From positions 1 to 39,259 of the forward strand of contig DYRD01000017.1 of the NCBI GenBank assembly GCA_020718905.1: 39,259 bases of DNA. The letters run 5' to 3'. The translations under genes and the position numbers were made by a program. Within the stretch, counting starts at the first letter, position 1, and the number at the start of each line of letters is the position of its first letter. The notes beneath the pieces were generated by a model. The model made no database searches. It was not told where the DNA came from and saw only the letters and a list, made by a program, of their open reading frames with translations. This document shows positions 1 through 39,259 of the stretch, piece by piece. This DNA is from Syntrophus aciditrophicus. GTDB taxonomy: Bacteria > Desulfobacterota > Syntrophia > Syntrophales > UBA8958.

Positions 1-123
1 TTTTTGTTCCACCTTTTTCGCCTCTTCCGCCGGTGCCACCTCCGCGGCAACCGCAGCCGCCGCACCAATCAATAACAGAAACATCGCGAAAATCATTGCT
101 GAACTTTTCTTGAATTTCATCAT
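1..123 (-). CDS. Secreted protein, N-terminal fragment (cut by window edge)
   Basis: The minus strand opens with ATG-ATG at 123 and 120, preceded by an AGAGGA ribosome-binding site about 7 bases upstream, and stays open for 41 codons to the window edge. The visible residues are a textbook export signal: a Lys-rich start (MMKFKKSSA), a hydrophobic core rich in Phe, Leu and Ile (about residues 10-24), a small-residue cleavage region near AVAAE (about residue 27), then an Ala/Glu/Lys-rich stretch. The mature protein lies outside the window, so its function cannot be named. It could be any exported protein of the envelope or periplasm. The start and signal peptide are directly visible. Confidence 0.6.
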   Translation of the reverse strand, partial: MMKFKKSSAMIFAMFLLLIGAAAAVAAEVAPAEEAKKVEQK

Positions 124-283
124 AACCATCCTCTTTCATATTTATTGCCTATTGGCTGAACGCTCGCCATATAACCGATTTCCAGTTAAAAATAAAGCAG
201 AGATACAAGGTGACGGACTCTTACGGTGAACGGACTTTGCAACCCCGAGGGAAATATCTTCGTTATCAGGTCTCAACTTTCCC

Positions 284-313
284 TTGACCTTTATGGCAGT
301 AAACGGCAATAAA
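284..313 (+). promoter_or_regulatory. Weak sigma-70-like promoter candidate upstream of the BrkB gene
   Basis: TTGACC (284-289) and AATAAA (308-313) are separated by 18 bases in the 298-base gap between the two divergent genes at the left end. Five of six -35 bases and four of six -10 bases match. Nothing else recognisable was seen in 124-421. Confidence 0.25.
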
Positions 314-430
314 TAGGGCCGAGAGTGGACAAATATCCGGGGCCGCCCGGTAAAGGTTAGCTGCGCAGGGTCAAAGGACGGCGCTTCGCAAAGCGATGTT
401 GAGACGGCTCATCAGACATTAGTGACGGGT

Positions 431-1261
431 ATGGATGAGGAACAGGTAAAAGGCAAAGTTGGAATCCTTGCAAAAATGACAGATAAACGTCCTCAGAGAA
501 GCTTCTCCGATGTTATTGCTCCCAAGGAGTGGCTATCCCGAAGCAAGATCCGCATCATGTGGGGAGGGGATGTCTTCGTGGACGCCGTCATCAACTTCGA
601 CAAGAACGGGAACGCAAACCAGGCAGCGGCCATTGCCCTTTACTCCATTCTGTCCTTTATCCCCATGTTCATTTTGACCATCATCATGGTCAACCATATT
701 CTTGGCGCCTTTCCGCATATTCAGCACGAAATGCTCGAAGGTGTAAAAAAAATAACCCCCTATTTCTCCGGCCCTCTGTTTGATCAGCTTGGCGGCATAG
801 AGGAAAAGAAGCACGTCCTGGGTTGGGTCGGAACCATCACCCTAATTTGGTTTTCCTCTATGATTTTCGGGGCTATCGAGACAGCCATGGGTTTGATCTT
901 CCATTCCCATGAACGCCGGAACTACCTCACCTCAAAACTTCTCGCCATTGCCATGATTCCTGCCGCCTGGGCGGTTGCGGTGGCCAGTATTGTCATTACC
1001 TATGTAGTTGCCCTCCTCGCCAAACAACCACTGCTGGCAGAGATCGCTTTCCAGAACTTTCCCATGATTAAGGGCGTTTTCTTCCAGTATGCCATCCCGT
1101 TCTCAGTCACGGTGCTATTCTTTACGATCCTCTATAAAGTTATTCCCACCGGGAAGATCCCCTTGGGGATAGCCGTCACGGGGGGGGGCGATCTTTTCCG
1201 CCCTTATGGAGATTGCCAAGCATTTCTTTGCCTGGTATGTCGCCAACTATACACGTTATAA
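431..1261 (+). pseudogene. BrkB/YihY-family inner-membrane protein, N-terminal part, frameshifted at a G9 tract
   Basis: This is the N-terminal two thirds of a BrkB/YihY-family multi-spanning membrane protein (the family once called ribonuclease BN). The ATG at 431 is used; a GTG at 422 is in the same frame and neither has a strong ribosome-binding site. The family signature is seen in the first helix (AAIALYSILSFIPMF) and in later hydrophobic segments. The frame leaves the family sequence at a run of nine G (1180-1188), after GIAVT. It then runs through unrelated residues to a stop at 1261. The missing last helices continue in the next frame, in the following entry. Removing one G gives one 527-residue protein from 431 to 2015. 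Family function is unsettled (envelope integrity, possibly transport). Confidence 0.7.
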
Positions 1262-2015
1262 TGTGATCTTCGGTTCTCTGGAAACGGTCGTCATCCTTGT
1301 GGTCTGGGTGTTCTACATCGCCCTGATCCTGCTTTTCTGCGCTGAGTTGATGGCCTCCTTCATGAGAAGGGATTTGATCCTCCTCCACAAGGCCTTTTTC
1401 ACCCCCGGCAAAAAATGGTTGGCCATGGATGAGCGGCTCTTCCATAAGTTCGGCCGCATGTATCCCAAGAACGCCTATGTTTTTCAAGAAGGCGATGCAG
1501 GCAAAGAGATGTACTACATCCTGTCCGGAAGGATACAACTGGAAAAGACATTAGGGGCAACAAAGAAAGTCATGACCGATATGGGGCCGGGCAACTATTT
1601 CGGTGAAATAGCTGCGCTTATCGAGGCCAAGAGAACGGCCTCGGCAAAGGCAAGCGAGGATACGGAACTGGCGGTAATAGACGGAGATACTTTCCGGAAC
1701 CTGCTGAGAGAAAGCGACGACGCCTCTCTTTTCATGCTCAAGGAACTCTCCCGCCGGATCAAAAAAAGCAATGAAGCCCTCGAAGATACGACCCATTCCT
1801 GGCTCCGCCTGATTTTAATGATGTATTTCCTGAAAAACGATCCCTTTCCCGAGCAGAGGGACCCCGTCGCCGAACTGACCTCCCTCACCGGAAAAGACAA
1901 TAGCGAGATAGCGGACGTTCTCGAAGAACTCAATCACTCCGGCGTCCTGCAGTATCAGAAGGGTCGAATTACCGGTTTTGACAAAGAAAAAGCCTGGCAG
2001 ATGGTTTTTAAATAA
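1206..2015 (+). pseudogene. BrkB C-terminal helices plus cyclic-nucleotide-binding domain and winged-helix-like tail
   Basis: This is the continuation of the BrkB protein in the shifted frame. It begins with the last two family helices (FAWYVANYTRYNVIFGSL and the following hydrophobic helix to about residue 55). About residues 75-200 form a cyclic-nucleotide-binding (CRP-like) beta-roll: the phosphate-binding cassette is visible as FGEIAALIEAKRTASA, with the usual Gly-Glu and Arg. A helical region after residue 200 (TSLTGKDNSEIADVLEEL) resembles the winged helix of CRP/FNR regulators. The fusion suggests a membrane protein gated or controlled by a nucleotide ligand, which is inference. Without the upstream part this ORF would still encode a complete CNB domain behind two membrane helices. 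Its 3' end overlaps the convergent radical SAM gene by 61 bases. Confidence 0.65.
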
Positions 2016-2854
2016 TAAAGGGGGGCATGATTCGACGTAAAGACGGGCGGCGTCCGTTTGAGGATCCCGGCCACAACGGGGTTCTTTTTCAATTGCCCGT
2101 CGACAAAACGCCTTACCTCCCGCCGGTTCCAGCCCGCGGGATGTTCAAAATCCCTATAGAGAGAAAGATCACCCGTGGAAAAGGGCCGGGTCGCAAGATC
2201 AGCAGCGGCGGCAGCAAAGGCGGGCAGGTTAAAGATCGCCACGTTTAGGAAATCTATGGAAGAACTGTTTTCCACGATATACTCCACGGTTCGGCACGCG
2301 GCGGACCGGTCTTCGGCGGTGGTTCCAAAGAGGAGATACACATAGGTCCCGATACGGGCCTCTTTAAGATTCCGGAGCACCCGGGAGGCTGTCTTTAAAT
2401 CGATGCCTTTCTCCAGGGCGTCGAGAACGCCCTGATCTCCCGATTCGAGGCCCAGTTTCAACATGGCACATCCGGCGGCATGCAAACGGCGACAAAATGA
2501 CGGGTCCGCCAGTTGTTCCGTAATCCGGACAAAACCATACCAGGGGACACCGATCCCCTGCTCGGCGAGGGCAGTCAACAAGGCCGGACTCACGGCATTG
2601 TCGAGGAAATGGACCAGGGCGGGATTTGTTTCTCTCTTGAGACGCTCCAGATCGGCAAAGACTTTTTTTACCGGCAGCGGTCGATAGGGAGTCCCTTCCG
2701 CCGTCTCCGGACAGAACCGGCAACGCCGCCAGTAGCAGCCGGTCGAGGCGCTGTAGGGAATGATCGCCCCGGGAGACATATACAGGCCCCAGGGAAAAGG
2801 TCCGTAATCGGGACAGGGAACCCCAGGTACGGAAGGTCCGGAAAGAGCCGTCAT
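1955..2854 (-). pseudogene. B12-binding radical SAM protein, radical SAM half (frameshifted gene)
   Basis: This is the catalytic half of a cobalamin-binding-domain radical SAM protein. The iron-sulfur motif C-x3-C-x2-C is intact in TGCYWRRCRFCPE, about 39 residues after the ATG at 2854. It is followed by an Elp3-like radical SAM barrel (KLGLESGDQGVLDALEKG, then YVYLLFGTTAEDRSAA). The ATG is almost certainly not the real start: in the same frame upstream the sequence reads LVEKYRDDRV up to about 2902, which fits directly behind the B12-binding half after one frameshift. The gene is thus a continuation of the 2877-3645 fragment. The substrate is unknown; relatives carry out methylations or rearrangements. 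Its stop lies inside the 3' end of the convergent BrkB-CNB gene. Confidence 0.7.
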
Positions 2855-2876
2855 AACCGGCCTTGCCGCAGCAACC

Positions 2877-3645
2877 CTATCGTCTCGGTATTTTTCGACA
2901 AGAGATTAAGAGATAATCTTCGCCCGGGCCGGCGACGAGCCCATCGACAAGGCCGGGGAAGGGATTATTCCCTCCGGGCGGACTTGATCTCTCCGCCCGG
3001 AGCTCAGTCCTCCCACCAGCCAAATCGCCGCTCCCGATATTTTGTCTTTGGGATTGTGACAGCCAGGAAGTGACCAGACCGCCGCCTATGATTATCTTAC
3101 TGCCGGGCGCCAGCGGGCGGATGCAACCAATCAGGGCAAAGGCGCAAAGGGCCTGGCTTAGATAATTCACCGATATGCCGATTATTTCGTGATTTTGCCC
3201 TTTTAGCAGGGACATGATCCGTGAGCGGAAATAGGGATAAAAGGGATTTCTTTCCGGCTGAGCGGCGGACCGGAGGAGATCGGCGGATCGCCGGGGTGAT
3301 AATGCTTCATCCTCAAAGAGACCCGGAGCGAAGGGAGAGGAGGTACCCCGGCAGATTACGGAGGGCCCTTTTCGTCCACGTGTTCCCCGCCCGGTCCCTA
3401 ACCTTGGACGCCGTCGTTAAATCCGGAGCCAGGCTCCCAATTTCCGAAGAAATTTGAGCATGTTTTCTGATTTCAGTTCCTTCCCGGACACCCTGAGAAT
3501 TGAGAAGAAAGTGGAGCCCCTCGATATTGGCATCGATCACGGTGCAAGGAACGCCATGGTCACGCAAGGCTCCCGCCAAACGGGCAATCCCCGCCGGCGG
3601 CTCACAGGGTTTCGAAACAGGGGGACAAATGAGCAGAACCTTCAT
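2877..3645 (-). pseudogene. B12-binding radical SAM protein, cobalamin-binding half, with internal frameshift
   Basis: This is the N-terminal half of the same broken gene, starting at ATG 3645 (MKVLLICPPVSKPCEPPAGI), typical of B12-binding domains that precede radical SAM domains. DANIEG at about residues 39-44 sits where the DxHxxG cobalamin motif is expected, with Asn in place of His. The first frame stops at 3313. Near 3335 the homologous reading resumes one base over as PGLFEDEALSPRRSADLL and runs on to the IIIGGGLVTSWL strand and GLVDGLVAGPGEDYLL. That frame then stops at 2877, where a second shift leads into the radical SAM half. At least two lesions are therefore needed to explain the gene. 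It lies 98 bases downstream of the acetate-CoA ligase on the same strand. Confidence 0.65.
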
Positions 3646-3743
3646 GGCAAGTCAAACCTGGGGAGATGCCCCCACCCTGATTGATCTTGCCTTATTCCTA
3701 AGCTCTTCACTCTCCTCCGGTACTATTTCCTGCTGCCTGTTGC

Positions 3744-5819
3744 CTATTGCCTAAAAAATAATCTCGCATCCACCAGGGAGACGCCCTTGCCGGCGGGATG
3801 GACGATGACGGGATTGAGATCCAGTTCGGCAATCTCCGGCGCCACCGCCAATAGGGCGGAGATCGTGACGATCACATCCGCCAGGGCCTCAAGATCGGCG
3901 GCCGACCTCCCCCGGACGCCTTGGAGGAGGGTATAGGCCTTCAGTTCCCTGACCATATCCGAGGCCTCCGCCTTCGTTACCGGGGCCAGGCGGATAGCCG
4001 TATCCGTGAAGACTTCAATAAAAATCCCTCCCAGTCCGACCATGACGACAGGGCCGAATACTGGGTCCTGTCGTCCGCCGACAAAACACTCCACCCCGGG
4101 AGCGGCCATTTCCTGGACGAGAAAGGCGTCGGCCATACTGCCAAAGGTTTGGTCCATCTCCCCCAGGATCTTCCGGAGGGAGCGCCGGGTTCTGATATTC
4201 AGGCGCACACCGCCCACATCGGTCTTGTGGGAGGCCTGGCGGGAGATCAGTTTCACCGCTACGGGAAAACGCGGGGAGGCGGCGTCCGCTTCCTCAGGGT
4301 TGCGGATCGTCCATCCTTTTATTGTCGGCAAACCGGCAGTCCGGCAAACGTCAAGGGCCTCGTCGGTAAGGGGAATCCGTTGCTCCCGCTGGCAGAGCTG
4401 ATGGAGGGAAGCAATCAACCCCTTATCCGGCAGCGCCGCCGGCAATGATCCTCGCTTGTCCCGCCGGGCCTTTCGTTCGTAATACATCGCGGAGATGTCC
4501 AGGGCTGCGGCCGCCTCCAGGGGCGACGTAAAGATCGGATAAGGCTGGCTCCTGCCGACATCGAGGAGTTCCGCGGGATCGGAGAGCATGGCAACGGCGA
4601 CAGGCTTATCGTGCTCCTTGACCAGTTTGTCCACACCGGCCAGGAAGGTCCGGGACATCTCCTTCTCGTAGGTGGAGGCGTAGAGGTGGTTAAATAGGAC
4701 GCCGTTGATATTGTCGAGCTTCAGGGTTTCCTCAAGGATGCGGATAAAGATCGTATAATCGAAAATCTCGCCTAAATCGAGGGGGTTCTGATGGGCAATG
4801 ACCCGGGTCAGATAGAGGGTTTTAAGCTTTTCCAGAAAGGACGGCGGAAAAGGGACCATGTCGAAGCCGAACTTCTCACAGGCGTCGGCGGAAAGGACGG
4901 CATGTCCTCCGGACCGGGACAGGACGGCGACGCGCCGCCCCTTCATGAGGGGCAGGCGGATGATCTTGACGGCGTTGAGGAACTCCCGTTCCTCCTCGGC
5001 ACGGATGACGGCGGCCTGACGGAAGAGGCCATCGACGACGTCATCCCCCGTGGAAAGGGCCGTGGTGTGGGATTGAGCGATCTTCGCGCTCGTCTCGCTC
5101 CGGTTTGATTTCTGGACGATGACGGGTTTGTCCGCCTGGACGGCAAGGTCATAGAACGCCCGGCCCCGTTTGAAGCCCTCGAGATACATGGTCACAATGT
5201 CCGTTTCTGCATCTTTGAGAAAATAGTCGAGAAAATCAACCTCGTCGAGTTGGAGCTTGTTGCCGATGCTGACAAACTTACCGGGGACGATGGCGTTCTC
5301 GTGGAGGGCGTGGAGATAGGTGCCCCCGACGACGCCGCTCTGGGCGATCATGGCTACCCGGCCGCCGGCAGGGGGGGTCTTGAAAAAGGCGAAGGGCATC
5401 ATCATCTTGATGTCAAAATTGACTGTCCCTACGCAGTTGGGACCGACAAACTTGATCCCGTATTTGGCGGCCACGTCGAGGACTTCCTTTTCCAGGGAGT
5501 GATCGCCGTGGGAATATTCGCTGAAGCCGCTGGACTCGATAACAATGCGGCGTATCCCTTTTCGTCCGCAGGCGTCCATCAGGGCGGGTATGGTTTTGGC
5601 GGGGGTCAGGAAGATCGCCACTTCGGGTACTTCGGGAAGGCTCGCAATATCGGTGAAAATTGGTATCCCGGCTACTTCCCCCGCCTGTGAACCCACGCCG
5701 TAGAGATTACCTTGATAACCGCACTGTTTGTTGTTGAGGAGAATTATCTGGCCAAGATTCATTTTCGTGGCCGAAGCCCCGACGACGACCATGCTTTTCG
5801 GGAAAAAAAATGCCTTCAT
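3744..5819 (-). CDS. Acetate-CoA ligase (ADP-forming), single-chain alpha-beta fusion
   Basis: A 691-residue NDP-forming acyl-CoA synthetase. It converts acyl-CoA, ADP and phosphate to the acid, CoA and ATP, giving ATP by substrate-level phosphorylation in fermentative or syntrophic cells, or it activates acids in reverse. Domain order is an N-terminal CoA-binding Rossmann domain (PKSMVVVGASATKMNLG), succinyl-CoA-ligase-like domains with the phosphorylated-histidine region (AQSHTTALSTGDDVVDG, about residue 250), and a C-terminal ATP-grasp domain (about residues 465-690; PVAVKLISRQASHKTDVGGV and ELDLNPVIV). Length is normal and no lesion is seen, unlike its neighbours. A good promoter lies at 5899-5927. 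It is divergent from the acetyl-CoA hydrolase gene, so both handle the acyl-CoA/acid step. The exact acyl substrate cannot be read from the sequence. Confidence 0.88.
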   Translation of the reverse strand: MKAFFFPKSMVVVGASATKMNLGQIILLNNKQCGYQGNLYGVGSQAGEVAGIPIFTDIASLPEVPEVAIFLTPAKTIPALMDACGRKGIRRIVIESSGFSEYSHGDHSLEKEVLDVAAKYGIKFVGPNCVGTVNFDIKMMMPFAFFKTPPAGGRVAMIAQSGVVGGTYLHALHENAIVPGKFVSIGNKLQLDEVDFLDYFLKDAETDIVTMYLEGFKRGRAFYDLAVQADKPVIVQKSNRSETSAKIAQSHTTALSTGDDVVDGLFRQAAVIRAEEEREFLNAVKIIRLPLMKGRRVAVLSRSGGHAVLSADACEKFGFDMVPFPPSFLEKLKTLYLTRVIAHQNPLDLGEIFDYTIFIRILEETLKLDNINGVLFNHLYASTYEKEMSRTFLAGVDKLVKEHDKPVAVAMLSDPAELLDVGRSQPYPIFTSPLEAAAALDISAMYYERKARRDKRGSLPAALPDKGLIASLHQLCQREQRIPLTDEALDVCRTAGLPTIKGWTIRNPEEADAASPRFPVAVKLISRQASHKTDVGGVRLNIRTRRSLRKILGEMDQTFGSMADAFLVQEMAAPGVECFVGGRQDPVFGPVVMVGLGGIFIEVFTDTAIRLAPVTKAEASDMVRELKAYTLLQGVRGRSAADLEALADVIVTISALLAVAPEIAELDLNPVIVHPAGKGVSLVDARLFFRQ

Positions 5820-5898
5820 TTAGATACCGCCAGCTACTTAATTTACCTTTGCAGGGGAGGGAGCGATAGCTACTATTCTCCTTTGCCCCTGCGGCACT

Positions 5899-5927
5899 CC
5901 TATAAAGAAATCGCCCTGCCCTGTCAA
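5899..5927 (-). promoter_or_regulatory. Sigma-70 promoter for the ADP-forming acetate-CoA ligase
   Basis: On the minus strand TTGACA (5927-5922) is followed by a 17-base spacer and TATAGG (5904-5899), about 80 bases before the ligase ATG at 5819. The -35 box is perfect and the -10 matches four of six. Confidence 0.6.
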
Positions 5928-5957
5928 TCCCTCCTTGCGGCTTTCTTTTCTTTCATC

Positions 5958-5985
5958 TTGACATCATTATGAATACCTGTAAATT
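5958..5985 (+). promoter_or_regulatory. Sigma-70-like promoter for the acetyl-CoA hydrolase-GNAT gene
   Basis: TTGACA (5958-5963), a 16-base spacer and TAAATT (5980-5985) lie about 110 bases before the ATG at 6097. The -35 is perfect, the -10 matches four of six. It is back to back with the ligase promoter. Confidence 0.45.
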
Positions 5986-6058
5986 AGTTCGGATACGTCC
6001 CGGACCGTAACCAATAAATAACATGGCCCCGGCCAATCCCCACCAGGTTGTTGAAAAA

Positions 6059-6089
6059 CTCCTTTAAGGACAGGCTGCTCAAAAAGGAG
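6059..6089 (+). promoter_or_regulatory. Small hairpin that covers the ribosome-binding site of the acetyl-CoA hydrolase gene
   Basis: CTCCTTT (6059-6065) is the exact reverse complement of AAAGGAG (6083-6089), which is the Shine-Dalgarno sequence of the gene starting at 6097. The 7-bp stem has a 17-base loop. It could hide the site in the mRNA, but a short anti-SD match of this kind also occurs by chance. Confidence 0.3.
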
Positions 6090-6096
6090 AGAAAAT

Positions 6097-6514
6097 ATGT
6101 CCCTGGAAAAATGGAAAGTGCAATACCCGGAGAAATTTGCCTCCGAAGGGGAGATTTTCAGCCACATTCACCGGGGAGGATACGATCTTTATCGGTTCGG
6201 CCTGTGCCGAGCCCCAGCATCTCGTGCAGGGCCTGATCCGTTACGTCAAATCATATCCCAAGGCCTTCTTTGACGCCGAGGTCCTCCATATCCGCTCCCT
6301 CGGCGTCGCCCCCTACGCCACGGAAAAATTCAAGCAGAATTTCCGCCACAATTCCTTCTTCATCGGCGACAGCACCCGGGAAGCCGTCAACAAGGGCGTG
6401 GCTGATTACACCCCCGTCTTTCTCTCGGAGACGCCGGAACTGTTCCGCAGCGGCCTGGCCCGGGTGGACATCGCCCTCATCCAGACTTCCCTCCCCGACG
6501 AAACGGATATCTGA
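6097..6514 (+). pseudogene. Acetyl-CoA hydrolase/CoA-transferase, N-terminal part with frameshift
   Basis: Start at ATG 6097 (MSLEKWKVQYPEKFASEGEI) with an AAAGGAG ribosome-binding site 7 bases upstream. After HIHRG, near 6175, one extra base throws the frame. The homologous reading continues one frame over as DTIFIGSACAEPQHLVQGL and on to NSFFIGDSTREAVNKGVADY and ALIQTSLPDE. This matches the N-terminal domain of the acetyl-CoA hydrolase/acetate CoA-transferase family. At about 6500 a second lesion occurs (three A where four would keep the frame), giving a stop at 6514. The true frame then goes on in the next entry. Together the pieces make a protein of about 624 residues. Confidence 0.7.
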
Positions 6515-7971
6515 GCCTCGGGATCAGCGTCGATATCGTTAAGGCCGCCACGCAAAAGGCCCCCATCGTCGTCGCCCAGATGAACAGATTCATGCCCCGG
6601 GTCCACGGCGACGCCTTTATCCATATGAGGGATATTGATTTTCTTGTCCACTATGACGAACATTTCCTGGAATACAGCAATGAAGCGGATTCGGAAATCG
6701 CCCTCAACATCGGCAAATACGTCGCCCGCCTCGTCGAAGACGGCGATACGATTCAGGTCGGTTACGGGCGCATCCCCAATGCCGTCCTGACGAACCTTAG
6801 GGATAGAAAACATCTGGGCGTCCATACGGAACTGATCAGCGACGGGATCATTGAGCTGATGAAATCGGGAGTCATCGATAATTCAAGAAAGACCATCAAC
6901 CTGGGGAAAACGGTGACGACCTTCTGCATGGGTAACAAGGCTACCTATGATTATCTCCACGACAACCCGGTCATCGAATTCCGGACCATCGACTATACCA
7001 ACAACCCCCTGATCATCGCCCAGCATGATCACATGACGGCCATCAACAGCGCCCTGGAGATCGACCTGACCGGCCAGGCAACGGCGGAGTCCATCGGACG
7101 GATCTTTCACAGCGGCGTCGGAGGGCAGGCGGACTTCATGCGCGGGGCCGTCTTCGCCAAGGGAGGCAAGTCCATTCTCGCCATTCAATCCACAGCGGCC
7201 TGCGACGTCGTTTCCCGGATCGTCCCCATGCTCAGGGGAGGTTCCGGCGTTACCCTGACCCGGGGGGATCTTCACTATGTGGTTACGGAATTCGGGATCG
7301 CTTACCTTCACGGGAAGAGTATCCGGGAACGGGCGATGGAACTAATCGGCATCACCCATCCCAAATTCCGTCCCTGGCTCATCGACGAGGCCAAAAAGCT
7401 GGGACTGATCTACAAGGATCAGGCGTTTATTCCCGGCGTCCGGGGCGAGTATCCGGAACACCTGGAGAGTTACAGGACAACTAAAAAAGGATATAATATC
7501 TTGTTCAGACCCATTAAGATCAGCGATGAACCATTGTTGAAGGACTTTATCTATTCCCTCTCGGATCAGAGTCTTTACCGCCGGTTTATGTCGGTACGGA
7601 AGGACGTTCCCCATGAGGTCCTGCAAAAGCTGGTTGTTATTGATTATACTGTTGAAATGGCAATTCTCGCCATTCTGCCCCGGGAGGAAGCCGAGGAAAT
7701 CGTCGGGGTGGGCCGTTATTATACGGAACCAACGCGGCACTCAGCGGAAGTCGCCTTTGCCGTAAAAGACACCCATCAACAACTGGGGATCGGCACGGAA
7801 CTCCTCGCCTATCTGACCTATCTGGCCAAAAGGCAGGGATTGCTGGACTTTACGGCGGAGGTACTCGCGGATAATCAGCCGATGATGCACACCTTTGAAA
7901 AGGGCGGCTTCGATCTGGAAAAGAAGCAAGTCGCCGGACTCTGGGAGCTCAAGATGACCTTCCGAGAGTAA
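6502..7971 (+). pseudogene. Acetyl-CoA hydrolase/CoA-transferase C-terminal part fused to a GNAT acetyltransferase domain
   Basis: The restored frame begins at 6502 as NGYLSLGISVDIVKAATQKA, with no start codon before ATG 6580, so it depends on the upstream part. It covers the rest of the CoA-transferase (GRIPNAVLTNL; GVGGQADFMRGA; and the end signature VVTEFGIAYLHGKSIRERA). From about 7485 on it carries a GNAT domain: RPIKISDEPLLKDFIYSLS, then the acetyl-CoA pyrophosphate loop QQLGIG and a final beta-alpha unit (ADNQPMMHTFEKGGF). In other bacteria Pat-type GNAT domains acetylate acyl-CoA synthetases, so an effect on the divergent ligase is a reasonable guess. The fusion looks genuine: both domains are complete and in one frame. 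Confidence 0.8.
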
Positions 7972-8000
7972 GACAACGGAAGAATGATTTACGGAAGCAG

Positions 8001-8562
8001 GTGGTCACTTTGATTCGGAGTCAGGAGAAGATATCGTGCTATTCACATCTGGCCGGGGTATTTGCGGCGAGTGGCGGTACGATATATTTAATCCATATGG
8101 TACGGGCATGGACAGCTCATATGGTAGTTGCCATTGTTTACGGTTTATCGGCAATCCTGCTTTTTTCAGCCAGCGCTTCCTATCATGGGTTGAAACAAAA
8201 TGAGGATGAAATATCCATCTGGCGCAAACTGGACCATTCCGCCATATTTTTCATGATCGCCGGCACTTATACCCCTGTCTGCTATATATACCTTTCAGGA
8301 TATTGGAAATGGTCGATTATCATGATCCAGTGGGCATTAGTCGCTGGCGGGATATTTTTGAAATTTTTCTATCTCCATGCCCCCCATGGCCTTATTTTAC
8401 CTGTTTGCCGGCGGCATATCTTATACGGTCGGGGCGATATTCTATGCGATCAAAAAACCGGCTTGGAAGGCGGGGTTTGGTTTTCACGAAATCTTTCACC
8501 TCTTCGTCCTCCTGGGAGGGGTATTCCATTATCTGTTGGTCTACATCGCCCTGGCGGGATGA
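8001..8562 (+). pseudogene. Hemolysin III (YqfA/HlyIII) family membrane protein, frameshifted with internal deletion
   Basis: A GTG at 8001 (or TTG at 8010) begins a multi-helix protein of the hemolysin III/progestin-receptor-like family. ASYHGL (about residue 54) and KLDHSAIFFMIAGTYTPV carry the conserved metal-site Ser and His region of the superfamily. The frame breaks close to 8375, after GGIFLKFFYLHA. The last two helices follow one frame over from 8377 (MALFYLFAGGISYTVGAIF, then GFHEIFHLFVLLGGVFHYL with the conserved C-terminal His pair), ending at 8562. Compared with the family, about 25 residues (helix five and its loop) are missing at the junction. This looks like a true deletion rather than a one-base reading error. 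The product would not be functional. Confidence 0.65.
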
Positions 8563-8614
8563 CGGAATTATTACGCTTTATCGATTTGGACGGCAGCCGG
8601 AGCAGCCTAGAGGT

Positions 8615-9670
8615 TTACAGTGAGAATGACGACCAACCCCGCAACCAGGATTGTAATCGCCGCAACCCCGCTTCCATGGAAACCTGAGGTTCGTATTTCA
8701 GTTCCCGCCGGGCGGCGCTAATGTCGAACCAGTGGGATGTTGCAAGCTCCTCCGCCAAAAATCGCGTCATCCGGGGCTCCCCCGGCAGTCTCAGGGCCGA
8801 GTGGATGCTTTCGATTACCGTCCCCATAAGGACGGCGCCGGATTTCGGGACGCCGCGGCGGATCGGCGGGATATCCGCCATGGACAGGATGCGGTTGACG
8901 AAATCCCAGAGATTGACCGGTTCGCCGTTGGATATGAAGTAGGCCCGGCCCGAGGCGTGCGGGTTGTCCCTCAGGGCGGTGGCGGCCAAAAGATGGGCCG
9001 CGGCGGCGTTGTCTATGTAAGTCGTATCGATGATGTTTTTCCCGGCCCCCACCCGCAGGATCTTGCCGGCCCTAGCCTGGGCGAGGATGCGGGGGATGAT
9101 CTGGGTGTCCCCCGGTCCCCAGATGAGGTGGGGGCGCAGGGAAACGGTCCGGAGGTCCGGGGAGGCGGCAGCAAGGACGAGGCGTTCCCCTTCCGCCTTC
9201 GTGGCCGTGTAGGGGGAGCGGGGACGGGATGGATAGGGAACGGCTTCATCGACCCCCGCCATGTCGGCAGCGCCGAAAACGACGCTGGCGGAACTGGTAA
9301 AAACGAGACGGCCCACACCGGCGCTTCCGCAGGCGGCAAGGATGTTTTTCGTCCCCAGAACATTGGGCCGTGAGAAGGATTCGTAGTCCCCCCACACGCC
9401 TGCCTTGGCCGCATTGTGAAAGACAACGGCGCAGCCGGCGCAGGCCCGTTTCACCGCCTCGGGGTCCGTCAGGTCCCCTCTGATCACCGTAACGCCCCGC
9501 TGCCGCAGCTCCGGATAGTCGCCCCGGGCGAAACTCCGCACGGCATAGCCGGCCGCCAGGAGGTGATCGACGATGGCCCGTCCGAGAAAACCGCCGCCCC
9601 CGGTTACGAGAGCCTGAGTGCCCGTCGTTTGGGAGGACCCGGTATTTAATTCTTCGTTCTTATGGGGCAT
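8615..9670 (-). CDS. oleD: OleD, NAD(P)H-dependent 2-alkyl-3-ketoacid reductase
   Basis: A 351-residue extended short-chain dehydrogenase of the 3-beta-HSD type. In olefin biosynthesis OleD reduces the 2-alkyl-3-ketoacid made by OleA to the 2-alkyl-3-hydroxyacid. The nucleotide-binding glycine motif is TGGGGFLG (residues 23-30). The catalytic Ser lies in FTSSASVVF (about 124-132) and the YxxxK pair is Y154/K158 in SPYTATKAE. The start overlaps the oleC stop by one base (TAATG), so the two are translationally coupled. It is the last gene of the ole operon. On sequence alone it could be another sterol-dehydrogenase-like SDR; the neighbours make OleD the clear choice. Confidence 0.85.
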   Translation of the reverse strand: MPHKNEELNTGSSQTTGTQALVTGGGGFLGRAIVDHLLAAGYAVRSFARGDYPELRQRGVTVIRGDLTDPEAVKRACAGCAVVFHNAAKAGVWGDYESFSRPNVLGTKNILAACGSAGVGRLVFTSSASVVFGAADMAGVDEAVPYPSRPRSPYTATKAEGERLVLAAASPDLRTVSLRPHLIWGPGDTQIIPRILAQARAGKILRVGAGKNIIDTTYIDNAAAAHLLAATALRDNPHASGRAYFISNGEPVNLWDFVNRILSMADIPPIRRGVPKSGAVLMGTVIESIHSALRLPGEPRMTRFLAEELATSHWFDISAARRELKYEPQVSMEAGLRRLQSWLRGWSSFSL

Positions 9671-11352
9671 TATTTACTATGCCGTTCCGCCGCCCAGACC
9701 GTAAGCTGCTCCCGAAAAATCTTGGCATTGTGGCGGATGTCCACGGGGAAGCCGGGATGGTAGAGCACCGTCTTGATCTCCCGGGTTATTGCGCCGGCCC
9801 GGGCAATCGCCAGGATTTCCTCAGTCAGCCGGTCATTATCCCCCCCTGCGTCTCCCTGTTTTAGTTCGATAATGATTACGGGCCGCTTACTTCCCGTCTC
9901 CCCGACACCAACAAGGGCTGAACGCCTCACCCGGGGATGAACGTTGAAGAGGGCCTCGCAAGGAATGGTAAAGAGAGTCCCCCGGGCCGTTTCCACCCGG
10001 TGGGCCTTCCGGCCGCAGAACCACAGCCGGCCCGTATCGTCCAGATAGCCGAGATCACCCATGCGATGCCAGATACCGCCGTCGGCGTCTTGCATCTTCG
10101 CCGCCCGGGTCGCCACGGGGTTCTGGAAATATTCCTTTGTCGCCACCGGCCCCTTGACGGCAATTTCCCCGATCTGTCCCCGGGGGACCCTTACGGCGTC
10201 TCTTACATTTGCAAGCGCCTTTTCGGTTATTTCGATAATCCGGATCTCCATCCCCGCCAGGGGCCGGCCGACGCAGGTACCGCCGCCCGCCTCGGAGATG
10301 CGCCTGGTTTCGGTCAATATCTCCTTGCTGTCGATATCGCTCACCGGCAGGACTTCCGTCGCCCCATAGGGGGTATGGATCCGGGCATCTTCAGGAAGCA
10401 TGAGGTGCATGGCTTCTATGAGATCGGCCCGCACCGGGGCTCCGGCGGTGATGATCCGCTTGACGGCGGGGAGTTTCGTCCCCGCCTCCGCCCCGTAGCG
10501 GGCCAGATTCTCCAGGAGCGCCGGAGACCCGTACATGCTTTTGCAATTATGCATCGCAAGGGCCTGAACGATTTTCTTCGGATCCGCCGCAGCGGGGTGG
10601 GTGGGATCCATATCGGGAATGACCGAGGTCATCCCCAGAACGACGTCAAAAAGGGAAAAGAGGGGGAAAGTAGCCAGATCGACCTCATCCTGTCCATAAC
10701 CGAAGTGGGTGCTCAGGTAACGTACCTGGGCGTCAAACATCCCGTGTTCGTAGACAACGCCCTTGGGAGGACCGGTGCTGCCCGTAGTAAAGAAAATGGC
10801 GGCCCGTTCATCGGAACGGGCGGGAACGGGGGGGAAAGGCCGCCAGGGGACCTTGCGAAAATCATTCAGGGTATATCCTCCCCAGAAAAAGCGCCGGCCG
10901 ACGGTTATCTTGACCTTTACAGTCGAAAATTTGCCCGGCGAGAGGACCCGGAGGACATGGGCCAGGGGGACGCCGATGAAGGCCTCGGCGCCAATGGAGG
11001 AAAGATTAGCCACGAGTTTCTGCCGGCCCATCCCCGGATCGATCATCACCGGGACCGCCCCCACCCGGAAGAGGGCAAAGGTGAGGGCAAACAATTCCAG
11101 CGACGGCCTGACCATGAGGATCGTTTTCACCCCCTTGGTAATCCCTACCTGCCGCAAGCCGTGGGCCAGGCGGTCCGTTTCCTCCTCCAACTCCCGGAAG
11201 GTCCAGTGGACAAAGGTCCCCGAACCGGGGGCGGCGGGACAGATAACGGCCTTCTTGTCCGGGAGGAGGCGGGCAACACGGGAGAGATGCTCACTGAGGT
11301 TCGAGGTGCCGTTTGGTTTTGAGGCGCCGACGGTTGTATCTTCCATTTCCAT
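9670..11352 (-). CDS. oleC: OleC, beta-lactone synthetase of the AMP-dependent ligase superfamily
   Basis: A 560-residue adenylate-forming enzyme. OleC uses ATP to close the 2-alkyl-3-hydroxyacid from OleD into a beta-lactone. Visible motifs are the phosphate loop FFTTGSTGPPKGVV (about residues 187-200), the GATEVLP adenine-binding stretch, and GDLGYLDDTGRLWFCGRKAHR with the ribose-binding Asp and hinge. PVMIDPGMG (101-109) is a sequence I associate with OleC rather than ordinary fatty-acyl-CoA ligases. The start overlaps the end of oleB by one base (TAATG), and its own stop overlaps oleD in the same way. The operon position between oleB and oleD supports the call. A generic acyl-CoA synthetase is the alternative. 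Confidence 0.87.
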   Translation of the reverse strand: MEMEDTTVGASKPNGTSNLSEHLSRVARLLPDKKAVICPAAPGSGTFVHWTFRELEEETDRLAHGLRQVGITKGVKTILMVRPSLELFALTFALFRVGAVPVMIDPGMGRQKLVANLSSIGAEAFIGVPLAHVLRVLSPGKFSTVKVKITVGRRFFWGGYTLNDFRKVPWRPFPPVPARSDERAAIFFTTGSTGPPKGVVYEHGMFDAQVRYLSTHFGYGQDEVDLATFPLFSLFDVVLGMTSVIPDMDPTHPAAADPKKIVQALAMHNCKSMYGSPALLENLARYGAEAGTKLPAVKRIITAGAPVRADLIEAMHLMLPEDARIHTPYGATEVLPVSDIDSKEILTETRRISEAGGGTCVGRPLAGMEIRIIEITEKALANVRDAVRVPRGQIGEIAVKGPVATKEYFQNPVATRAAKMQDADGGIWHRMGDLGYLDDTGRLWFCGRKAHRVETARGTLFTIPCEALFNVHPRVRRSALVGVGETGSKRPVIIIELKQGDAGGDNDRLTEEILAIARAGAITREIKTVLYHPGFPVDIRHNAKIFREQLTVWAAERHSK

Positions 11353-12299
11353 TATCCGGGAAGGGGATGTTTTTTCAAGAACCCCTTCATGAGGAAGACA
11401 ATCTTATCTCCCTCATCTTCGAGGAGATAATGCCCTCCCTGGGGAAAGGTGTGCACTGCCGCGGCGGGAAATCGCCGGCGCCATTCGGCGAAGATAATCG
11501 CGTCAAAGACAAAATCCTTCCTTCCCCAGCAGATCATCATGGGAATATGACCCAGGAGGTGCAGATGCTCGTCCGTCCACTTAACGAGGGCGTAGCTTTT
11601 GTCTGACTGATAAACGGGGATATCCTGGACGAAGCGCAAGGTGGCAATCCGGTTTTTCCAGGAGTTGTAAGGGGCCGTCAGGGCGGCTCTTACTTCCCCG
11701 GACATCGTCTTGACAACACCCAGATAGGTGGCGAAATAGGAAAAGGCGTTGAAACCCCGCACCAGCAGCGCCGGAATGGCCGGGAAATGGCGGATAAACG
11801 ATAGTTGCCAGGGCAATGATTTCGCTTGCGGAATGAGAAAGGCCCCGGTATTGAGCACGACAATGCGGCTGATCCGCTCCGGCCTACGGGCGGCACAGGC
11901 CATGCCGATCATCCCTCCCCAGTCGTGCACGATGAGGGTGACGTTGCTTTTCAGCCCTAAATGATCCAGGAGGGCCTCGAGGTTGTTGACATGGCTCGCC
12001 ACGGTGTAGTCAAAGGCCTCGTCCGTAGGCCGGGAGGAAAGCCCGCAGCCCACATGGTCCGGGACAATCACCCGGCAGGAGGGACTCAGGGCCTTGACAA
12101 TGTCACGGTAATAGAATGACCAGGTCGGATTGCCGTGGACGGCCACGACGGGCTCCCCCTGCCCTTCATCCAGGTAGTGATAATAATAACCGGGGGCCTT
12201 CAGCCAATGGCTCGCGAAAGGGTATAAACGCCGGTGCGGGGCGATATCAAAGTGGGGCGTGATCTTGTCTGCAACGGCATCGGCAGGTGCGAATTTCAT
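11352..12299 (-). CDS. oleB: OleB, beta-lactone decarboxylase (alpha/beta-hydrolase, haloalkane-dehalogenase-like)
   Basis: An alpha/beta-hydrolase that, in the Ole pathway, removes CO2 from the beta-lactone to give the cis-olefin. The oxyanion motif HGNPTWS (about residues 55-61) and the nucleophile elbow VHDWGG with Asp126 are typical of the dehalogenase-like group. The late catalytic His lies in FPQGGHYLLED. I chose ATG 12299 (MKFAPADAVADK, 315 residues), because the frame upstream to 12392 does not resemble the family and overlaps the previous gene's end and a repeat copy. An AGGA lies only two bases before this ATG, so initiation may be weak. It is not fused to OleC, unlike the OleBC fusions known in actinobacteria. 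Confidence 0.85.
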   Translation of the reverse strand: MKFAPADAVADKITPHFDIAPHRRLYPFASHWLKAPGYYYHYLDEGQGEPVVAVHGNPTWSFYYRDIVKALSPSCRVIVPDHVGCGLSSRPTDEAFDYTVASHVNNLEALLDHLGLKSNVTLIVHDWGGMIGMACAARRPERISRIVVLNTGAFLIPQAKSLPWQLSFIRHFPAIPALLVRGFNAFSYFATYLGVVKTMSGEVRAALTAPYNSWKNRIATLRFVQDIPVYQSDKSYALVKWTDEHLHLLGHIPMMICWGRKDFVFDAIIFAEWRRRFPAAAVHTFPQGGHYLLEDEGDKIVFLMKGFLKKHPLPG

Positions 12300-12327
12300 G
12301 ATCCTAAGATGAATAATATTTGACGAA

Positions 12328-12357
12328 GGATGCAGCGCAACGCCGCATCCGGACTTT
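12328..12357 (-). repeat. Partial copy of the 17.26-kb palindromic repeat inside the ole operon
   Basis: The 30 bases here, read on the minus strand, match 17271-17300 at 29 of 30 positions. The similarity continues with an indel for about 10 more bases up to the oleA' stop. It lies in the only sizeable gap of the ole operon, between the second OleA gene and oleB. Confidence 0.75.
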
Positions 12358-12369
12358 ATTAAGCAGCCG

Positions 12370-13254
12370 TCACAGATTCCGATAGAGCGCAAGGGAAACG
12401 GTTATCCCGGCGCCGACGGTCAGGAAAAGACAGTTTTCCGCCGCCCCAAAGCGCCCCGAACTCATGGCCCGCTCCAGGGCAAATCCGATTCCCGCCGTAT
12501 GGACATTCTCCAATTTGTCGGTCACATCAACGAGCTTTCCCTCCATACCCTGCTTCTTTTTGAGTTCGCCCAGAAACCCGGGCGGACTCTGAGACGGAAT
12601 GATCAGATCAACGTCCTCCATTTTGAGCGAAGCCTCTTTCAAGAAAGCGTCCAGATTTTCCAGGGCATACTTGGCGCATTCCTTTGCATATCCTTCCGCC
12701 TGGCTCATGACCAGGATGTTTCCCATCTTCCGTTTATGCTGCCTCCATTCGAGTCTACCCTGCATATCATCGATAAAGCGGCCCGCCGTTTCCGACTTGA
12801 AATGGAGAAAACCGCTGCCGTCATCGCCGCGGGACAGCAGGAAAGCGGCAGCGGCGGGGGTGAAGCTGTAACCAAGACTTTCACCGGGGACCGGATCGGT
12901 ATCGGCGGCAACGACCATGCCATGCTCAATCATCCCGGATTGGAGAAAGCCGTCCACGACCATCACGCCGGTAAGCATCCCGCAGCCCCCATTGGTCAAG
13001 TCAAAGGAAAAGGTGCTGCGATTGCCGGTAATGACCTCATTGGCGCCGATAGCCCGTTGAATGAAAGTGGCAATGGCGGGTTCCCCCATATGGCGATCAC
13101 GATAAATTCCGGCATTAATCAGGATACCCAGCAAATTCGGATCCAGCCGGGCGCTTTTCAAGCAGTCATTTGCCGCCTTTATTTCCATGTCGACGGACCC
13201 CCGACGGAAAAATCCCGGGGTACTTAAACCAAGAGCATCAATTATCGATCCCAT
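12370..13254 (-). CDS. Second OleA-like ketosynthase subunit with degenerate active site
   Basis: A shortened thiolase/KAS-III-fold protein (294 residues from ATG 13254; an in-frame ATG at 13272 is possible) directly after oleA and overlapping its end by 17 bases. A GGTGG before 13254 favours that start. It keeps Cys91 in FDLTNGGCGMLTG and the Glu-Pro pair E58-P59 that aligns with the catalytic Glu of OleA. The His position reads Ser221 (LIIPSQSPPG) and the Asn position reads His252 (LENVHTAG). The first about 60 residues of OleA are missing. It most likely pairs with the upstream OleA as a non-equivalent subunit, as in two-subunit OleA relatives such as LstA/LstB of lipstatin synthesis. That partnership is inference. 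Confidence 0.75.
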   Translation of the reverse strand: MGSIIDALGLSTPGFFRRGSVDMEIKAANDCLKSARLDPNLLGILINAGIYRDRHMGEPAIATFIQRAIGANEVITGNRSTFSFDLTNGGCGMLTGVMVVDGFLQSGMIEHGMVVAADTDPVPGESLGYSFTPAAAAFLLSRGDDGSGFLHFKSETAGRFIDDMQGRLEWRQHKRKMGNILVMSQAEGYAKECAKYALENLDAFLKEASLKMEDVDLIIPSQSPPGFLGELKKKQGMEGKLVDVTDKLENVHTAGIGFALERAMSSGRFGAAENCLFLTVGAGITVSLALYRNL

Positions 13255-14344
13255 ATCGATCCACCAAATCATCCATAGTAAATATTACGAAACCCATCGT
13301 CAAACCCGAAGCCAGGGCCATAAGCATCATCCTGTCTCCCGCCTGGAAACGCTTTTCATGAAGATGACGGTATAGGGCCAAGAAATGTGATGTCGACGCT
13401 GTATTCCCGTATTCCTGCAGATTCACGATGATGTTTTTTGCCCGCACCCCAAAATAATGGCCCAGCCGTTTGTCTCCCGAACGGATGGCCCGTATGGAGG
13501 TCTGGTGGGGAACGATATGATCGATATCGCCATATTCCAGACCTGATCCTTGCAATGCCCTCTCGGTAATAAAAGGCATATTGTCGATGGCCACATGATG
13601 AATCTTCCTGGCGTCCGTGGTCATTTGCGCCCCCGGGGCGTTGCGGCAGGGCCCGCCGATGCAGAGGTCACTATACTTGGCGAGACTGACAAAATTCGAT
13701 ATTTCTAACGTTGCCTTACCTTCCGCGGATCTTTCCATGATCACCGCGGCGCCGCAATCGCCGACGGTCAGGGAGGCCAATTGGCCGCTTAGCACGGTTT
13801 TGACCCGGGGAACGGCGTTACGGCTCGCAGAAGTGAGGTTTTCACCGGAGATGACCATGCCACGCTTGATGACACCCCGGCGGATAAAATCATCCATGAT
13901 CAAAACACCGGTCAGCATCCCGGCACAGGCATTGGCAATGTCGAAATTCAAGGCCCGAGACGCCCCGATGGCCTCCTTGACATACAGGGAAAAGGGCGGT
14001 TCCCACACAAAAGTCGTGCCATCCTTGTATTTGGTAATGGAGCAGCAGATGATCATCTCCAGGTCCTCGCCCTGATAACGCGAGTGGTTCAGACAGTCCC
14101 GGGCGGCGTTGAGGGTAAGGCCGTAGGAATCTTCCTTAGCCGAACATACCCGTCGCTCCTTGATGCCGGTGAGTCGCTCGAGATCGAATTTTCCCCACAT
14201 CTTTACCCCGCTCATCAGATCCTTCGTGAAGAGGCGCTGCTCAGGAACCTTGACGCCGATGCTCTCAAAACGGCTCGCAAAGGGGGGAGATGAAGATGGG
14301 GAAGGAACGGAGGACCTTTCTTCTTTTGCTTTTTCAGTCTTCAT
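13238..14344 (-). CDS. oleA: OleA, fatty acyl-CoA head-to-head condensing enzyme
   Basis: A thiolase-superfamily enzyme that joins two long fatty acyl-CoA chains by a non-decarboxylative Claisen condensation to a 2-alkyl-3-ketoacid, the first step to long-chain olefins. The catalytic triad is complete: Cys140 in FDIANACAGMLTG, His280 in HIVPHQTS and Asn314 in YGNTAST. Glu115 in FVWEPPFSLY matches the Glu base (E117 in Xanthomonas OleA). The spacing is close to that enzyme. ATG 14344 is chosen; a TTG at 14365 is the upstream alternative, and the GGAGG between them is far (about 14 bases) from the ATG. The N-terminus has a Ser/Pro-rich stretch before the fold. First gene of the ole operon, with a promoter at 14401-14429. 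Related KAS III enzymes are the alternative call. Confidence 0.82.
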   Translation of the reverse strand: MKTEKAKEERSSVPSPSSSPPFASRFESIGVKVPEQRLFTKDLMSGVKMWGKFDLERLTGIKERRVCSAKEDSYGLTLNAARDCLNHSRYQGEDLEMIICCSITKYKDGTTFVWEPPFSLYVKEAIGASRALNFDIANACAGMLTGVLIMDDFIRRGVIKRGMVISGENLTSASRNAVPRVKTVLSGQLASLTVGDCGAAVIMERSAEGKATLEISNFVSLAKYSDLCIGGPCRNAPGAQMTTDARKIHHVAIDNMPFITERALQGSGLEYGDIDHIVPHQTSIRAIRSGDKRLGHYFGVRAKNIIVNLQEYGNTASTSHFLALYRHLHEKRFQAGDRMMLMALASGLTMGFVIFTMDDLVDRYGIDN

Positions 14345-14400
14345 GATTCGTTTGGAAACCTCCAATCCAATAAGGAAGGTAAGAGGTTAAAATGCGTGAT

Positions 14401-14429
14401 AGTGTATTGAAAACATCCTTTCCTGTCAA
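14401..14429 (-). promoter_or_regulatory. Sigma-70 promoter of the ole operon
   Basis: On the minus strand TTGACA (14429-14424), a 17-base spacer and TACACT (14406-14401) stand about 57 bases before the oleA ATG. The -35 is perfect and the -10 matches four of six. Confidence 0.65.
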
Positions 14430-14453
14430 TGGGAAATACCTCCCAAATGGTCA

Positions 14454-14483
14454 TTGACACAAAGGGGCTTCATAGTATATAAT
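14454..14483 (+). promoter_or_regulatory. Consensus sigma-70 promoter of the phasin-LolA-barrel operon
   Basis: TTGACA (14454-14459), 18 bases, TATAAT (14478-14483): both boxes are exact consensus. The gene starts at 14532. The -35 and the base pair to its left form an 8-bp inverted repeat with the ole promoter's -35 (14424-14431 against 14452-14459). Confidence 0.75.
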
Positions 14484-14531
14484 GCTGATTATTATAAAGG
14501 ATTTCCATATCCGATGGGAAGGGAGAAAACG

Positions 14532-14912
14532 ATGCTGGATCTGGCAAAAAAAGCCGTGCTCATCGGCACCGGGATGGCCTTGGCGGCGACGGACAAAATT
14601 CAAGGCGTCGTTGACAATCTGGCGGAAAAAGGAGAAAATGCGGGCAAGGAGGCCCGGGAGGCCGTCCAAGGTCTTGTGAAAAAAACGCAAGAGACCCGCA
14701 ATGCCGTCGAAGGTGAAGCGGAGAAGGTTATGACGGATGTTACCGCTTTCTGGTTCTATGCCAGCTGGATGGACGAAATGGAGGATCAGGTGGAGAAAGT
14801 CGTAACCCTCCTCTTGAAAAAACTCCATATTCCGGAACGGCGGGAACTGGAAGACGTCAAGGCAAGGATTGAAAGGCTGGAGCAGGAACCGGGACAGGAT
14901 AATTGCGATTGA
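14532..14912 (+). CDS. Phasin-like small helical protein
   Basis: A 126-residue, charged, nearly all-helical protein starting at ATG 14532 (MLDLAKKAVLIGTGMALAAT), seven bases after GGGAG. An upstream in-frame ATG at 14520 and earlier codons lie in the promoter region and are not used. The layout is a short hydrophobic N-terminal helix, then long amphipathic helices, and a C-terminal LHIPERRELEDVKARIERLE. This last motif is characteristic of the polyhydroxyalkanoate granule-associated (phasin-like) family, where proteins coat hydrophobic inclusions or act in stress. No PHA synthase is in view. It is the first gene of a three-gene set transcribed away from the ole operon, so a coat for a hydrophobic product is possible. 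Confidence 0.65.
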   Translation: MLDLAKKAVLIGTGMALAATDKIQGVVDNLAEKGENAGKEAREAVQGLVKKTQETRNAVEGEAEKVMTDVTAFWFYASWMDEMEDQVEKVVTLLLKKLHIPERRELEDVKARIERLEQEPGQDNCD

Positions 14913-14941
14913 CCATTATCAGTTTATCAAAGGAGGCAGAT

Positions 14942-15754
14942 ATGGCAAAAAGGACTATTATCTGGATTATGGGCATTTTATTTCTTTTCAGCGCTTCCGT
15001 TGTCTCAGCGCAGATGACGGGAAGGCAGGTTATGGAAAAACAGAAGGAACGCCATAAGGTCAAGACGGAAATCGGCAATGAGGACATGATCCTGCAAGAC
15101 AAGAGCGGGGCCAAGGAAAACCGCCAGGTGGTACGCTATGCAAAGGAAGTCGGTAAGGACCTGCACCGCTACCTCGTGGTGTTTCTGAGCCCCGGCGACA
15201 TCCGCGGGACGGCGCTGCGGACCTGGGAGAAAAAAGGCAGAGACAACGATCAGTGGCTCTACCTGCCGGCAAAGAAGACGGATCAACGCATTGCCAAGGC
15301 GGGGAAGAGAAACTACTTCATGGGCACCGATTTTACCTATGAAGACCTGGAACCGGAAGACCTGGACAATTTCAACTACAACATCCTCCGGTCGGAGCAG
15401 TTCAGTCATGAAGGAAAGGCTTATGACTGTTATGTAATCGAGGCCCTTCCCGCCAATGACAAGAAAAAGCAGGAAACGGGCTATGCCAAGCGGATCATGT
15501 GGATCGAAAAAGTCAACCTGACCACGCTGAAGACTGATTTCTACGACCGGCGCGATAAGCACCAGAAAACCCAGCTCAACTACAAGTACGTGAACGTAGG
15601 CGGCACCGTCATGCGTCCCATGCAGACGATTATGAACAACATGGAAAAGAGCCACAAAACGGCGACAACCACGAGAGCGCGGAAAATAAATACCAATATG
15701 GCTGATTCCACCTTCACCGATTCATTTATCCTGTCAGGCAAGCATCTGGAGTAA
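14942..15754 (+). CDS. Periplasmic outer-membrane lipoprotein-sorting (LolA-like) protein
   Basis: A 270-residue exported protein. ATG 14942 is preceded by a perfect AAGGAGG, and residues 1-23 are a signal peptide ending near VVSAQ. The mature part matches the LolA-like outer-membrane lipoprotein-sorting family: MTGRQVMEKQKERHKVKTEI at the start, then strands such as YLVVFLSPGDIRGTALRTWE, DQWLYLPAKK and RIMWIEKVNLTTLKTDFYD. Such proteins have an open hydrophobic barrel fold that can hold a lipid chain. In many bacteria they are next to RND/MMPL exporters and barrels; here the barrel follows 15 bases downstream but no RND gene is present. It probably carries a lipid or helps the barrel. True LolA is shorter, so it is not called lolA. 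Confidence 0.72.
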   Translation: MAKRTIIWIMGILFLFSASVVSAQMTGRQVMEKQKERHKVKTEIGNEDMILQDKSGAKENRQVVRYAKEVGKDLHRYLVVFLSPGDIRGTALRTWEKKGRDNDQWLYLPAKKTDQRIAKAGKRNYFMGTDFTYEDLEPEDLDNFNYNILRSEQFSHEGKAYDCYVIEALPANDKKKQETGYAKRIMWIEKVNLTTLKTDFYDRRDKHQKTQLNYKYVNVGGTVMRPMQTIMNNMEKSHKTATTTRARKINTNMADSTFTDSFILSGKHLE

Positions 15755-15769
15755 AGGAGTCCGCTACCG

Positions 15770-17251
15770 ATGAGAATTAACCCGCTTCTCAAAAGTTTAG
15801 CCCTCCTGCTGGTCATATATCTCCTCTGCCCCCCTTTCACCTGGGTGCAGACGGACTACCGTTTACAGCAAGACGATCTGCTCAAGGAGATGGATAAGGC
15901 AGGGGAAGCCACACCGGAACAAAAGGGCCAGGGAAAGATCGTCCAGGCGGCAGCAAAGGAATCGACCGTACTCTCAAAGCTTGTGGACGACTTTCACGGC
16001 AGTTTACGCCTGCGGGGGATGCATTACTGGCAGAATCCTCCGGAACGGGAGGGGGCGGATACAAGAAACGACTTCGGCAATGCCCTTTTTAAATTCTCCG
16101 ACAAGATCAGTTACCAGAACTTCGCCTTTAATGTCGGGGGCTGGGTAGAGTACGGCAACGAGGAAAATACCTATTCCGGGACCTCTTTCAGCGAGTTCTG
16201 GCAGGACCTGGACCGGCGCCGGCGTATCCTGGATATGAGCGATCTATACGTCAACTACAGACGGGACACCTTTAATTTCCTGGTCGGGGAAAAGACCCTC
16301 ACCAACGGCATGTCCACGCTGTACCTGCCCTCAGACCGGATGCGGCCTCAGGATCTCAACGATCCCCTGGACGTCAAGGATCTCAACATCTGGCAGGCGC
16401 GAATGGATTACGACGTAGCCGAAGCAACGACACTGACCGCCGCCTTTCTCCCCGTGTATCAACCCCAGAAGACACCCAGTGAGACTTCACGCTGGATGGG
16501 GGAACGGAAGCAGGGTGATTCTACGGAATTCGACCTCTACGATGCGGGCAATGCCAATATGCAAGAAGACGTCGCCAAGGTCACGGATAACAACTTCGGC
16601 TATTTTGCCCGCTTCAAGAAGAAGGGGTTTCACGGCTGTGATTTCTTTGCCTCCTTCTATCACGGCCCCAATCCCTTCTATGTCGTTCGAGAAGTAACCG
16701 ATCCAGGAACCGGCCTACCCCAGCGCATCAAGGAAGTCGTCAAAGTGGACGACTACGCCGCCGGCTTCTCCACGACCTATGAAAGCTGGGAATTTCATGG
16801 GGAAGTGGTCTATAATTACGCTTACGACCGTAAGGATGACGACTATTTCAACTATGTGGCCGGTTTTACCTACACCTTCGATGATTTCGCCAAAAAGCTC
16901 TGGCTGGAGAAGATCGAGGTAACCGCCGAATATGCCAACGAGATCATCACCAGGTTTCAGAACGCCGCAACCTATGTCTCCAGTTCGAAGAAATCGCGCC
17001 TCGGCCGCAATGACATCCTGAGTCGCATCAATTTTGAGTACAGCAACAAGTTGTCTTTCCAGTTCGTCTGTAATTTTCTCCTCACCCGGGGAGAAGAAGG
17101 ACGGTTTCAAAGGTTGGAGGCCAAATATAAACTCCGGGACGGCCTGATTACAAAACTCGCGGGAGAGTTTTTCGGGGGGCAAAGCGACAGTACCTATGGC
17201 CGCTGGCAGCGCAACGACCGGCTCATCCTGGAGTTTGAATACGGTTTCTGA
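15770..17251 (+). CDS. Outer-membrane beta-barrel protein (DUF1302/porin-like)
   Basis: A 493-residue protein with an N-terminal hydrophobic signal segment (residues 1-27; ATG 15770, with AAGGAG upstream). A helical, Lys/Glu-rich linker follows (about 35-75), then many amphipathic strands with alternating hydrophobic residues, for example KISYQNFAFNVGGWVEYGN, DMSDLYVNYRRDTFNFLVGE and NYVAGFTYTFDDF. It ends in LILEFEYGF; the terminal Phe is the usual outer-membrane assembly signal. It resembles DUF1302-type barrels that pair with LolA-like proteins, consistent with the gene upstream. The transported substrate is unknown. It closes the three-gene set, and a palindromic repeat follows its stop within 7 bases. 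Confidence 0.68.
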   Translation: MRINPLLKSLALLLVIYLLCPPFTWVQTDYRLQQDDLLKEMDKAGEATPEQKGQGKIVQAAAKESTVLSKLVDDFHGSLRLRGMHYWQNPPEREGADTRNDFGNALFKFSDKISYQNFAFNVGGWVEYGNEENTYSGTSFSEFWQDLDRRRRILDMSDLYVNYRRDTFNFLVGEKTLTNGMSTLYLPSDRMRPQDLNDPLDVKDLNIWQARMDYDVAEATTLTAAFLPVYQPQKTPSETSRWMGERKQGDSTEFDLYDAGNANMQEDVAKVTDNNFGYFARFKKKGFHGCDFFASFYHGPNPFYVVREVTDPGTGLPQRIKEVVKVDDYAAGFSTTYESWEFHGEVVYNYAYDRKDDDYFNYVAGFTYTFDDFAKKLWLEKIEVTAEYANEIITRFQNAATYVSSSKKSRLGRNDILSRINFEYSNKLSFQFVCNFLLTRGEEGRFQRLEAKYKLRDGLITKLAGEFFGGQSDSTYGRWQRNDRLILEFEYGF

Positions 17252-17257
17252 AATCCC

Positions 17258-17384
17258 GCCGGCATCGTAAAAAGTCCGGATGCTGCGTTGCGCTGCATCC
17301 CTAGTCATTGCGGTGTACGACAAAAGTACGCCGCATTCCTCAGGACTTGTGCGCCTCGCCTGCGGATCTTTTTACGATGCCGGC
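17258..17384. repeat. Palindromic intergenic repeat (REP/MITE-like)
   Basis: A 127-bp element with perfect 17-bp inverted ends (17258-17274 and 17368-17384; GCCGGCATCGTAAAAAG against its complement) separates two convergent genes. Inside, GGATGC and GCATCC form a further small hairpin. Part of it recurs at 12328-12357. As a convergent-gene spacer it may act as a bidirectional terminator. The end sequence looks like repeats I associate with deltaproteobacterial genomes; that is memory, not a search. Confidence 0.7.
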
Positions 17385-17431
17385 GATTATGACCAAATTT
17401 TCATGCTTACGGTTCATCAATAATCCATGGC

Positions 17432-18238
17432 TTAACTGTTTGCACCCCGTAATACGGACAGGATATCTCCGTGGATCTTGCCGTTTGAGGCGACGACATG
17501 GGGGGCGGTCAGGGTAAATGTTTCCCCGTTCAGATCCGTAACTACCACTCCGGCCTCTTCCACCAATAGGCACCCCGCAGCGGTATCCCAAGGTTTCAGC
17601 TTCAATTCCCAAAATCCGTCAAAGCGGCCTGCAGCCACATAGGCCAGATCTAGGGCCGCCGAACCGGCCTGGACCTTTACGGCCATCGATTCAAAATGAT
17701 CCATGTTGTTCTCTTTGGTCAAACGGATATCGTAAGGGAATCCCGTGGCAAGCAGACTCCGGGAAAGGTCCGTTGTCTCCGAGGCGGCGATGGGTTTGTC
17801 ATTGAGGAAAGCGCCTCGACCCTTTTCCGCCACAAACATCTCCTCCAGCATGGGATTGAATACCACCCCCAGGACGCAGGTCCCCTCCCATTCCAGGGCC
17901 AGGGAAACACAGAAGACGGGATAGCCATGGGCGTAGTTGGTTGTCCCATCCAGAGGATCGATAAGCCAGCGGTAAAGAGAACCGATATGGGTGGCCGGCG
18001 ATTCTTCCGCCAGAATATCGTGACCAGGGTATTGCTGATGAATGGCGGCGATGATCATGCTCTCGGCCTGCTGGTCCGCTTCGGTAACAATACCGATTTC
18101 CCCCTTAAAGCGGACATCATGGCGGCGATGGAGATGTTTTTTCAAATAATCTCCGGCCCTCCGCACCGCCGACACGGCCAGTTGCCTATAGTCAGAACTC
18201 GCGGCGATAATCGCCCCCGTTGCTTCCATATCCATCAT
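17432..18238 (-). CDS. suhB: Inositol-1-monophosphatase family protein (SuhB-like)
   Basis: A magnesium-dependent phosphatase of about 268 residues from ATG 18238; a TTG at 18256 is in frame, but AAGGA sits correctly for the ATG. Metal-binding motifs are intact: LAEESPA (Glu pair), WLIDPLDGTTNYAHG (the family signature DPxDGT) and KPWDTAAG near the C-terminus. It may hydrolyse inositol-1-phosphate or related sugar phosphates; E. coli SuhB also aids ribosomal-RNA transcription. Length and motifs are complete. It stands alone on the minus strand, with the repeat element beyond its 3' end and a divergent RodZ-like gene upstream. It could equally be called a histidinol-phosphatase or CysQ relative, though the signature favours IMPase. 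Confidence 0.85.
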   Translation of the reverse strand: MMDMEATGAIIAASSDYRQLAVSAVRRAGDYLKKHLHRRHDVRFKGEIGIVTEADQQAESMIIAAIHQQYPGHDILAEESPATHIGSLYRWLIDPLDGTTNYAHGYPVFCVSLALEWEGTCVLGVVFNPMLEEMFVAEKGRGAFLNDKPIAASETTDLSRSLLATGFPYDIRLTKENNMDHFESMAVKVQAGSAALDLAYVAAGRFDGFWELKLKPWDTAAGCLLVEEAGVVVTDLNGETFTLTAPHVVASNGKIHGDILSVLRGANS

Positions 18239-18316
18239 GAGTAATGATTCCTTCAATCATTTTATTTGCATGGCTTCGTAATTGATGTTAGATAAAAAAA
18301 CAATAAGGAAAGAGAA

Positions 18317-19186
18317 ATGAAATCCTCTGAACCTCTATCAGGAGAAATTCCTGCCGTCAACAAGGAACCGGAGGTTATCGATCTTAAGGGGCTCCGCGAA
18401 GCCAAGGGATTAAGCTTGAGGGATATCCTTTCGGTAACGAGAATCACCGTAACCAACCTTGAAGCCATCGAAGCAGGGCATTACGACCTTCTTCCCGCAC
18501 CGGTTTACGCGCGAACCTTCATCAAGACCTATGCCGGGATTCTGGGAACCGCTAGTAAACCCATTCTGCAACAATACGAAAACTACCTGAAATCCCGTGA
18601 TGAAATCCAGGAGGGCCAGCAGGAAGAGCATGAGGAGCTATCCAGAAAAGAAAAAAAGGCGCATAATGTCCGTTTTCTCCTCTGGATCGTGGCTGCGATC
18701 ATGCTCTGCGGCTTAATCGTTTCAATCTTGCTTATCTACGTCAAAGATGTTGCAGATCTCTCTTCCGTCCCGCAGCTGGGTTCACCGAAAAGTGCCTCTT
18801 CTACGGTTCCGGCTCCGACGCCTAACCCGGCCCTTGCCCCGACGAACGCCCCCAATGTTCCACCGGCTGCACCTGCCGGACCAGCGCCTTCCGCCGTAAA
18901 CCAACCGTGGCAAACCCCTGAGCACCAGGGTGTCGGCGGTCAGCAGCAAGAACCGCCATTAAACCTGAAAATCGCAGCGGTGGAAAAGACGTGGCTCAGG
19001 ATATCCGCGGACGGGAAGGAACCTGAACAAATTATGCTGACCAAGGGAGACCGGATAGAACGTATGGCCGGGGAAGCCTTTATTGTCGATATCGGCAATA
19101 AAGGCGGCATTCTTGTGACATTCCAGAACAAACCCCTTCCAGCCTTGGGAAAAAGGGGGGAGGTTATTCATCTCAAGTTCCCGTGA
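18317..19186 (+). CDS. RodZ-like membrane protein: helix-turn-helix, one membrane helix, DUF4115 domain
   Basis: A 289-residue, single-pass protein. Residues about 22-95 form an XRE-type helix-turn-helix (LKGLREAKGLSLRDILSVTR, then LEAIEAGHYDLLPAPVYARTF), typical of RodZ, whose HTH contacts MreB rather than DNA. A Lys/Glu-rich stretch (100-114) leads to one transmembrane helix (about 118-140), then a Pro/Ala-rich linker (about 160-200). The C-terminal DUF4115 domain runs from LNLKIAAVEKTWLRIS to the end. RodZ links the cytoskeleton to rod-shape cell-wall growth. The start at 18317 has GGAAAGAG upstream. No mreB is in view, so shape control is inferred from the architecture alone. A hairpin after the stop probably ends its transcript. 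Confidence 0.78.
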   Translation: MKSSEPLSGEIPAVNKEPEVIDLKGLREAKGLSLRDILSVTRITVTNLEAIEAGHYDLLPAPVYARTFIKTYAGILGTASKPILQQYENYLKSRDEIQEGQQEEHEELSRKEKKAHNVRFLLWIVAAIMLCGLIVSILLIYVKDVADLSSVPQLGSPKSASSTVPAPTPNPALAPTNAPNVPPAAPAGPAPSAVNQPWQTPEHQGVGGQQQEPPLNLKIAAVEKTWLRISADGKEPEQIMLTKGDRIERMAGEAFIVDIGNKGGILVTFQNKPLPALGKRGEVIHLKFP

Positions 19187-19192
19187 TTATCT

Positions 19193-19228
19193 GGTCAGCG
19201 GAGACATCCTTAAATGCCCCCGCTGACC
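19193..19228 (+). terminator. Stem-loop after the RodZ-like gene
   Basis: GGTCAGCGG (19193-19201) pairs perfectly with CCGCTGACC (19220-19228) over an 18-base loop, seven bases past the stop codon. There is no clear U-run, so it may be a weak terminator or an mRNA stabiliser. Confidence 0.4.
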
Positions 19229-19257
19229 TAAGTTCCCTTAAATTAATCCGCAAAGAA

Positions 19258-19286
19258 TTGACAACCGGGGAAGAATGTTTTAAGAA
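19258..19286 (+). promoter_or_regulatory. Promoter candidate for tatA
   Basis: TTGACA (19258-19263), 17 bases, TAAGAA (19281-19286), about 42 bases before the tatA ATG. The -35 is perfect; the -10 matches three of six. Confidence 0.4.
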
Positions 19287-19327
19287 CATGATAAAAAATC
19301 AAGTCCTCTCCAGAAAGGAGACTCTTT

Positions 19328-19513
19328 ATGTTTGGTATCGGCATGCCGGAACTTCTTGTTATCCTTGTAATTATATTGATAATTTTTGGCGCCGGGAAGC
19401 TTCCCGAAATCGGCGGCGCGATCGGGAAGGGGATTAAAAACTTCAAAAAGGCAACCCGGGAACCGGAAGATATCGATGTCACACCGGAAAACAAGAAGAT
19501 CGACCCTAAATAA
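19328..19513 (+). CDS. tatA: Twin-arginine translocase subunit TatA/TatE
   Basis: A 61-residue protein with one N-terminal membrane helix ([19 protein letters not shown]), the FGxGKLPE-type hinge ([17 protein letters not shown]), an amphipathic helix and a charged tail ending in KKIDPK. This is the complete TatA pattern. TatA forms the variable pore that exports folded proteins with twin-arginine signals. GAAAGGAG lies before ATG 19328. It is a single gene; tatB and tatC are not in the window and must lie elsewhere. It ends 14 bases before the convergent ssb stop. The short hydrophilic tail fits TatA/E rather than TatB. Confidence 0.92.
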
Positions 19514-19527
19514 TCCTAATTCCCTCT

Positions 19528-19947
19528 TCAGAAAGGCACATCATCATCGGGAAGGGATTCGGCGCTGAAGTAGGGAGGGGCTGACCCCTCCGTCGTTGCC
19601 GGAGCTTGCCCCTTTTGCTGGCCCTTGGCTTCCAGCATCTGCATGTTGGCGGCAATGATTTCGGTGGTATATTTTTTTATTCCTTCTTTGTCTTCCCAGG
19701 CCCGGGTTTGAATCCTTCCCTCGATAAAAACCAGCCTGCCTTTGGACAGATAGTTGCCGCATATTTCCGCCAGTTTTCCGAAGGTAACGATCCGGTGCCA
19801 TTCGGTTTTCTGTGTTCGCTCACCGTTTTTGTCCTTCCGCTGCTCATCCGTTGCGAGCGTAAAATTGGTAATCATGAGACCATCAGGGGTGTACTTCACC
19901 TCCGGATCTCCGCCTAACCTGCCTATCAATATGACCTTGTTGACCAT
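19528..19947 (-). CDS. ssb: Single-stranded DNA-binding protein
   Basis: A 139-residue SSB. The OB-fold fills about residues 1-108 ([60 protein letters not shown]). A short Gly/Gln/Pro-rich linker follows, and the acidic tip DDDVPF recruits partner proteins of replication and repair. The hexapeptide tail is complete. The start ATG 19947 has GGAGG and GAGGA in the 16 bases upstream. It is convergent with tatA (14-base gap) and divergent from lysS (166-base gap). Confidence 0.95.
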
Positions 19948-20113
19948 AAGTCCTCAGTCCTCCTTTTCATAGAATCGCGATTTGAATCGACCATACATAA
20001 GTTCTTCCCTTATGGCAATATGATTCGTAAACTCCGATCCAGAAATCCCCCTTGACTAATGGGAGAAAAAAATATAGCGGAACGCACTTTATATAGTGTG
20101 GAGCATTTGTCAA

Positions 20114-21619
20114 ATGGAAGAAAGCGAACTGATAAGAAATCGCAAAGAGAAGATCGTCGCCATCAGAGCAGCGGGAATTGATCTCTATCCCAATGATGCA
20201 AAGGTTAAAAATACCTCGACAGAACTTAGGGCCCGTTTTGGAGACCTGGACCAGGACTCCCTGGCCCAAATCGAGGAAACATTTTCTCTCGCCGGACGCT
20301 TGATGGCGATCAGAAATTTCGGGAAGGCATCTTTCGTAAGTATTCAGGACCGCAAAGGAAGGCTGCAGGCCTTCATCCATAAAGGCCTTATTGGCGAGGA
20401 GGATTACGCCCTCTTCAAACGCCTTGATGTGGGAGATATCGTTTATGTGAGCGGCAGCATCTTCAAAACCAAAACAGGGGAATTGTCGATTGAAGCTAAG
20501 GAGATACGCCTCCTTGCCAAATCCCTCCACCCCCTTCCCGAAAAGTGGCACGGGCTGACGGACGTCGAAACGAGATATCGCCAGCGTCACCTCGACCTGA
20601 TCATGAATCCTGACGTGAAGGAAGTGTTCTACCGGCGGAGCCGGATTGTCAAGTTGATAAGGGATTTCATGGAGGCAAGGGACTTTCTGGAAGTGGAAAC
20701 TCCCATGATGCAGGCACAGGCCGGGGGGGCAGCCGCCAAACCCTTCAAGACATATCATAACACCCTCGGCATGGACCTGTATATGCGCATCGCCCCGGAA
20801 CTGTACTTGAAGCGACTGGTAACCGGAGGGTTGGAAAGGGTTTATGAGATAAACAGAAATTTCCGCAACGAGGGGATTTCCGCTTTCCATAATCCCGAAT
20901 TTACGATGATGGAATTCTACATGGCCTATGCAACCTACGAGGACCTGATGGATCTCACCGAAGAGCTATTTATTTTTATCGCCCGCAATCTCTTCGGCGC
21001 CCTCCAGTTTAACTACCAGGAAGCGACGATCGATCTAACATCCCCGTGGCAGCGGATTACCGTTAAAGAGGCTATTATACAATACCTGGACGGCGCGCCG
21101 GAGGTTTTGGACGATCAAGGGCAGGCGGTCGCATTTTCCAGGCAATTGGGGCTGGAAGTGGATGCAAAGGAAGCCCTGGGAAAAATCCTCATGATCATTT
21201 TTGAAGAAAAGGTGGAAAAAAACCTTATCCAGCCCACCTTTGTCACCCAGTACCCCGTAGAGGTGTCTCCCCTTTCCCGGCGAAATGCCTTGAATCCGAA
21301 CTTTACCGACCGCTTTGAGCTTTACATCTGCGGTAAGGAAATCGCCAATGCCTTTTCCGAACTTAACGATCCGGAGGATCAGCGAGGGCGCTTCCGCATG
21401 CAACTCCGTGAACGGGAGGCGGGAGATGAAGAAGCCCACCAGATGGATGAAGATTATCTCAGAGCCCTTGAATACGCCATGCCGCCGACGGCAGGGGAAG
21501 GCATCGGCATCGACCGGCTGGTAATGCTCTTTACCGACTCGGCCTCCATTCGGGATGTGATCCTCTTTCCCCTATTGAGAACCACTAGCCCCCTCCCCTT
21601 GACGGAGAGAGAGCTATAG
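20114..21619 (+). CDS. lysS: Lysyl-tRNA synthetase, class II
   Basis: A 501-residue class II aminoacyl-tRNA synthetase that charges tRNA-Lys in the cytosol. An N-terminal OB-fold anticodon-binding domain (about residues 55-150; FSLAGRLMAIRNFGKASFVS) is followed by the catalytic core. Motif 2 is FRNEGISAFHNPEFTMMEFY and motif 3 is GIGIDRLVMLFTDSASIRD. The ATG at 20114 is chosen over an in-frame GTG at 20096, which would add six unrelated residues. A loose promoter (TTGACT at 20052, TATAGC at 20073, short 15-base spacer) lies upstream. Six bases separate its stop from lolC, so it probably leads the lol-bam-lpx run. Confidence 0.95.
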   Translation: MEESELIRNRKEKIVAIRAAGIDLYPNDAKVKNTSTELRARFGDLDQDSLAQIEETFSLAGRLMAIRNFGKASFVSIQDRKGRLQAFIHKGLIGEEDYALFKRLDVGDIVYVSGSIFKTKTGELSIEAKEIRLLAKSLHPLPEKWHGLTDVETRYRQRHLDLIMNPDVKEVFYRRSRIVKLIRDFMEARDFLEVETPMMQAQAGGAAAKPFKTYHNTLGMDLYMRIAPELYLKRLVTGGLERVYEINRNFRNEGISAFHNPEFTMMEFYMAYATYEDLMDLTEELFIFIARNLFGALQFNYQEATIDLTSPWQRITVKEAIIQYLDGAPEVLDDQGQAVAFSRQLGLEVDAKEALGKILMIIFEEKVEKNLIQPTFVTQYPVEVSPLSRRNALNPNFTDRFELYICGKEIANAFSELNDPEDQRGRFRMQLREREAGDEEAHQMDEDYLRALEYAMPPTAGEGIGIDRLVMLFTDSASIRDVILFPLLRTTSPLPLTEREL

Positions 21620-21625
21620 ACATCC

Positions 21626-22903
21626 ATGTCCTTTGAATTTTTTATAAGCCTCCGGTATCTCAAGGCCAAGCGGAAGCAGGTATTTGTCTCTATTATCACG
21701 TTCTTGTCAATCGGAGGCATCGCCTTGGGCGTTGCCGCGCTGATCATTGTCCTCGCCGTGATGAACGGCTTTGAAACGGACCTCCGCAACAAGATCCTCG
21801 GGATGAACTCCCATGTCCTGCTGATGGAATATACGGGCCCGATGAAGGATTACGACAAGCTGGCAAAGAATGTAGAAGGACAAAGCGGCGTTGTTGCCTC
21901 GACGCCGTTTATATACAGTCAGGCGATGTTGAAAAGCAGCCAGGGGGTTACGGGCGTCGTCTTAAGGGGCCTGGAACCGGAGAGTGCCTTTCGCGTCATC
22001 AGCCTCGGTAAAATCAGGGACGGTAAAATTAGCTATCTCAAGGTTGCCGAACGGGCCAAGTTGAAACTTCCCGAGGATATTGCCGAGCTACCCGGCATCC
22101 TTATCGGCAAGGAACTGGCCAAACATTTGGGCGTTTATCTCTTTGAGACGGTTACCATCGTATCGCCCATGGGGATCTCGACGCCTATGGGAATGGTCCC
22201 GAAAATGAAGCGCTTTGTCGTCGCCGGCGTCTTCGATTCGGGATTTTACGAATATGATTCGACTTTGGCATACATTTCCCTACCCGACGCCCAAGAATTC
22301 CTCAACATGAAAGGGATGGTCACGGGTCTGGAAATCAAGGCTAATGACATTTATCAGGCCGATGCTATTGCCAAGGGGCTGGAGAAAACCCTGGGCTATC
22401 CGTACTGGGCACGCAACTGGATGGAGATGAACAAGAATCTCTTCGCAGCCCTGAAGCTGGAAAAGCGGGTCATGTTCATCATTCTGAGCCTCATTGTCCT
22501 CGTGGCGGCATTTAACATCATCACGACCCTGATCATGGTCGTGATGGAGAAATCGAAGGATATTGCCATTCTCAAATCAATGGGGGCGACTTCCCATCAC
22601 ATCATGAAGATTTTCGTTTTTCAGGGAATCATCATCGGGGCGATCGGAACCTTCTTCGGAACCATTGCGGGATTGCTGGTCGCCCTGAATCTGGCAAGCC
22701 TCTCGGTGTATGTGGAGCGTCTCTTAGGGATAAAAATTCTCCCGGGAGACGTGTATTATCTGACGGAACTGCCTTCGAAGGTCAATTACGGCGACGTTGC
22801 CCTGATTATTATCGGCGCCATGACGATCTGCTTCCTCTCGACGATCTATCCCTCCCGGCGCGCCTCGAAACTGGATCCGGCAGAGGCTTTGAGGTACGAT
22901 TAG
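21626..22903 (+). CDS. lolC: Lipoprotein-releasing ABC transporter permease LolC/LolE
   Basis: A 425-residue inner-membrane permease. It begins with the N-terminal region and first membrane helix (FISLRYLKAKRKQVFVSI, then a long hydrophobic helix). A large MacB-like periplasmic domain follows (about residues 50-265). Three C-terminal membrane helices start near 280 (VMFIILSLIVLVAAFNIITT) and include the FtsX-like loop DIAILKSMGATSHHIMKIF. With the LolD ATPase it extracts outer-membrane lipoproteins from the inner membrane and passes them to LolA. Only one permease gene is present, so it probably serves both the LolC and LolE roles as a homodimer (a LolF-type arrangement). The lolD start overlaps its stop. 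Confidence 0.9.
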   Translation: MSFEFFISLRYLKAKRKQVFVSIITFLSIGGIALGVAALIIVLAVMNGFETDLRNKILGMNSHVLLMEYTGPMKDYDKLAKNVEGQSGVVASTPFIYSQAMLKSSQGVTGVVLRGLEPESAFRVISLGKIRDGKISYLKVAERAKLKLPEDIAELPGILIGKELAKHLGVYLFETVTIVSPMGISTPMGMVPKMKRFVVAGVFDSGFYEYDSTLAYISLPDAQEFLNMKGMVTGLEIKANDIYQADAIAKGLEKTLGYPYWARNWMEMNKNLFAALKLEKRVMFIILSLIVLVAAFNIITTLIMVVMEKSKDIAILKSMGATSHHIMKIFVFQGIIIGAIGTFFGTIAGLLVALNLASLSVYVERLLGIKILPGDVYYLTELPSKVNYGDVALIIIGAMTICFLSTIYPSRRASKLDPAEALRYD

Positions 22904-23580
22904 TGATCCGGATTAACGATCTGAAAAAAATATTTGTCAAAGACGGCAACAATATCGAAGTATTAAAAGGATTGAATCTCGAAATCAGGAAGGGAGAATC
23001 CCTGGCCATGCTCGGAGTTTCCGGAGCCGGGAAGAGTACCTTGATCCATATTCTTGGGGCGCTGGATCATCCCACTTCCGGGACAGTCCTCTTTGACGAT
23101 ATCAATATCTTCTCCTGGGATGACAATAAAATTGCCAAGTTCCGGAATAAAAAGATCGGCTTTGTCTTTCAGCTTCATAATCTGCTACCCGAATTCAGCG
23201 CCCTGGAAAACACCATGATGCCGGCCCTGATTCACGGCCTTTCCCGCCGAGAAGCGAGACAGCGGGCCGAATCGCTACTGGAGAGCGTCGGTCTCGCTCA
23301 CCGCTTCACCCATAAATCGGGCGAACTCTCCGGCGGCGAGCAACAACGGGTAGCCGTCGCCAGGGCTTTGGTCATGGAGCCGGACATTCTTCTTGCCGAT
23401 GAACCGACGGGAAACCTTGACACGGGAACAGGAAAAAAGATAGAAGACATCCTGTTGGGACTCAATACCTCAAAAAAAATTACGTTGGTGGTGGTCACCC
23501 ATAACAAAAGCCTGGCCGACCGCATGCAAAAAAGAGTCGGGCTCCGCGATGGAAGGACATATGACATCTCATCGACATAG
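22903..23580 (+). CDS. lolD: Lipoprotein-releasing ABC transporter ATPase LolD
   Basis: A 225-residue ABC ATPase that powers release of lipoproteins from the inner membrane. Walker A is GVSGAGKST (about residues 39-47), the Q-loop is FVFQLHNLLPEFSALEN, the signature is LSGGEQQRVAVARAL and Walker B is DILLADEPTGNLD, followed by the H-loop His (VVVTHN). All are intact. The GTG start at 22903 overlaps the last base of the lolC stop (TAGTG). Its own 3' end overlaps the bamA start by about 20 bases, so the genes are translationally coupled. Confidence 0.93.
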   Translation: MIRINDLKKIFVKDGNNIEVLKGLNLEIRKGESLAMLGVSGAGKSTLIHILGALDHPTSGTVLFDDINIFSWDDNKIAKFRNKKIGFVFQLHNLLPEFSALENTMMPALIHGLSRREARQRAESLLESVGLAHRFTHKSGELSGGEQQRVAVARALVMEPDILLADEPTGNLDTGTGKKIEDILLGLNTSKKITLVVVTHNKSLADRMQKRVGLRDGRTYDISST

Positions 23581-26251
23581 AACAGCAGCGACGTCTGTGG
23601 TCTGTATCAACCTTATCATCGGGATGATCTTGGGGGGGTTGATTCTTGGGGGGGCGATCTTTATTCACCCGCCCGCAATTTCCGCAGCCGCCCCCGTTAA
23701 GGTAACCCTGCTGCCCTTCACGGTGTACAGTAAAAGTTCGACGGCCTTTCTGCAGGGGGCGCTTTATGACAACCTGGAACGAGAGTTGACTAAGGCTAAA
23801 AACGTTCAGCTCACCCCCAAGGAAAAGATCAGGCAACTCATGGCGGATCGCAAAGGGGATGACGCCACCATCGTCGCCATGGGCAAGCTCACGGAGGCGT
23901 CATACGTCGTCTCCGGAACCCTCACCGAATTAGGGGAGCAACTGAATGTGGATGTCAAGATCTATGACGTTACGGCCGGCAAGTTTCTCCTGCCCTACTC
24001 CGCCCAGGGGAAAGGACCGGAGAGCATCTCCTCCATCGCCGCCCAACTGCGCGGAGACATCCTGGTCAAGATCGCCGCGACCCAACGGATTGCCCGCATC
24101 AATTTTCAGGGAAACAACAAAATTGAAAGCAGCGCCCTTAATCAGGTCCTCAAGAGCACCCAGGGAAGCATCTACTCGGAAAGCGGTCTGGCCGATGATA
24201 TCCGGGCCATTTACAAACTTGAATATTTTGACGATGTGGTCGCCGACGTCACGGAAACAGCGGACGGTCGGGTCATAACCTTCATCGTGCAAGAAAAGGG
24301 GCTCATCACGGATATCCAAATCAAGGGGAACAAGAAGCTGGACACCAAAGATATTGAAGCCGCCTTGACTTTCAAGACCCGCCAGGCCCTGAACCGGGAA
24401 AAGATCACGTCCTCCATCGAGAAGATCAAAGTCCTTTACGACAACAAAGGCTATTACAACGCCGAAATCACCTATGCCGTCGAAAAGGAAAAAGAGAAAG
24501 ACATTCGTGTCGTCTTCAACATCAAGGAAAATGACAAGACCTACATAAAAAAGATCTCTTTCGAAGGAAACCAGTCTTACCGGGAAAAAGAACTCAAAGG
24601 GTTGATGAAGACCGAAGAACAGGGATTTTTTCATTATTTTACCGATTCGGGCCTCCTCAAGAAAGACGATCTCAAGCAGGACGTAAACAAGCTCAACGCC
24701 TTTTACCTGAATAACGGGTTTGTCAACGCCCATGTGGGGGACCCGACTATCACCTTCGATAAAAAAGGCATCTACATCAAGATCCTCGTCACCGAAGGCC
24801 GGAGGTTTAAGATCGGCAGGGTGGACATTACGGGTGGTGCGCTGAAAACACCGCGCTCGGAACTGATGGGAAAATTGAATATCCGCAAACAGGATAATTT
24901 TGACCGCGGGGCCATCATCAAGGACATGGAGCTTCTGACTCAGACCTGTAATGACGAAGGCTATGCATACGCCGATGTAGCTCCCATGACCAAAATCAAC
25001 GACAAGGATCTCACCGTAGATGTGATCTATCAGATCAAGAAAGGCAACACGGTTTATTTCAACCGGATATCCCTATCGGGAAACACCAAGACCAGAGACA
25101 AGGTCATCAGGAGAAATCTCTTGATCGCCGAAGGAGATCTTTACAGCAGTACGAACTTGAAGGACAGCTACAAGAATCTCATGCGGATGAGATATTTCGA
25201 GGAAGTTGATTTTCAATCCGAAAATGGTCCCGATGACACCCTTGCCGATGTCAATATCCGTATCAAGGAAAAACCGACGGGCATGGTCAGTATGGGCGCC
25301 GGATACAGCGCCCTGGATAAGGCGATGGCCATGGCCCAGGTATCCCAGGAGAATCTTTTCGGTCGGGGCCAAATCCTGAGTCTCAAGGCCAATATAGGCT
25401 CCGTATCAACCTACTATGACCTCTCCTTTACGGAGCCCTGGCTATTCGACATGCCTTTATGGAGCAAGTTCGATCTCTGGAATTCCGCCCGCAACTATGA
25501 TACGTACAACCTCGATACCAAGGGCTTCGGCACCGTTTTCGGGTACCCCCTATGGGAGCGGCTCATGGGCTATGTCTCCTATACCCTCGCCTTTACGGAT
25601 GTGAATAATGTCTTATCCAAGGCATCGACTGATATTCAGCAGCAGGCGGGCAGCTCCACGACGAGCAGTATGGGGTTTACCGTCTCCCGAGACACCACGG
25701 ACGACAACTTTTTCCCCACTACGGGATCGAAGAACTCAGGCTCGATTCTTCAAGCCGGCGGAATATTGGGGGGATCGACAAGTTTCACCAAATATACGGG
25801 CATGACGGCCTGGTACTTCCCGCTGCCCCTTGAGACCGTTTTTGACATCCGGGGACGTATCGGTTATCTCCAGGCAAATGACGGCAAACCCCTGCCCGTT
25901 TATGAACGGTATTACCTCGGTGGCATAAGCACCTTGAGAGGACTGCGGGATGTGGGCCCCAAGGACCCCATAACGAATGACCTGATCGGCGGCACGACCA
26001 TGGTTTGTTTCAGCGCCGACCTCGTGTTTCCCCTTATCAAGAATGCAGGTATGAAGGGCGTCGTGTTCTATGATACGGGCAACGCCTGGGATGGGGGATA
26101 CAATCTCGGTGATATGCGGCAAACCGCCGGGGCGGGTATCCGCTGGTATTCTCCCATCGGTCCGTTGCGACTTGAATGGGGCTATGTTTTGGACAGGAAG
26201 TCCAGTGAAGATTCGAGCAGATGGGAATTCACCATCGGTATGAATATGTAA
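23561..26251 (+). CDS. bamA: Outer-membrane protein assembly factor BamA with extra N-terminal domain
   Basis: The central subunit of the BAM complex, which folds beta-barrels into the outer membrane. ATG 23561 has GGAAGGA five bases upstream, so it is preferred over ATG 23549. A signal anchor/peptide (to about residue 45) is followed by an additional domain of about 130 residues (VKVTLLPFTVYSKS to about 175), resembling TolB/FlgO-type N-terminal domains. POTRA repeats follow from about residue 180 (RIARINFQGNNKIESSALNQ; KGLITDIQIKGNKKLD; IKKISFEGNQSYREKELKGL; NTVYFNRISLSGNTKTRDKV). The 16-strand barrel starts near 560 and contains GGISTLRGLRDVG (lid-lock RGL motif) and FTIGMNM at the end. 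At 896 residues it is about 100 longer than E. coli BamA because of the N-terminal domain. Confidence 0.93.
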   Translation: MTSHRHRTAATSVVCINLIIGMILGGLILGGAIFIHPPAISAAAPVKVTLLPFTVYSKSSTAFLQGALYDNLERELTKAKNVQLTPKEKIRQLMADRKGDDATIVAMGKLTEASYVVSGTLTELGEQLNVDVKIYDVTAGKFLLPYSAQGKGPESISSIAAQLRGDILVKIAATQRIARINFQGNNKIESSALNQVLKSTQGSIYSESGLADDIRAIYKLEYFDDVVADVTETADGRVITFIVQEKGLITDIQIKGNKKLDTKDIEAALTFKTRQALNREKITSSIEKIKVLYDNKGYYNAEITYAVEKEKEKDIRVVFNIKENDKTYIKKISFEGNQSYREKELKGLMKTEEQGFFHYFTDSGLLKKDDLKQDVNKLNAFYLNNGFVNAHVGDPTITFDKKGIYIKILVTEGRRFKIGRVDITGGALKTPRSELMGKLNIRKQDNFDRGAIIKDMELLTQTCNDEGYAYADVAPMTKINDKDLTVDVIYQIKKGNTVYFNRISLSGNTKTRDKVIRRNLLIAEGDLYSSTNLKDSYKNLMRMRYFEEVDFQSENGPDDTLADVNIRIKEKPTGMVSMGAGYSALDKAMAMAQVSQENLFGRGQILSLKANIGSVSTYYDLSFTEPWLFDMPLWSKFDLWNSARNYDTYNLDTKGFGTVFGYPLWERLMGYVSYTLAFTDVNNVLSKASTDIQQQAGSSTTSSMGFTVSRDTTDDNFFPTTGSKNSGSILQAGGILGGSTSFTKYTGMTAWYFPLPLETVFDIRGRIGYLQANDGKPLPVYERYYLGGISTLRGLRDVGPKDPITNDLIGGTTMVCFSADLVFPLIKNAGMKGVVFYDTGNAWDGGYNLGDMRQTAGAGIRWYSPIGPLRLEWGYVLDRKSSEDSSRWEFTIGMNM

Positions 26252-26276
26252 TAACCAATAAATACGGAGGGTAATC

Positions 26277-26810
26277 ATGAAAAGATATCTAGTATTGGCA
26301 ATTGCGGTTGGTCTTGTTTTTTCCCTGTCCCTGGGGAATCCTCACTCGGCAAGGGCCGAAAAAATCGGCTTTGTTAATGTGGAAGAGGTCCTGACGAATT
26401 CCGATATCGGCAAGACCGCCGGAGAAGAGCTAAAAAAGAGCTATGAAAAAACTAAAAAGAACATCCAGGACAAGGAGAAGGAACTACAGCGGCTGAAGGA
26501 TGAACTGGAGAAGCAGCGGCCCGTCCTGACCGAAAAAGCCATGAAAGACAAGGAGCAGGCCTACCAGAAAAAGTTCCGTGACTATCAGGATCTGGTTAAA
26601 GACGCCAATGATGACATGCAGGGCCGTCGACAGGAATTCCTGGGAAAGAATGTCCCGGAGATAATGAAGATCGTAACCAGTATCGGCGAGAAGGAAGGCT
26701 ACACCCTCATCTTGGATCTGAGCAACCCTACCATTGCTTATTCCGCCAAGGACAATAACCTTACCCAAAGGGTCATGCAAGAATTCAACAAACTCAAGAA
26801 ATCAAGGTAG
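26277..26810 (+). CDS. skp: Periplasmic chaperone Skp/OmpH
   Basis: A 177-residue periplasmic chaperone. Residues 1-27 are a signal peptide (ending near HSARA), followed by the family opening [20 protein letters not shown] long charged coiled-coil arm runs from about 55 to 120 ([20 protein letters not shown]), and a beta-strand core closes the protein ([20 protein letters not shown]). Skp holds unfolded outer-membrane proteins on the way to BamA, the gene 25 bases upstream. Length is usual. GGAGGG precedes the ATG at 26277. Seven bases later lpxD begins. Confidence 0.92.
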
Positions 26811-26817
26811 CATAATC

Positions 26818-27873
26818 TTGGAAAAGGCATTAAGCGAACTGGCCGTCCTGCTGAACGGGACAATTATTGGCGACGCCAACGCCCTCATCACCGGGGTTAA
26901 TAGCCTCGACGAGGCGCAGAGCGGTGATATCTCCTTTTTTGCCAACCCTAAATACGGGGAAAAGCTTGCAAACACAAAAGCCTCCGCCATCTTGGTAAAG
27001 CCGGGAACCGCAGGGGCCGGCAAAAATCTGCTCGTTGTCCAGGATCCCTATGCTGCCTTCGGCACCCTGCTTGAGCATTTTTATGGGCAACCACATCCCC
27101 AGGCAGGCATCCACCCCCTGGCGTTCATAGGAGAAAACGCCCTTGTATCCCCGGAGGCCTCGATCTATCCCCATGTTTATGTAGGCCCCCGGTCGGAGAT
27201 TGCCAAGGATGTCATCCTCTATCCCGGCGTCGTTATCGACTGCGACGTCACTATCGGCGAGGGCACGGTCCTTTATCCCAATGTGACGGTTTACCGGGGA
27301 TGTATCATCGGCAAACGGGTTACTCTCCATGCGGGCGTGGTTATCGGCGGCGATGGCTTCGGCTTCGCCCTGCCGGGACAGGAAAACCGGAAGATCCCCC
27401 AGGTGGGGATAGCGCAGATAGATGATGATGTCGAAATCGGGGCCAATACGACTATCGATCGGGCAACCCTCGGCAGGACATGGATCCAGAGGGGCGTCAA
27501 AATCGACAATCTGGTTCAGATTGCCCACAATGTCGTAATCGGGACAAACTCGATCATTGTCGCCCAGGTCGGCATTTCCGGCAGCACAAAAATCGGGGAA
27601 AGCGTCATGATCGCCGGTCAGGCCGGGGTAGTCGGCCACATCAATATCGGCGACCATGCCATGATCGCCGCCAAAGCGGGTATCCATAAGGATATTCCTC
27701 CGGGGCAGATTTGCGCCGGGTTCCCCCAGCAGCCTTACCGGGAGTGGCGGCGGACGGTGGCAACGCTTCCCAAACTTCCGGGAATGAGAAATAACATTAC
27801 CGCCCTTAGCCGGCGCATCGAAGTTCTGGAAAAAATTATTAAGGAAAAGGAAGGAAAAAAAGCTAACCCATGA
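26818..27873 (+). CDS. lpxD: UDP-3-O-acylglucosamine N-acyltransferase LpxD
   Basis: The third step of lipid A synthesis: it adds an acyl chain to the 2-amino group of UDP-3-O-acyl-glucosamine. A small N-terminal uridine-binding domain ([20 protein letters not shown] to about residue 100) precedes a left-handed beta-helix of hexapeptide repeats (about 100-320; for example [20 protein letters not shown]). The catalytic His lies in [10 protein letters not shown] and the GxGFGFA loop reads [13 protein letters not shown]-terminal helix closes the protein. I choose TTG 26818, seven bases after AAGGTAG, because it gives MEKALSELA and normal length (351). The longer frame from 26734 lies inside skp. 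It overlaps lpxA by ATGA. Confidence 0.92.
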
Positions 27874-28643
27874 AGATCCATCCTACGGCTATCGTCTCAT
27901 CGGAATCCCATCTGGGGGAGGGCGTAGAGATTGGTCCCTACTCTATTATCGGCGCTGATGTAAATATTGGCAAAAACACGATTATCGGCCCCCATGTCGT
28001 CATTGACTCGCAGACGGATATCGGCGAGGGCTGCCGAATTTTTCAATTCTCCTCCATCGGCGCCGTCCCCCAGGACCTGAAATTCAAAGGAGAAGCAACC
28101 CGGACGATCATCGGGAATTACAATACGATCCGGGAGTACGTAACGATTCACCGGGCAACCTCGGCGGATATCGGGGTAACCATCATGGGAGATTACAACC
28201 TGCTCATGGCCTATTGCCATATCGCCCATAATTGCAAGCTTGGCAATCGCATTGTCATGGCCAACGCTGCCAATCTGGCCGGACACATCCATATCGAGGA
28301 CAACGCCATCATCGGGGGACTGACGGGTATCCACCAGTTCACCCGCATTGGCGCCCATTGCATCATCGGGGGCTGTTCGGCCGTCGCTAAAGATGTCCCT
28401 CCCTTTGTCATGGCCTCGGGGAATACGGCCAAACTCTACGGCCTCAATATGATCGGCCTCAAAAGGAGAAATTTCTCCCCCGAGACAATCCAGTCCTTGA
28501 AACAGGCCTATCGCCTTGTTTTCAGATCATCCCTGTTGCTGAATACGGCAATCGCAAAGGTAAAAGCGGAAGTTGCCGATATTCCGGAAGTTCGCCAGTT
28601 CGTCGACTTCATCGAAAATTCACAGCGAGGCATCTGCAGGTAA
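27870..28643 (+). CDS. lpxA: UDP-N-acetylglucosamine O-acyltransferase LpxA
   Basis: The first enzyme of lipid A synthesis: it transfers a hydroxyacyl chain from ACP to the 3-position of UDP-GlcNAc, or to the 3-amino group if the sugar is UDP-GlcNAc3N. 257 residues. The hexapeptide-repeat helix starts with [20 protein letters not shown], and the catalytic His is in [14 protein letters not shown] (equivalent to E. coli H125). The nucleotide-binding end [12 protein letters not shown] is followed by three C-terminal helices. It starts in an ATGA overlap with lpxD, without fabZ between, and its stop overlaps the next gene by one base (TAATG). The adjoining oxidoreductase raises the question of which sugar it uses. 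Confidence 0.94.
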
Positions 28644-29626
28644 TGAAAGAGCTCCGTATCGGCGTCATTGGCATCGGCCACCTGGGCAGTTACCATCTGC
28701 AGAAATACCGCAACCTGGAAGGCTGCGTAATTACGGGAGTGGCGGATGTTATTGAGGACAGGGCATGCCGGGCTGCCGAACAGTATGGTTGCCGGCCCTG
28801 CTGCGACCATCGTGAATTGCTCGGCCATGTCGATGCCGTCAGCATTGCCGTCCCGACGCCCTTTCATTATGAAACGGCCAAGACCTTCCTCGAGGCCGGC
28901 GGGCATGTCCTTCTGGAAAAACCGATTACCGTCGCCCTTCATGAGGCCGAGGAACTGATCGCCATCGCTGCAAAAAACCGGGCCCTCCTCCAGGTCGGAT
29001 TCGTCGAAAGATTCAATCCGGCAATAATCGCCTTAGCCAAAGTAATAAAAAAACCCCTCTTCATCGAAGCCCATCGCCTCCATCCCTTCTTCGAGAGAGG
29101 AACCGATGTTGATGTCATTCTCGATCTCATGATCCATGATCTCGATATTATTCTTCATTTTGTCAATTCACCCATCGAGGCGATCGACGCCGTGGGTGTC
29201 TCCGTGCTCTCCGAACAGGCGGATATTGCCAATGTGCGGCTGAAATTCAAGACCGGTTGTGTCGCCAATATCACGGCCAGTCGGGTCACGGGCAAGACTA
29301 TGCAGAAGATCCGCTTTTTCGGCATCGAAGGTTATCATGCCGTCGATTACAGCAAACGGGACCTTGTTTCCCTCAGCAAAAAGATAGGCGAAAAAGGCAA
29401 GTTGGATATTATCAGCAATGCCGTGGAAGTGATCCAGCATGATCCCCTGGAAGAGGAGATACGCTCGTTTGTGGATTCCATCCGGAACAACACGACGCCT
29501 TTGGTAACTGGCAAGGACGGACGGGATGCCCTGGAACTGGCCTTGAACATTTCCGGAGAGATGGAAAAGGCAAAGGCCAGGATCGGGTCAGTCTTGGTTA
29601 TTGACATTCAACGTCAATGTCAATAA
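28643..29626 (+). CDS. Gfo/Idh/MocA-family NAD(P)-dependent oxidoreductase between lpxA and lpxB
   Basis: A 327-residue sugar dehydrogenase. The N-terminal Rossmann motif is IGVIGIGHLGSYH (about residues 5-17). The substrate/cofactor Lys is in the family motif LLEKPI (EKP, about residue 93), and the C-terminal beta-sheet domain carries DLMIHDLDIILHF with the conserved His. It sits in the lipid A operon, coupled at both ends. In Acidithiobacillus and Leptospira a similar protein, GnnA, oxidises UDP-GlcNAc at C3 before GnnB aminates it, giving 3-amino lipid A. No aminotransferase is in view here, so the product is uncertain. Its last 14 codons and stop lie in a perfect hairpin shared with the lpxB start. 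Confidence 0.82.
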   Translation: MKELRIGVIGIGHLGSYHLQKYRNLEGCVITGVADVIEDRACRAAEQYGCRPCCDHRELLGHVDAVSIAVPTPFHYETAKTFLEAGGHVLLEKPITVALHEAEELIAIAAKNRALLQVGFVERFNPAIIALAKVIKKPLFIEAHRLHPFFERGTDVDVILDLMIHDLDIILHFVNSPIEAIDAVGVSVLSEQADIANVRLKFKTGCVANITASRVTGKTMQKIRFFGIEGYHAVDYSKRDLVSLSKKIGEKGKLDIISNAVEVIQHDPLEEEIRSFVDSIRNNTTPLVTGKDGRDALELALNISGEMEKAKARIGSVLVIDIQRQCQ

Positions 29627-29638
29627 CCAAGACTGACC
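29586..29638 (+). promoter_or_regulatory. Perfect 23-bp inverted repeat over the oxidoreductase/lpxB junction
   Basis: Bases 29586-29608 are the exact reverse complement of 29616-29638, with a 7-base loop (CAACGTC). The left arm codes the end of the oxidoreductase. The right arm contains the lpxB ATG (29617) and the upstream stop TAA (29624-29626). In RNA the stem would bury the lpxB start. Ribosomes finishing the first gene would open it, so strict coupling is likely if it is functional. Confidence 0.7.
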
Positions 29639-30771
29639 ACAGAAAAATCATGATCGTGGCCGGGGAAGCCTCGGGTGACCTTCATGGGGCCAATCTCGTC
29701 CGGGCCATGGGGGATCTTGATTCCACGCTGGAATTCTATGGCGTCGGGGGCCCGAAGATGAAAGCGGCGGGAGTCCGGCAGCTCGCCAACGCCGCAGACA
29801 TGGCCGTCGTCGGCCTGACCGAGGTATTCTCCAAATTAAGCATGATCCTGGGGGTGATGAGACACCTGAAGAAATCCCTCCTTGAGGAGCGACCGGCCCT
29901 GGTTATCCTCATCGATTATCCGGATTTCAACATGCCCCTGGCAAAGGCGGCGGCAAAGAAAGGCATCAAGGTATTTTACTATATAAGCCCCCAGGTATGG
30001 GCATGGCGCCGGGGAAGAATCGGGAAAATCAAGAAATATGTCGCAAAAATGGCCGTCATTCTCCCCTTTGAAGCCGAGATGTATGATCAGGCGGGGGTAG
30101 ATGCCGTATTTGTGGGACATCCCCTTCTCGATGTTGTAAAAACCGGCTATACGAGGCTGGAAGCATTGAATAAATTCCATCTTAAAGACGGAACGATCAC
30201 CGTGGGCATCCTGCCGGGAAGCAGGTTGAACGAAGTCACAAACCTGCTGCCGGAAATGCTCAAAACCGCTGTGATTTTAAAGAATACCCTTCCGGCAGTG
30301 CAGTTTGTTCTTCCCCTGGCCGATACCCTGGATCAAGGGTACATCACGGAAATGCTCCAGCCGTACCGGGATGAGTTGGACATAAGAATCATCCACAATG
30401 AGATCTACGATGTCCTGGCCGTCTGCGACGCGGCCATAGTTGCCTCGGGCACGGCCACGCTGGAAACCGCCCTGATCGGGACACCCATGATCATTGTCTA
30501 TAAGATGTCCCCTTTCTCCTTTTTGATGGGACGGTTGTTCGTGAATGTGAGCCATATCGGCCTGGCAAATATCATTGCCGGCAGGACCATCGTCCCGGAG
30601 TTTATCCAGGAGGATGTCAATCCGGAGGGAATGGCCAAAGAACTCCTGGCGATCCTGACCGATGAAGAAAGAAAAAGGCAGATCCGGAAGGACCTGTCCG
30701 GGATCAGAGCAAAGCTCGGAAGTCCCGGGGCGGCCCGGCGGGCGGCCCTATCAGCACTGGAGATAATGTAA
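29617..30771 (+). CDS. lpxB: Lipid-A-disaccharide synthase LpxB
   Basis: A 384-residue GT19 glycosyltransferase that joins UDP-2,3-diacylglucosamine and lipid X into the lipid A disaccharide at the inner-membrane surface. The start region is KIMIVAGEASGDLHGANLVR. Other signatures are ALVILIDYPDFNMPLAKAA, YYISPQVWAWRRGRIGKI, VGHPLLD and the donor-binding stretch GTATLETALIGTPMIIVYK. ATG 29617 overlaps the previous gene by 10 bases. The first nine residues (MSITKTDHR) come from the arm of an inverted repeat; an ATG at 29650 (MIVAGEASGD) would be slightly short. All core motifs are intact. Confidence 0.94.
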   Translation: MSITKTDHRKIMIVAGEASGDLHGANLVRAMGDLDSTLEFYGVGGPKMKAAGVRQLANAADMAVVGLTEVFSKLSMILGVMRHLKKSLLEERPALVILIDYPDFNMPLAKAAAKKGIKVFYYISPQVWAWRRGRIGKIKKYVAKMAVILPFEAEMYDQAGVDAVFVGHPLLDVVKTGYTRLEALNKFHLKDGTITVGILPGSRLNEVTNLLPEMLKTAVILKNTLPAVQFVLPLADTLDQGYITEMLQPYRDELDIRIIHNEIYDVLAVCDAAIVASGTATLETALIGTPMIIVYKMSPFSFLMGRLFVNVSHIGLANIIAGRTIVPEFIQEDVNPEGMAKELLAILTDEERKRQIRKDLSGIRAKLGSPGAARRAALSALEIM

Positions 30772-30774
30772 ATA

Positions 30775-32520
30775 ATGAATATTTTCAAGCGCCTCTTAAG
30801 CCTGGCAAAATCCCATGCGGGACGATTCATGATGGCCCTTGGCTGCATGCTCGTCGTGGGGGCATCCACTTCGGGCCTCGCCTTTCTCGTACAACCCGCC
30901 CTGGATGATATCTTCCTCAGGAAAGACACCCGGACCCTCATCTGGATTCCCATTGCCGTCGTCCTGATCTACGCGGCCAAGGGTCTGTGCAGTTACGGAC
31001 AAACGGTCTTGATGAACCAGATCGGACTGCGGGTGGTGGCCGATCTGCGCGACAGGCTTTATCAGCAGATCCAGAAACAGTCTCTTTCCTTCTTCACCAA
31101 ACATCCCACGGGGATACTGATGTCCCGGATCACAAATGATGTCGGCGCCCTCCAGGGCGCCGTTTCCGACGCCGTCACCAGCATGTTCAAGGATATCTTT
31201 TCCCTGCTCGGCCTTGTTTTTGTCATTTTTTACCGGGACTGGAAGCTGGCCGTCATCGCCATGTTTATTTTCCCCCTGATCATCTATCCCATCGCCAAGT
31301 TTGGCAAAAAGATGCGCAGTATCGCCACCCGCTCCCAGATTACCATGGGCACCCTGACCACGCTCCTCCATGAAACGATTTCCGGCACGAGGATCGTCAA
31401 GGCCTTCGGGATGGAAGAATATGAAAATGAACGCTTTTTCGAAGAAAATGAACGGTTTTTCAGATTGAATATCAAGGCCGTATCCATCAATGCCGCCTCA
31501 AGCCCTTTCATGGAGTTCCTGGGCGGCATCGGCATCGCCGTGATTGTCCTTTATGGCGGCCTTCAGGTTATCAAGGACGGCGCCACCCCGGGCACCTTCT
31601 TCTCCTTTCTGGCGGCGTTGATCCTCCTTTATGAGCCCGTCAAACGCCTGACAAACGTGAATAATACGATTCAACAGGGTATTGCCGGGGCCGAACGGGT
31701 ATTCAGCATCATCGATATGGAACCGGAGATCAGGAACAGCGAGGAGGCCCTTCCCCTGCCGAGAATCTCTCGGGGCATCGATATCGAAAACGTCACCTTC
31801 CGTTACGAGGAGACGCCCGTCCTGAAAGACATCAACCTGTCCATCAAATCCGGCGAGGTGGTGGCCTTTGTCGGGATGAGCGGCGGCGGGAAAACCACCC
31901 TGGTCAACCTCATCCCCCGTTTTTATGATGTCTCGGCCGGGCGGCTGCTCATCGACGGCCACGATATCCGGAACGTGACCGTCGAATCCCTCCGCGGCCA
32001 GATTGCCATGGTTACGCAACAGACCATTCTCTTTAACGACACGGTAAAAAATAACATCGCTTACGGGGATATCCAGAGAAGCGAGGAAAAAATCATCCAG
32101 GCCGCCCAGGCCGCCTACGCCCACGACTTCATCAGACAGCTTCCCCGGGGATATGATACGATCATCGGGGAACAGGGAACAAAACTTTCCGGCGGCGAGC
32201 GGCAGCGGATTTCCATCGCCCGGGCCATCCTCAAGGACGCCCCGATTCTAATCCTCGACGAGGCCACCTCCTCCCTCGACACGGAAGCGGAGATCGAAGT
32301 ACAAAAGGCCCTGGATAACCTTATGGCCGGCCGGACCACCCTGATGATTGCCCATCGCCTCTCGACCATCAGAAACGCCGACCGGATCATCGTCCTGGTC
32401 AACGGCAGGATCGTCGAGGAGGGAACCCACGAATATCTCCTGGACAAAAAGGGCGAATATTTCAAGCTCTACCAGATGCAATTCAGCGAAGATGACGATT
32501 CAGCAGCTAATTCTCGTTGA
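30775..32520 (+). CDS. msbA: Lipid A export ABC transporter MsbA
   Basis: A 581-residue half-transporter, with an ABC membrane domain (six helices, about residues 15-310) and an ATPase domain at the C-terminus. Walker A is GMSGGGKTTLVN, the signature LSGGERQRISIARAI, Walker B ILILDEATSSLD, and the switch His is in IAHRLSTIRN. It flips core-lipid A across the inner membrane. Its position between lpxB and lpxK makes MsbA the best name among similar multidrug exporters. It starts 3 bases after lpxB. A 124-base gap follows, containing a leader similar to the one before waaF. Confidence 0.92.
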   Translation: MNIFKRLLSLAKSHAGRFMMALGCMLVVGASTSGLAFLVQPALDDIFLRKDTRTLIWIPIAVVLIYAAKGLCSYGQTVLMNQIGLRVVADLRDRLYQQIQKQSLSFFTKHPTGILMSRITNDVGALQGAVSDAVTSMFKDIFSLLGLVFVIFYRDWKLAVIAMFIFPLIIYPIAKFGKKMRSIATRSQITMGTLTTLLHETISGTRIVKAFGMEEYENERFFEENERFFRLNIKAVSINAASSPFMEFLGGIGIAVIVLYGGLQVIKDGATPGTFFSFLAALILLYEPVKRLTNVNNTIQQGIAGAERVFSIIDMEPEIRNSEEALPLPRISRGIDIENVTFRYEETPVLKDINLSIKSGEVVAFVGMSGGGKTTLVNLIPRFYDVSAGRLLIDGHDIRNVTVESLRGQIAMVTQQTILFNDTVKNNIAYGDIQRSEEKIIQAAQAAYAHDFIRQLPRGYDTIIGEQGTKLSGGERQRISIARAILKDAPILILDEATSSLDTEAEIEVQKALDNLMAGRTTLMIAHRLSTIRNADRIIVLVNGRIVEEGTHEYLLDKKGEYFKLYQMQFSEDDDSAANSR

Positions 32521-32580
32521 CTCGCGACCAATGAACCACCCCACCGCAGGCGGCGGAGTATCTCCGCAAGGTAGCGTTCT

Positions 32581-32630
32581 ATTCGCCACTTGCGAACCAT
32601 CTGTCCACTTTTCTAACAAGCTCTCGGCCC
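32581..32630 (+). repeat. 50-nt leader before lpxK, similar to that before waaF
   Basis: This stretch aligns without gaps to 34741-34790 with 34 of 50 identical bases, including TGCGARCCAT and AAGCTCTCGG. Both lie just before the next gene's start. It may be a shared regulatory or degenerate repeat sequence. Confidence 0.45.
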
Positions 32631-32644
32631 TTACCTGATCAGCA

Positions 32645-33736
32645 ATGAATCGTTTTCATACTAAACTTGGTTCATACTGGTATCCCGCAAGGACGCTGAC
32701 ACGAACCCACTCTTTCCTGCTCACTATGGGTCCCCTATCCCTTCTTTACGGAATGGTTGTGGCGTTCAGAAATCGCCTCTACGATCGGGGCATTCTCAAA
32801 CAGGTCAGGCTCTCCCGCCCGGTGATCAGCATCGGGAATATTACCGCCGGAGGCACGGGCAAGACGCCCATGACGGTCCTCATCGCGAACGGACTGAAAG
32901 CGCGCGGCTTCCGCCCCGCCGTTCTGAGCCGGGGCTATTGCGGCCGCCTGACAACGAGCGGCAATGTCGTCTCTGCCGGGGCCAGTATTCTCCTCCGTCC
33001 CGAAGCGGCGGGGGATGAACCGGTCCTGATTGCGGCAGCAGCCCCCGGCATCCCCGTCCTTACCGGGCCTGATCGCTGCTTTTCGGGCCGGTTGGCCATT
33101 GAGAAATTCGGCGCCGATATCCTGATCCTTGATGACGCCTTCCAGCACCGGCGGCTCTTTCGGGACGTCAACATTCTTCTCCTCGATAAGGATAGGCCTT
33201 TCGGCAACGGGCAGCTGTTGCCCGCAGGGCCCCTACGTGAACCGCGAACCGCCCTCAACCGGGCTGATATCATCGTGAAAACGGGAATTGCGCGGGGGGA
33301 GCCGGAGCGGGAAAATCCAGCCGGGCCGGACAGAATCCCTGTTTTCCGGGCCCGATACCAGGCCCTGGCTATCATGCAGGGAAAGGACCATCAGCTCCTC
33401 CCTCCCGGCGCGCTTCATGGTAAGGGGATAGTTGCCTTTACCGGTATCGCCGGACCCGACAAATTCCGCGCCACCCTGGAGGAACTGGGGGCAACGATCA
33501 TAAAATTCCTTACCTTTCCCGATCATTATTTCTACAAGCAAGGCGACGTGCAGGCCATCGCCGGGGAAGCAAAAGCCCTGAATGCGGAAATGGTGCTAAC
33601 AACCGAAAAAGACGGGGTAAAACTTTTAAAATATCAAGATTTCTATCGGACCATCTCCATCCTGAGGGTCGGACTGCATATGGATCCTGAGGAAAAAACC
33701 TTTTTTGAAACCATAGAGACGATGCTGAGAAGATGA
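32645..33736 (+). CDS. lpxK: Tetraacyldisaccharide 4'-kinase LpxK
   Basis: A 363-residue membrane-associated kinase that phosphorylates the 4'-position of the lipid A disaccharide to give lipid IVA. The P-loop is GNITAGGTGKTPM (about residues 62-74), preceded by an N-terminal membrane-associated helix (FLLTMGPLSLLYGMVVAFRN). Later signatures are DILILDDAFQHRRLFRDVNI (DDxFQH) and LTTEKDGVKLL near the C-terminus. Length is somewhat above the E. coli enzyme (328). The ATG at 32645 overlaps nothing; lpxL begins inside its last codons (4-base ATGA overlap). Confidence 0.93.
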   Translation: MNRFHTKLGSYWYPARTLTRTHSFLLTMGPLSLLYGMVVAFRNRLYDRGILKQVRLSRPVISIGNITAGGTGKTPMTVLIANGLKARGFRPAVLSRGYCGRLTTSGNVVSAGASILLRPEAAGDEPVLIAAAAPGIPVLTGPDRCFSGRLAIEKFGADILILDDAFQHRRLFRDVNILLLDKDRPFGNGQLLPAGPLREPRTALNRADIIVKTGIARGEPERENPAGPDRIPVFRARYQALAIMQGKDHQLLPPGALHGKGIVAFTGIAGPDKFRATLEELGATIIKFLTFPDHYFYKQGDVQAIAGEAKALNAEMVLTTEKDGVKLLKYQDFYRTISILRVGLHMDPEEKTFFETIETMLRR

Positions 33737-34611
33737 AAAAAGAGAAATCCACAAGCATTATTATCTTTCTGTTCAAATGCGTCCCTTTATCCTGGCGCCG
33801 GCTTCTTTTCCGTGGTCTGCTGCGGATTTTTTACCATGTCTCGGCAAAGCAGCGCCTGATCACCCTCCACAACCTCCACCGGGCCTATCCGGAAAAGGAC
33901 ATGGCGGAGCTCATCGGCATCGCCAAGGGTGTTTATCGCCATCTGGGCCTGGTGGCGGCGGATTTTTTCGAAATCCCCTATATAACCAGGGATAATGTTC
34001 ATGAATGGGTCGAATTCGAAGGCCTGGAGCACATTGACCAGACCTTTGCCAAGGGCAAGGGGTTGCTCTCCATCGTCGCCCATTTCGGCAACTGGGAGAT
34101 GATGACGGTGGCCTTCCCCATGGTCAGAAAACCCATGAATATCGTTTACCGGCCCCTGGACAGCCCGGTCCTCGAAAACCTGACCGCCTGGGTACGGACG
34201 CTTAACGGCAACACGGTCATTCCCAAGGGCGGCTCCGGCAAGGCCATAACCCGTCTTTTAGGGGAAAACAGGGCCCTTGGCATCCTCAGCGATCAGAATG
34301 TTTCGGCCCGGGAAGGTGTTTTTGTGGACTTTTTCGGAAGACCGGCCTGTACCGCCGTGGGACTGGCCGTCCTGGCCATGCGCACCGGGGCGCCGGTGAT
34401 CCCGGCCTTCATGCCCCGGATGCCCGACGGGAGATACCGGTTCATCATCCAGGAGGCCGTCCCGATCGATAACACGGGGGATTATGAAAAAGACCTCTTT
34501 ACCAATACCCAGCGCTTCACGAAAGTCGTCGAAGCCATGGTGCGGCGCTATCCCGATCAGTGGTTCTGGCTCCACCAGCGCTGGAAGACAAAGCTATGCC
34601 AGCAGGAGTGA
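33733..34611 (+). CDS. lpxL: LpxL/HtrB-type lipid A acyltransferase
   Basis: A 292-residue member of the lysophospholipid-acyltransferase group that adds a secondary acyl chain to lipid A. The catalytic HxxxxE motif reads HFGNWE (about residues 117-122), after a membrane-proximal N-terminal helix. Other family features are VYRPLDSPVLENL, GGSGKAITRLLGENRALGIL (substrate loop) with DQNVSAREGVFVDFFGRPA, and WFWLHQRWK at the C-terminus. The start overlaps the end of lpxK (ATGA). Which fatty acid and position it acts on cannot be read. A gap of about 265 bases follows with no gene; it holds the second leader copy. Confidence 0.88.
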   Translation: MKKEKSTSIIIFLFKCVPLSWRRLLFRGLLRIFYHVSAKQRLITLHNLHRAYPEKDMAELIGIAKGVYRHLGLVAADFFEIPYITRDNVHEWVEFEGLEHIDQTFAKGKGLLSIVAHFGNWEMMTVAFPMVRKPMNIVYRPLDSPVLENLTAWVRTLNGNTVIPKGGSGKAITRLLGENRALGILSDQNVSAREGVFVDFFGRPACTAVGLAVLAMRTGAPVIPAFMPRMPDGRYRFIIQEAVPIDNTGDYEKDLFTNTQRFTKVVEAMVRRYPDQWFWLHQRWKTKLCQQE

Positions 34612-34740
34612 ACCTATCGAAACCTTTGAAAAATGGCTTCGGCACGGCTCAAAAATCTTTTTCGCTTCTCCTAAGCTGACATATAATTATGATTAATTAC
34701 GGGATGTTAAATTCAATCTCGAACCGGCGAAAAACATTTG

Positions 34741-34790
34741 ATTCACCGCCTGCGAGCCATTTTTCTGCAGTTATGCAAAGCTCTCGGTCG
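34741..34790 (+). repeat. 50-nt leader before waaF, similar to that before lpxK
   Basis: Gap-free match to 32581-32630 (34 of 50 bases). It ends just before the GTG at 34793 and the ATG at 34799. The gap from 34612 to this point shows nothing else recognisable. Confidence 0.45.
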
Positions 34791-34876
34791 GGGTGGAGAT
34801 GGGCTTAATCGTGGAGGACTTGCAGATTTCAAAACCGCTGACCGTCCGGGGCAACAAACGCCTTCCCCGGGAAGGT

Positions 34877-35893
34877 ATGCGGGAGATCCTCGTGCGGGGG
34901 ACAAACTGGATCGGCGACACCGTAATGACCCTGCCTGCCGTCGCCGCCATCCGTAAAACCTGGCCGCAGGCGCGGATCTCCGTCCTCGCGAAGCCATGGG
35001 TGGCCGACATATATAGAGAATCTAACAATATTGACCGGATTCTGCACTTTGAAGACCCGGGACGCCATCAAGGTCCCTCCGGGATAATCCGCCTCACCGG
35101 TGAACTTCGGCAGTGCCCTTTCGACATGGCGATCCTCCTCCAAAACGCCATTAAAGCCGCCATCATTGCCCGCTTGGCGGGAATTCCCATCCGGGCCGGT
35201 TACAACTCCGACGCCCGGGGATGGCTGCTGACCCATGCCGTTCGTCGCACCCCGGCCATCCTGCAGATTCATCAAATCGATTATTACCTGGAAATGGTCA
35301 AGGCCCTGGGCGGCGATGCGGCGGAACGCAATCTCCGCTTGGACCTGCGGCCGGATACCCGTTCCCTGGCGGATGGCTGGTTAAAATTGCCGGAGCGCCG
35401 GAATCAGATGATCATCGGTATGGCCCCGGGCGCCACCTATGGTCCCGCCAAAAGATGGCCGACGGATCGTTTCGCCGCCGTCGCGGCGGAGATCATCAGG
35501 GAATACGGGGCAACTTTCGTCCTCTTTGGCAGCAGGCAGGACCAGGATGTCACCAACGCCATCGCGACGACCATGCAAGGCCCCTGCCTGAATCTCGCCG
35601 GCAGGACCTCGCTCCGGGAGGTCATGTCCCTCATTGCCCGCTGTCATGCCTTCATTACCAATGATTCGGGATTGATGCACGTTGCCGGCGCCCTGAATGT
35701 GCCGACGGTGGCGATTTTCGGCTCGACGAATCCGGTGACCACATCTCCTCCCGGGGAGAGGAACATTATCATCCGGAAACCCGTGGATTGTAGTCCCTGC
35801 CTGAAGCAGGTCTGCCCGACGGATTTCCGCTGCATGAACCTCATCGGGGTTGCAGAGGTTTTAGCCGCCGTTCGGCAAGCAATCAAAACATGA
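34877..35893 (+). CDS. waaF: Lipopolysaccharide heptosyltransferase II (WaaF)
   Basis: A GT9 glycosyltransferase that adds the second heptose to the LPS inner core from ADP-heptose. MREILVRGTNWIGDTVMTLP is the classic WaaF opening. GMAPGATYGPAKRWPTDRF and ITNDSGLMHVAGALNVPTVAIFGSTNPVTTSPPG are the family's donor-binding signature, with KPVDCSPCLKQVCPTDFRCM near the end. ATG 34877 gives the typical N-terminus (338 residues). An ATG at 34799 would add 26 unrelated residues; neither has an ideal ribosome-binding site. It is followed closely by gmhB, its substrate-pathway partner. Confidence 0.9.
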   Translation: MREILVRGTNWIGDTVMTLPAVAAIRKTWPQARISVLAKPWVADIYRESNNIDRILHFEDPGRHQGPSGIIRLTGELRQCPFDMAILLQNAIKAAIIARLAGIPIRAGYNSDARGWLLTHAVRRTPAILQIHQIDYYLEMVKALGGDAAERNLRLDLRPDTRSLADGWLKLPERRNQMIIGMAPGATYGPAKRWPTDRFAAVAAEIIREYGATFVLFGSRQDQDVTNAIATTMQGPCLNLAGRTSLREVMSLIARCHAFITNDSGLMHVAGALNVPTVAIFGSTNPVTTSPPGERNIIIRKPVDCSPCLKQVCPTDFRCMNLIGVAEVLAAVRQAIKT

Positions 35894-35917
35894 ACCAGCA
35901 GCGGCGATAAAGGCGTA

Positions 35918-36493
35918 ATGAAAAAGTTCGCGGCAGTGTTTCTCGACAGGGATGGAACGATCAATGAAGAGGTGGGGTATCTGGACAGCCTCGAGAAACT
36001 CCGGGTGTTCCCCGGGGCCTTTGAGGCCGTGCGACTGATTAATCACGCCGGGATGAAAACCATTGTGATCACCAACCAGTCAGGCATTGGGCGGGGTTTT
36101 TTTGACGAAGCCTTCGTCGACAGGGTCCATGAAGAAATGGGCCGTCGTTTTCTTGCGGAAGGGGTTCTGATTGACGGCTTTTATTATTGCCCCCACCACC
36201 CAACGGAGGGTGTCGGCCCATACCGCCAAACCTGCTCCTGCCGGAAACCGGAACCGGGGCTCCTTTTAAAGGCGGCGGCAGACCTGGGTATCGATCTTGG
36301 CAGGTCGTACATGATCGGCGATATGCCCAAGGACGTGGAGGCGGGACAAAGGGCGGGGGCGAAGGGGATCCTCGTCCGGACGGGCTACGGAAAGGCCGTG
36401 GACATGGAACTTACCCGCCCGGATTATATCGGTCCAGATATCCTGGGCGCGGTCAAGTGGCTCATGGCGGACAGGAGAAAAATTTGGTTATAA
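35918..36493 (+). CDS. gmhB: D-glycero-D-manno-heptose 1,7-bisphosphate 7-phosphatase GmhB
   Basis: A 191-residue HAD phosphatase in ADP-heptose synthesis; it removes the 7-phosphate before the nucleotide is attached. Motif I is FLDRDGTINEEVGYL (DxDGT), motif II TNQSGIGRG, and motif IV is GDMPKDVEAGQRAGA. The zinc-finger loop is visible as CPHHP followed by CSCRKP, characteristic of GmhB rather than histidinol phosphatase. The product feeds WaaF and WaaC on either side. It starts 24 bases after waaF. The gap to waaC is 67 bases with nothing recognisable. Confidence 0.92.
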   Translation: MKKFAAVFLDRDGTINEEVGYLDSLEKLRVFPGAFEAVRLINHAGMKTIVITNQSGIGRGFFDEAFVDRVHEEMGRRFLAEGVLIDGFYYCPHHPTEGVGPYRQTCSCRKPEPGLLLKAAADLGIDLGRSYMIGDMPKDVEAGQRAGAKGILVRTGYGKAVDMELTRPDYIGPDILGAVKWLMADRRKIWL

Positions 36494-36560
36494 TTCCTCG
36501 GCAACAAAACATCCATATCTCAACACCGGCCTGCACCGCGGTCGAGAAATTCAGGTATCC

Positions 36561-37667
36561 GTGGTGAACATTCTTATTGTCAAGCTCAGCGCCATCGGGG
36601 ACGCTGTTCATACCCTCCCCTCCCTTGCCGCCTTACGCCGGCTTTACCCGCAGGCTCATATCACGTGGGTTGTCGAAGCGGCGGCCGCCGGTCTTATCGA
36701 GGGTCATCCCTATATGGATCGCGTGCTGGTCTCCCGGAGAAAGTACTGGCAGGAGGATATGGCGAAGGGGAGTTTCAGGAAAAACATCAAGGAAATAAGG
36801 TTATTCGTAGCCACCCTGCGGGATCGCAATTATGATCTGGTCATCGATTTTCACGGTCTTTTCAAAAGTGCCGTCCTCGTCTGGCTGAGCGGCGGCGCCA
36901 GGAAACTGGGTTTTGACAGCCTGCAGGAGGGAAGCGGTTTTTTTTACACTGAAAAGATCCCTGAAGATATGGGCAAACATGCCGTAGACCGCTATCTTGA
37001 TTTTCCGGCCTACCTGGAAGCCACAGGGGGGGAGTTTGAGGACGCGCACGCTCCGGAGTTTCTTATTCCTTACGACGATTACAACGTCCAGAAGGTATCG
37101 GCCCTGTTAAGTAAAAGTCATCTTGACATCGCGGCGCCCTTTGTGGCCATAAACCCCGTGGCCTTATGGGATACCAAGCTCTGGCGGAAAGACAGCTTCG
37201 CCATGCTCACAGACAGGATTGCCGGGGAACTGAATATACCCGTCGTCATAACGGGCAGCGCCCGGGAAAAACCCTATGCCGAATCAATTCTTAAGGAAGT
37301 TAAGACGGCAAAGGTAGTTGAGCTGACGGGACAGACGACCTTGAAGGATCTGGCATGTCTATACCGGCAAGCCGCCCTGGTCGTGACCACCGACTCCGGA
37401 CCGATGCATATCGCCGCCGCGGTAGGCACTCCCGTCGCCGCCCTTTTCGGGCCCACGGACCCCCGGCGGACCGGTCCCTACGGCCCCGGTCACACGGTGA
37501 TCCGTAAGGCGCTGCCGTGCAGCCCCTGCTTCCGGAAGGAGTGTCCGACGAGGGAATGCATGAAGGGAATTACCGTGGCAGAGGTATGGGAAGGGGTTAA
37601 AGAAAAACTTAGGCAGGGGAAAAATGCTGAAACTGCTAAGGCGGAGAAGAAAGAGGAAAACTCATGA
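36561..37667 (+). CDS. waaC: Lipopolysaccharide heptosyltransferase I-type GT9 enzyme (WaaC)
   Basis: A 368-residue family-9 glycosyltransferase expected to add the first heptose to Kdo. It opens with NILIVKLSAIGDAVHTLPSL (typical heptosyltransferase I start), carries INPVALWDTKLWRKDSFAML and the donor-site TDSGPMHIAAAVGTPVAALFGPTDP, and ends with KALPCSPCFRKECPTRECM and a Lys/Glu-rich tail. The start is GTG 36561 or GTG 36564. Its stop overlaps the Trm112-like gene by ATGA. Assignment as I rather than II rests on the N-terminus and on waaF being present. Confidence 0.85.
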   Translation: MVNILIVKLSAIGDAVHTLPSLAALRRLYPQAHITWVVEAAAAGLIEGHPYMDRVLVSRRKYWQEDMAKGSFRKNIKEIRLFVATLRDRNYDLVIDFHGLFKSAVLVWLSGGARKLGFDSLQEGSGFFYTEKIPEDMGKHAVDRYLDFPAYLEATGGEFEDAHAPEFLIPYDDYNVQKVSALLSKSHLDIAAPFVAINPVALWDTKLWRKDSFAMLTDRIAGELNIPVVITGSAREKPYAESILKEVKTAKVVELTGQTTLKDLACLYRQAALVVTTDSGPMHIAAAVGTPVAALFGPTDPRRTGPYGPGHTVIRKALPCSPCFRKECPTRECMKGITVAEVWEGVKEKLRQGKNAETAKAEKKEENS

Positions 37668-37834
37668 CCATCAGTAAAGAACTGCTTGAAATTCTGGCGT
37701 GTCCCAGATGCAAGGGTGAGCTTATCCTCAACGAAGGCCAGGATGGCTTGATCTGCCATGCCTGCAAACTGCGCTATGAAATCAGGGAAGACATTCCGAT
37801 CATGCTCATTGATGAGGCGAAACCGCTCGCCTGA
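37664..37834 (+). CDS. Trm112-family small zinc-ribbon protein
   Basis: A 56-residue protein starting in an ATGA overlap with waaC (MTISKELLEILACPRCKGEL) and ending DEAKPLA. Two Cys pairs, CPRC (residues 13-16) and CHAC (about 32-35), form a zinc ribbon, and YEIREDIPIMLIDEA is the standard Trm112/YcaR ending. In eukaryotes and archaea Trm112 activates methyltransferases; the bacterial role is unclear. It is commonly found next to LPS genes, as here. Its 3' end overlaps the convergent glycosyltransferase by 29 bases. Confidence 0.85.
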   Translation: MTISKELLEILACPRCKGELILNEGQDGLICHACKLRYEIREDIPIMLIDEAKPLA

Positions 37835-38918
37835 TCGCTGTTTGTACCTCGTCGATGCTCATGTTTTCCAGGCACCGGCTGTGACCTCGCCCCTCACAAC
37901 CCTTTTGATAACAAGGTGAGCAATCCATATCCGTAGTTACCACCTGATGTGCTTCCCCCACGGGCGCCCAGTCCCGCCAGTCGGAGGGGCCGTAAATGGT
38001 GATGGTAGGCGTTCCCACGGCGGCGGCAATGTGAGGGGCGGCGCTGTCCACCCCCACATGCAGATGGCTCAAGCTCAATAAGGCCGCCAACTCCTTCAGG
38101 TTCGTTTCACCGGCCAGATTGTGTATTTTCACGACGCCGCTCCCGCTTTTCACGAGTGCTTCCGCCCGTTCTCTCTCCGGCGCCGACCCGACAATTACCG
38201 CGGGCAGGCGACATTCCGTCCATAACCAAGCACTGATGGCAATCCAGTTTTCCAGCGGCCATTCCTTGTATGACCAGCGGGAAAAGGGGTTTAAGGTAAC
38301 AAAGTTCTTTGGGGCACCGCCCTGCCCCTCGGAAGGAATACCATGGTTGCTTACGAGGCTGCTCATTCTTGCCAGGGTTTCCGGTTCGACACATAACCTT
38401 GGAACCACATCCTCCGTGGAAATCCCGAATCCCCTGACAATCCGCAGGGATTGTTCCGCCGCCCCGAGACGGACACGGATATTTTCTGCAGCCGGATAAA
38501 CAAGGTGGGTAAAGAGGCGATTCCGGTAAAAAGGCACGTCACTGTATAACAGGGAGGCGCGGAACCGCGCCCCCGTCAACCTCGCCATAAAAGCACCCCG
38601 GTCGTCGGAACGCAGGTCAAAGACAAGATCAAATCCGGACTTCCGGACCTTTTTCAGGAAAGCCAACTGCGCCGTCAGTCTTGTCCCAAGGGTTCCCTGA
38701 TACCGCTTTACTTCGAACACCTGCTTAACGGCGGTATCGGCATCGAAGAGGCTGCCGATCCCTTCCCGGACGAGGAGGGAAAGATGCGCATCGGGATAGG
38801 CCTTTTTGACCGCCCGGAAGGTGGGGATGGACCAGATGACGTCACCAATGTCGCCGAGCTGAATAATAAGAATATTCTGAACACTGGGCAGCAGTTTAAA
38901 ATGCTCGCCGATGATCAT
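37806..38918 (-). CDS. Third glycosyltransferase family 9 (heptosyltransferase-like) protein
   Basis: A 370-residue GT9 enzyme on the minus strand. It begins NILIIQLGDIGDVIWSIPTF after a short lead, with VTLNPFSRWSYKEWPLENW in the middle and the donor signature GVDSAAPHIAAAVGTPTITIYGPSDWRDWAP near 290-325. DMDCSPCYQKGCEGRGHSRC is a Cys-rich C-terminal loop, as in the other two. It probably adds a heptose or related sugar to the outer core; donor and acceptor cannot be told. The gene starts four bases before the end of the upstream epimerase/dehydratase fragment, suggesting one minus-strand surface-sugar operon that enters from the right. Confidence 0.82.
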   Translation of the reverse strand: MIIGEHFKLLPSVQNILIIQLGDIGDVIWSIPTFRAVKKAYPDAHLSLLVREGIGSLFDADTAVKQVFEVKRYQGTLGTRLTAQLAFLKKVRKSGFDLVFDLRSDDRGAFMARLTGARFRASLLYSDVPFYRNRLFTHLVYPAAENIRVRLGAAEQSLRIVRGFGISTEDVVPRLCVEPETLARMSSLVSNHGIPSEGQGGAPKNFVTLNPFSRWSYKEWPLENWIAISAWLWTECRLPAVIVGSAPERERAEALVKSGSGVVKIHNLAGETNLKELAALLSLSHLHVGVDSAAPHIAAAVGTPTITIYGPSDWRDWAPVGEAHQVVTTDMDCSPCYQKGCEGRGHSRCLENMSIDEVQTAIRRAVSPHQ

Positions 38919-39259
38919 TGCGGCATGTATTCAGGAACGATGGCGTGCAGCCTGTTTTTGATAGCATCACCATCAAAAGTATCGGCAACGCTGATCAATT
39001 CTTCGATCGCGGCACTGAGGATCTGAAAATCACCATGGTTCCCTTGGATGACCTTGATCTTTTGGTGAGAAGTCGGCATGATGCCTTCGCCAACAGTAAT
39101 CAGTTCCTCGTAAAGCTTCTCACCGGGGCGCAACCCAATGAACTCGATTGGTATATCTCTGTCTGGCTCAAAGCCGTGGAGGCGAATAGAGGTGGTGGGG
39201 GTTATTTGGACAGGATACAGGTTTTTATAAGTGGGAAATTGCCCTTGGTTCATGATCAT
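38915..39259 (-). CDS. C-terminal end of a CapD/FlaA1-type nucleotide-sugar dehydratase/epimerase (partial)
   Basis: The open frame enters from the window edge. From IRLHGFEPDRDIPIEFIGL and RPGEKLYEELITVGEGI onward it matches the C-terminal end of polysaccharide-biosynthesis dehydratases (UDP-GlcNAc 4,6-dehydratase type, WbpM/CapD/FlaA1). The 24 residues before that (QFPTYKNLYPVQITPTTS) do not look like the family, which usually has an MGxPVKIxDLA stretch there. A rearranged junction or assembly fault close to 39190 is possible. The ATG near the edge is not the start. The family makes precursor sugars for O-antigen or capsule, in line with the adjoining glycosyltransferase. Confidence 0.7.
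   Translation of the reverse strand: MIMNQGQFPTYKNLYPVQITPTTSIRLHGFEPDRDIPIEFIGLRPGEKLYEELITVGEGIMPTSHQKIKVIQGNHGDFQILSAAIEELISVADTFDGDAIKNRLHAIVPEYMPQ

Follow-up and report, generated by a model that had tools for sequence, protein, structure and literature searches.

Genes of the locus

The window, the whole stretch of 39,259 nucleotides analysed here, comes from an uncultured anaerobic bacterium and carries a minus-strand operon of five tightly packed genes, A1-A2-oleB-oleC-oleD (14344..8615). Both its presence and its gene order agree with a preliminary description of an ole operon headed by two OleA-fold proteins. A1 and A2 were both identified as KAS-III proteins by Pfam and NCBIfam matches. 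The first 17 nt of A2 are shared with the end of A1, and overlaps of one base join the oleB stop to the oleC start and the oleC stop to the oleD start. The features of the locus are presented in Table 1.

Table 1. Features of the operon and of its divergent neighbours
Feature	Coordinates	Strand	Remarks
OleD, 2-alkyl-3-oxoalkanoate reductase-like	8615..9670	-	351 aa
OleC, beta-lactone synthetase-like AMP ligase	9670..11352	-	560 aa
OleB, beta-lactone decarboxylase-like, subfamily III haloalkane dehalogenase type	11352..12299	-	315 aa; ATG picked by comparison with relatives; TTG at 12392 seems less likely
A2, LstB-like subunit	12370..13254	-	294 aa; start is the Met common to nine aligned orthologues; alternative ATG at 13272 gives 300 aa
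A2 Glu58 codon	13083..13081	-
A2 Gly90 codon	12987..12985	-	nucleophile position
A2 Cys91 codon	12984..12982	-
A2 Ser221 codon	12594..12592	-
A2 Asn250 codon	12507..12505	-
A2 His252 codon	12501..12499	-
A1, LstA/OleA-like catalytic subunit	13238..14344	-	368 aa from ATG; possible TTG start at 14365
A1 Glu115 codon	14002..14000	-
A1 Cys140 codon	13927..13925	-
A1 His280 codon	13507..13505	-
A1 Asn314 codon	13405..13403	-
Sigma-70-like promoter match upstream of A1	14401..14429	-	TTGACA-17-TACACT, 10/12; consensus match only
Sigma-70-like promoter match for divergent genes	14454..14483	+	12/12; consensus match only
Phasin-family protein	14454..14912	+	Pfam PF05597; relatives
LolA-like protein	14903..15754	+	PF17131; relatives
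493-aa protein	15770..17251	+	no Pfam match

For OleB, haloalkane dehalogenase models rank first in NCBIfam, though none reaches its cut-off (best 157.4 vs 466). OleC scores above the cut-off of the broader model NF006754 (711.9 bits vs 478) and below those of the olefin beta-lactone synthetase models (623.7 vs 900 for NF045786 and 574.4 vs 850 bits for another). OleD, with 403.6 (NF042422) and 383.5 bits, is below the NCBIfam OleD cut-off of 580; its next model scores 140.3.

The promoter scan of the region found 8 sites, against 4.5 expected in shuffles. The phasin ORF as listed opens with a TTG inside the promoter match, and its true start probably lies later; a PHROGs scan of this protein gave no match. 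The phasin as a sign of hydrocarbon granules proved unsupported, PHA synthase matches (some of them weak) being found in the genome itself and in 10 of the 11 others searched. Our guess from sequence is that the 493-aa protein could be an outer-membrane barrel.

Catalytic residues of the two KAS-III proteins

The four residues previously proposed for A1 (Glu115, Cys140, His280 and Asn314) are all as stated: alignment places them at the equivalents of Glu117, Cys143, His285 and Asn315, the canonical OleA residue set. Glu117 of X. campestris OleA was reportedly described by Jensen in 2017. The full Glu-Cys-His-Asn set is kept in 23 of 23 aligned A1 proteins. When three further pairs are added (one in genome G282 and two in G090), the Cys-His-Asn triad is found in 26/26 copies and the Glu115 equivalent in 25, the exception being the A1 of G282, which has Lys. 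The AlphaFold2 model of A1 (pLDDT 88.3) has X. campestris OleA as its nearest structure, by a small margin; this protein fills the top 11 rows of the structural search (Z 40.1-40.6), followed by FabH at Z 39.4.

A2 departs from the canonical set at both Cys and His. It had been credited with a catalytic Cys91, but the register of the alignment (FDIANACAG in A1, FDLTNGGCG in A2) puts the A1 Cys opposite Gly90 and Cys91 at +1, which rules out an A2 with its catalytic Cys in place. Among 24 aligned A2 proteins the nucleophile position is occupied by G (14), A (8), T (1) or E (1) and never by Cys. His is likewise found at the catalytic His position in 0 of 24, and the three further copies from G282 and G090 agree. 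Ser and His had been proposed to replace His and Asn; Ser221 does stand at the His position, but the Asn position is Asn250, with His252 two residues on, and Asn is found there in only 8 of the 24. Glu58, on the other hand, was confirmed by alignment. Its equivalent is present in all 24 aligned A2 proteins and in the three further copies (27/27), making it the constant A2 residue of a catalytic set whose other positions vary. A2 had also been described as short at its N terminus. It is indeed shorter, but the first strand (E3-11) is retained and it is the ~32 residues after it that are absent; in the models, A1 has the elements E37-39, H40-44, H55-59 and E63-65 in this stretch. The A2 model (pLDDT 89.0) adopts a thiolase fold, with Z up to 33.2 against the PDB.

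The His252 position is H in 24 of 24 A2 proteins and in G282, and 21 of the 24 have the +1 Cys. One could imagine on these grounds that A2 has a separate, remodelled activity that depends on Cys91 and this A2-specific His. However, the +1 residue is Ser, Gly or Ala in the other three, and both of the divergent G090 copies have Met at the Cys91 position and Phe at that of His252. Thus neither residue is needed throughout the clade, and such an activity seems very improbable.

Selection and phylogeny

The dN/dS values of A2 (0.10-0.15) resemble those of A1 (0.11-0.14), from four relatives each and with some dS near saturation (up to 2.6); the starts of OleB and of the relatives were set by hand for this calculation. 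Both proteins are under purifying selection. The absence of ~32 residues and of most catalytic residues might suggest that A2 arose by duplication of A1 and is decaying, but these dN/dS values, the conservation of 27 copies spread over several phyla, a clade support of 100 and the confident fold rule out a pseudogene and speak so strongly against decay that we give it almost no credence.

In the KAS-III tree the clade supports are 100 for A2, 100 for single OleA and 79 for A1. A1 lies outside the single-OleA clade, in which 20 single OleA proteins group without any A1 or A2 (support 100). The regions around single OleA contained one KAS-III gene and no A2 in 16 of 16 cases, searched without a bit-score limit. 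The A2 of a lipstatin-like operon of Longimycelium (locus L048) falls inside the A2 clade with support 100. The tree omits the A2 of L046, L050 and L054 and the A1 of L034, L050 and L054, whose frames are partial or too long, although the counts above include their residues, and the G023 OleA was entered once, as L063. The distances among A1 proteins parallel those among their A2 partners (r 0.94, 23 pairs, 0 of 2000 permutations), in part through shared species history.

A1 and A2 are adjacent in every locus where both are visible; L046 begins inside A2. The 247 genomes of the phylum, searched with A1 alone as query, yielded six loci from five genomes; A2 adjoins A1 in 6/6 (threshold E 1e-35, beyond which a more distant A1 would escape). 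This bears on an alternative account in which A1 acts as a normal homodimeric OleA that relies on its own Glu115, leaving A2 as a regulator, a chaperone or an inactive decoy. The near-constant Glu115, the invariant A1 triad and the closeness of the A1 model to X. campestris OleA fit this account, which we nevertheless consider unlikely. No A1 was found without A2 within the reach of the search, and a mere chaperone would not need the A2 Glu, the one residue kept while the other catalytic positions vary. Moreover, G282 has Lys at the Glu position of A1 and keeps Glu in A2, as would be expected if the Glu that counts is that of A2. LstA and LstB are soluble only together, each being insoluble alone (PMC12141560).

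Distribution

The order of the five genes was followed in related genomes, as had been suggested, and nine orthologous operons were found, the window included. A2 and oleC occur together in 9 of 11 genomes of this deltaproteobacterial family (own included), and both are absent from the other two. The pair accompanied by OleB is found in these nine genomes, in an archaeal-labelled MAG and in a spirochaete MAG, where OleB is present as an OleBC fusion beside the pair. The test of the L045 genome with an archaeal rRNA model carries little weight, since bacterial controls give signal with that model too. In Bacteroidota-type MAGs the pair stands with a different hydrolase, in which HG[VE]P replaces HGNP. 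Within the phylum sample, single-OleA loci lacking A2 outnumber the pair (24 genomes vs 5), and 0 of 247 genomes had both the pair and a single OleA at E up to 1e-35. G282 and G090, which have the pair, gave no OleC match at E up to 1e-40; thus the pair alone does not imply olefins.

The arrangement had been called little described. A limited literature search, which lacked the JACS 2019 LstAB paper, met no account that combines an LstB-type subunit with OleB. This deltaproteobacterium is not alone in having the arrangement, however: MAGs of several phyla carry the pair with OleB or with another hydrolase.

OleB and the predicted end product

Comparison with the residues given for DhmeA in PMC10503415 shows the OleB pentad to be intact, with Asn in HGNPTW, Asp-Trp in HDWGG, Asp in RKDF and His in GGHY. 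The gene is inside all nine operons of the family and is under purifying selection (dN/dS 0.08-0.17). In the OleB tree, the family's OleB falls among the OleB of single-OleA operons, although its exact place is weakly supported (70), and Bacteroidota-type hydrolases form a separate group (support 100). The OleB and OleC trees were midpoint-rooted and omit the OleC of L032, L036, L043, L047 and L054, the OleB of L032 and regions lacking a match of sufficient length. Since the pentad is intact and oleB lies within the operon, an alkene is the expected end product, which supports the earlier proposal to this effect.

The operon could instead yield a beta-lactone or a ketone, with OleB having another role or low activity. 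The characterised LstAB pathway leads to the beta-lactone lipstatin (PMC12141560), HLD-III proteins are described as poorly understood (PMC10503415), and the Bacteroidota-type relatives carry their different hydrolase. Set against these points, the complete pentad, the retention of oleB in 9/9 family operons under purifying selection, and its grouping with the OleB of operons that have a single OleA, and not with the Bacteroidota-type hydrolases, make this outcome improbable.

Comparison with known systems

The likeness to LstA/LstB of Streptomyces toxytricini that had been pointed out is borne out. As in A1-A2, two adjacent, unequal KAS-III genes have the triad in one product and an essential Glu in the other. 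A1 and A2 share 22.9% identity over 301 residues (BLAST E-value 6e-18), against 23% for LstA and LstB (PMC12141560), and A2 shares a clade with the lipstatin-like A2. The mutants LstA C128A, LstA H271A and LstB E60A are inactive and LstA N305A gives no soluble complex; LstB counterparts are described in this 2025 review as widespread and always adjoining LstA (PMC12141560). We infer from the family pattern, rather than from a direct alignment, that Glu58 of A2 would be the equivalent of LstB E60.

The L048 operon reads A1-A2-oleC-oleD-NRPS-formyltransferase. Here, as in the present operon, OleC- and OleD-like genes follow the pair, but the lipstatin-type layout has no oleB and adds the NRPS and formyltransferase genes, whereas the present operon has oleB inside. 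The lst genes of lipstatin biosynthesis are likewise not known to include oleB and have the NRPS and formyltransferase genes. X. campestris oleABCD and the single-OleA loci of the phylum have B, C and D downstream, as here. Actinobacterial oleACD clusters (nocardiolactone and others) are described as having no decarboxylase and a beta-lactone as end product (PMC7064751). A locus of Nocardia stercoris (L054) has A1-A2 with OleD nearby, as here, a weak ligase match and, unlike the present operon, no OleB match.

In Pseudomonas, PqsB/PqsC is a KAS-III heterodimer with one degenerate subunit, although its substrates and pathway differ from those of A1-A2. PqsB was not named among the matches listed, which excludes nothing.

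Proposed pathway

We propose, with a probability of roughly 0.7, that a KAS-III heterodimer of the LstAB type starts olefin rather than beta-lactone synthesis here, with Glu58 of A2 acting in trans. The genes, residue pattern, pairing, selection and folds are what the analysis shows of it. The A1-A2 heterodimer would replace the homodimeric OleA of ordinary olefin operons. By analogy with the family, A1, which has the Cys140-His280-Asn314 triad, would accept the first acyl chain as a thioester, with acyl-CoA as donor. A2, without nucleophile and His, would reach across the dimer interface with Glu58 into the A1 site, where this residue, like Glu117 of X. campestris OleA and E60 of LstB, is predicted to be the general base activating the second acyl-CoA. 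Condensation would give a 2-alkyl-3-keto acid; following the known pathway, OleD would then reduce it, OleC close the beta-lactone and OleB remove CO2 to leave a long-chain alkene.

Each such heterodimer would have a single active site, and its two acyl pockets would not be equivalent; a preference for two different chains may follow, by conjecture. By analogy with LstAB, it is plausible that the condensing enzyme links two unlike acyl chains. A wider scenario is possible but on balance doubtful. It would see a heteromeric olefin branch in anaerobic bacteria, and perhaps in an archaeon, in which an old, obligate, one-site heterodimer with the Glu of its dead subunit supplied in trans was joined to OleB and OleC more than once, replacing homodimeric OleA. 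The heterodimer, with its unlike pockets, would use two different acyl-CoAs for alkene formation, and in Syntrophales-type cells the phasin, LolA-like and membrane proteins encoded alongside would handle the products.

A two-subunit condensing enzyme is known from producers of lipstatin, a drug lead, and here what appears to be its counterpart is joined to a gene expected to give an alkene. If the proposal is true, this enzyme type is not confined to beta-lactone makers and can stand in for OleA in hydrocarbon synthesis as well. With catalytic and helper roles divided between two subunits, such an enzyme may lend itself more readily than a homodimer to re-engineering for two chosen chain lengths. 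The long-chain alkenes of anoxic water and sediment would then have further candidate producers, namely anaerobic deltaproteobacteria, a spirochaete and an archaeal-labelled MAG.

Organization of the ole operon

Five consecutive genes on the minus strand of the window form an ole operon that begins with two genes for KAS-III proteins, A1 (OleA/LstA-like) and the shorter A2 (LstB-like). LstA and LstB are the two unequal KAS-III subunits of lipstatin biosynthesis in Streptomyces toxytricini. The end of A1 overlaps A2 by 17 nt, oleC shares one base with oleB and another with oleD, and a gap of about 70 nt separates A2 from the chosen oleB start. In the family searches, the broad ligase model NF006754 was the only one to pass its NCBIfam cut-off; matches to the specific OleC, OleD and dehalogenase models fell below their own cut-offs. 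OleB has all five catalytic residues (Asn, Asp, Trp, Asp, His) of subfamily III haloalkane dehalogenases, which were named for DhmeA and which X. campestris OleB is said to share (PMC10503415).

Genes of the ole operon and its surroundings
Feature	Position	Strand	Length	Remarks
A1	first gene of 14344..8615 run	-	368 aa	KAS-III by family search
A2	second gene	-	294 aa, counted from Met common to nine orthologues	KAS-III by family search
oleB	third gene	-	315 aa, start chosen	haloalkane-dehalogenase-type hydrolase by family search
oleC	fourth gene	-	560 aa	OleC-like ligase by family search
oleD	fifth gene	-	351 aa	OleD-like reductase by family search
phasin, LolA-like, third possibly outer-membrane gene	14454..17251	+		divergent to ole operon in most relatives seen
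Haemolysin-III-type gene	8001..8687	+		second half in another frame (frameshift or assembly error); Pfam match on first part only

Catalytic residues and predicted folds

Alignment bears out the Glu115, Cys140, His280 and Asn314 that the preliminary description had assigned to A1, and this set is complete in 23/23 A1 proteins. A2 had been thought to keep the catalytic Cys as Cys91; in fact Gly90 occupies the nucleophile position and Cys91 the next. The proposed Ser in place of His is present (Ser221), but the Asn position holds Asn250 and not His, the nearby His252 lying two residues further on. Among 24 A2 proteins the Glu is invariant, as is the His at the His252 position, and 21 have Cys at the Cys91 position; the nucleophile position is Gly in 14, Ala in 8, Thr in 1 and Glu in 1, the His position is Ser in 19, Thr in 2, Ala in 2 and Asn in 1, and Asn stands at the Asn position in 8. 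The same motifs line up between X. campestris OleA and the single OleA of genome G023. Three further pairs (one from genome G282, two from G090) have the Glu in every A2 and Cys at the nucleophile position in none; in the G090 A2 copies Met replaces Cys91 and Phe replaces His252, and in the A1 of G282 the Glu position is taken by Lys.

AlphaFold2 gave confident models of both proteins (pLDDT 88.3 for A1, 89.0 for A2). The top 11 structural matches of A1 are all X. campestris OleA (Z 40.1-40.6, rmsd 2.1-2.8 over 320-328 residues), by a small margin over FabH (Z 39.4). A2 has a thiolase fold, matching PqsD (Z 33.2, rmsd 2.7, 280 residues) and OleA (Z 31.9, rmsd 2.3, 273 residues), and lacks four small elements past the first strand.

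Conservation among relatives

A search of 60 genomes found close orthologues of A2 in nine, including the window's own, the other eight being 50-87% identical; the remaining matches were A1 partners or weak KAS-III proteins. A2 and oleC are both missing from two other genomes of the family, G007 and G009. The order A1-A2-oleB-oleC is kept in 9/9 operons, and oleD follows in seven; the G004 contig stops inside oleC, and in G002 oleD lies ~11 kb beyond it (G002:C24:20740-32109), where the part of the interval seen adjoining oleC carries TPR and FecR-domain genes. Measured against four relatives, A2 has a dN/dS of 0.10-0.15, much like A1 (0.11-0.14). The OleD proteins of G001 and G006 are just 65% identical to that of the window, their other operon proteins 82-89%, and oleD has likely been replaced there, judging from these identities; those of G003 and G005 are 82-84% identical.

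The divergent phasin and LolA-like genes are found in the window and six relatives, five of which keep the third gene; locus L026 lacks them, and the L022 sequence ends too early to show whether they are there. At L028 an MMPL exporter and an ABC1 kinase also lie nearby. Because the window's genome carries a PHA synthase match as well, a link between the phasin and alkenes is not required.

Distribution and phylogeny

In a phylum-sampled set of 247 genomes, A1 occurs in five (6 loci; E up to 1e-35), always adjoined by A2, and single OleA in 24; no sampled genome has both. All 16 regions examined around single OleA have one KAS-III gene and no A2, with oleB in 13, oleC in 11 and oleD in 10. A 69-protein tree recovers A2 (24 proteins), single OleA (20) and A1 (23) as clades with supports of 100, 100 and 79, respectively, and A1 and A2 distances are strongly correlated over 23 pairs (r 0.94; 0/2000 permutations as high). 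Pair and single-OleA operons are intermixed in the OleB and OleC trees. In the OleC tree, the spirochaete protein clusters with those of three single-OleA operons (support 96) and away from those of the window's family and of an archaeal-labelled MAG (97-99). This suggests that the pair was joined to oleB and oleC genes at least twice; the matching OleB branches have weak support (63-70).

A wider contig scan yielded 22 loci, seven from relatives already counted and 15 others. Six (four labelled Bacteroidales/Bacteroidetes, one Chlorobiota, one other bacterium) have a distant hydrolase gene followed by A1-A2 and oleC, which is split over two frames in L043, with oleD in five. Their hydrolases form a distant dehalogenase-like group (support 100) with Val or Glu for the pentad Asn (HG[VE]P). 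L043 and L053 are nearly identical, yet one is labelled Bacteroidales and the other Chlorobiota. L046 begins within A2 and continues oleC-oleD. A spirochaete MAG has A1-A2, an oleB-oleC fusion (897 aa) and oleD (L051:8929-14630). In a Thermoplasmatota-labelled MAG, A1-A2 faces oleD-oleC-oleB (L045:8890-14459); its genome has a full-length match to the archaeal 16S model on a different contig, but the model also matches bacterial controls, so the ole contig is at most putatively archaeal.

Longimycelium and Dactylosporangium have A1-A2-oleC-oleD with no oleB match at the locus; in Longimycelium, genes for an NRPS and a formyltransferase complete a lipstatin-like layout. At the Nocardia stercoris locus, A1-A2-oleD is accompanied by a weak ligase match. 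An Aminicenantes contig and two Mycobacterium loci show just the pair out of this gene set. Four loci (L049, L050, L061 of G282 and L062 of G090) have pairs with no OleC nearby, perhaps making ketones or other products. At E up to 1e-40 neither G282 nor G090 yielded an OleC, so the pair can work in other settings too. G090 has two pairs ~11 kb apart. In G039, an OleC-like ligase (39%) adjoins a hydrolase that lacks the pentad motifs of OleB (L032), and neither A1 nor single OleA was found at E up to 1e-35.

Proposed function

LstA and LstB (23% identical) are reported to be soluble only together, and LstA C128A, LstA H271A and LstB E60A to be inactive (PMC12141560). X. campestris OleA is described as a homodimer whose subunits each lend a Glu to the partner's site as the base (PMC7064751). 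What the sequences establish here is the residue pattern and its constancy, the pairing and the operon. By analogy, A1 would dimerise with A2, A1 supplying the Cys-His-Asn triad and A2 the Glu, Glu58. The sole natural hint in these sequences that the A1 Glu may be dispensable is the Lys in G282, whose chemistry may differ because its genome has no OleC match. LstAB-type enzymes are a known kind; in the literature searched we found no description of such a pair united with OleB. The condensing pair within a complete ole operon is real, conserved and probably functional. On the best reading, which we put at roughly seven in ten, it is an LstAB-type heterodimer that starts olefin synthesis; the product would be an alkene, and the two subunits may confer a preference for two different chains.

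Follow-up and report, generated by a model that had tools for sequence, protein, structure and literature searches.

A LolA-like and beta-barrel gene set opposite the ole operon of an uncultured Syntrophales bacterium: candidate parts of a hydrophobe transporter

AmeABCD of Castellaniella defragrans is an exporter of apolar monoterpenes composed of an HAE3 RND pump (AmeD), a DUF1302 barrel (AmeA), a DUF1329/LolA-superfamily protein (AmeB) and a YCF48-type protein (AmeC); cells deleted for it tolerate these compounds less well and accumulate more dye (PMC6394551). In P. putida, the DUF1302/DUF1329 pair PP_0765/PP_0766 is required for growth on Tween 20, a phenotype shared by the PP_2018/PP_2019 RND pump encoded at a separate locus (PMC10866462). 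HpnN and BstABC are RND-based carriers of hopanoids and sterols toward the outer membrane, with HpnN an HAE3 pump of known cargo that moves lipid outward (PMC10942540 and work cited there). Benzene transport has been proposed for the DUF1329/MMPL cluster of a benzene degrader (PMC13101534). In the literature searched, we found no paper linking ole to these transport genes and no transport system proposed for Ole-type long-chain hydrocarbons; the placement of very apolar long-chain olefins in bacterial membranes, and the identity of their carriers, are apparently unaddressed there.

We analysed a 39,259-nucleotide stretch of DNA (the window) from the metagenome bin of an uncultured Syntrophales bacterium (genome G000), in which a complete ole set (OleA, OleB, OleC and OleD together) faces three genes on the opposite strand. 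The features are:

8615..9670, minus strand: oleD, NAD-dependent epimerase/3beta-HSD-type dehydrogenase
9670..11352, minus strand: oleC, olefin beta-lactone synthetase homologue
11352..12299, minus strand: oleB, alpha/beta hydrolase, beta-lactone decarboxylase candidate
12370..13272, minus strand: oleA2, KAS-III-like protein without the catalytic Cys and His; predicted to be an inactive partner for OleA1
13238..14365, minus strand: oleA1, KAS-III/thiolase, catalytic Cys, His and Asn present
14366..14531, no strand: divergent intergenic region between oleA1 and the phasin-like gene, probable shared promoter region, alignable across the genus
14532..14912, plus strand: phasin-family helical protein (PF05597), 126 aa; Pfam match, start by Shine-Dalgarno and relatives
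14942..15754, plus strand: LolA-like periplasmic protein, 270 aa, Sec signal peptide; PF17131 and DUF1329 matches
15770..17251, plus strand: probable outer-membrane beta-barrel, 493 aa, C-terminal Phe; distant DUF1302 relative

The earlier note on this DNA had described three genes transcribed away from oleA, and the corresponding plus-strand open reading frames are present. We chose the three starts by Shine-Dalgarno position and relatives. AGGGAG lies ahead of the phasin-like gene's ATG at 14532, where the ORF tool had chosen a TTG at 14454; AGGAGG precedes the ATG of the LolA-like gene, which leads into a signal peptide ending in SVVSA and followed by QM; and AAAGGAG lies upstream of the barrel gene's ATG. 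Because the gaps between the genes are only 29 nt (phasin-lolA) and 15 nt (lolA-barrel), the sequence suggests that they form one operon, diverging from the minus-strand oleA1-oleA2-oleB-oleC-oleD genes. The gene order is conserved in all family members with contigs spanning the site, and therefore the arrangement is not due to chance.

OleC scores under the NCBIfam equivalog cut-offs for olefin beta-lactone synthetase and far over that of PRK09274, and oleB probably starts at the ATG at 12299. OleA1 retains its Cys-His-Asn triad, while an alignment of four genomes (the window's, G002, G008 and G010) shows that OleA2 has Gly or Ala at the Cys position and a replaced His. As in the lipstatin synthase LstA/LstB (PMC12141560), two KAS-III-like proteins of about 23% identity are encoded side by side and one of them has the complete triad; by analogy with the heterodimer reported there, OleA1 may pair with an inactive OleA2 partner. 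Unlike at the LstA/LstB genes, oleB accompanies the oleA1/oleA2 pair here; because oleB is present, olefin rather than beta-lactone is the expected end product. Elsewhere in the same genome (contig C192, L077 6245-7990, minus strand), an open reading frame begins KAS-III-like and becomes PhaC-like from about residue 180, probably through an assembly mis-join of two genes.

The second plus-strand gene had been read earlier as encoding a periplasmic protein of a lipid-carrying fold, and the profile matches bear this out. The protein matches PF17131 (3.5e-46) and DUF1329 (PF07044; 5.7e-7), both above the Pfam cut-offs, and carries a Sec signal peptide. Solved structures related to it include 9tp6, 3bk5, 4z48 and 3buu (PDB), the last three of which are the relatives cited for AmeB's superfamily (PMC6394551). 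The third protein has no direct Pfam match. It is probably an outer-membrane barrel distantly related to DUF1302, because it has a signal peptide, ends in Phe and aligns in profile-profile comparison (hhalign, E 4.7e-32, 397 columns) with relatives from family f96, several of which reach the Pfam DUF1302 cut-off. Searching the PDB with the barrel profile returned nothing useful, and AlphaFold models of the barrel and LolA-like proteins, built with the window's sequence and 4-5 close relatives as input, were uninformative (mean pLDDT 28-32).

The set was also said to lack an RND pump. This is correct for the locus but not for the genome. The operon reads phasin-lolA-barrel in the window's genus, phasin-UbiB-phasin-lolA-barrel in G008 and phasin-UbiB-phasin-lolA-RND-barrel, opposite oleA, in G010. 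The pump of G010 combines MMPL with a cNMP-binding domain at its C-terminus; its best NCBIfam match is to the HAE3 model TIGR00921 (190 bits against a cut-off of 352), and it matches the HpnN and BstA models weakly. When the G010 pump was compared with 13 genomes, a close homologue was found in 9 of 9 family members bearing lolA and in neither of the two without it (G002 and G009, which lack both), and pump, lolA and barrel are thus directly observed to be inherited together. Contig C128 of the window's genome encodes a homologue with pieces about 62-74% identical, which rules out the reading that the pump is absent.

In most of the family's genomes the pump is unlinked to the module, a known layout, since the P. 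putida pair and its RND pump also sit apart. The tree places the pumps of the window's genus within the clade of module pumps. It shows two pump paralogues in the family: one occupies its place in the module of G010, and the other, which has an insertion, groups next to the in-module pump of G541. Judged from these sequences, the pump was moved or duplicated. The G000 pump gene (L069 840-3922, C128) shows a short tandem duplication as well as a frame change; because the pump genes of G001 and G007 are intact, an assembly error in the bin is likely, with recent damage as the alternative.

Comparison with the described systems suggests AmeABCD as the closest known kind. Both have an HAE3-type RND pump and a LolA-superfamily periplasmic protein, with a barrel that is of DUF1302 type in AmeABCD and probably a distant relative of that type here, and both are placed beside apolar-hydrocarbon genes. 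Unlike in AmeABCD, the pump is unlinked in the window's genus and has a cNMP-binding domain, the LolA-like component is of the short kind (PF17131), and the neighbouring genes make long-chain Ole products, whereas those of Ame degrade terpenes. Neither the three-gene operon nor the stretches that separate the parts in G010 hold a recognisable AmeC-like gene. Because the pump is unlinked and an AmeC-like gene is missing at the locus, the module would be better said to work like AmeABCD than to be one. The P. putida system shares the split between a barrel/LolA-like pair at one locus and an RND pump at another, but its phenotype is Tween 20 use, and no link to ole, phasin or UbiB is reported for it (PMC10866462). 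HpnN and BstABC share HAE3/MMPL-type pump genes that lie with a lipid biosynthesis cluster, as well as a proposed route from inner to outer membrane; however, BstB belongs to a phosphonate-binding-type family and BstC is not a barrel of the present kind.

We propose, with the case evenly balanced, that the LolA-like protein and the barrel belong to an Ame-like RND transporter of HAE3 type for hydrophobes, as its periplasmic and outer-membrane components respectively, and that this transporter moves Ole products from the inner to the outer membrane. In this scheme the Ole enzymes, working at the cytoplasmic face, would produce a long-chain ketone, beta-lactone or olefin that is very apolar. With the help of the phasin-like helical protein, which is the ole-side paralogue of UbiB's putative small partner, this product would be held or presented at the inner membrane, from which the RND pump (MMPL/RND with a C-terminal cNMP-binding domain, contig C128) would lift it. 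The LolA-like protein would then shield the product on its way across the periplasm, and the barrel would insert it in the outer membrane or let it pass through. We infer the recruitment of a hydrophobe transporter for Ole products, including its cargo, direction, joint complex and phasin role, from the AmeABCD and P. putida precedents and from the recurrent linkage to ole.

That linkage was read directly in two lineages. In the window's family, the three genes adjoin oleA in all seven genomes with contigs spanning the site (G000, G001, G003, G004, G005, G008 and G010); the G007 contig ends within oleA1, and a contig end splits the locus in G006. The family's exception is G002, which has oleA1, oleA2, oleB, oleC and oleD while module and pump are missing. 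An initial reading that G002 also lacks oleD was discarded, because the contig that carries oleC also has oleD, about 11 kb away. The second lineage is genus g181 of family f96, where the module lies beside ole in 4 of 4 genomes. The order in G252 is oleB-oleC-oleD-phasin-ubiB-crp-oleA, followed by convergent RND-lolA-lolA-barrel; in G461, G462 and G463 the contig pieces agree with this order, and a single lolA was recognised. Across f96, 4 genomes have both barrel and ole, 2 only the barrel, 1 only ole and 18 neither (p=0.005), a count that omits two weak matches (G446 OleC and G458 barrel). The crp gene of G252, encoding a Crp/Fnr-type regulator, lies between ubiB and oleA (L117 11829-12548); because of this gene and the cNMP-binding domain of the RND pumps, nucleotide control of the transport system is possible.

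We considered whether one block of ole and transport genes was transferred horizontally between the lineages and do not favour this, since the genes are arranged differently and neither the pump nor the LolA protein of G252 groups with its f1 counterparts, although the tree test is weak because of long branches. For the same two reasons, the sequences favour independent linkage of the module to ole in two lineages.

More broadly, 10 of 395 Desulfobacterota genomes match the barrel profile, 45 match OleC and 5 match both; this co-occurrence exceeds expectation when counted by genus (5/7 against 26/238, p=4e-4), although the counts are partly non-independent by descent. Among 155 genomes of the order, 21 have OleC, 17 the barrel and 8 both, all 8 in the window's family. 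OleC without the barrel occurs in G002 and twelve f14 genomes of the order. The earlier note had tied the set to ole as a hydrophobe-handling module and had held that finding it mostly without ole genes would count against this. The tie stands as linkage in two unrelated families and as the excess of joint occurrence. The observation named as counting against it holds in part: 9 of the 17 barrel genomes of the order have no OleC match (G007, because of the contig break, and 8 in other families), and most ole loci lack the module, which was not found at 37 other ole loci examined. The module occurs without ole in G027, G040, G471, G532, G541, G555, G556 and G041 of the order, in G410 and in G445 and G456 of f96; the trio does so in four genomes of family f59, and barrel or trio without ole was seen in over a dozen Desulfobacterota genomes. 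The order and phylum scans therefore rule out that the module generally belongs to ole. With ole lacking the module in G002 and the trio lacking ole elsewhere, ole does not need the module in every genome, nor is the module dedicated to ole wherever it occurs.

These distributions also bear on the proposed transport of Ole products. Because the module often occurs without ole, its cargo cannot be an Ole product only, and the module-less ole loci, together with the full ole set retained by G002, weigh against the proposal, as does the related P. putida pair, whose need in Tween 20 use could mean import (PMC10866462). A general envelope transporter of hydrophobes or lipids, or a solvent-efflux system, might instead lie beside ole by chance in both lineages. 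The ole-free trios have varied neighbours, and G129 carries ole and trio on separate contigs, as such a transporter would allow. We nevertheless regard it as unlikely: the two ole linkages are independent and differ in gene order, in both cases (G008/G010 and g181) the ole locus also holds the genome's only UbiB and its small partner, and we estimate the chance of ole/module proximity at about 1% per lineage for genomes of 2-4.5 Mb. At the opposite extreme, we suggest only tentatively a dedicated route for Ole hydrocarbons from cytoplasm to outer membrane, in which UbiB and its phasin-like partner(s) would act at the inner membrane to extract the product or hold it there, and the HAE3 RND pump, LolA-like carrier and DUF1302-type barrel would carry it outward; such a route would have come together next to ole on at least two independent occasions.

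The first gene of the operon had been taken to encode a granule-coat-like protein, a role that now appears doubtful. The protein exceeds the cut-off of PF05597 (1.4e-8, 35.3 bits against 28.8 in Pfam), and PhaC is found in most of the window's genus, as would be expected of a genuine PHA granule coat working apart from its neighbour genes. Against TIGR01837, however, it reaches 41.7 bits, far under the 94.7 required. In all 9 genomes for which the surroundings of a UbiB gene lying apart from ole were read (L162 4764-6799, L163-L168, L174 and L175), a phasin-like gene lies directly upstream of the genome's single UbiB gene; the window's genome has such a pair on contig C164. G009 and G027 have the pair and no PhaC match, and no phasin gene was found within the stretch around the PhaC ORF of G000. 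Consequently, we consider a granule coat improbable. The small phasin-family protein preceding UbiB is possibly a UbiB partner; separately, proteins of this position give weak BMFP (UbiK-type) matches.

UbiB proteins in yeast affect the distribution of the membrane lipid CoQ (PMC8346625). Given this effect, the constant UbiB neighbour and the genomes without PhaC, the ole-side phasin-like protein would be a membrane-lipid helper akin to the UbiB partner, rather than a granule coat. The ole-side and UbiB-side copies of the same genome are paralogues (33% identical), and an aromatic segment (TAFWFY or similar) is present in 6 of 6 aligned ole-side phasins of the second type and in none of the UbiB-side copies.

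Degradation of fatty acids and aromatics is common in the Syntrophales, which counts toward a system for uptake, where the barrel, LolA-like protein and pump would import long-chain fatty acids or oily substrates and ole would use some of the acyl-CoA. The Tween 20 requirement for PP_0765/PP_0766 (PMC10866462) and the benzene transport proposed for the DUF1329/MMPL cluster (PMC13101534) fit such uptake, but we judge it very improbable, as the raised dye accumulation of the AmeABCD deletion points to export (PMC6394551), HpnN carries its lipid outward, and the linkage to ole would be left without a reason.

Returning to the transport of Ole products, the recurrent locus of ole, UbiB/phasin and RND/LolA/barrel genes provides a concrete gene list for deletion. 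If the proposal is true, a UbiB-family lipid handler would be tied to a non-quinone lipid, with relevance to hydrocarbon production and export.

We also observed that a perfect 16-base inverted repeat (GCCGGCATCGTAAAAA ... TTTTTACGATGCCGGC) flanks a 127-base element at 17258-17384 of the window, between the barrel gene and an inositol phosphatase gene. An inner 15-base motif of this element occurs once more, in L123, and the element is probably a small mobile or repeat element.
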